This document shows, piece after piece, positions 1 to 34,706 of a DNA stretch of 34,706 nucleotides. The stretch covers positions 1 to 34,706 of the forward strand of contig CACJPB010000011.1 in the NCBI GenBank assembly GCA_902595175.1, in the 5' to 3' direction. Position numbers and translations under genes: made by a program. The notes under the pieces were generated by a model, which did not search any database, had not been told where the DNA came from, and saw only the letters and a program-made list of their open reading frames with translations. This DNA is from an uncultured Prochlorococcus sp. Its GTDB lineage: Bacteria > Cyanobacteriota > Cyanobacteriia > PCC-6307 > Cyanobiaceae. The number at the start of each line of letters is the position of its first letter. The first letter of the stretch is position 1.

Positions 1-1
1 A

Positions 2-352
2 GGGATTACGGTTGCAGTGGCAAAAGATAGAGCTATTGAATCATATATGCAAGTTGGAAAAGGTTTTGTTGTGAATATCTTAAGAGAAGATAACTATCAA
101 AAAATGTTCAGACATTTTTTAAAAAGATTTGCCCCTGGAGCTGATAGATTTGCTGATGTAGATATAATTAGCAATATCGCTGAAGGCGGACCAGTTCTCT
201 CAGATTCACTCGCCTTTTTAGATTGTAAAGTTAGTTCCAGACTAGAGACTCCAGACCATTGGATAATTTACGGAATTGTTGAAAATGGTAATGTTTCTGA
301 TCTATCATGCAAGACGGCTGTTCATCACAGAAAAGTTGCTAATCACTATTAA
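2..352 (+). CDS. flv3: Flavodiiron protein, C-terminal end only (Flv3-like)
   Basis: The frame is open from base 2, so the gene begins outside the window and only the last 116 codons are visible. The fragment aligns with the C-terminal flavin reductase domain of the complete flavodiiron gene at 2241-4043: both have an AVAKDR motif near the start of the fragment and end in a TAVHHRK block. In cyanobacteria Flv1 and Flv3 act together, passing electrons from photosystem I to oxygen and forming water. The neighbouring full-length copy has lost most diiron ligands and is therefore Flv1-like, so this one is probably Flv3. That assignment is inferred, because the diiron domain lies outside the window. 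GTG at 17 is an internal codon, not a real start. Confidence 0.85.
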   Translation, partial: GITVAVAKDRAIESYMQVGKGFVVNILREDNYQKMFRHFLKRFAPGADRFADVDIISNIAEGGPVLSDSLAFLDCKVSSRLETPDHWIIYGIVENGNVSDLSCKTAVHHRKVANHY

Positions 353-445
353 TCATAATTTTAAATATAGTTTTTATTGAGCAATTGGTATCACTAACTT
401 AATTTAGATAAATTATAGTTCCTAAATTAATTAAAAAAATTTAAA

Positions 446-475
446 TTCAAGTTATAACTAGCTTTTTTTTATTGT
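446..475 (+). terminator. Terminator-like palindrome downstream of flv3
   Basis: The palindrome AGTTATAACT (450-459) is followed by a run of eight T at 463-470. It lies about 95 bases after the flv3 stop on the same strand. A closely similar copy occurs at 1951-1976. The stem is AT-rich and weak, so termination is likely but not certain. Confidence 0.45.
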
Positions 476-521
476 TGGAAATCAGTTGACAATTGATCAC
501 GAAAACTTAGTTAAAATACAA

Positions 522-965
522 CTATTTACACTCAGCATTTCCAATACCTGCTCCTAAAACTGCACCAAGAGGAATACTCCATCCATATGCATCACTTTTT
601 GATAGAGATGCTGCGATTCCACCCCCAATCAATCCCCCTAAAGTTGTACTTACAGTACATTTTGGAGCAGTTTGATATTGAACATATGTACTTTGGGGTT
701 CAGTCTTGCGAAGATAATGATTGAATACTTTGCGATGACTATTGCATGGAATAGAAACTTTCTCGTTAAAAGATGTGACATAACCAGGTGACATTAAATT
801 GCCGGGAATATATTTTTCCCTGTATTCATAACGGAAACACCTGTTTTCATAAGCATATCCTTGTTGTGAATCATACGACTGACGATAACTTCGATATCCA
901 ATGCTCTCATAAGCATGGACTGGAAAAGACGCACCTAATAAAAAAGATACTATGAGAGTTTTCAT
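522..965 (-). CDS. Exported glycine-zipper protein, function unknown
   Basis: A 147-residue protein. Residues 1-18 form a typical Sec signal peptide ending in VHA. The middle is rich in Tyr and Arg and contains REKYIPGN followed by PGY. Residues about 106-145 are a hydrophobic glycine-rich stretch (GGLIGGG, then GAVLGAGIG) like the glycine-zipper segments of small outer-membrane or envelope proteins. It carries four mature cysteines. It is divergent from the gene at 1135, with a long palindrome between them. The two proteins share the REK(Y/F)IPG motif, which suggests a common envelope location or shared processing. Its place between flv3 and flv1, bounded by similar terminator-like repeats, suggests an accessory gene. 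Molecular function unknown. Confidence 0.7.
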   Translation of the reverse strand: MKTLIVSFLLGASFPVHAYESIGYRSYRQSYDSQQGYAYENRCFRYEYREKYIPGNLMSPGYVTSFNEKVSIPCNSHRKVFNHYLRKTEPQSTYVQYQTAPKCTVSTTLGGLIGGGIAASLSKSDAYGWSIPLGAVLGAGIGNAECK

Positions 966-1055
966 TTTAAAAGTAAAGATATTTTAAGCAACTCACACAC
1001 ACATCCAAACAATAATTTATTTCTTTAAATATGAAACACGTAATATTATTCTTTG

Positions 1056-1079
1056 ATAACTGTCACATGTGACAGTTAT
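1056..1079. repeat. Perfect 24-base palindrome between divergent genes
   Basis: The half-site ATAACTGTCACA is followed immediately by its exact reverse complement. As RNA it would fold to a 10-bp stem with loop CATG, and on the plus strand a T-rich tail (1081-1085) follows. It lies between two genes transcribed away from each other (starts at 965 and 1135), so it ends neither of them. An operator for both genes, or a hairpin in the leader of the gene at 1135, are the obvious possibilities. Confidence 0.75.
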
Positions 1080-1134
1080 ATTTTTGATTGAAGTTCGCAA
1101 ATACTATATATTTATTAAAACATCAGATTAATTA

Positions 1135-1920
1135 ATGAAGAATTTTGTTTATAAAAATAAATTGCTTTTTCTGATTAGTTTGATCACATTAATTCCGTTA
1201 ATTATATTTGTTAATTCTAATTCTAGAAAGAAAGAACTATCTTCTACCGAATTTTGTATTAATAGATTTACTGATAATGGAATAGAAATTTATCCTGAAT
1301 ATAAAGCAGAAATTCTTTGTGATTGCTTGCAAAATAAAAAGAGTCTTTATGGATCTTCAGAAAGTTTTAAACTTATAAATAATTGCTTATTACTGCAAGG
1401 AAGACCTATAAACAATAACGGCGTAGTTTCATTAAAAAATTCTTATGAAGATTATTCCTTAGGTTTTGTTTTAAACAGTTTAGGACAAGATAATATTAGA
1501 GGTTCCTATGGAAGATATTTATCTATGACATTAATTCGAGAAAAGTTTATTCCTGGAAAACCTGGTTATACTCAACCTGGGAAAGAAGGTTATTATGTTC
1601 CAGGAAAACCTGGCAAAATAATTTGCAACTCTGGATGCAGTTTGATTAATTGTGCAGGCGGTCTTACTTATAATTCCTGCCGTGAAGTAGGAGGTACTCA
1701 AGGTTATTATGTTCCTGCAGTTGCTCCTCGCTATATACCTCCAGTTCCTGATCGTATAGATTTAATAAAAAATAAGTTAACTTTTGATTGTAAAGACAAA
1801 ACTTTTGATATTCAAAATGATAGTAAAAATTGGGATAAAATTGAAAATGTTAAGGGTACTTATCTCGAGCAATTATTTTCATCTACTTGTCCTTTTATAA
1901 GTGAATTAAAAAAAAATTAA
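1135..1920 (+). CDS. Membrane-anchored PG-rich protein, function unknown
   Basis: A 261-residue protein. Residues about 9-27 form one hydrophobic segment behind a Lys-rich N-terminus, giving a signal anchor with the rest outside the membrane. The central part (about 137-165) has repeated Pro-Gly motifs (FIPGKPGY, QPGKEGY, VPGKPGK), followed by a cysteine-rich patch of four cysteines and a YVPA/YIPP segment. It shares REK(Y/F)IPG with the divergent neighbour at 522-965. No enzymatic domain is recognisable. Codon use is AT-rich like the surroundings. I consider it an accessory envelope protein of the small insert between flv3 and flv1. Confidence 0.7.
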   Translation: MKNFVYKNKLLFLISLITLIPLIIFVNSNSRKKELSSTEFCINRFTDNGIEIYPEYKAEILCDCLQNKKSLYGSSESFKLINNCLLLQGRPINNNGVVSLKNSYEDYSLGFVLNSLGQDNIRGSYGRYLSMTLIREKFIPGKPGYTQPGKEGYYVPGKPGKIICNSGCSLINCAGGLTYNSCREVGGTQGYYVPAVAPRYIPPVPDRIDLIKNKLTFDCKDKTFDIQNDSKNWDKIENVKGTYLEQLFSSTCPFISELKKN

Positions 1921-1950
1921 TAAAATAAGGAACAAATAAAAAAATGTAGA

Positions 1951-1976
1951 TTCTAGTTATAACTAGTTTTTTATTT
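1951..1976 (+). terminator. Terminator-like palindrome after the 1135-1920 gene
   Basis: The perfect palindrome CTAGTTATAACTAG (1953-1966) is followed by six T. It starts 33 bases after the stop of the PG-rich gene. It closely matches 446-475, including a preceding run of A, so the two copies bracket the two-gene insert. Confidence 0.5.
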
Positions 1977-1980
1977 ATTA

Positions 1981-2240
1981 TTAAACCGCTATTAAAATCG
2001 CATCGGACCGCTTTATCTTAAACGTCGGTTCTTTATTTATCTGGCAAACTGCCACATTAACAGTCTCAGTCATTGCGTGGACATAGTAAGATTAAGTTAT
2101 CTCCTTACAAACCTCGTAATCAAAGTGTGTTAAAAATGGGGTGAAAAAACGTATTTGTATTGAAGATACGTACAATGTCGATTTCACACCTGTTTACCAC
2201 TGGATAGTTACTATTCACTATTAGTAAATAAGTCTTTAAG
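1981..2240 (+). other. Gene-free leader upstream of flv1, possible RNA structure
   Basis: No credible ORF is present. The stretch is less AT-rich than its neighbours and has several short complementary segments: GGACCG (2005-2010) with CGGTTC (2026-2031), followed by a T-rich run; TGGCA with TGCCA around a three-base loop near 2042-2054; and CGTAT paired with ATACG near 2150-2170, inside a looser GGTGAAA/TTTCAC pairing. It could hold the flv1 promoter with a structured leader, or a small RNA. The pairings were found by eye. Confidence 0.35.
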
Positions 2241-4043
2241 ATGCCAGAAATAGATATAAGCTTGCTAGCAAAAAATCACAACTTATCAAAATTTGAAATT
2301 ACTGAAAATTTTACTTGCATTAGATTTCTTGACCATAATAAAGAACGATTTGAACTTGAGTTTAATCTCGAAAAGGGAACCTCTTTTAACACTTTTTTAA
2401 TAAAAAATAATGAAGAACTTATTATTATTCATCCACCTGAAAAACAATATTCAGGCTTATTTAATGAGATAATTTCTAAATCTTTTCATCAATATAATTT
2501 AAAAAAAATTAACGTCATTTCTGGACATATCAATCCCCAAATTATAGAAACTATAAAAAACGTTAATAAGCAATTTCAAGACTTAACTATAACTTGCTCA
2601 AATCCTGGCTTTAAACTTATTAGTGAACTTTGGAATCAAAGAAATCCCAGCTTAAAAGACTTCGTTGAAATTCAATTACCCAAAATAAACATTGTTAAAA
2701 AAGAACTTAACTTAGATTTAAGTAACATTGCACTAGAGTTAATTCCTATTCCAACGGCACGTTGGCCTGGAGGCTTAATAATTTATGAACGCAATCAAGA
2801 AATACTTCTAAGTGAAAAAATTTTTTCTGCACATATTGCATCTGAATATTGGTCTGAGACAAATCGAGTTAGTACAGAAATTGATAGAAAACACTTCTAT
2901 GATTGTCTAATGGCACCAATGTCTAATCAAGTGGTATCAATAACTGAAAAAATTGCAAATTATGACATTAAGACTATTGCACCATTGCACGGTCCAGCTA
3001 TCGAATATAGCTTAAAGAGCTTTTTAAATGACTATATTCGATGGGGTGAAAATCTCTCAACAAATAATCCTAAAATCGCTCTTATTTATGCAAGTGCTTA
3101 TGGAAATACAGCCTCCATAGGCGATGCTTTAGCCAAAGGGATAAATAGAACTTCTGTTGAAGTAGAAAGTATTAATTGTGAATTTACATCAAATGATGTA
3201 CTTATAAAGTCCATCCAAAATGCTGATGGATATTTAATAGGATCTCCCACACTTGGGGGGCACGCCCCAACGCCTATAGTAAGTGCACTAGGTACATTGT
3301 TGTCAGAAGGCAATAGAGATAAACCAGTTGGGATTTTTGGTAGTTTTGGCTGGAGTGGCGAAGCGATAGATTTACTTGAATCGAAATTAAAAGATGGTGG
3401 TTTTCAGTTTAGTTTTGACCCTATAAGAATTAAATTCAGTCCAAATAAACCAAAAATTAAAGAGCTAGAAGAAATAGGAACTCATTTTGGAAGAAAAATT
3501 ATAAAGAAAGCTAAGAAAAAATCTAGAAAAACAGATACTGGAATGATTACAAGTAAAACTGATCCAAAGTTGCAAGCTCTTGGAAGAGTAATTGGCTCAC
3601 TTTGTATTCTAACTGCCTCTAAAGGAAAAGATGATAATAATATCAGAGGAGCTATGCTTGCATCCTGGGTTAGTCAAGCAAGTTTTTCTCCACCGGGATT
3701 AAGTATTGCAGTTGCAAAAGATAGATCGGTAGATTCTCTACTTCAAATTGGAGATTCATTTGCTTTAAATATTTTAAGTGAAAAAGATTTTAAAGAACCA
3801 TTGAAAAGATTCACAAAATCTTTTTCACCAGGTGAAGATAGATTTAAAGGTTTAAATATTGAATTAACTCCTAATGAACAGATAATAATTCCTAACTCTT
3901 TAGCGTGGTTGGACGCATCTGTAAAAGAAAGAATGGAATGTGGAGATCATTGGGTAATATACGCTGAAGTACTACACGGTAATATACTAAAATCCGATTG
4001 TCTTACAGCAGTTCATCACCGTAAAACCGGTTCTAACTATTAA
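2241..4043 (+). CDS. flv1: Flavodiiron protein Flv1-like, degenerate diiron site
   Basis: A 600-residue, three-domain cyanobacterial class C flavodiiron protein. Residues about 25-270 are the metallo-beta-lactamase-like domain, about 277-430 a flavodoxin domain (IYASAYGNT phosphate-binding loop), and about 445-600 a flavin reductase-like domain. The canonical H-x-E-x-D-H metal motif reads H96-I-N98-P-Q100-I, and the usual Asp before Phe is K193 (SEKIF). H250 (PLHGP) is kept. Loss of acidic ligands with a basic replacement is typical of Flv1/Flv2-type subunits, so the label Flv1 is reasonable. It should act with Flv3 in light-dependent oxygen reduction that protects photosystem I. The FMN reductase-like gene starts 17 bases after its stop and is probably co-transcribed. 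Confidence 0.88.
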   Translation: MPEIDISLLAKNHNLSKFEITENFTCIRFLDHNKERFELEFNLEKGTSFNTFLIKNNEELIIIHPPEKQYSGLFNEIISKSFHQYNLKKINVISGHINPQIIETIKNVNKQFQDLTITCSNPGFKLISELWNQRNPSLKDFVEIQLPKINIVKKELNLDLSNIALELIPIPTARWPGGLIIYERNQEILLSEKIFSAHIASEYWSETNRVSTEIDRKHFYDCLMAPMSNQVVSITEKIANYDIKTIAPLHGPAIEYSLKSFLNDYIRWGENLSTNNPKIALIYASAYGNTASIGDALAKGINRTSVEVESINCEFTSNDVLIKSIQNADGYLIGSPTLGGHAPTPIVSALGTLLSEGNRDKPVGIFGSFGWSGEAIDLLESKLKDGGFQFSFDPIRIKFSPNKPKIKELEEIGTHFGRKIIKKAKKKSRKTDTGMITSKTDPKLQALGRVIGSLCILTASKGKDDNNIRGAMLASWVSQASFSPPGLSIAVAKDRSVDSLLQIGDSFALNILSEKDFKEPLKRFTKSFSPGEDRFKGLNIELTPNEQIIIPNSLAWLDASVKERMECGDHWVIYAEVLHGNILKSDCLTAVHHRKTGSNY

Positions 4044-4060
4044 ATTTATTTATCTTATTT

Positions 4061-4585
4061 ATGACTGAATCTAAGGATCTAATAATTATTTCAGCTAGTT
4101 GTGGGAAAAATCTAGAACTTTCTGAAAAATTCCTTGAAAAAAGTAATGAACTTAAAATAAGTTCTGAAATTTTAGATCTTACCACCCTTAATATTCCATT
4201 ATTTAATCCAAGAATTCACAGCAAAGAAAATATTCCAAATGAAATAAAAGAATTAAAGAAAAAGCTTTTCAAAATTAAAAGTTGGGTGATTTGTGCGCCT
4301 GAATATAATGGATCAATACCGCCAATTCTTTCCAACTTTATAGCATGGCTCTCTATTTCGGGAGATGACTTTAGAAATTTATTTAATGGTCAACCGATTG
4401 CAATTGCAACTTTTTCTGGTGGCATAGGGTTAGAACTGCTGACCTCATTACGAATTCAATTAGTACATTTAGGAAGTCAAGTTTTAGGGAGACAACTTTT
4501 GTCCTCATATAGTAAACCTATAGATACAAAAACTATTGAAGATATTATTCAAAGACTTTTACAAATGAAAAAATTAAAAACATAA
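4061..4585 (+). CDS. NADPH-dependent FMN reductase family protein
   Basis: A 174-residue flavodoxin-fold protein with the family signature APEYNGSIPP (about residues 85-96), which binds FMN in NADPH-dependent FMN reductases and related quinone or azo reductases. The length is normal for the family. It lies 17 bases behind flv1 on the same strand, so a role in flavin or electron supply beside the flavodiiron proteins is plausible but inferred. The physiological substrate cannot be read from the sequence. It converges on mrdA with a 22-base gap. Confidence 0.85.
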   Translation: MTESKDLIIISASCGKNLELSEKFLEKSNELKISSEILDLTTLNIPLFNPRIHSKENIPNEIKELKKKLFKIKSWVICAPEYNGSIPPILSNFIAWLSISGDDFRNLFNGQPIAIATFSGGIGLELLTSLRIQLVHLGSQVLGRQLLSSYSKPIDTKTIEDIIQRLLQMKKLKT

Positions 4586-4607
4586 ACTATAAAACAAACA
4601 ATTTATA

Positions 4608-6398
4608 TCAATTTTTTTCATTCCAATATTTTAAAATTTCTTTGGCCATAGGAAGTGCATGTACAGAACCTCCACCTGGGGTATTTTGTGCAAAAGCAAC
4701 TATAAGCAACTCACTCTTTTCCGAAGGAGAAAAACAAACGAACCAAGCGTGATCTAAGCCACCTTCGCCATCTTCAGCAGTTCCTGTTTTACCTGAAACT
4801 GGAGGTAAATTTGTAACTCCATAATTAATTGACACTCCTGTGCCAGACTCTACTACTTTCCTGAGACCATTTTTAATCAATTGAATATTTTGTGGATCAA
4901 TGTCAATTGGAATACGTTTTTTATCTGAAAGACTTTTTACATCTTTTTTAGTCAAATGTGGAGTCACTAGATAACCTCCATTAGCAATCGCTGCATATGC
5001 TCTAGCTATTTGAATTGGAGTTACTTGAACAACAAATTGTCCAATAGACATACTCGCAATATCTTCTGGAACCCAAGGAGTTCTTCCTGGTTGCCCCCAT
5101 CCTCTACCATCCTTAGCCCATTGACTACTAGCTACTAAGCCCATGTTTTCTTGTTCAGAAATTTCAATTCCAGATAAAGAATTAAAACCCAGCTTTCTGG
5201 AAATCTTATGAATTTCATCAACTCCCGCTCCATAACCTACTTGATAAAAAAATGTATTACTAGAAACTCTTAAAGCATCTTCATAGCCTATTACCCCAAA
5301 GCCTAAATCATTGTGCTCTCTAAAACATTGACTCCCATAAGTTATACATGGTTTCGTATCTAACATGGTATCTCTTGGAAATTTTCCACTTTCCAATCCG
5401 GCTAAAGCAGTAACAATTTTCCAAACACTTCCTGGATCATAAGCATTTAATGCCCTATTAAAAAGAGGTTTTTCAGGAGAATTAAATATGTAATTGTATT
5501 CTTTTTCAGACTTAAAATCCTTTGAAAAAAAATTCAAATCAAAATTAGGCCTACTAACCATAGCTCTTATTGCGCCATCTCTTGGGTCCATCACTATTAT
5601 CGCTCCAGCTTTTTTGTCTTTGAGAACTGCCTCAGCAACTAATTGCAGATTAAGGTCGATTGTTAGTTTAATATCATTACCCTGTACTGGAGGTTTTGTA
5701 CCCAAAGATCTTTGAAATTTTCCTACTGAATTTACTTCAACCATTTCTCCACCCCATTCGCCTCTTATAAAATCTTCGTAAACATACTCGATTCCTGTTC
5801 TTCCAATTAAGTCATTTACTTTATAACCCTTCTTAGATAAGAATTTATATTCTGATTCCGTAATTGGCTGAGTATAACCAATTACATGGGCAGCAAGAGA
5901 TTTATAAGGATAATTTCTTATTAATTTGGTAGCTATTTCAAAACTACTTAAATTAACTTCATTTTCTTTGAATTTTATTAATTGATCTATACTCAAATCA
6001 TCAAGAATAGTCACTGAAAGTTTTCGATTTTTTAGACCATAAGAATATTTTTTTTGAATGACATTACTATCAATATCTAACAAAAAAGAAATTCTTAATT
6101 TATGTTTTTCCCAATTGCTTTTATTAACAGATTGAGGCTTTATTATTAAAGAATATTTAAGTCTACTATCTGCTAAAACATAACCATTTTTATCTAGTAT
6201 TCTTCCGCGTATTGGCTGTGAAGCAATAAGTCTGATCCTATTCTCATCTGACATCTTCTTAAAAGATTCATAATTTAAAAGTTGTAAAAAAATTAACCTA
6301 AATAGAATCAATAAAAAAGAAATAGAAGAAAAAATGAGTATGACTAAAGGTTGTCTCCTTAAAGAAATAGGTTTTTTATTAGAACTTGTTTTTATCAA
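4608..6398 (-). CDS. mrdA: Penicillin-binding protein 2 (peptidoglycan transpeptidase)
   Basis: A 596-residue class B penicillin-binding protein. A membrane segment at about 18-40 is followed by the dimerisation domain (RGRILDKNG near 64-72) and the transpeptidase domain. The three active-site motifs are complete: S324-x-x-K327 (SVWK), S379-S-N381 and K537-T-G-T540. It crosslinks peptidoglycan during cell elongation, on the outer face of the inner membrane. Length and motif spacing are normal. A 47-codon ORF ends 11 bases upstream on the same strand. Confidence 0.93.
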   Translation of the reverse strand: MIKTSSNKKPISLRRQPLVILIFSSISFLLILFRLIFLQLLNYESFKKMSDENRIRLIASQPIRGRILDKNGYVLADSRLKYSLIIKPQSVNKSNWEKHKLRISFLLDIDSNVIQKKYSYGLKNRKLSVTILDDLSIDQLIKFKENEVNLSSFEIATKLIRNYPYKSLAAHVIGYTQPITESEYKFLSKKGYKVNDLIGRTGIEYVYEDFIRGEWGGEMVEVNSVGKFQRSLGTKPPVQGNDIKLTIDLNLQLVAEAVLKDKKAGAIIVMDPRDGAIRAMVSRPNFDLNFFSKDFKSEKEYNYIFNSPEKPLFNRALNAYDPGSVWKIVTALAGLESGKFPRDTMLDTKPCITYGSQCFREHNDLGFGVIGYEDALRVSSNTFFYQVGYGAGVDEIHKISRKLGFNSLSGIEISEQENMGLVASSQWAKDGRGWGQPGRTPWVPEDIASMSIGQFVVQVTPIQIARAYAAIANGGYLVTPHLTKKDVKSLSDKKRIPIDIDPQNIQLIKNGLRKVVESGTGVSINYGVTNLPPVSGKTGTAEDGEGGLDHAWFVCFSPSEKSELLIVAFAQNTPGGGSVHALPMAKEILKYWNEKN

Positions 6399-6409
6399 AA
6401 ATATAAAGT

Positions 6410-6553
6410 TTATTTAAATATTGTTTTTTCCAATAAAGCAATAGTTGATTTTATCTTTTTAAGTCTAGTGTTTAAATCTTTATAATCACTATTTTCATTA
6501 TTATGATTAGATTCATGTTTTTCAATATTTTTTGAATTCAAATTTTCACGCAT
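6410..6553 (-). CDS. Small hydrophilic ORF (47 residues) upstream of mrdA
   Basis: ATG at 6553 opens a 47-codon frame ending at 6410, 11 bases before the mrdA start on the same strand. The product begins MRENLNSKN, has an Asn/His-rich N-terminal half, and its C-terminal half (about 25-46) alternates Lys/Arg with Leu/Ile as in a short amphipathic or coiled-coil helix. No ribosome binding site is evident, but many picocyanobacterial genes lack one. It could be a chance frame in AT-rich DNA. The position just before mrdA is the main support. Confidence 0.4.
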   Translation of the reverse strand: MRENLNSKNIEKHESNHNNENSDYKDLNTRLKKIKSTIALLEKTIFK

Positions 6554-6658
6554 AAAACTTATACTTTTTTAAGTAATTTTTAATTAATATTATTTTAAAT
6601 AAAAAATTTATTTTTTCAAAATTATTTTTACTTAGATCTTAAAAAATATAAAAAAAAG

Positions 6659-7267
6659 TTAATTTAATTGATCTATATTTTGTTCAAAATAAGGATTACA
6701 ACTATTCTTTGATATTCCCAAAGACCATCCAATAAATGAAGAAATAAATATCGTGACTATTAGTGGCAAAATGGCTTGTTGAGTATTTACAAGACTAAAC
6801 CATTCCTTCCAACTGCTAAAAAATCTTTCTCTTTGAAATTTTCTTTTTTCATTTTCTAATAATCTGGCTTTTTTGGCGAAAGTTTTTGTCACCCACTTTT
6901 CAAAAGGGATTTTTTTTATAATCGCCATTTTTCTCTCTACTTCTAATAATTGTCCGGAACTAAGATAAGGATGAAATGTACTTATCAATTCGAGAGTTTT
7001 TAAAAACATCTCAACAGTTGCATCTTTTATAAGCTTTTGCTCATGACTTAAATCAGCCCACTCTATCTCTGGATAAAAACGGTTCCTGTTTGGTGCAATT
7101 TGATCTTCGGACATTTGACCAGGTTCTCTAAGCCATCTATTGGTATTTTCATCAAATCTCCGCCAATATAAAAAAGGATTAATAAAAATTGTTTTACCAG
7201 ATACCTTGACTACATCTTGTTGCAGATGATTAGTTATCTTTCTTTCAGAATTTTTCGATTTTATCAA
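6659..7267 (-). CDS. Picocyanobacterial membrane-anchored protein, unknown function
   Basis: A 202-residue protein with a soluble N-terminal part of about 160 residues and one C-terminal hydrophobic helix (about 166-187), suggesting a tail-anchored membrane protein. The soluble part has a Trp/Arg-rich segment (YWRRFDENTNRW) and a charged helical region before the membrane segment. No catalytic motif is recognisable. It lies between mrdA and the PD-(D/E)XK nuclease on the same strand, separated from the nuclease by 80 bases. It has the look of a conserved picocyanobacterial hypothetical protein. Confidence 0.75.
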   Translation of the reverse strand: MIKSKNSERKITNHLQQDVVKVSGKTIFINPFLYWRRFDENTNRWLREPGQMSEDQIAPNRNRFYPEIEWADLSHEQKLIKDATVEMFLKTLELISTFHPYLSSGQLLEVERKMAIIKKIPFEKWVTKTFAKKARLLENEKRKFQRERFFSSWKEWFSLVNTQQAILPLIVTIFISSFIGWSLGISKNSCNPYFEQNIDQLN

Positions 7268-7347
7268 AAGTCTAAATTAATAATCTAATTAAAGATTATC
7301 TTTTATTTATTATTTTTCCAGAAAAATAAAAAGTTATCCCATTAATA

Positions 7348-8061
7348 TTAATTTATCGACAACTGCCAACGCCTCTTTAAATAATTACAGTATTCACAAT
7401 TTAATGAGGGTTTGGGGAAATTTTCCGAACGTAATAAATTTACCGTATCAATTATCTTATTTTCTACCCATGAAGTAGAACAATCTAATTTAATTAGATG
7501 TACGTCAAAATTTAATTGATTATTAAAAAACTCTTGATTTTTCTTGCCATTAAAATATAAAAGATAAGCTTCTTTAGCCACTTGAAAACCATTTTTTTTA
7601 AACAACCACTGATACATTTCTAACTGTCTTTTATAAGCTTTTGCATATTCATATTTATTAAAAGTCTCAGACCAATCAAAATTATTTCTAGATGTTGCTT
7701 TTACATCAGCAATAATAAGATCACCATTTTTTTTCTGCCAAATATCATCTACAGCTCCACCAAAGTCATAGTTGTGTTCGATTGACTTATATCTTATCCC
7801 TTGAAAATTACTTCTCCAACGTTCTAAATCTTTGTGTTTGAAAGGCACAGCATCAATTCCATATTCAATAAATAAAGGATGCGGCTCCTGAATTTTTCTA
7901 TAATAATCAAATTCATTTTTACATAAATTATCTACAGCTATATTTAAGGTAAATGGTAATGATGGCGGTTTTATTTGATATTTTTTGTCTAGTACACAAC
8001 ATCTTGGACAACTAATATATTTCTCAACTGTAGATCGACTTAATTTAATAATATCGGACAT
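7348..8061 (-). CDS. Cas4/RecB-like PD-(D/E)XK nuclease
   Basis: A 237-residue protein of the PD-(D/E)XK nuclease superfamily. The catalytic set is visible in order: acidic residues D105/D106 (GGAVDDIW), the core D119-V-K121 (IIADVKATS) and the downstream Q146-x3-Y150 motif typical of RecB/Cas4/AddB-type nucleases. Cysteines C18, C21 and C22 at the N-terminus and C222 and C225 at the C-terminus are placed as in the iron-sulfur-bound Cas4 and AddB nucleases, so a 4Fe-4S cluster is likely. No cas1, cas2 or repeat array is nearby, so this is a stand-alone nuclease probably acting in DNA repair or processing. Its start lies about 70 bases from the distal guaA-like junction at 8130. Confidence 0.8.
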   Translation of the reverse strand: MSDIIKLSRSTVEKYISCPRCCVLDKKYQIKPPSLPFTLNIAVDNLCKNEFDYYRKIQEPHPLFIEYGIDAVPFKHKDLERWRSNFQGIRYKSIEHNYDFGGAVDDIWQKKNGDLIIADVKATSRNNFDWSETFNKYEYAKAYKRQLEMYQWLFKKNGFQVAKEAYLLYFNGKKNQEFFNNQLNFDVHLIKLDCSTSWVENKIIDTVNLLRSENFPKPSLNCEYCNYLKRRWQLSIN

Positions 8062-8129
8062 TACGTTTAAAATCTCATTTACAAATTTCTTACTTAAAAA
8101 ACTTTAGATTTTTTGAAAAATTTGAAAAC

Positions 8130-8153
8130 TTACTCCCACTCTATAGTACCGAG
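8130..8153 (-). repeat. Distal att-like copy of the guaA 3' end
   Basis: On the minus strand this reads GTIEWE then stop (TAA), just like the last codons of guaA. Ten bases, ACTCCCACTC on the plus strand, are identical to the guaA copy (10433-10442), and the neighbouring differences are mostly at third codon positions. Further upstream the similarity to guaA stops. The frame can be traced back to a nearby ATG as a 12-codon ORF (MTALFLGTIEWE), which is not a plausible gene. Best read as a recombination core. Confidence 0.6.
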
Positions 8154-8215
8154 AAATAAGGCAGTCATAAACGTAGTGATACCAACATGTTTGAACCCAT
8201 AATAACACACATTTT

Positions 8216-8239
8216 CCTGAGGGAAACCTGAGGGAAACC
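8216..8239. repeat. Tandem CCTGAGGGAAA repeats, left end of island
   Basis: Two perfect head-to-tail copies of the 11-mer CCTGAGGGAAA (8216-8226, 8227-8237) followed by CC. The same 22-base tandem recurs at the right end of the island in the same orientation, with GAGTCT a short distance downstream in both places. These resemble the arm-type direct repeats of tyrosine-recombinase attachment sites. Confidence 0.75.
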
Positions 8240-8284
8240 AATTTTTAGATCGAGTCTGTTTAATAAAAACTAAAAATTAATTAC

Positions 8285-8467
8285 TCAGTCACAGTAAATT
8301 AAACAATTCTGGTTAGTCGGATGTTCTCTACATTCCTTATCCCAAAAATTTTGGAATTCTTGAGGGCACTGCTCTAATTCTTTTGGAGTCTCGTTCAAGT
8401 TTAAACCTGCATAATTAAATGCGGTTAGATATCTTGGAAGAACATTGAATTGATTGAATAGTTTCAT
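8285..8467 (-). CDS. Small four-cysteine protein with strong ribosome binding site
   Basis: A 60-residue protein with cysteines at 34, 46, 55 and 59, the last three in a compact C-terminal CREHP...CLIYC pattern. No signal peptide or membrane segment is evident. The start is well supported by AGGAGGT placed six bases before the ATG, and a second AGGAGG lies about 25 bases further upstream. Such a strong Shine-Dalgarno is unusual beside the neighbouring genes, many of which have none visible. It is the gene nearest the left end of the guaA island, and its function is unknown. The cysteine layout could bind a metal or form disulfides. Confidence 0.65.
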   Translation of the reverse strand: MKLFNQFNVLPRYLTAFNYAGLNLNETPKELEQCPQEFQNFWDKECREHPTNQNCLIYCD

Positions 8468-8520
8468 AAGACCTCCTAGATCTATACCTATATTGTCCTC
8501 CTTTTTTCTTGAAATTCATA

Positions 8521-8534
8521 GGGTATTAATACCC
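8521..8534. promoter_or_regulatory. 14-base palindrome upstream of the small Cys protein
   Basis: The perfect palindrome GGGTATTAATACCC lies 54 bases upstream of the start at 8467. An imperfect echo (GTATTAGTGC) follows at about 8537. It sits in the gap shared by the leftward small gene and the rightward RNA candidate, so it may be an operator for either. No family can be named. Confidence 0.4.
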
Positions 8535-8594
8535 GAGTATTAGTGCTTTATGGTTTGTGCGACTATCTTTTTCTATTCAGCAGTAGTAGAAATA

Positions 8595-8683
8595 ATTCAG
8601 GAGTCAAAAGCACTTCATCGACTTTGTGGACAGCGAGGTGCATAAGACTCGAAGAGGGCAAACAAATGCCCTCTTATTTTTTT
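8595..8683 (+). ncRNA. Candidate structured small RNA with intrinsic terminator
   Basis: No ORF lies on the plus strand here, yet there is a two-hairpin architecture. GAGTC (8601-8605) pairs with GACTC (8646-8650), then a 4x4 internal loop (AAAA/ATAA), then GCACTTC (8610-8616) pairs with GAGGTGC (8635-8641) with one G-U, closing an 18-base loop. A GC-rich terminator follows at once (8652-8683). No plus-strand gene lies within 4 kb upstream, so this is not a gene's 3' UTR. The 5' end is unknown. The 3' end overlaps the HNH gene stop on the other strand. It does not resemble Yfr1, Yfr2-family, 6S or SRP RNA as I know them. Confidence 0.6.
8652..8683 (+). terminator. Intrinsic terminator, plus strand
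   Basis: AAGAGGGCA (8652-8660), loop AACAAA, TGCCCTCTT (8667-8675): a perfect 9-bp stem followed by ATTTTTTT. This is the clearest intrinsic terminator in the window. The T run is only on the plus strand, so it serves the RNA candidate and not the converging HNH gene, whose stop codon (8682-8684) it touches. Confidence 0.8.
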
Positions 8684-9359
8684 AAATAAATTTTGCTCCT
8701 TTTTTCAGATTATGTCTCGCACATAAAAGTTGAATATTAGATGCTACTTTTGATGATCCTCCTTTTGAAAAAGGAAGAATATGATCAAAATGTAAATTAT
8801 CGCTTGAACCGCAAATCCTACATTTACCCCTATCACGCTCATAAACCTCTTTTTGAACTTCACCAGGAATTTGTCTGTTGTGAAGCATATCTAAATATTC
8901 TTGATCATCTTGATTTAGATCTATTTTTGGTTTCAACAAAAACTTGAAAACTTTTCTTTTTTGATCATTTTTCTCATAAGCATCGATCAAATCATAAAAA
9001 CCCATATCAACCCAAATACCTTTTCTCAATTTTCTATACACTTGAATCTGTGAAGGTTCTTTTACTCCGTGTTTATAATCGAGTGCTGCCTGAAAAAATT
9101 TACCATTTTCAGTTGGTATTCCTGAGGGTGTTAATAAAGATTGATCAACCAATTTTTTTTGGGGATTTAAATTTACAGGAACATCATGTCCCTCATATTC
9201 AATAACACCATCTTCCAAAATATGGTCATTATATAGAGCATTTTTTTGAGTTGACATCAAAACTACAGAATATGTTTTTTGTATTGCAAAGTTCATTCCC
9301 TTTTGTATCTGTTTACCGTTCTCTTTTATTACTAATTGGGTATAAGAAATAACTTTCAT
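8682..9359 (-). CDS. HNH endonuclease with possible SRA-like N-terminal region
   Basis: A 225-residue protein. The C-terminal 55 residues are an HNH nuclease domain: zinc-type C180-x-x-C183, catalytic D192-H193 (FDHILPFSKGG), N208, and C213-x-x-H216. The N-terminal region (about 45-145) has GVIEYEG, an FFQAALDYK helix, and a region ending GIWVDMGFYDLIDAY...VFKFLLKPK. That layout resembles the SRA/YDG modified-base-reading domains found fused to HNH in type IV (modification-dependent) restriction enzymes. The resemblance is by eye and moderate. It belongs to the guaA island, where defence genes are common cargo. Intact and full length as far as I can judge. Confidence 0.75.
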   Translation of the reverse strand: MKVISYTQLVIKENGKQIQKGMNFAIQKTYSVVLMSTQKNALYNDHILEDGVIEYEGHDVPVNLNPQKKLVDQSLLTPSGIPTENGKFFQAALDYKHGVKEPSQIQVYRKLRKGIWVDMGFYDLIDAYEKNDQKRKVFKFLLKPKIDLNQDDQEYLDMLHNRQIPGEVQKEVYERDRGKCRICGSSDNLHFDHILPFSKGGSSKVASNIQLLCARHNLKKGAKFI

Positions 9360-9398
9360 AATTTTTCTTTAACTGATTCAATCAATCCTAATTTCCTC

Positions 9399-9503
9399 TC
9401 ATTCTTTGATTAAATTAAACTTGACTTCATAACGATAGAAATCAATATTCGGAGCAACCTTAAGAGCAAACTTTATCCTTAATTTATTAATAATATTAAC
9501 CAT
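9399..9503 (-). CDS. Doubtful 34-residue ORF
   Basis: ATG at 9503 gives 34 codons to a TGA at 9399, in the gap between the DUF1330 gene and the HNH gene on the same strand. The product is basic and partly hydrophobic (contains KFALKVAPNIDFYRYEVKF). No ribosome binding site is visible and I recognise no family. It could be a remnant of a longer gene or chance. Confidence 0.25.
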   Translation of the reverse strand: MVNIINKLRIKFALKVAPNIDFYRYEVKFNLIKE

Positions 9504-9536
9504 GAAAGAATTTTTAGTTTAAACATTTTTCCTTTT

Positions 9537-9824
9537 TCAAACTCCCTCAAAGATGGTAAGAGTCAGATCAGAATATGGAGTTCTTAAAGGAATCATCTTT
9601 TGATATTCCTCTGATTCATATGCAGAAACGGCATCTTCTTTTGACGGAAATTCAATAATTACTGTTAGATGTCCAAGAGTACTTTCCTTCTCAATAGTTG
9701 CCAAATCTCTAGCAAAAAATTTTCCATTAACAGAAGGCAACCAACCTTGAAGTGCTTTTAAATAAGGTTGCATTCCTTCACCGTCTTTAATAGATCCTGT
9801 TGATAACCAATAACCTTTTGCCAT
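9537..9824 (-). CDS. DUF1330 family protein (dimeric alpha-beta barrel)
   Basis: A 95-residue protein matching the DUF1330 fold: an N-terminal beta strand (MAKGYWLST), a helix with YLKAL, a central Gly-Lys-Phe-Phe-Ala-Arg segment, a strand with HLTVIIEFPS and a short helix with AYESEEYQKM before the last strand. Such proteins form ferredoxin-like dimers. Activity is unknown for most members. It lies inside the guaA island on the same strand as its neighbours, 78 bases after the cysteine-rich gene. No signal peptide. Confidence 0.8.
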   Translation of the reverse strand: MAKGYWLSTGSIKDGEGMQPYLKALQGWLPSVNGKFFARDLATIEKESTLGHLTVIIEFPSKEDAVSAYESEEYQKMIPLRTPYSDLTLTIFEGV

Positions 9825-9902
9825 TTTGAAAAAACTCTCTTTTATTATTATAGAAATTTGATAAATGGAATCTGGAAAAGATTAAAAAAATAATTAACTA
9901 AA

Positions 9903-10148
9903 TTAAGCAACTTCGGGACACCAACCTTCACGAAGTTCTCTTCTTTTTACCCAGTATTTGCATCCTTTTATTAGATGATCTCCTTGAGGTATTAGTTTCT
10001 GGTGGACCGGACAAGTTAAAAGAGTCACGCATTGAACAGTACACGCATAACGGAAGTGATCACAGCACATACAAATCTTTGTTCTTTTCTTTCTTAATTG
10101 ATTTTCTTCCCAATCATTGAGATAACCCCACTCTTCTTCGGCAATCAT
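9903..10148 (-). CDS. Cysteine-rich small protein, unknown function
   Basis: An 81-residue protein with eight cysteines (26, 28, 29, 36, 40, 46, 63, 77) and histidines at 31, 49 and 58. The core runs KICMCCDHFRYAC, then CPVHQK, then GCKYW. This density of Cys and His suggests a zinc- or iron-sulfur-binding fold. The N-terminus is acidic and the middle basic. It resembles small hypothetical proteins of picocyanobacteria, but I cannot assign a role. It is the island gene nearest guaA, and its upstream region holds inverted repeats and GGGAAAC direct repeats. Confidence 0.65.
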   Translation of the reverse strand: MIAEEEWGYLNDWEENQLRKKRTKICMCCDHFRYACTVQCVTLLTCPVHQKLIPQGDHLIKGCKYWVKRRELREGWCPEVA

Positions 10149-10257
10149 AATAGTAATACAGATGTACTACTAAGAATAATACAAGTGAAGGCACATTGGG
10201 AAGCAAATAAAATTACAACCTAAAAAGTAAAAAAATATTGTATTTTGAATACAAAGT

Positions 10258-10295
10258 GTAGAGAAATTTAAATCTCTACGATTTCTCTATAGAGA
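10258..10295. repeat. Cluster of inverted repeats near the island's right end
   Basis: GTAGAGA (10258-10264) faces TCTCTAC (10273-10279) across an 8-base spacer. Then the palindrome TCTCTATAGAGA (10284-10295) gives two more half-sites of the same motif, so four related half-sites fall within 38 bases. They lie between the start of the cysteine-rich gene (10148) and the GGGAAAC direct repeats, and could bind a regulator or recombination accessory factor. Confidence 0.6.
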
Positions 10296-10309
10296 CAGGA
10301 TTTTCACTC

Positions 10310-10392
10310 CACGGGAAACCTGAGGGAAACCTCGCTGTTAAGATCCATTACAAATAGGAAACATAAATTCTGAGGGAAACCTGAGGGAAACC
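10310..10392. repeat. GGGAAACC direct repeats, right end of island
   Basis: Two clusters in the same orientation. 10310-10331 has a degenerate copy (CACGGGAAA) plus one perfect CCTGAGGGAAA, and 10370-10392 repeats the tandem seen at 8216-8239 (first base aside), again followed by a T run and GAGTCT. The second cluster ends 40 bases from the guaA end. Confidence 0.75.
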
Positions 10393-10430
10393 TACTTTTT
10401 GAGTCTATAACTGGGTTTATAACCTATTCT

Positions 10431-10454
10431 TCACTCCCACTCAATGGTTCCAGG
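10431..10454 (-). repeat. Proximal att-like site: 3' end of guaA
   Basis: The last codons of guaA (GTIEWE, TGA stop). Seventeen of the first 21 plus-strand bases match 8130-8150, including the 10-base core ACTCCCACTC at 10433-10442. It would be the gene-restoring junction of an element inserted here. Confidence 0.6.
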
Positions 10455-12017
10455 AGGTTTGCTTGTAATATCATAAACAACTCTATTAACTGAACTTACT
10501 TCGTTTACGATTCTATTTGCAATCCTCTCCAAAATCTGAAAAGGAATTTTTGACCAATCTGCCGTCATACCATCTTCACTAGATACACAACGTAAAACTA
10601 TTGGCCATGCATACGTCCTTTTATCTCCCATAACTCCCACAGTTTTAACAGGTAGCAATACTGCAAATGCTTGCCAAATATCATTGTAAAGACCTGCTTT
10701 TTTAATTTCGTCTCTTACTATCCAGTCTGCATCTCTTAAACAGTCAAGTTTTTCATTATTCACCTCTCCCAAAATTCTTATAGCTAATCCTGGGCCTGGG
10801 AATGGATGCCTTTTTATTATTTCATCAGGCAAACCTAAAGCAGCGCCCACTTTTCGGACTTCATCCTTAAAAAGTTTTCTTAAAGGCTCAACTAATTTAA
10901 ATTGTAAATCTTTTGGCAGTCCACCCACGTTATGATGACTCTTTATTTTTACAGCTATTCTTTCACCAGTCTTGGGATCAATATTAGTACCAGCACTTTC
11001 AATAACATCAGGATAAAGAGTACCTTGAGCTAAATACTGGAAAGGTCCCAATCTATTGCTTTCTTCTTCAAATACCCTAATAAATTCTTCGCCTATAATT
11101 TTTCTTTTTTGTTCTGGATCAGTAATCCCTTTTAATTTGGCAATAAACCTTTCCCTTGCGTTTATATATTCCACTTTTATGTGAAATTTCTTATCAAAAA
11201 AATTCATTAAAAATTCTGGTTCACCTTTTCTCATGAATCCTTGGTCTATAAACATGCATGTAAGCTGATTTCCTATTGCTTTATTGAGTAGAAAAGCAAG
11301 AGTTGAAGAATCAACTCCTCCAGACAAAGCAAGCAAAACTTTTTTATTACCAACTTTCTCTCTTATCCTAGGAATAGTTTCCTCTATGTAGGTTTCAGTT
11401 GTCCAATCAGCAGCACAGCAAGAAATTTTATAAACAAAATTTTTAATTACTGTCATCCCAAATTCTGAATGAATAACTTCAGGATGAAATTGTACACCAT
11501 ATAATTTCTTTACATCATTTGAAATTGCTGCATGAAGTGTGTTCTCAGTATGAGCAATTTTATTAAATCCATCAGGCAAACAATTAATTGAATCGCCATG
11601 ACTCATCCACATAATAGATTTATCTTCTACATCAGAGAGAAGGTCAGATTTTAGATCTATATTAATTGGCGCTCTACCATATTCAGCTTTTTTAGAGGCT
11701 GAAATAACAGATCCTCCAAGTTCTTTGACCATTAATTGCATTCCATAGCATATGCCAAGAATAGGAATTCCTAAATTAAAAATTTTTTCATCACATTTAG
11801 GCGCATTTTGTTCATATACAGAATTTGGGCCTCCACTCAAAATGATCCCCTTAGGATTAATTTCATTAATATCCTCAATTGAAATAGAGTTACTGACTAC
11901 AAGAGAAAAAACATTGGTTTCTCTAATTCTTCTTGCAATCAATTCAGAATATTGAGATCCGAAATCTAAAATCAATATTGAAGGATCTCGTTCTTTTTTT
12001 AAAGGTATTTGACTCAT
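10431..12017 (-). CDS. guaA: GMP synthase (glutamine-hydrolysing)
   Basis: A 528-residue enzyme converting XMP, ATP and glutamine to GMP, the last step of guanine nucleotide synthesis. The N-terminal class I amidotransferase domain has nucleophile C90 (GICYGMQ) and the H178/E180 pair (FHPEV). The ATP-pyrophosphatase P-loop is SGGVDSS (232-238), and the C-terminal dimerisation domain ends in the conserved GTIEWE. The length is normal and nothing is damaged, even though its 3' end appears to be the integration site of the neighbouring island. cbiD lies 55 bases upstream on the same strand, so the two may be co-transcribed. Confidence 0.96.
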
Positions 12018-12072
12018 GTATAAAAGTTAGCTCAATTTATTTACAAAAGCATAATGAAAGACAAAATTAATC

Positions 12073-13185
12073 TCACTTAAAATAAGAAAAATAATTATTA
12101 CCATAATTTCCAGCCCACCTTATTTCTCTTTTTCTATCAAAAATGATTGATGCAATTTCCATATTCGTTTTTACATACCTATTTACGTAAGCAAAAGAAC
12201 GTTTTTCTATCGTATTTGATAGATTCTTAAACAATTTATCAGCTAAAGATTTATTAAATCGCTCAAGGAGTAATAATCCATCCTCAAGAGTATTTAACTC
12301 AGATAATTTAACTATTATTTCAAGGGGCAACTTTTCTTGGACAGCAAAATAAACAAGAATCTCAATTCTTGCATCAGCTAAATGATTATGAGTATGAAAA
12401 ATACCACCTGCTAACTTAATTAGTTTTCCATGATAACCAAAAAGAATTACAGTTTTAACTTTTTTTATTGCGGCATCAACTAATAATGGACCTATCCAAT
12501 TTCCAATTTTGATAATTGGTAAATCAACATTATAAGTTTTTGCCAAATCTAACCCATTTTCTCCAATAACAAAAACAACTTTCCCTTTAAAATCATTTTG
12601 AATTAATTTTGCTAGATTAGCTTTAGCCTCTTCCAATTGATCAGGTGAAGCACTAGAGTAAGTATCAGCAGAAGTTCCAATAATAGATAATCCGTTAACG
12701 ATACCAAATGACTTATTACTAGTTCTCTCAGCTAAGAACTCTCCATTAGGAAAAATAATTTCTAATTTCAAATTAAAGCCTTCGGGCATAATATCTAATA
12801 AATTTTTATTTATAACTTCTTTTGCGAAATCAGAAATACATATCTCTGATGTTTCTTTTTTTATACCAACCCCTGATCCTGCAATAATATTTATTGGAAT
12901 TGTTTGAACAGAATTATTAAAAGAAATTTTTTCTAAAGTGGCTATTGTCCATATTTCTAAGTTTTGTGTAATATCAAGATCTAAGCCAGACTTTGCAAAG
13001 GTAATTCCTAAAGCATGCGAATTATCTTTGAGTAAACCAACAGAATGAATCTCGATTTTTTTTTCATTTTTTTCGTTAGGAATTTTTATTAGTTCATAAT
13101 TATCAAATGGTAACCCTACTAGTTTTTTTAATGCTGACCTAGCAGCTCCAGCAACCCACAAAGGTAAAGAAAATCCTTTTTTCAA
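12073..13185 (-). CDS. cbiD: Cobalt-precorrin-5B (C1)-methyltransferase
   Basis: A 370-residue CbiD. It takes part in the anaerobic-type corrin pathway toward cobalamin (pseudocobalamin in picocyanobacteria), methylating C1 of the ring. Family features visible are the N-terminal GFSLPLWVAGAARSAL, the IIAGSGVGI loop near residue 105, the central NGLSIIGTSADTYS segment and the HTHNHLADARIEI motif in the C-terminal domain. Divergent from the aminotransferase at 13246 with a 60-base gap that must hold both promoters. Confidence 0.88.
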   Translation of the reverse strand: MKKGFSLPLWVAGAARSALKKLVGLPFDNYELIKIPNEKNEKKIEIHSVGLLKDNSHALGITFAKSGLDLDITQNLEIWTIATLEKISFNNSVQTIPINIIAGSGVGIKKETSEICISDFAKEVINKNLLDIMPEGFNLKLEIIFPNGEFLAERTSNKSFGIVNGLSIIGTSADTYSSASPDQLEEAKANLAKLIQNDFKGKVVFVIGENGLDLAKTYNVDLPIIKIGNWIGPLLVDAAIKKVKTVILFGYHGKLIKLAGGIFHTHNHLADARIEILVYFAVQEKLPLEIIVKLSELNTLEDGLLLLERFNKSLADKLFKNLSNTIEKRSFAYVNRYVKTNMEIASIIFDRKREIRWAGNYGNNYFSYFK

Positions 13186-13245
13186 ATCAAGTAATTGAAA
13201 AATATATAATGAGAACTAATCTAAGAATGACCTATTTCACAAAAA

Positions 13246-14409
13246 GTGGCCATACAACAAAAATTATCATTGATGATTCCTGGACCCACACCAGTTCCAG
13301 AAAAAGTTTTACAAGCACTAAGTAAGCATCCAATAGGACATCGCAGTAAAGAGTTCCAAGATCTCGTTGAAAGCACTACCAAAAACTTACAATGGCTTCA
13401 TCAAACTCAAAATGATGTTCTAACAATTACTGGTAGTGGGACTGCCGCAATGGAAGCTGGAATAATAAATACCTTAAGTAAAGGAGATAAAGTAATTTGT
13501 GGAGAGAATGGGAAATTTGGTGAGAGATGGGTAAAAGTTGCTAAGGAATTTGGTTTAGAAGTTATAAAAATTGATTCAGAATGGGGCACTCCGCTTAATC
13601 CAGAAGAATTCAAAAAGCTATTAGAAGAAGATAAACAAAAAGAAATAAAAGCAGTTATCTTAACTCATTCTGAAACTTCCACAGGTGTAATTAATGATCT
13701 AAAAACTATAAGTGGATATATTCGCGAACACAACACAGCTTTATCAATTGTTGACTGCGTTACAAGTCTTGGAGCTTGCGATGTACCAGTAGATGAATGG
13801 GAATTAGATGTTGTTGCTTCAGGATCACAAAAAGGATATATGATACCCCCAGGGCTTAGTTTTATATCAATGAGCCAAAAAGCTTGGGAAGCTGCAGAGA
13901 AATCTAACTTACCAAAATTTTATTTAAATTTAAAATCCTATCAAAAGAGTCTTTTAAGCAACAGTAATCCATATACTCCAGCAGTTAATTTAATTTTTGC
14001 TTTAGATGAAGCTTTAAAAATGATGAGAGAAGAAGGCTTAAATAACATTTTCTACAGACACAATAAACATAAATTGGCGGTAAGCAATGCTACGAAGGCT
14101 TTAAATTTAAAATTATTTGCAAACGAAAAATATTTAAGTCCTTCAATTACTGCAATAAAAACTGGAGAAATGGATGCTGAAGAATTTAGAAAAACAATAA
14201 AAAATAATTTTGATATTTTACTTGCTGGCGGACAAGATCACTTAAAGGGGAAAATATTTAGAGTCGGACATTTAGGCTATGTTAACGATAGAGATATTAT
14301 TACAGTAATTTCTGCCATAAGTAATACTCTTCTCAGCCTTGGCAAAATTACAAGCAACCAAGCTGGTGAAGCATTAGCTGTGGTATCTAAATATCTTGCA
14401 GGAAATTGA
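13246..14409 (+). CDS. Class V aminotransferase (alanine/serine-glyoxylate type)
   Basis: A 387-residue PLP enzyme, often labelled as a soluble hydrogenase 42-kDa subunit in cyanobacteria because of an old purification, but its sequence is that of an aminotransferase. The N-terminus has the MIPGPTPVPEKV signature, ITGSGTAAMEA surrounds the phosphate-binding loop, VDCVTS holds the PLP-ring aspartate (D170), and K196 (SGSQKG) is the Schiff-base lysine. Likely reaction: amino-group transfer to glyoxylate, linking photorespiration with glycine supply. The GTG start at 13246 is the only usual start, as an in-frame TGA lies at 13228. Confidence 0.88.
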   Translation: MAIQQKLSLMIPGPTPVPEKVLQALSKHPIGHRSKEFQDLVESTTKNLQWLHQTQNDVLTITGSGTAAMEAGIINTLSKGDKVICGENGKFGERWVKVAKEFGLEVIKIDSEWGTPLNPEEFKKLLEEDKQKEIKAVILTHSETSTGVINDLKTISGYIREHNTALSIVDCVTSLGACDVPVDEWELDVVASGSQKGYMIPPGLSFISMSQKAWEAAEKSNLPKFYLNLKSYQKSLLSNSNPYTPAVNLIFALDEALKMMREEGLNNIFYRHNKHKLAVSNATKALNLKLFANEKYLSPSITAIKTGEMDAEEFRKTIKNNFDILLAGGQDHLKGKIFRVGHLGYVNDRDIITVISAISNTLLSLGKITSNQAGEALAVVSKYLAGN

Positions 14410-14410
14410 G

Positions 14411-14608
14411 TTAAGTTCCTGGCTCTTCAACATTTCCACCTAATTCAACAATCTTTTTTCTAAGAACGATTGATTTTTTTTCATCACCCTTAGTTTGAGC
14501 TATTGCAAGAGCAAACTCTAATTTTTCTAACTGGTGACCACCTTCAAAGAAAGATAATTTTTTCTTTATACGGTTTTTATTTTCTTTGTATGAAATTTTT
14601 GAAGACAT
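14411..14608 (-). CDS. Small conserved hypothetical protein
   Basis: A 65-residue, highly charged protein, basic in its first half. Residues about 26-55 are probably helical (LEKLEFALAIAQTKGDEKK), followed by GGNVEEPGT. No membrane segment or signal peptide. It converges on the aminotransferase gene with a single base between the stop codons, a gap typical of streamlined picocyanobacterial genomes. Function unknown. Confidence 0.6.
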   Translation of the reverse strand: MSSKISYKENKNRIKKKLSFFEGGHQLEKLEFALAIAQTKGDEKKSIVLRKKIVELGGNVEEPGT

Positions 14609-14740
14609 AAAAATTCATGCTTTACATAATATTATGCCAACAAAAGGGGACATTACGAGAGGAAAAAAAATATTGTTTGATTATAAACTAAAGCAAAAAA
14701 AATTTTTTATTAATATATTGTTCAAACATCTCTTAAATTT

Positions 14741-15253
14741 ATGCCAAACATAAATCTAATCTACTATCTAGTTGCAGGAGGAATTTTTGGAGCTTTAGCT
14801 CTAAAAACGGGTATTCCTGCTGCGCCTCTTGCAGGTGCTTTAATAGGCGCAAGCATACTTAGCATCAGTGGAAAAGTCGATGTAGCCGAGTGGCCAATCG
14901 GCACAAGAACAATCTTAGAGATTGGAATTGGAACTGTCATTGGTACATCATTAACAAAAGACTCGTTAGTTGATATTCAAAACTTATGGAAGCCAGCGAT
15001 ATTAATAACTTTTACTTTAGTTATTACTGGATTGGCAATTGGATTATGGACAAGCAGATTACTTAATTTAGACGTAATAACAACAATTCTAGGTGCTGCA
15101 CCAGGGGGAATTAGCGGAATGAGTCTTGTTGGGTCGGAATACGGAGTAGGAGCTGCAGTAGCAACTCTTCACGCAGTAAGATTAATAACCGTGCTTCTAA
15201 TTCTTCCATTAGTTGTGAAATGCTTGAATATATTTGGACTAATTAAATCGTAA
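14741..15253 (+). CDS. AbrB-family membrane protein, half-length
   Basis: A 170-residue integral membrane protein with about five hydrophobic helices. The repeat GIPAAPLAGALIGAS followed by GAAPGGISGMSLVGSEYG is the signature of the AbrB / ammonia-monooxygenase-regulator membrane family (PF05145), unrelated to the DNA-binding AbrB. Usual members carry two such repeats in about 350 residues; this protein has only one, so it may work as a dimer. Transported substrate unknown. No neighbour is clearly co-transcribed. Confidence 0.75.
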   Translation: MPNINLIYYLVAGGIFGALALKTGIPAAPLAGALIGASILSISGKVDVAEWPIGTRTILEIGIGTVIGTSLTKDSLVDIQNLWKPAILITFTLVITGLAIGLWTSRLLNLDVITTILGAAPGGISGMSLVGSEYGVGAAVATLHAVRLITVLLILPLVVKCLNIFGLIKS

Positions 15254-15309
15254 ATTTCTATAGACATATTCACAATAAAAGATATTTTTAAATAAAAGAT
15301 AAATGGCTA

Positions 15310-15768
15310 ATGAAAAAATTAAAAAAACAAATATTATTAGCGTTGGGAATTTTCACTTCTCTAAACCTTACTACTCTTAAAGTAAATGCAAGTTCATTTG
15401 GTGCAGAAATTTTTTGTACTATGCGAGATGGGGGCAATGACCATGAAAGTAGTTGGGATGCGGCTTATACATATATAAAAAAACAAAAAGGAGGATTATT
15501 CAAAGCTTCACCTAAAAATGCAGCAGCGGAAATTACTGAAACAGTTATAAGAGAAAAAGAGAAATTTAGTTATTGCGTTGAATATTTAGATAATCTTCAT
15601 CCAAATAGACAACTAATAAGAGATTTAGAAAAAGAAGAAAAAAGAAAAGAAAAAGAAGCACAAGATAGAGAAAACAAGAGAAAAAAATTAGAAAAAGAAT
15701 TAGAAGAAACCAATAGAGGAATTTCTGAAGAATTTACTGATGAAACACTTGATAGATATAGTTATTGA
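15310..15768 (+). CDS. Exported picocyanobacterial protein, unknown function
   Basis: A 152-residue protein with a signal peptide (Lys-rich start, hydrophobic core at about 7-20, likely cleavage after residue 27, VNA/S). The mature part has two cysteines (C36 and about C98) that could form a disulfide, an aromatic stretch SWDAAYTYIKKQ, then a strongly charged coiled-coil region (about 110-145) rich in Lys and Glu. Probably periplasmic or lumenal. It has the look of a picocyanobacterium-specific hypothetical family. No enzymatic motif. Confidence 0.65.
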   Translation: MKKLKKQILLALGIFTSLNLTTLKVNASSFGAEIFCTMRDGGNDHESSWDAAYTYIKKQKGGLFKASPKNAAAEITETVIREKEKFSYCVEYLDNLHPNRQLIRDLEKEEKRKEKEAQDRENKRKKLEKELEETNRGISEEFTDETLDRYSY

Positions 15769-15883
15769 TCAATTTTTTATAAAGATAATAATTTGTTCTA
15801 AAATTACTAAATACTATTTTGTATCTAAACACACTAAAAAAAATTTTTACTGGCCAATGTAGCCTAAAAGGCATTAATAATTA

Positions 15884-15911
15884 TTGACTTTTAATATATT
15901 CAAGCCATTAT
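15884..15911 (+). promoter_or_regulatory. Possible sigma-70 type promoter for the HNH gene
   Basis: TTGACT (15884-15889) and CATTAT (15906-15911) are spaced by 16 bases and lie 21 bases before the ATG at 15933. The -35 is good and the -10 weak. In such AT-rich DNA chance matches are frequent. Confidence 0.3.
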
Positions 15912-15932
15912 TTATTTAACTAAATATTCTAA

Positions 15933-16331
15933 ATGCATATTAATGATGCGGTGTTTTTAGAGGATTTATGTCCTAAGTTTAGATTAAGACAATGGCGAAA
16001 ATCTATTCATAAGTTTACAGGAAAGAGTTGTATATATTGCGGAAAAACTTCTGAATCTATTGACCATGTAATACCAAGAAGCCAAGGAGGCTTAAGTACA
16101 ACAGAAAACTGTGTCCCAGCATGCCTTTCCTGTAATGGTGATAAATCAGATGAAAATGCTTTGTATTGGTATAGAAGACAAAAATTTTATGATCCTCGAA
16201 GAGCAATGGCTATAAGAGCTTGGTTAGATGGAGATCTAAGACTAGCTATAAGATTACTGCAATGGGCTAATCCTAATTTTCAGGTTAATAAAAATAACGA
16301 AAAAGATGGATCAGAATATAGAGCAGCTTGA
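15933..16331 (+). CDS. HNH endonuclease family protein
   Basis: A 132-residue HNH protein. The zinc-type cysteines C33-x-x-C36 and C64-x-x-C67 flank D44-H45 (IDHVIPRSQGG) and N59, followed by N68, the normal core of HNH enzymes. The C-terminal 50 residues are helical and Trp/Arg-rich (RAMAIRAWLDGDLRLAIRLL) and may bind DNA. It is not related in its N-terminal part to the island HNH protein at 8682-9359. Similar short HNH proteins are widespread in cyanobacterial core genomes. The substrate is unknown. Confidence 0.82.
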   Translation: MHINDAVFLEDLCPKFRLRQWRKSIHKFTGKSCIYCGKTSESIDHVIPRSQGGLSTTENCVPACLSCNGDKSDENALYWYRRQKFYDPRRAMAIRAWLDGDLRLAIRLLQWANPNFQVNKNNEKDGSEYRAA

Positions 16332-16562
16332 TTACCAAACATTACATATTTTTTTAGCGTTATAACTCTCACATATATTTTCCAATTCTCTTGGCGATTC
16401 TGGGAATATTAAAATTGTCGAAAGTGAAATGAGAAGTACAAATAGTTTTTGATAGACTTTAAAGTTAATAAAACTGATTTCTTTTTCTTTAAGACGACAA
16501 TAACTTTTGCTAATGCAATAAGTTTTTAATTTTAATTCAGGTTTAAGAACTGTCTTCATCAT
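16332..16562 (-). CDS. Small membrane-associated protein, unknown function
   Basis: A 76-residue protein with a basic N-terminal half, one hydrophobic helix (about 38-53) and a short C-terminal tail FPESPRELENICESYN with cysteines 64 and 73 and a final NVW. A hydrophobic stretch followed by Pro-rich and Cys-pair sequence is common among small picocyanobacterial proteins. The stop abuts the HNH stop with no bases between. The start could be either of two adjacent ATG codons. Confidence 0.55.
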   Translation of the reverse strand: MMKTVLKPELKLKTYCISKSYCRLKEKEISFINFKVYQKLFVLLISLSTILIFPESPRELENICESYNAKKICNVW

Positions 16563-16593
16563 TAATAATACATATGTACTACTTTAGCATCAC

Positions 16594-17472
16594 ATGAAGA
16601 ATCCTGCAAGTTCACTAAATAATAAAAATAAATTTTTAATCTTTGGATGTGGTTTCAGCGGTAGTTTCTTTGCAAAAAAAATTAGGCAATTAGGTTATAC
16701 CGCTTTAACAAGTTCGAGATCTGAAAAAAAAGATCCAGATAGTTTCCTATTCAACAGCGAAATCGGTATTATTCCTACTAAAAAAACTTTTGATGGAGTC
16801 ACACATATTCTTAGTTGCATACCTCCCGACAAAAATGGAAAAGATCCAGTATTAAGCAGTCTTAAAGATCAGCTAAAAAGTTTATCCCTTGAATGGGTTG
16901 GCTACTTATCTACAACAGGCGTTTACGGGAACACCAAGGGTGATTGGGTTTCTGAAATTGATAACCCAAACCCTTTTCAGGAAAGAAGTCATAAAAGATT
17001 AAATTGTGAAAAAGAATGGCTTGAATCTGGTTTACCTGTACAAATTTTTAGGTTACCTGGTATTTATGGACCTGGACGATCCACTTTTGAAGCAATAAAA
17101 AATAAAAAAGTTCGTGTTATTTCTAAAAAAAATCAGGTATTTTCAAGAATTCATGTTGCTGATATTACAAATGCAATTATCTATCTATTACAAAATAAAA
17201 ATTCCTTAAAGTTTTATCAAATTATTAATATTGCAGATGATCAACCCTGTTCTCAGATAGAAGTTATTCAATATTGCTACGATTTACTTGGCTTAACAAT
17301 GCCAAGGCCAGTGTTATTTGAAGATGCAAAAAAAGAATTATCACCTATCGCTCAATCTTTTTGGATGGAAAATAGAAGAGTTTCTAATAAACTTTTATGC
17401 GAAACACTCGGATATAAACTAATTTATAAAAACTATAGAATAGGTTTAAAAAATTGCTATTTGAATAGTTAA
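16594..17472 (+). CDS. NAD(P)-dependent epimerase/dehydratase-like protein
   Basis: A 292-residue extended short-chain dehydrogenase-like protein. The nucleotide-binding loop GCGFSGSF is at 18-25, and the catalytic region has YLSTTGVYG (about 109-117) with the Thr/Tyr arrangement of epimerases, but the usual Tyr-x3-Lys is replaced by a SHKRLNCEKEW segment as in the YeeZ-type group. IPDGxGPG-type binding appears as LPGIYGPGRS. The substrate is unknown; sugar-nucleotide or cofactor chemistry is plausible. pdxA follows after 22 bases on the same strand. Confidence 0.75.
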   Translation: MKNPASSLNNKNKFLIFGCGFSGSFFAKKIRQLGYTALTSSRSEKKDPDSFLFNSEIGIIPTKKTFDGVTHILSCIPPDKNGKDPVLSSLKDQLKSLSLEWVGYLSTTGVYGNTKGDWVSEIDNPNPFQERSHKRLNCEKEWLESGLPVQIFRLPGIYGPGRSTFEAIKNKKVRVISKKNQVFSRIHVADITNAIIYLLQNKNSLKFYQIINIADDQPCSQIEVIQYCYDLLGLTMPRPVLFEDAKKELSPIAQSFWMENRRVSNKLLCETLGYKLIYKNYRIGLKNCYLNS

Positions 17473-17494
17473 AAAATAAATTTACAAACTCTTT

Positions 17495-18529
17495 ATGAAT
17501 TTTCAGAATACAAAAAAGGATTTGAAGGTAGTAATAAGCGTGGGAGATGAGTCAGGTATTGGACCCGAAATAATTTTAAAAGCACTTTGTTCTAATGAGA
17601 TATCAGAAAATATTGACTTTATATTGGTTGGATCAAAAAGAAATTTACAAAATACATACAAACATCTTAGATCCCTAGGATTAGAAAACCTTGCAAATCC
17701 AAAAGATTTAAAGATACATGATCTCGAAATTTCCTCAGCAGATAATGATTCTAAATCAAGCTATGGCAATTCAAGTTTCTATTACTTAACACAAGCAATT
17801 AAACTTGTAAAAGAACATCCTAATTCAGCACTTGTAACTGGACCAATCTGCAAAAAATCATGGTCACTATCAGGACATTACTTCTCTGGGCAAACTGAAG
17901 TATTAGCAAAATCGTGTGGAGTTAAAAATGTTGGAATGTTATTCACAGCAAAATCACCAATCACAGGATGGAGATTCAATACGCTACTAGCTACAACTCA
18001 CATAGCTCTTCGTGAGGTTCCCAATGAATTAACTACAGAATTAATCCATTCAAAACTAGACCTTTTCAAAGATTTTTGTAATACCTATGTTGATAAACCT
18101 ACTTTAAAAGTAGCAGGATTAAATCCTCATGCTGGTGAAGAGGGGATTTTGGGTAGTGAAGAAAAAGATTGGCTCAATGATGCATTGATTGATTGGAATG
18201 AAAAGAATAGAGGTATAAAATTATTAGGCCCTTTATCACCAGATAGTTGCTGGAATTCTTCCGTAAAAGCATGGAATTACAAAGATGCGGAAAAGCATGA
18301 TGGTATTCTCGCCATGTATCATGATCAAGGTTTAATACCAATGAAAATAATAGCTCTTAATTACTCAGTAAATACCACAATAGGTTTACCGTTTATAAGA
18401 ACATCTCCAGATCATGGGACGGGATTTGATATTGCTGGAAAGGGAGTAGCTGAATCTCACAGCATGATTGAAGCTATAAAAACTGCTGTAGAAATGACCA
18501 ATAATTCAAGACAGCTTTACACGCATTAA
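17495..18529 (+). CDS. pdxA: 4-hydroxythreonine-4-phosphate dehydrogenase
   Basis: A 344-residue enzyme of vitamin B6 (pyridoxal phosphate) synthesis by the DXP-dependent route, oxidising 4-phosphohydroxy-L-threonine with NAD. Visible family motifs are GDESGIGPEI (18-27), the metal-binding histidines in ATTHIALREVP, GLNPHAGEEG and MYHDQGLIPMK, and the C-terminal TSPDHGTGFDIAG. The length is normal. The last 24 bases overlap the 3' end of accB on the other strand. Confidence 0.93.
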   Translation: MNFQNTKKDLKVVISVGDESGIGPEIILKALCSNEISENIDFILVGSKRNLQNTYKHLRSLGLENLANPKDLKIHDLEISSADNDSKSSYGNSSFYYLTQAIKLVKEHPNSALVTGPICKKSWSLSGHYFSGQTEVLAKSCGVKNVGMLFTAKSPITGWRFNTLLATTHIALREVPNELTTELIHSKLDLFKDFCNTYVDKPTLKVAGLNPHAGEEGILGSEEKDWLNDALIDWNEKNRGIKLLGPLSPDSCWNSSVKAWNYKDAEKHDGILAMYHDQGLIPMKIIALNYSVNTTIGLPFIRTSPDHGTGFDIAGKGVAESHSMIEAIKTAVEMTNNSRQLYTH

Positions 18530-19012
18530 AACTTGACCAAATTCAACTGGTGTCCCATTTTCAACGAGAATCTCTACTATTTCAGCGTTAAATTCAGATT
18601 CAATTTCATTCATTAACTTCATAGCTTCCAAAATACAAATAGTTTGGCCGACCTTAACATTGTTTCCTACTTCTACGAATGGCTCCTCACCAGGGGCTGC
18701 AGCTCTATAAAAGGTTCCTACCATAGGTGATGTTATTTCAGTAAGGTCAGAGCGTCCAGGAGGCGCTACCTGAGGCGCTTCAGGCTCATTAACAACTGGG
18801 ATGTTATTATTAAAGGCTTTTTCATTAGCAATTGTTTGCCTATCAAATGAATTATTAGATACTAAATTATTAACAACTTGATTTTGATCAAATAAGTTCC
18901 TTTTTATTTCAAGTTTAAAATCTTCTCCCTCTAGTAAGAATTCTTGAATATCGCTTGTAGAGATTTTATCTATTAAGCGATTTAAGTCATCATGATCTAA
19001 TTTCATAGCCAT
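18506..19012 (-). CDS. accB: Biotin carboxyl carrier protein of acetyl-CoA carboxylase
   Basis: A 168-residue BCCP. The C-terminal biotinyl domain (about 90-168) has the biotin attachment site EAMKLMNE with K132, and the protruding thumb TSPMVGTFYRAAAPGEEPF is present. The N-terminal 50 residues and a Pro/Asn-rich linker complete the usual layout. It carries carboxybiotin between AccC and AccAD in the first step of fatty-acid synthesis. The start overlaps the efp stop by one base (TAATG), pointing to translational coupling. ATG two codons downstream is an alternative start. Confidence 0.94.
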   Translation of the reverse strand: MAMKLDHDDLNRLIDKISTSDIQEFLLEGEDFKLEIKRNLFDQNQVVNNLVSNNSFDRQTIANEKAFNNNIPVVNEPEAPQVAPPGRSDLTEITSPMVGTFYRAAAPGEEPFVEVGNNVKVGQTICILEAMKLMNEIESEFNAEIVEILVENGTPVEFGQVLMRVKLS

Positions 19013-19572
19013 TAATTTTCACGTCCAAGATAACTATCATTACGAGTATCAACTTTAATCATTTCTCCAACAGAAATAAATAAAGGAACCATAACTTGAG
19101 CACCTGTTTCTAGAATAGCTGGTTTCGTGCCCCCACTTGCAGTATCACCTTTAACTCCAGGATCAGTCTCTGTAACTTTCAAAGTAATAGATATTGGAAG
19201 TTCTACTTCTAAAACTTTACCATTATGGAAAATTACATTAACCTCCATACCCTCTTTCAAATACTTAGAACCCTTACCTATTTGTTCTGAGGAAAGTCTT
19301 GTCTCCTCAAAACTTGTCATATCCATAAAAACATAATCACCAGACTCCACATAAGTGTGTTGCAGGTTAGACTTCTCAAGGATAGCCTGCTGTACTGATT
19401 CTCCGGCTCGAAAAGTTTTTTCAACCACGTTGCCGCTTTGAACTGATTTTAATTTTGTTCGCACGAAAGCAGAACCCTTGCCAGGCTTGACATGTAGAAA
19501 TTCTACAACACGCCAAACTTGTCCATCCAATTCGATGGTAGTACCTGTGCGAAAATCGTTACTGGAAATCAT
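19012..19572 (-). CDS. efp: Translation elongation factor P
   Basis: A 186-residue EF-P starting [14 protein letters not shown], the normal family start. An in-frame ATG twelve codons upstream (19608) would add [12 protein letters not shown], which has no family counterpart and would reach to within 7 bases of the divergent cyclophilin start, so I place the start at 19572. EF-P relieves ribosome stalling at polyproline. The loop lysine that enters the peptidyl-transferase centre is K32 (HVKPGKGSA). The efp-accB order is common in cyanobacteria and other bacteria. Confidence 0.94.
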
Positions 19573-19615
19573 TCCTGTATTACATCCCCAAGGATCATAA
19601 ACCTGCAAGAGTGCT

Positions 19616-20707
19616 ATGCAAAAATTCTTATCAAATCAGAACAAACTTTTTTTAATTCTATCGATTGTAATTTTACTGGTTTTTCTCATAAAACCGATTC
19701 AAGTACTAGCTGATTTACCTACAGGAAATGCAGTAAAAGACCCTAGTGCAATCCTTAGAAACGCACTCCCTATCAAGCAAATTGAATTACAAGAACTTCA
19801 ACACAAATTGGAAGAAACTAGTGACCTTGTAAGAGGAGGAAGATGGCCCGCTCTTACGAAAACTGTTACAAAATGTCAATCTTTACTAAAAAAATACCAG
19901 AATAAAATTATTCAAGAATTACCAAACGATAAAAAGAAAATTGCTGAAAAAACATTTTTAGAACTCAAAGAAAATCTTGAAAATCTTCAAGATTACTCTA
20001 AATCAAAGGATAAATACTCATTTATAGCGACTCGAAGAGATGCTTTAGATAAAATAGGTGGATTAGAAGAATATTTTCTACCAAACGAATTTCCATACAT
20101 TATTCCCCAAGAATTTGATAATTTACCAAGATTACTGGGCAGAGCAAAGGTCAATATAAAAACCTCCAAAGGAGATATGCAAGCTATTGTAGATGGATTT
20201 AATGCTCCACTTACAGCAGGAGCATTTATAGATTTATCTTCAAAAAACTTCTACAAAGATTTACCTATCAACAGAGCAGAAGAATTTTTTGTACTGCAAA
20301 CAGGTGACCCAATTGGTGAAGATATTGGTTACATAGATCCTGAAACAAACGAAGAACGTCACGTTCCCTTGGAAATTAGAATTCCTAATGAAAAAGATAC
20401 TTTTTATAATCAAACATTTGAAGATTTAGGTCTTTACACAGAGACGCCAACATTACCTTTCGCAACACTTGGAACTCTAGGATGGTCCCATTCAAATACA
20501 GCAGTTGATGATGGCTCATCGCAATTTTTCTTCTTTTTATATGAAGCAGAATTAAATCCAGCAGGTCGCAATTTAATTGACGGGAGGAATGCTGCCTTTG
20601 GTTACGTTGTAGATGGATTTGATGTATTAGAAGAGCTTACTAAAGATGACACAATAATTTCGATTGATGTTTTAGAAGGGTTTGAAAACCTCAAATTAAA
20701 TGCATAA
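19616..20707 (+). CDS. Cyclophilin-type peptidyl-prolyl isomerase, lumenal/periplasmic
   Basis: A 363-residue protein. An N-terminal hydrophobic segment (about 10-31, ending VLA) acts as signal peptide or anchor. The next 120 residues are a helical, coiled-coil-like region ([15 protein letters not shown]) as in the plant thylakoid TLP38/TLP40 group, and about 175-363 is a cyclophilin domain with FFVLQTGDP and QFFFFLYE core motifs. The usual catalytic Arg motif is poorly conserved, so isomerase activity may be low. Likely role: folding or phosphatase regulation in the thylakoid lumen. Its end overlaps the thiL start by eight bases, suggesting co-transcription. Confidence 0.85.
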
Positions 20708-21686
20708 AGAAATATTAAAAGATATAGGGGAAAAAGAATTAATAAATAGGCTAAAAAAATTTATGCCTAAAAACCAAATTTCAGATGATTGTGCTTTGAT
20801 TAAAACTAAAAATGAAAATATACTTGTTAATACTGATTGTTTGGTAGAAAATGTGCATTTCAATGATATTACTATTTGTCCTGGGGACCTTGGATGGAAA
20901 GCAGTTGTTAGCAACATCTCTGACTTATTATCAAGTGGAAGCAAGCAAACTATAGGTATTACAATCAGCCTGGTTCTACCTGCTAGAACTGAGTGGATTT
21001 GGGTTGAAGAATTATACAAAGGAATAAATAAAGCATTAAAAGAATATGGCGGGATAATTCTAGGAGGAGATTGCTCAAAGGGAAATGAAAAAATCATTTC
21101 AATTACGGCCTTTGGAATTCAAGGTGAACTTGAATTACGAAGAAACGCGTGTAAACCAGGAGATATAATCTTAACTACAGGAATTCATGGTCTTAGCAAA
21201 CTAGGATTTATGATAGAAAATAAAGTTAATTTCGATAATGATTTTTATCTTAATAAAAAATTAATCAGTAAGTCCATTGAATATTTTTGCCGCCCTAAAG
21301 TCTACCCAAATTTTCTAAATAATCTCCTCACAACTCGCACCAATAAAAAAATAACGAGAATAGGATGCACTGATAGCAGTGATGGTCTATTTCAAGCCTT
21401 ACAAGATTTAGCAATAGCTAGCAGCTGTAAAGCGATAATAAATTATGAAAAAATACCTAAAGATAAAGATTGGCCTAAAGGAGATAAATGGGACGAATAT
21501 TATTTTTTTGGAGGTGAAGACTATGAATTAGTTTTCTCATTGCCAAAAGAGTGGGCAAATAATATATCTAAACTTGATAAAGATATTTACGAAATCGGGT
21601 TTTTTTCTGATGGTAAACCATCAGTAGAATTTAAAGATAATAAAAAAAATAAATTATTCAATAACAAACCTTTCAAACACTTTTAG
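20700..21686 (+). CDS. thiL: Thiamine-monophosphate kinase
   Basis: A 328-residue ThiL, phosphorylating thiamine monophosphate to the active diphosphate. ATP and metal-binding motifs of the family appear in order: DDCALI, VNTDCLVENVHF, GDLGWKAVVSNISDLLSSG, GGDCSKG, CTDSSDGLFQAL and FFGGEDYEL near the C-terminus. The ATG overlaps the cyclophilin stop by eight bases. It converges on gap2 with no base between the two stop codons. Confidence 0.93.
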   Translation: MHKEILKDIGEKELINRLKKFMPKNQISDDCALIKTKNENILVNTDCLVENVHFNDITICPGDLGWKAVVSNISDLLSSGSKQTIGITISLVLPARTEWIWVEELYKGINKALKEYGGIILGGDCSKGNEKIISITAFGIQGELELRRNACKPGDIILTTGIHGLSKLGFMIENKVNFDNDFYLNKKLISKSIEYFCRPKVYPNFLNNLLTTRTNKKITRIGCTDSSDGLFQALQDLAIASSCKAIINYEKIPKDKDWPKGDKWDEYYFFGGEDYELVFSLPKEWANNISKLDKDIYEIGFFSDGKPSVEFKDNKKNKLFNNKPFKHF

Positions 21687-22709
21687 TTATTCCCAATTTT
21701 TTGCGACAATCTCAGCTAAATCTACAACTCTCTGACTGTAACCCCACTCATTGTCGTACCATGCAAGAACCTTTACAAGGTTATCTCCGATACACATAGT
21801 AAGATCACTATCAACAATTGATGATTCATTGGTACCTGCATAATCGCTGGATACTAATGGTTCATCTCCGTACTTGATGATGCCTTTCATTGAGCCTAGA
21901 GAAGCTTCCTTGAGAGCATTATTGACTTCTTCGGTTGTGACAGATTTAGAAGATTCAAAAACGAAATCTACTGCTGATACGTTAGGAGTTGGAACTCTCA
22001 TTGCAATTCCTGTTAATTTGCCTTTCATTTCCGGATAAACCAGTGCTACTGCTTTTGCAGCACCAGTGGAAGTAGGAACAATGTTTGTAGCAGCAGCTCT
22101 AGCCCTTCTTAAATCTCTATGACTATTATCTAAAATTCTTTGATCACCTGTATAACTATGAATTGTAGTCATCAAACCTTTGTTAATTCCAAAAGTTTGG
22201 TCTAAAACTTTAACCACAGGAGCTAAACAGTTTGTTGTACAACTAGCGTTGCTCAGAATATCATAATCTTTGTGTTTATATGAATCAGCATTAACTCCCA
22301 CTACATAAGTACCAACGCCATCACCTTTACCGGGAGCAGTTAAGATAACTTTTTTTGCTCCTACCTCAAGGTGCTTACTAGCACCAACATCTGTATTAAA
22401 GACTCCAGTAGATTCGATAACCAAATCTACACCCCAATCTTTCCAAGGGAGATTAAGTGGATTTCTATCAGAGAAGCACTTAATTGTCTTGTTATTAATT
22501 ACAAAAGTATCATCAGTATATTGAATATCAACACCATCAAGTTGACCAAGGACTGAGTCGTACTTTAATAGATGAGCGTTAGTCTTGGGATCGGAAGTTA
22601 CATTGATTCCAACTACTTCAATATTGGTGTAAGCCCCTCTACTAAGCCAACAGCGCATAAAGTTTCGACCAATTCTGCCAAAGCCGTTAATTGCAACACG
22701 CAAAGTCAT
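21687..22709 (-). CDS. gap2: Glyceraldehyde-3-phosphate dehydrogenase, Calvin-cycle type
   Basis: A 340-residue GAPDH. The nucleotide loop is GFGRIGRN (9-16), the catalytic pair is C157 (ASCTTNC) and H184 (TIHSYTGDQ), and [20 protein letters not shown] is the phosphate-binding region. The sequence after the second beta strand (GINVTSDP) lacks the Asp typical of NAD-only enzymes, in line with the dual-cofactor Gap2 form that reduces 1,3-bisphosphoglycerate in carbon fixation and is controlled by CP12 in cyanobacteria. Divergent from murC across a 192-base gap that must hold both promoters. Confidence 0.94.
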
Positions 22710-22901
22710 AACTAATAATTTCTAAATGATTAACCTAAGTTGCTGATCATACTGAATTTTGTGCAATAACGTAAGGTTTTTTTGATTTATTAAGCAAATA
22801 AGACTAGTTTTGTATTAATTCAAGAAAAAAAAACATTTTTTTTAAGAAAAAATAGCAAAATTTTACCTAGAAGTTATTTTGATTTAAGTAAAAGATAAAC
22901 A

Positions 22902-24323
22902 TTGGATAAAAAATTACTGTTGAAAAGTCATTTTCATTTTATTGGGATTGGAGGTATTGGGATGTCAGCATTAGCAATAGGTTTACTTAAAAAAGGCTGT
23001 TCAGTTTCAGGTTCTGATTTAGTTAAAAACGATGAAACTAAAAAATTAGAGAAATTAGGTGCAATAATCTTTACTTCTCAAATTCGACAAAATATTGAAT
23101 TTATTATTTCAAAATTTACCAACAAATTGATTAATTTTGTTGTAAGCTCTGCGATCAAGCCAGAAAATGAAGAATTTTTGTACTGCAAAAAAAACAATTT
23201 ATCAATAAAACATCGTTCAGAGATACTTGCAATGCTAATGCGCACTTATACTGCATTGGCGGTAGCCGGCAGCCACGGAAAAACATCAACCAGTTCATTT
23301 TTATCTACAATACTCGAGTTATGTACACGTAATTCCTCTTCAATAACTGGAGGAATAATTCCTATTTACAACTCTAATTGTCATTTAGAAAATACAAGAT
23401 ACTTAGTAGCTGAAGTTGATGAATCTGATGGGACTATTAATAAATATAAGTCTGATATCGGAATAATCAATAACATTGATTATGATCATTGCGATTACTT
23501 TTCTAATTTAAGTGAAGTCATATCTTCTTTTAAAAGTTTTGCTAAAAACTCTAAAAAATTACTAATTAATTTCGATTGTGAAACCTCAAGAAATAATTTT
23601 AATTCTAATTGTAAGTGGTCAAACACTACGACTAAAAACGTTGATTATGCAATAATTCCGACTGAAATTAATTCAAAGTATACAATTGGAAAATATTATG
23701 AAAATGAAAATTTTATTAGTAGCTTAAATATTCCAATTCCAGGATTACACAATCTATCTAATATCACTGCAGCAATAGCAGCTTCAAGAATGATAGGAGT
23801 AGATTTTATAGACATTAAGAAAAATATAAAATACCTGAAACTCCCAAAAAAAAGATTTGAATTCAGAGGCCAAATAGATGAAAGATGTTTATATGATGAT
23901 TATGCACATCACCCAAACGAAATAAAAGAGACGATTAAATTAGGAAGATTATTGATTGAGCAAAAACATAATAATGAATGTAAAAAAAGTAGATTAATAG
24001 CTATATTTCAACCTCATAGATACTCTCGAGTAAAGCAATTTTCTAAAGAATTCGCTAAAGAATTATCAAAAGCAGATGTTATTTATGTAACCAGTATTTA
24101 TGGAGCAGGAGAAGGAAATGAAGATAAAATTACTTCGAAAATTATCACTGATCTTATTTATAAAAAAAATAAAAATGTACATTACATAAATAATTATTAT
24201 GAAGTTACAGAGGATTTTTACGAATTAACTCAAAAAGGGGATTTAATTTTGAATATGGGAGCTGGTGATTGTCATAATTTCTGGTCAATTTTAAATGAAA
24301 AAACAATTAAAATTGATAACTAA
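22902..24323 (+). CDS. murC: UDP-N-acetylmuramate--L-alanine ligase
   Basis: A 473-residue Mur ligase adding L-alanine to UDP-MurNAc. The N-terminal Rossmann motif is GIGGIGMSALA (15-25), the ATP P-loop GSHGKT (123-128), the metal-binding region VAEVDESDGT and the C-terminal domain marker DDYAHHPNEI. The TTG start at 22902 fits the family N-terminus, which begins a few residues before the GIGGIGM loop. murB follows directly. Confidence 0.93.
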   Translation: MDKKLLLKSHFHFIGIGGIGMSALAIGLLKKGCSVSGSDLVKNDETKKLEKLGAIIFTSQIRQNIEFIISKFTNKLINFVVSSAIKPENEEFLYCKKNNLSIKHRSEILAMLMRTYTALAVAGSHGKTSTSSFLSTILELCTRNSSSITGGIIPIYNSNCHLENTRYLVAEVDESDGTINKYKSDIGIINNIDYDHCDYFSNLSEVISSFKSFAKNSKKLLINFDCETSRNNFNSNCKWSNTTTKNVDYAIIPTEINSKYTIGKYYENENFISSLNIPIPGLHNLSNITAAIAASRMIGVDFIDIKKNIKYLKLPKKRFEFRGQIDERCLYDDYAHHPNEIKETIKLGRLLIEQKHNNECKKSRLIAIFQPHRYSRVKQFSKEFAKELSKADVIYVTSIYGAGEGNEDKITSKIITDLIYKKNKNVHYINNYYEVTEDFYELTQKGDLILNMGAGDCHNFWSILNEKTIKIDN

Positions 24324-24326
24324 TTG

Positions 24327-25220
24327 ATGAATAAAAAAATTTTTTCTGAAAAACGTAATTTAAGTAATTATACAACGATTAAAGTGGGAGGAGTAGCTGA
24401 ATTTTTTGCGGAACCAAGAAGCATTGAAGAAGTTTCATATCTAATAAAATGGGCTAATTTAAACAAACAAAGATGTCAAATAATTGGCGCGGGTTCAAAT
24501 CTTTTAATAAATAATATTTTCATAAAAGGCTTAGTTATTTGTACAAAAAAACTGAAATCACTAAAGATAGAGCCATATTCAGGAATTGTTGAAGCGGAAG
24601 CAGGTGTAATGCTCCCAACATTATCTAATTCACTTGCTAAAAATGGATTACAAGGAGGGGAATGGGCTGTAGGAATTCCGGGAACATTAGGAGGAGCAAT
24701 TTATATGAATGCTGGCACAGGTAATTTATCACTAGCAAAAAATCTTATTTCCGTAAAAGTTATAAATAATAAGACACATGAAAAACTTGAAATTGAAAAA
24801 AAAGATATCAATTTTGAGTATAGATTTAGCTCTTTTCAAAGAAATGATTTAACAATTATTAGTGCAAGATTACATTTTGAACCTAATGGAAATCTAGAAC
24901 AATTAATTCAAACAACCAAAAATAACCTCAAATTAAAAACAGAAACACAACCATATCATCAACCAAGTTTTGGTAGTGTTTTTAAAAATCCTGAAAATAA
25001 TTATGCAGCAAAATTAATTGATGATATGGGGTTAAAGGGATTTAAAATTGGCGGTGCTGAAATTTCTACAATGCATTCAAATTTTATAATTAACACTTCT
25101 TCGGCAAATTCAAAAGATATTTATAAATTAATAACAGTAATTCAACAAAAAGTACTACAAAACAAGGGGATTTATTTGCAACCGGAAGTAAGAATGATTG
25201 GTTTTGACTATCCTAACTAA
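24327..25220 (+). CDS. murB: UDP-N-acetylenolpyruvoylglucosamine reductase
   Basis: A 297-residue FAD enzyme reducing UDP-GlcNAc-enolpyruvate to UDP-MurNAc. FAD-binding GAGSNLLI and [16 protein letters not shown] are present, with the FGSVFKNP serine (proton donor region) and a C-terminal [11 protein letters not shown] at 24327 is preferred over the TTG just before it. It starts three bases after the murC stop, so the two genes form a cell-wall operon probably continuing into ybaB. Confidence 0.93.
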
Positions 25221-25237
25221 AGAAACGTTTATACAAA

Positions 25238-25588
25238 ATGGCGGGTTTTGGACTTCCTAACTTTGGACAACTTACAGAAGCTTTTAAAAAAGCTAAACAA
25301 ATTCAGCAAGATGCTCAAAAATTACAAGATGAACTTGAAAATATGGAGATTGAAGGCAAAAGTGATGATGAAATGATAAAAGTTTGGATAAGTGGAAACC
25401 AACTTCCCTTAAAGGTAGAAGTACAAGAAAATATCTTAAATGCAAATAAAGAACAAATAGAGCAAAACATTCTACAAGCTATTAAAAAAGCTCATGAATT
25501 ATCAACCACAACTATGAAAGAAAGGATGAATGATTTGACTGGTGGATTAAATCTTAATCTTCCTGGTTTCGATAATAGTGACTCTTAG
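25238..25588 (+). CDS. YbaB/EbfC family nucleoid-associated protein
   Basis: A 116-residue protein with the YbaB/EbfC fold: an N-terminal [20 protein letters not shown] helix, a heptad-like dimer helix ([18 protein letters not shown]) and the beta sheet with [15 protein letters not shown]. These dimers bind DNA without strong sequence specificity and organise the nucleoid. It lies 17 bases after murB. The last 35 bases overlap the convergent rsgA 3' end. Confidence 0.9.
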
Positions 25589-26471
25589 AAGACTCAATCA
25601 TTTCTTTATAAAAAGAATATCTTTCGAAGGATTTATTTAAATTACATCCCTCATCTTTTAAATGTAAGCAGTTACGAAATTTACACTTTACGCCTTCTTC
25701 GATTACCTGTTTATATATTTCTGAATAAAGATTTGGTAACAACTTAATATCAACCTCTAGAGGTTGCATATTAAAACCAGGAGTATCTACAATGTAACTC
25801 ATATTCGACAAAGAAAATAACTCAACATTTCGAGTAGTATTTTTTCCTCTCTTAATTTTATTCGAAACAGGAGCAGTACTATTTTTAAGACCTGGGATAA
25901 TCATATTGAGCAAAGTAGTTTTGCCAACTCCAGATGGGCCCATAAAAATTGAACATTCTTTTTGCTTTAACTCGGCTAATAAATTTTTAAAACAATCAAA
26001 TTTCTGTAAATTTAAAGTTATTACTTGGTAACCCCATTCTTCAAATTTATCAATTAGATATGATCTTCTTTTTTCAGAAATTAAATCACACTTTGTCAAA
26101 ACTAATGAGACTTCAACTTCCATTGATTCTGCTGATATCAAAAACCTATTAACTTGAGAAAAATTTAACTCTGGTTCATTAACGGAAAAAGTAACGTATA
26201 TGTTAGAAATATTTGCAACTGAGGGTCTAACTAAAAGATTTTTTCTTTTTTTTAAACTTGTTATTACTGCGCGTTTACTTTTAAAATCAATTTTCTCAAT
26301 CTCTACTTCGTCTCCAACGTAAATTAATTGATCCTTAAAATTTATAGACTTCTTGACCTTACATAAAAATTTCTCATTATTTCCAGAGTTTTCTTGATTT
26401 TTTAAATCAACTAAAAAAAAATCATTAAATTTTTTTGTAACTAAACCTAAATATTTCCTATTAGTTTTCAT
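25554..26471 (-). CDS. rsgA: Small-subunit ribosome assembly GTPase RsgA
   Basis: A 305-residue circularly permuted GTPase acting late in 30S maturation. An N-terminal OB-fold (about 1-75) precedes the GTPase domain, where the permuted motif order is visible: TKCD (126-129) comes before the P-loop GPSGVGKT (178-185) and DTPGF (229-233). The zinc-knuckle C263-x4-C268-x-H270-x5-C276 is complete. It overlaps the start region of the TusA-like gene by 11 bases on the same strand, and ybaB by 35 bases on the other. Confidence 0.93.
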
Positions 26472-26691
26472 TCAATATTTTTATTTTTATAAATTTTTCG
26501 TTTTCTTTGATATGTTTAAACAAACATCCCATCTCTTTTAAATTATTTAATACCATTTCTTCTGGTTCACCTTTATCTAGTTCAACAATAAGCTGTTCGT
26601 CTTTAGATAACTTTTCCAAAGCCAATTTAATTTTGACAACATTTAAAGGACATGGAACAGATTTAAGATCCAAATGCTTTAAGGAAGTCAT
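26461..26691 (-). CDS. TusA-like sulfur carrier protein
   Basis: A 76-residue TusA/YedF-family protein. The active cysteine is C14 in the CPxx motif, here CPLN rather than CPxP. After it comes the long helix (VVKIKLALEKLSKDE) and a beta strand with a GEPEE turn, as in TusA. Members relay sulfur as a persulfide in tRNA thiolation or other sulfur transfer. The partner here is unknown. Its start overlaps the dnaJ stop by one base (TAATG), and its end overlaps the rsgA start, so dnaJ, this gene and rsgA form one operon. Confidence 0.82.
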   Translation of the reverse strand: MTSLKHLDLKSVPCPLNVVKIKLALEKLSKDEQLIVELDKGEPEEMVLNNLKEMGCLFKHIKENEKFIKIKILNEN

Positions 26692-27815
26692 TAAGATTCT
26701 TTACCAAATAATTTACTAAAAAGTCCACTACTGGAATTAATATTTTTATCTGAATATTGAGAAGCTAAACCCTCTAAAAGCTCTCGTTCTGAGTCGGTTA
26801 TACGAGTCGGTAATTTTACTTTTACTAAGACTTCATGATTTCCTCTCGCAACCGGATTACCAAGTCTAGGTACCCCTTTATTCTCAAGTGAAAGAGTTGT
26901 ATTTGGCTGCGTACCGCTTGGAATTTTTAAATTAACCTCTCCATCAACTGTAGTGATTTTTACAGTGTCACCTAAAATAGCCTGCAAATAACTTACTGCT
27001 ATTTCTGAGTAAATAGTTACACCATCTCTTTTAAGTTTTGAATCAGTCTTGACCTTTATAAAAACATAAAGATCTCCAGGTGGACCCCCTTTCAAACCAA
27101 CATTTCCCTCTCCAGAAACTCTTAATTTAGTACCAGTATCAACTCCTGCAGGAATATTAATTCTTAATTTTTTTCTGACTTGCTTTACGCCATTACCGCC
27201 GCAAGTTACACATGGATCTGCAATTATCTGGCCAACCCCATTACATGAAGGACATTCAGCGACTTGAGTGAAATTACCAAAAGGTGTTCTTGTAGCTCTT
27301 CTAACTTGTCCACTACCACCACATGTTGAGCAAGATTTGGGTCCTGTTCCTGGTTTTGCACCTGTTCCCCTACAGACTTCACATGTCTCCAAATGAGGAA
27401 TTTTAATTTCTCTTTGTTGACCAAAAATTGCATCTTTAAAGTCAACATTAAGGTCATACCTTAAATCATCTCCTTGTTGAGGACCTCTTCTTTGTGTTCT
27501 TCCTCCTTGTGGATTTTGCCCCCCAAAGCCATTGAAAAAAGTTTCAAATAAATCTGCAAAGCCACCCATATCTCCCATATCAGGCATTCCAGCTGCACCC
27601 CCAAGGCCAGCCTCTCCAAATTGGTCATATCTTGCTCTAGTTTCAGGATCAGATAATGCTTCGTAAGCCTTACCAATTTCTTTAAATTTATCTTCCGCTC
27701 CAGGTTCTTTATTAACATCAGGATGGTATTGTCGTGCTAATTTTCTATAAGCACTTTTTAAGGTATCTGCATCAGCATCTCTTGAAACTCCAAGTATTTG
27801 GTAAAAATCAGCCAT
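26691..27815 (-). CDS. dnaJ: Chaperone DnaJ (Hsp40)
   Basis: A 374-residue type I J-protein. The J domain has HPD at 31-33. A Gly/Phe-rich linker with many Met and Gln follows, then four zinc-finger repeats ([32 protein letters not shown]), then the substrate-binding C-terminal domain. It stimulates the ATPase of DnaK. grpE lies 29 bases upstream on the same strand, the classical chaperone arrangement with dnaK elsewhere. Confidence 0.95.
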
Positions 27816-27844
27816 TAGATAATGCTCAAATAAGAATTTGGAAT

Positions 27845-28564
27845 TTATACATCTTCAGAAGTATTTGCCTCTGAATTAACATCCCCTTCAACTGTATCCT
27901 TTTCTACTTCCTGTTGTGAATTGTGTTTGCCAGGTCCCATAGAAACCTTAACCAATGCATGTCTCAAAACCTTACCTTCTAGATGATATCCTCGCTGCAA
28001 TTCTTCAATAATAAAATCCTCTTCAATCTCTTCACTAGGTTCTCTTAATACAGCTTCATGCAAGTTTGGATCAAATTGCTGACCAACAACTCTCATGGGT
28101 GAAACTCCCTGTTGTTTTAAAACTTCTACTAGCTGTTTATACAATCCTTGATAACTTCTATGAAGAGCTTGAGCTTCTTCACTTTCTGGTTTAAGTTGTT
28201 GTCTTGCTCTCTCAAAATTGTCAACAATAGGTAGTATTGCAGTTAAGGTCTTTGAAACAAGTTGGATTTTTAAATCGTCCTGATCCCTAGACTGCCTTTT
28301 TCTGAAATTATCAAAATCTGCTGAAATCCTTACATATTGATTTTTTAATGTTTCATGCTCTTTTTCTAATTGTTCTAATCTTGCATCATTATTTGAAATA
28401 GTATTTTTTAATTCTTCAGTATTTATTTCTTCTGTTTTTTGAGAAGATAATTCATCAATTTCGGTAGTTGAATTTTGGGTAGATGATGTATCATCAGGAG
28501 CATTATCCTGATTAGAATCATCATTTTCTTTATTATCAATATTGTCTGATTGATTTTCAATCAT
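27845..28564 (-). CDS. grpE: Nucleotide exchange factor GrpE
   Basis: A 239-residue GrpE starting MIENQSDN. The longer in-frame start at 28615 adds 17 hydrophobic residues without family support. Residues 1-75 are acidic, Asn/Ser-rich and probably unstructured. About 76-135 form the long coiled-coil helix ([14 protein letters not shown]), followed by the family signature region [12 protein letters not shown] and the C-terminal beta domain ([25 protein letters not shown]). It releases ADP from DnaK. Confidence 0.93.
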
Positions 28565-28638
28565 TTTTCTAAAATTTAATAGAACTATTGTCCAATAAAG
28601 TGATGCACAAAACAAGTTGCGGAAGGCCGCACAAATAT

Positions 28639-29133
28639 TTATTCAGGAACAAACCTTAATGCTAATCCATTGTTGCAGTATCTTTTGCCAGTGGGAAGTG
28701 GCCCATCATTGAAGACATGTCCCTGATGACCTCCACACCTAGAGCAATGATATTCGGTTCTAGGAACAATTAACTTGAAATCAACTTTTGTTTCTACTGA
28801 TCCTTGAATTGAGTCCCAAAAACTTGGCCATCCTGTACCACTATCAAATTTTTTATCTGAGGAAAAAAGCGGCAAATCGCATCCTGCACAGTGAAAAGTA
28901 CCTTTCCTCTTCTCATTATTTAATTGGCTGCTAAAAGCTCTTTCAGTCCCTTCCTCCCTCAAAATATAATATGATTCTGGACTAAGCCTAGCCTTCCATT
29001 CATCTTTTGATAAATTCCACTCTTCTTTAGAAGGCAGTGAAGATGCTAATACTTGCATGGGATTAAAGATTTTTTTTAAGATTGACATGGTAGGAATTAG
29101 AATAAAAGTTCTTCTTGATAGAAATTGATTCAT
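28639..29133 (-). CDS. msrB: Peptide methionine-R-sulfoxide reductase MsrB, probably exported
   Basis: A 164-residue protein counted from the ATG at 29133 (a TTG five codons earlier is also possible). The MsrB domain has both zinc pairs, C82-x-x-C85 and C130-x-x-C133, and the catalytic C153 in [19 protein letters not shown] is the substrate-binding motif. The N-terminus [14 protein letters not shown] matches a twin-arginine signal motif (S-R-R-x-F), so export to the periplasm or thylakoid lumen is plausible, though the hydrophobic core is short. It would repair oxidised methionine in exported proteins. Divergent from dus, with only 20 bases between the starts. Confidence 0.9.
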
Positions 29134-29153
29134 ATAGTTAAATCGCAAAAATA

Positions 29154-30158
29154 ATGGATTTCGTTAAGCCTAATTCTATTAAAAATATTCATAAATTAAG
29201 TATTGCTCCGATGATGGATTGTACTGATAAGCACTTCAGAATGATAATGAGAAAAATAAGTTCTCAAGCTCTTTTGTATACGGAAATGATTGTGGCCCAG
29301 AGTTTAGTTTTTACAAATAATAAAGAAAATTTTTTAGATTTTAATGATGAAGAACACCCGATATCAATTCAGTTTGGAGGGGACGATCCTAAAATACTTA
29401 AAGAGGCAGCCCAAATGGCACAGGATTGGGGTTATGACGAAATAAACTTTAATGTTGGTTGTCCTAGTCCAAGGGTCTGTTCTGGAAATTTTGGGGCTTC
29501 ACTTATGAAAGAACCTGAAAAAGCAGCAAAATGTATAGAATCCTTAAAAAATAATTGCAACTTACCGGTTACGATCAAACACAGAATCGGTGTAGACAGT
29601 AATGATAGTTTCGTTAATTTGAATAATTTCGTGAGAATTATCGCAAATGCTGGTGCAGACAGATTTACAGTTCATGCAAGGAAAGCCGTATTAAAAGGTC
29701 TAAATCCAAAACAAAATAGGACCATACCACCACTAAATTATGATGTAGTAAAGAAATTGAAAAAATCAAATCCAGAATTATTAATAGAAATCAATGGGGG
29801 TTTAACAAATATCGATGAATCATTAAAAGCCTTGAGTGATTTTGATGGGGTCATGATTGGAAGGTCAATTTATAAACATCCCTTGAGATGGTCTGCAATT
29901 GATCAAAAAATTTATGGAATTAATAAAAAACCCAAATCTGCTTCAAATATTATATTCTCCTTAATTCCATACATAGAAGCGCATTTAAGTAATGGAGGAA
30001 AATCTTGGGATATTTGTAAACATCTTATAAATTTAGTTGAAGGTATACCAAAAGCTAAGATTTGGAGAAATCAAATCTCAAATAAATCTATAAAAAATGA
30101 ATTAAATATTGAATATTTATTTAAATTAACAACAGCACTTGAAGAAATGGGTTACTAA
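29154..30158 (+). CDS. dusA: tRNA-dihydrouridine synthase, DusA-like
   Basis: A 334-residue FMN enzyme reducing uridines in the tRNA D-loop. The N-terminal APMMDCTDKHFR is the DusA signature. The catalytic cysteine lies in FNVGCPSPRVCSGNFGASLM, a substrate-phosphate site in HRIGVDS, and FMN-binding NGGL and GRSIYKHP follow. The helical C-terminal domain is present and the length is normal for DusA. The 3' end overlaps that of the RNA-binding protein gene by four bases. Confidence 0.9.
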   Translation: MDFVKPNSIKNIHKLSIAPMMDCTDKHFRMIMRKISSQALLYTEMIVAQSLVFTNNKENFLDFNDEEHPISIQFGGDDPKILKEAAQMAQDWGYDEINFNVGCPSPRVCSGNFGASLMKEPEKAAKCIESLKNNCNLPVTIKHRIGVDSNDSFVNLNNFVRIIANAGADRFTVHARKAVLKGLNPKQNRTIPPLNYDVVKKLKKSNPELLIEINGGLTNIDESLKALSDFDGVMIGRSIYKHPLRWSAIDQKIYGINKKPKSASNIIFSLIPYIEAHLSNGGKSWDICKHLINLVEGIPKAKIWRNQISNKSIKNELNIEYLFKLTTALEEMGY

Positions 30159-30709
30159 TTTGTATCGTTTGAAGCATTGCTCTCATTGGACACTCCCCTT
30201 TTTCTTCTGCTCCTACCATTTTCAAATTCAGAGTTATCAGAAGAGTTTCCATAACTTCTGTCTTCCCAACCCTCTGCTCCAGAGGATTTATTAGCATTAG
30301 AGCTACTAGATCCATTATTACCGCCACCGTAGCCACCACCACCATAGCCGCCATTATTACCGCCGCCGTAGCCGCCACCACCATAGCCGCCATTATTACC
30401 GCCGCCGTAGCCACCAGCATAGCCGCCATTATTGCCACCTCTTCCTCCTCTACGAGATCCACCAGAACCTCTAGGCTCAGCTTTATTAATTCTTAGTGGT
30501 CTACCCATGAGTTCCGTGCCTTGCAAACCATCAATAGCTTTTGACTCAATGGCTTCATCTGCCATTTCAATAAAAGCGAATCCTCTTTTCCTTCCAGTAT
30601 CCCGCTCCAAGGGAAGAGAACAATTTAAAACCTCACCAAAAGGGGCAAACAGCTGTATAACATCTTCACGCTCTGCGCGGAACGGCAAATTGCCAACAAA
30701 AATACTCAC
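30155..30709 (-). CDS. RRM-type glycine-rich RNA-binding protein
   Basis: A 184-residue protein. Residues 1-78 form one RNA-recognition motif with RNP2 (IFVGNL, 3-8) and RNP1 (RKRGFAFIEM). About 80-135 is a glycine-rich region with a 13-residue repeat (core GGYGGGGYGGGNN), and a Ser/Asn-rich, then charged C-terminal tail follows. This is the cyanobacterial Rbp layout, resembling eukaryotic cold-response GRPs. Family members rise in the cold and bind single-stranded RNA, which can influence mRNA location at thylakoids. Its glycine tail is less AT-rich than the rest of the window and length-variable by nature. Confidence 0.92.
   Translation of the reverse strand: MSIFVGNLPFRAEREDVIQLFAPFGEVLNCSLPLERDTGRKRGFAFIEMADEAIESKAIDGLQGTELMGRPLRINKAEPRGSGGSRRGGRGGNNGGYAGGYGGGNNGGYGGGGYGGGNNGGYGGGGYGGGNNGSSSSNANKSSGAEGWEDRSYGNSSDNSEFENGRSRRKRGVSNESNASNDTN
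30321..30431. repeat. 39-base tandem repeats in the glycine-rich coding tail
   Basis: Two full 39-base units (30321-30359, 30360-30398) and a third, shortened one (to about 30431) encode the Gly/Tyr/Asn repeats. The units differ by a few synonymous bases. They are a likely site of copy-number slippage between strains. Confidence 0.85.
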
Positions 30710-30822
30710 TTTAAACTCAACAAAAAATTTACCTTATAAAAAAACTACACTGGGTAGTCTCATAACGTTGCTTTACTATTCTACTTCAAAGCATACCCTT
30801 GTTGTAGAAAAATAATTGAGAT

Positions 30823-32202
30823 TCAAAGTAACAATCTTTTTTGCCAATTATTTACCTCTTTTTCTACCTGATCAAAACCTGTACCACCCTCGCTATTCCT
30901 TGATTTAACGACATTCCTAGGTTTAAGGTCCACAAAAACATCCTCATCAAATTCGGGATGAAAATTTTTAAACTCATCAATTTTGAGATTTTTAAATAAC
31001 ACTTTTCTCTCCAGGCAATATTTAACGATTTGTCCAACAACTTGATAGGCGGTCCTAAAAGGAACATCTTTACCAACTAAATAATCTGCTAAATCAGTAG
31101 CATTAGAAAAGTCATTTTCTACAGAATCAGATAGATTTTTTTCATTAAATTCAATACCCTCATTAATTAAAATAGTCATCGCTTTAATACAAGAAGATAT
31201 TGTTTCTGCAGTATCAAATATTGGCTCTTTATCCTCTTGAAAATCTTTATTGTATGAAAGTGGTACCCCTTTGACCATCGTTAATAACGCCTGGAGATGC
31301 CCATACACTCTTCCTGTCTTACCTCTTATCAATTCTGGAACGTCAGGATTTTTTTTCTGCGGCATTAAGCTGCTTCCTGTGGCACATTTATCTGTTAATT
31401 TTGCAAAAGAAAATTCATCAGTTACCCATAAAATTATTTCCTCTGAAATTTTACTTAAATGAGACATCAACAACGCAGAGGCAGAAACAAACTCTATACA
31501 AAAATCTCTATCACTTACTGCATCAATACTGTTTTTATAAATCTTTTCAAAACCCAATTCTGCAGCTGTAAAGTGCCTATCTATTTTTATTTTTGTTCCA
31601 GCTAAAGCTGCAGCTCCTAACGGAGAAATATTAACTCTTGAGCGTACTTCTGTATACCTTTCACGGTCTCTTTGGAGCATTTCTATATAAGCCAATAAAT
31701 GATGGGCCAAAGATAAAGGTTGAGCTCTTTGCATATGAGTATATCCAGGAATTAAGGTATAAATATTGGATTTCGCAAGATTTAAGAAAGATTTTTGTAA
31801 ATCAGTTATTAAAATTTCAATATTATCAATCTCTTTTCTGAGCCACAATCGTATATCTGTGCCAACTTGATCATTTCTACTTCTACCTGTATGTAATTTT
31901 TTTCCGGTTTCACCAATTAAACTTATAAGCTTTTCTTCTATACAATAGTGAATATCTTCAGAAGGTGGGCCAGGACTAAATTTACCCTCCAAATACTCAA
32001 CTTTTATTGATTCTAATCCATTAATAATTTGCAAAGCTTCAGAAGAGGATAAAACTTTAGTTTTGCCAAGCATTTTTGCATGAGCAATCGAGCAATCTAA
32101 ATCTTCTAAAATAAGCTTTCTATCAAAACCAATTGAGGCATTAAACTTTTCAATAAAAGGGTCAAGTGCATTATCAAACCTTTTACTCCAAACTTTTGCC
32201 AT
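30823..32202 (-). CDS. argH: Argininosuccinate lyase
   Basis: A 459-residue enzyme splitting argininosuccinate to arginine and fumarate. Family motifs are SRNDQVGTD (N-terminal substrate loop), [19 protein letters not shown] with the catalytic His, and the signature [12 protein letters not shown] carrying the catalytic Ser. The length is normal. 61 bases separate it from the phosphatase upstream on the same strand. A 113-base gap to the RNA-binding gene shows no clear feature. Confidence 0.95.
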
Positions 32203-32263
32203 ATTAGTTAGTAATGTTAAGTATCTCTACTAAAGCATTTTTTTATATAAGTGACAAAAATAT

Positions 32264-33607
32264 CTATTTCAATTGAAAAATAACCATTGAAGCATCATCT
32301 TCAAGATGTCTATTTTGACCAGTAAAATCGTCTAGCTTTTTAAAAATTTTATTTAATATTTCTTGGGATGTATAAGACTGCTTGCACAATTTTGTAAGAG
32401 TTTTAATTAATCTTTCCTCATCAAATCTTTGTCCTAAAGTATTAGAAGTATCAATTACTCCATCAGTGTAATAAAGAACTAAGTCATTTTGATTAAGCTT
32501 GATTTCACCACAATGATATTCAGCATCTTTTTGTAGTCCAAGTACAAATCCTTTTGCATCTAGTCTAATAATTTTCTGATCTGAACTTTTCCAAAGTAGA
32601 GGAGGATTATGTGCTGCATTAGCGAATCTCAATTTTCTAGTTCTAGGATCATAATCTGAGTAAAATAATGTCACAAATCTATGCGATTGATCTAAATCAT
32701 TTATTGCTAGTTGATTCAAATCATGCAAAATTCTATCAGGAGGAAGACCTGTAAGAACCTCTGCACGAAGCATGCCTCTTAACATAGTCATTAAAAGACC
32801 GGCTGGAATCCCTTTACCCATGACATCACCTATTACAAAGGCCCATCTTGATTTTTCTTTCCTTTTTTCAGAAATATTAGTCTTTAAGCACATAAAATCA
32901 TAGTAATCTCCACCGAGCTGAAGAGCTGGTCTACAATGTGCAGCTAGGTCTATACCATGGATAGTTGGACAATAATCCGGGAGTAATTGAGATTGAATTT
33001 CAGCACCAGTGGAAATTTCTCTATCTACATTCTCATGCTTTTTCTTTGTTTGAATTAAGTAATAATTTTCTAATCCAACAGCTAAACAATTTTCAATAAA
33101 GTTAAAATTACTATCTTCTATAATCGACTGTCTTGAAATATCTTCGCTAAAAATATAAATAAATCCTCTACATTTGCCTCTGGATATTATTTTTTTTGCT
33201 TCAATCTTATATTCTTTAAATTTATTTTTTAAAGCATTTTCAAAAGTTACAATTTCTTTTATTTTAAAATTTTTTGAAAAATGAAATTGATCCAAAAAAC
33301 TATTAATGGCTTCATGAATTGTTGAATATTCATAATTAACAGAAATTTTTATATTTTCATTCCATATCTCCCCCTCGTAATTTAAAGGAATAATTAAAAT
33401 TATATTCTCAGAAAAAATATGTTTAAAAATTAAGCAAACATAATCCAGTAATTTATTTATGTTGGAAAAAGATTTTAAATAATATGCTAAAGAAGATGCA
33501 ATTTCAGCAAATTTATATTTATCTTTTAGGGTGAATTTAGGATCATTTTCTAAAAAATTTTGGACAACTTTATTCGAAAATATTTTTTCTTTTTGATTAT
33601 TTGCCAA
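32264..33607 (-). CDS. SpoIIE/RsbU-type PP2C protein phosphatase
   Basis: A 447-residue protein. Residues 1-200 form a poorly conserved sensory half that probably folds as a GAF-like domain. About 205-447 is the PP2C-type phosphatase domain with metal-binding GGDYYDFM, the GDVMGKGIPAGLLMTMLRG helix, LYYTDGVIDTSN, and the final DDASMVIF. Such enzymes dephosphorylate anti-sigma antagonists in partner-switching systems. No antagonist or anti-sigma gene is seen nearby, so its target is open. ftsY lies 67 bases upstream on the same strand. Confidence 0.88.
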   Translation of the reverse strand: MANNQKEKIFSNKVVQNFLENDPKFTLKDKYKFAEIASSLAYYLKSFSNINKLLDYVCLIFKHIFSENIILIIPLNYEGEIWNENIKISVNYEYSTIHEAINSFLDQFHFSKNFKIKEIVTFENALKNKFKEYKIEAKKIISRGKCRGFIYIFSEDISRQSIIEDSNFNFIENCLAVGLENYYLIQTKKKHENVDREISTGAEIQSQLLPDYCPTIHGIDLAAHCRPALQLGGDYYDFMCLKTNISEKRKEKSRWAFVIGDVMGKGIPAGLLMTMLRGMLRAEVLTGLPPDRILHDLNQLAINDLDQSHRFVTLFYSDYDPRTRKLRFANAAHNPPLLWKSSDQKIIRLDAKGFVLGLQKDAEYHCGEIKLNQNDLVLYYTDGVIDTSNTLGQRFDEERLIKTLTKLCKQSYTSQEILNKIFKKLDDFTGQNRHLEDDASMVIFQLK

Positions 33608-33674
33608 AACAAATCTAATAGATAAGTATGTTTTAACATTAAATCTAAGTTTTTAAAAAAAATTAATTAAATTT

Positions 33675-34706
33675 TTATTTATCTGCAAGCATAGCCTCTA
33701 CAAATTCATAACTATTAAATGGTCTCAAATCTTTTATACCTTCTCCAGCTCCAATAAACCTTATTGGCAAATTTACTTCTTCAGATACTGCTAAAGAAAC
33801 ACCTCCTCTAGAAGTGCCATCTAATTTAGTAATAATTGCTCCACTTAAATCTGCTGATTTAGCGAAACTTTTTGCTTGTTTTAAGCCATTTTGTCCCTGA
33901 CTTGCATCTAAAACTAGTAATGATTCAACAAGTGCATCTGGAACCTTTTTATCAATAATTTTTTTTATTTTTGCTAATTCATCCATCAAATTATTTTTTG
34001 TTTGCAATCTACCCGCTGTATCAACAAGTAATAAATCAACATTTCTTTTTTTTGCAGAATTAATTGCATCAAAAACTACAGCAGCTGGATCAGCATTTTT
34101 TGATTGATTTGATATAACGTCAACATTACTTCTATCTCCCCACACTTTAAGTTGTTCTACTGCGGCCGCTCTAAAAGTATCAGCAGCAGCAATCAAAGTT
34201 TTATAATTACTTTTTGATGACAAATATGCTAATTTCCCTAATGTAGTGGTTTTACCAACACCATTAACTCCTACTAATAACCAGACATTTAATTTACCCT
34301 TTTGGGGAACTAAAAGATCAGAACCCGAATTTTTTATTGGTTTATCGATAATTAATTTTAATTCCTTCTTCAAAAATTTTATTCCTGCTTCTCCACCCAC
34401 GACTTCCTCGTTTAATTTTGTTCTAAGAGAACTTATAACTTTATCGGTTGAATCAATCCCTACATCAGCTCTTATTAATAGAGTCTCTAAATCATCAAGA
34501 GATTCAGGAGTAAGAGGATCATCTCCCAATTTATCCAATAATTCAGTAACAAATCCTTTTCGGGTTTCTTCTAATCCTCTCCGTAATTTAGTTAACCAAT
34601 CAATTTCATCAATAGATATTTGATTTATTTTTTTTCCTTGAGCAGCTAATACCATTGCCGACCAAGTAAAATTATCATCAAATTCTCCTAATTCTGGTTC
34701 AGCAAT
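33675..34706 (-). CDS. ftsY: Signal recognition particle receptor FtsY (5' end outside window)
   Basis: The NG domain of FtsY. The N domain (LRRGLEETRKGFVTELL) is followed by the G domain with P-loop GVNGVGKTTTLGKLA, AADTFRAAA, DTAGRLQ, TKLDGTSRGG and the GAGEGIKDLRPF C-terminal motif. The frame stays open past the ATG at 34655 to the window edge, and the 17 extra codons (ending FTWSA) are in line with the acidic N-terminal A region, so the gene is partial here. It delivers ribosome-SRP complexes to the membrane translocon. Confidence 0.94.
   Translation of the reverse strand: MAEPELGEFDDNFTWSAMVLAAQGKKINQISIDEIDWLTKLRRGLEETRKGFVTELLDKLGDDPLTPESLDDLETLLIRADVGIDSTDKVISSLRTKLNEEVVGGEAGIKFLKKELKLIIDKPIKNSGSDLLVPQKGKLNVWLLVGVNGVGKTTTLGKLAYLSSKSNYKTLIAAADTFRAAAVEQLKVWGDRSNVDVISNQSKNADPAAVVFDAINSAKKRNVDLLLVDTAGRLQTKNNLMDELAKIKKIIDKKVPDALVESLLVLDASQGQNGLKQAKSFAKSADLSGAIITKLDGTSRGGVSLAVSEEVNLPIRFIGAGEGIKDLRPFNSYEFVEAMLADK

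Follow-up and report, generated by a model that had tools for sequence, protein, structure and literature searches.

In the window (the entire 34,706-nucleotide stretch of uncultured Prochlorococcus DNA analyzed here), guaA ends on the minus strand at position 10431 with the codons GTIEWE-stop, which recur at 8130 to 8150; an earlier note on this DNA had pointed to this repeat, and it was confirmed in the sequence. The two core copies were 84% identical over 19 bases, including an identical 10-base run, ACTCCCACTC. They enclose an element of 2.3 kb, the only module at this locus, with four genes between the cores (Table 1). By the open reading frame list and domain matches, none of the four encodes an integrase, in keeping with the note, and the PD-(D/E)XK gene that the note had taken as the far limit is indeed a fixed host neighbor outside the element. 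No tRNA was found in the window, the integration site being guaA. A defense role for the cargo was considered and rejected, the PADLOC matches of the HNH protein being weak (best E value, 8e-6). Among the nine two-core modules inside which the best match of their locus to the 60-aa protein fell, the distance from the end of this protein to the right core was 138 to 139 bp in eight and 128 bp in the ninth; a role for the protein as an element-specific excisionase was unsupported because its homologues are so widespread, many of them being located elsewhere.

Table 1. Features at the guaA end, in window coordinates
Feature	Position	Strand	Remarks
PD-(D/E)XK/Cas4-like gene, right anchor	7348..8061	-	Fixed host neighbor, not cargo
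Right junction core, attR-like, GGTACTATAGAGTGGGAGTAA	8130..8150	-	Empty-site host sequence comes next
Stretch near-identical in AG-895-M21	8134..10445	.	Change-over within both cores
Right arm pair (predicted), GGTTTCCCTCA x2	8218..8239	-	89 bp ahead of right core start
60-aa protein	8285..8467	-	Homologues in 128/200 genomes, many away from guaA
HNH endonuclease (PF01844), 225 aa, cargo	8682..9359	-	
DUF1330 protein (PF07045), cargo	9537..9824	-	
81-aa Cys-rich protein, cargo	9903..10148	-	Nothing in Pfam/PHROG at E 0.01
Left arm pair 2 (predicted), GGTTTCCCTCA + GGTTTCCCGTG	10310..10331	-	120 bp past core start
Left arm pair 1 (predicted), GGTTTCCCTCA x2	10371..10392	-	59 bp past core start
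Left junction core, attL-like, GGAACCATTGAGTGGGAGTGA	10431..10451	-	TGA stop, of a kind confined to filled loci
guaA (GMP synthase)	10431..12017	-	Host gene; its 3' end is the attachment site

Among 109 anchored Prochlorococcus guaA loci, 30 were empty and 79 were filled, so that the empty sites and alternative fillings anticipated by the note do exist in relatives, and guaA emerges as a hotspot for integration at a protein gene, in a photosynthetic genus of very high abundance. Nine of the filled loci had been chosen, eight for bearing the arm word of the window and one (G009) for its integrase; without these, 70 of 100 loci were filled. A guaA match was present in 166 genomes, and the main tally held 129 loci, 20 of them without a right anchor. 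On a tree of 107 loci, occupancy underwent 26 changes, a number comparable to that obtained with shuffled labels. The guaA stop codon was TGA at 33 of the 79 filled loci versus none of the 30 empty ones. Junction polarity was consistent at all 45 of the filled loci that could be tested: sequence beyond the far core was empty-site-like, and sequence following guaA was not. For the window, the second core and the DNA behind it matched an empty guaA site, that of the relative G084, in 100 of 111 columns (alignment counted by hand). A longer guaA homology upstream of the second core was also considered and was rejected, this stretch being element sequence common to the right ends of other modules. 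The filled guaA loci, 304,447 bp in all, contained 106 core-like 21-mers versus 1.4 expected from Markov-1 resamples, with a pattern that permitted up to 3 mismatches and alternative bases and that was written once right ends had been seen. At only 45 of the 79 filled loci was there a recognizable core no more than 110 bp from the PD-(D/E)XK start; the other 34 were without one.

Tandem 11-bp words, overlooked by the earlier note, stand at three places between the cores of the window (Table 1). The word GGTTTCCCTCA had five exact copies across the 1.11-Mb assembly, all within this element. Tandem arrays of modules were present at many loci. The cargo of modules at guaA sites included a set of genes for type I restriction-modification, one for a methylase-like protein, and others for amino-acid enzymes; most of these modules had no integrase. 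Left and right arm words matched within a module. Among 27 modules, which are not independent, some being copies of one module, the two arms were identical at seven variable positions in 22, and none of 10,000 shuffles did as well; the remaining arm pairs were discordant in two modules (L099 and L162) and had one differing position in three. The 27 were what was left of 45 modules with GGTT-type arms once 18 modules of <300 bp had been set aside, and only these 45 of 119 two-core modules had such arms at both ends, 74 failing in this respect. The arm hits in G173, G179, and G102 sat on short contigs bearing neither anchor, and 1 of 16 named contigs, AG-676-M04, had no anchor within the stretch examined.

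Integrase-bearing elements behind guaA and between such cores, which the note had proposed to look for, were found in relatives, in only 4 of 200 genomes (G026, G020, G095, and G009), together with a remnant in G093 of which a 45-aa integrase frame is all that is kept. Detection relied on PF00589 (46 genomes) or on a guaA-integrase profile, which integrases of other types would escape. Repeated words were present at both ends of the elements in G095, G009, and G026, and three of the four integrase elements came near the arm geometry of the window; word positions deviated by about +84 in G020, which had no matching word on the right, and by about -100 on the right side in G026. None of the integrase elements found had GGTTTCCCTCA arms; G095 came closest, with GGTTTCCCGTG. 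The genome of the window had no PF00589 match in an assembly that is only 65.6% complete. Pfam holds a P4-type arm domain; the integrases of three relatives (P0001 to P0003) matched PF00589 and had no match to that domain. A 445-aa PF00589-like protein of AG-895-M21, considered as a candidate for the cognate enzyme, fell below the cut-off. A viral origin was considered as well and is unsupported: the exact arm pair was absent from viral contigs, a pattern-based scan of viral contigs matched 102 stretches, none of which was established as related to the guaA integrases, and no phage record was similar to the module (by megablast) or to P0002.

The module of the window was also present in AG-895-M21, with 2,288 of 2,291 positions identical (8150 to 10440) against 136 of 161 in guaA and 84% and 58 to 84% in the flanks, and identity changed over inside both cores. 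In a second case, a module alike at 2,305 of 2,367 positions followed guaA in G103 and followed another module in G024, with the junctions at cores. Only 20 of 806 shared stretches of at least 600 bp exceeded guaA identity by 5 points, in a list that counts some genomes twice (under G handle and name). Twenty further stretches all entered the anchor check, and 13 of them entered the shared-stretch comparison. The near-identical copy in a distant relative indicates recent movement as a unit apparently cut at the guaA-end copies, a sharply bounded gene transfer between Prochlorococcus lineages in which an att-bracketed module without an integrase seems to have moved.

The interval from 8130 to 10451 is thus probably an integrated mobile module at the 3' end of guaA, flanked by attL and attR, whose recombinase is supplied in trans; it is most likely served by a guaA-specific tyrosine recombinase. 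Strand exchange would occur within the shared GAGTGGGAG core, and therefore guaA would retain its last codons and take its stop codon from the element. Lying on either side of the core and at set distances from it, the tandem 11-bp words are predicted arm-type sites of such a recombinase, which may come from a co-resident autonomous guaA element or from one riding in tandem. We infer the function of the words as arm sites, the action of the integrase in trans, and a circular intermediate. The earlier proposal that a tyrosine-recombinase element had entered at guaA was largely right, given the empty sites, alternative fillings, and integrase-bearing elements there; of its two options, an integrase lost or an integrase elsewhere, the second is favored because the integrase-less copy in AG-895-M21 sits in a divergent host.

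It is unlikely that the module is a decayed autonomous element whose integrase was deleted after arrival and which is now fixed. Internal deletion at the site is suggested by cargo-free core-to-core remnants of 139 to 148 bp at guaA sites and by the integrase frame retained in G093, but both cores and both arm sets of the window are intact, and the integrase-less form, being present almost unchanged in a divergent host, therefore moved without an integrase gene. Still less probable is a module lying inside a longer flank that was swapped by homologous recombination, with no site-specific recombination at the transfer. Prochlorococcus genomes recombine, and the core is common to the strains seen; however, the change-over falls inside the core on both sides next to clearly divergent flanks, and the second module is placed differently in the array of another host, again with its junctions at cores. 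Only 19 to 21 bases are concerned in the second GTIEWE, yet coincidence or a fossil duplicate of the end of guaA, with ordinary genes in between, has practically no likelihood as its origin in view of the excess of cores over expectation, and is refuted by the empty sites, the junction polarity, and the arm words too.

We tentatively propose, at a little below an even chance, that the guaA end of Prochlorococcus is an address-coded array of many integrase-less cassettes with one crossover core in common and cassette-specific paired 11-bp arm words. The address words (GGTTTCCCTCA, GGTTTCACGTG, GGTTTGTCACG, GGTTACACGTG, and others) would decide which integrase acting in trans inserts or excises a cassette. 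If this is true, cassettes could be stacked, re-ordered, and dropped independently of each other. Matched arm words yield a prediction of recombinase-cassette pairing that is testable base by base.

Like the guaA islands, the module of the window is inserted at the 3' end of guaA and has GAGTGGGA within the direct repeat. The proteobacterial guaA islands GIsul2, with its CR2-sul2 unit (PMC9376610), and ICERspD18B (PMC7775301) share with it, in the portions of those reports that deal with the site, the same gene end and the same 8-bp core. The CR2-sul2 unit lies between att sites and is described as moved by the GIsul2 integrase (PMC9376610); on our reading of that description, it has no integrase of its own. 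Proteobacterial guaA islands frequently carry P4-type integrases with AlpA nearby (per Song et al. 2012). As portrayed there, these islands bring their own integrase, whereas none of the four open reading frames of the window module encodes one; here, moreover, the host is Prochlorococcus and the arm word varies by module. Dehalococcoides ssrA islands follow a single gene in tandem, with 20-bp repeats of that gene's 3' end as their boundaries, and 15 of 31 are without an integration module and were suggested to be cis-mobilizable elements (PMC3146451); they differ in using a serine recombinase and another gene, and the account of the islands in that source does not describe matched arm words. 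As in a cis-mobilizable element (CIME), the module of the window appears to have kept attL and attR and carries genes neither for a recombinase nor for transfer; tandem stacking of related elements at one site, also a CIME trait, was found in relatives, the window having one module. The tycheposons of Prochlorococcus are cargo elements linked to a tyrosine recombinase, at tRNA sites and 4 to 200 kb in size (PMC10872708), and from that characterization the module of the window differs in its guaA site, its 2.3 kb, and its lack of a recombinase. The additive flexible island of Methylophilaceae, at a tRNA-Lys site, is likewise variable, with copies of a 20-bp gene end that recur, and arm words and an integrase assignment are not described in the treatment of that island (PMC10872708). 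The kind of element is known; the Prochlorococcus host, the arrays, and the module-specific arms appear to be new.

The earlier note had claimed a second copy of the guaA 3' end with an identical 10-base core and no integrase between the copies, and both claims were borne out: the second end matched that of guaA at 84% over 19 bases, including the identical 10-base run, and none of the four genes between them, which encoded an 81-amino-acid (aa) Cys-rich protein, a DUF1330 protein, an HNH endonuclease, and a 60-aa protein, was an integrase gene. No tRNA was found anywhere in the window. Absent from that note was an 11-bp word, GGTTTCCCTCA (plus strand, TGAGGGAAACC), repeated in tandem just within both module ends. 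All five copies of this 11-mer in the assembly of the window's genome lay at this module; the reversed word, used as a control, gave one forward and one reverse match. When up to 2 mismatches were tolerated, the double word was present in 17 of the 200 genus genomes, all 17 of which had a copy behind guaA or on a contig carrying this locus's PD-(D/E)XK end. Among the 84,980 species genomes of genome_contigs, only Prochlorococcus had the exact double word, in 19 stretches on 16 contigs, which is why we assign the window's genome to this genus; the exact double word was absent from the viral contigs searched. A second HNH endonuclease gene lay beyond the element limits. The 60-aa protein family was present in 128 of the 200 Prochlorococcus genomes, often not at guaA; in eight of nine two-core guaA modules (those where it was placed), its end lay 138 to 139 bp before the right core.

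Features of the guaA module and its surroundings in the window
Feature	Position	Strand	Remark
guaA	12017-10431	minus	C-terminal end GTIEWE-stop
Arm word pair, left side	10371-10392		tandem GGTTTCCCTCA
Arm word, left side	10321-10331		GGTTTCCCTCA; variant copy adjoining at 10310-10320
60-aa protein gene	8285-8467
Arm word pair, right side	8218-8239		tandem GGTTTCCCTCA
Second GTIEWE end	8130-8150
Second HNH endonuclease gene	15933-16331

The guaA gene was recovered from 166 of the 200 genus genomes, and downstream DNA was examined for 129 guaA loci, including the window's. In total, 109 loci reached the fixed neighbor, that is, the PD-(D/E)XK gene or a position estimated from the next two genes. 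Among these anchored loci, 30 were empty, with 48 to 79 bp between guaA and the neighbor, and 79 were filled, with 115 bp to 15.5 kb (eight of the filled loci had been selected because they carried the window's arm word and one because it carried an integrase; without these, 70 of 100 were filled). On a FastTree tree built from the right flanks of 107 loci, 26 changes of occupancy were needed, at least 20 of them forced by starred branches; because this number matched that for shuffled labels (mean, 26.5; 247 of 500 shuffles equally low), descent left no trace in occupancy. The smallest starred clade holding the window had three rows, one of them empty.

Tandem modules bounded by cores, several per locus, were common. 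Across the 304,447 bp sequenced in filled loci, 106 core-like 21-mers were counted, against 1.4 expected, with a pattern composed after inspection of right ends. Tandem 11-bp words started ~59 bp after one core, often again at ~120 bp, and either ~89 or ~81 bp ahead of the following core. The words, including GGTTTCCCTCA, GGTTTCCCGTG, GGTTTCACGTG, GGTTTGTCACG, GGTTTTACGTG, GGTTTCACACG, and GGTTACACGTG, varied between modules and were concordant within one. Among 27 modules longer than 300 bp that carried such words on both sides, compared by the best match of either copy, left and right words were identical at all seven variable positions in 22, differed at one in 3, and were discordant in 2. 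The mean was 0.41, versus 2.29 for shuffled pairs, and none of 10,000 shuffles reached it, although the shuffle treats all 27 as independent and one module is represented more than once among them. Two more words, searched genus-wide, occurred in 18 and 21 of the 200 genomes and, by comparison with guaA positions, were sited at the guaA locus in 15 of 18 and 21 of 21; in the remaining three, the word lay on short contigs without an anchor. Cargo-free modules of 139 to 148 bp, consisting of a core, one arm pair, and a core, were recurrent (e.g., loci L096, L092, L216, and L232), and 18 had GGTT-type arms. These are apparently remnants of a deletion running from a left arm repeat to a right one, since a spacing of 59 + 81 or 59 + 89 fits what would remain. 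Cargo at the guaA site of other genomes included a type I restriction-modification set (G070), an Eco57I-type methylase protein (G049), and a set of OTCase, asparagine synthase, and M20 peptidase (G067).

The junctions were polar. In all 45 filled loci having a core near the neighbor, the 60-bp segment past the far core was closer to an empty site, by shared 8-mers, than the 60-bp segment past guaA (median sharing, 0.52 and 0.02, respectively; empty versus empty, 0.55). The guaA stop codon was TAA in 29 empty sites, TAG in 1, and TGA in none; TGA ended guaA in 33 of 79 filled loci, and the far core carried TAA in 41 of 45. Given this polarity and stop-codon pattern, the crossover most likely falls inside GAGTGGGAG, and the guaA stop codon most likely comes from the element.

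The window's module was also present in AG-895-M21, with 2288 of 2291 positions identical and the three differences clustered at 8193-8196. The guaA flanks of the two genomes were identical at 136 of 161 positions, and the right-hand genes matched at 58 to 84% per 100-base bin, the last 22-base bin being identical. Just past the right core the two were dissimilar, and AG-895-M21 had several hundred extra bases before the PD-(D/E)XK gene. The last left-hand difference (10446) and the first right-hand one (8133) both fell within the cores. Another module, identical at 2305 of 2367 positions, was shared by G103, where it immediately followed guaA, and G024, where it followed a different module, again with junctions at cores; the guaA ends of these genomes shared only 82.9% identity. 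These two pairs indicate that integrase-less modules move as units and can be placed after different cores of an array. Most shared stretches gave no sign of recent transfer by the guaA-identity measure, since only 20 of 806 were at least 5 points above guaA identity. The window's genome, a 65.6% complete assembly of 38 contigs and 1,112,619 bases, had no match to PF00589; AG-895-M21 had two, neither in the module and one below the cutoff.

A PF00589 search of 46 genomes, picked mainly by their fillings, placed an integrase at guaA in three (P0001 to P0003). A profile built from these matched 10 of the 200 genomes. Four of the 10 carried an intact frame downstream of guaA, and a fifth, G093, had a 45-aa remnant directly behind the gene (locus L201); the same five genomes were recovered from 2,530 frames of filled or unanchored loci. 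All three integrases scanned matched PF00589 and carried the motifs SG[LM]RxxE, HPSTKTG, PYSLRH, and a terminal Y; in the G009 integrase, the search patterns picked up HPSTKTG and the terminal Y alone. The integrase element of G095 had GGTTTCCCGTG words at +59, +120, and -89, the same places as in the window. That of G009 repeated GTCTCACCCA at about +60, +132, and -90; that of G026 had ATCACACACA at about +59 and +121 and CGTCACACAT at about -100; and that of G020 had words at about +84 and +156 and a different word on the right. The G026 and G095 elements also carried a resolvase. The nearest integrase pairs were P0002/G009 (63%) and P0001/P0003 (54%); because the latter share ATCACACA whereas the words of the former differ, a link between integrase type and arm word is only suggested. 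A 389-aa frame with a weak PF00589 match, apparently a core recombinase-like gene, occurred in 26 of the 46 genomes. At L209 (G087:C5:44000-52000), 1569-6651, a 505-aa protein related to the guaA integrases was encoded between genes that we take to be trmD-like and ispF-like; FRIGNGYD... ends the former and recurs at the start of the latter, which suggests a second protein-gene integration site.

The module is most likely moved in trans by a guaA-specific tyrosine recombinase, which would be supplied by an autonomous element of the same cell and would bind the arm words. The module core would be aligned with a guaA-type core and strands exchanged in GAGTGGGAG, so that guaA would be restored upon integration; excision would yield a circle joining 10430 to 8150.

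Dehalococcoides has tandem ssrA islands, of which 15 lack an integration module, and these were proposed to be cis-mobilizable elements (PMC3146451); tycheposons are described as using tRNA sites (PMC10872708). The CR2-sul2 unit, located between att sites, is moved by the GIsul2 integrase (PMC7775301, PMC9376610). A literature search covering mostly titles and the starts of abstracts, and few subscription journals, found no report of guaA islands in Prochlorococcus. Islands at guaA that have a GAGTGGGA core, in common with the Prochlorococcus site, have been described in proteobacteria (PMC7775301, PMC9376610); guaA islands are thus a kind already known, and their Prochlorococcus form is new as far as the search reached.
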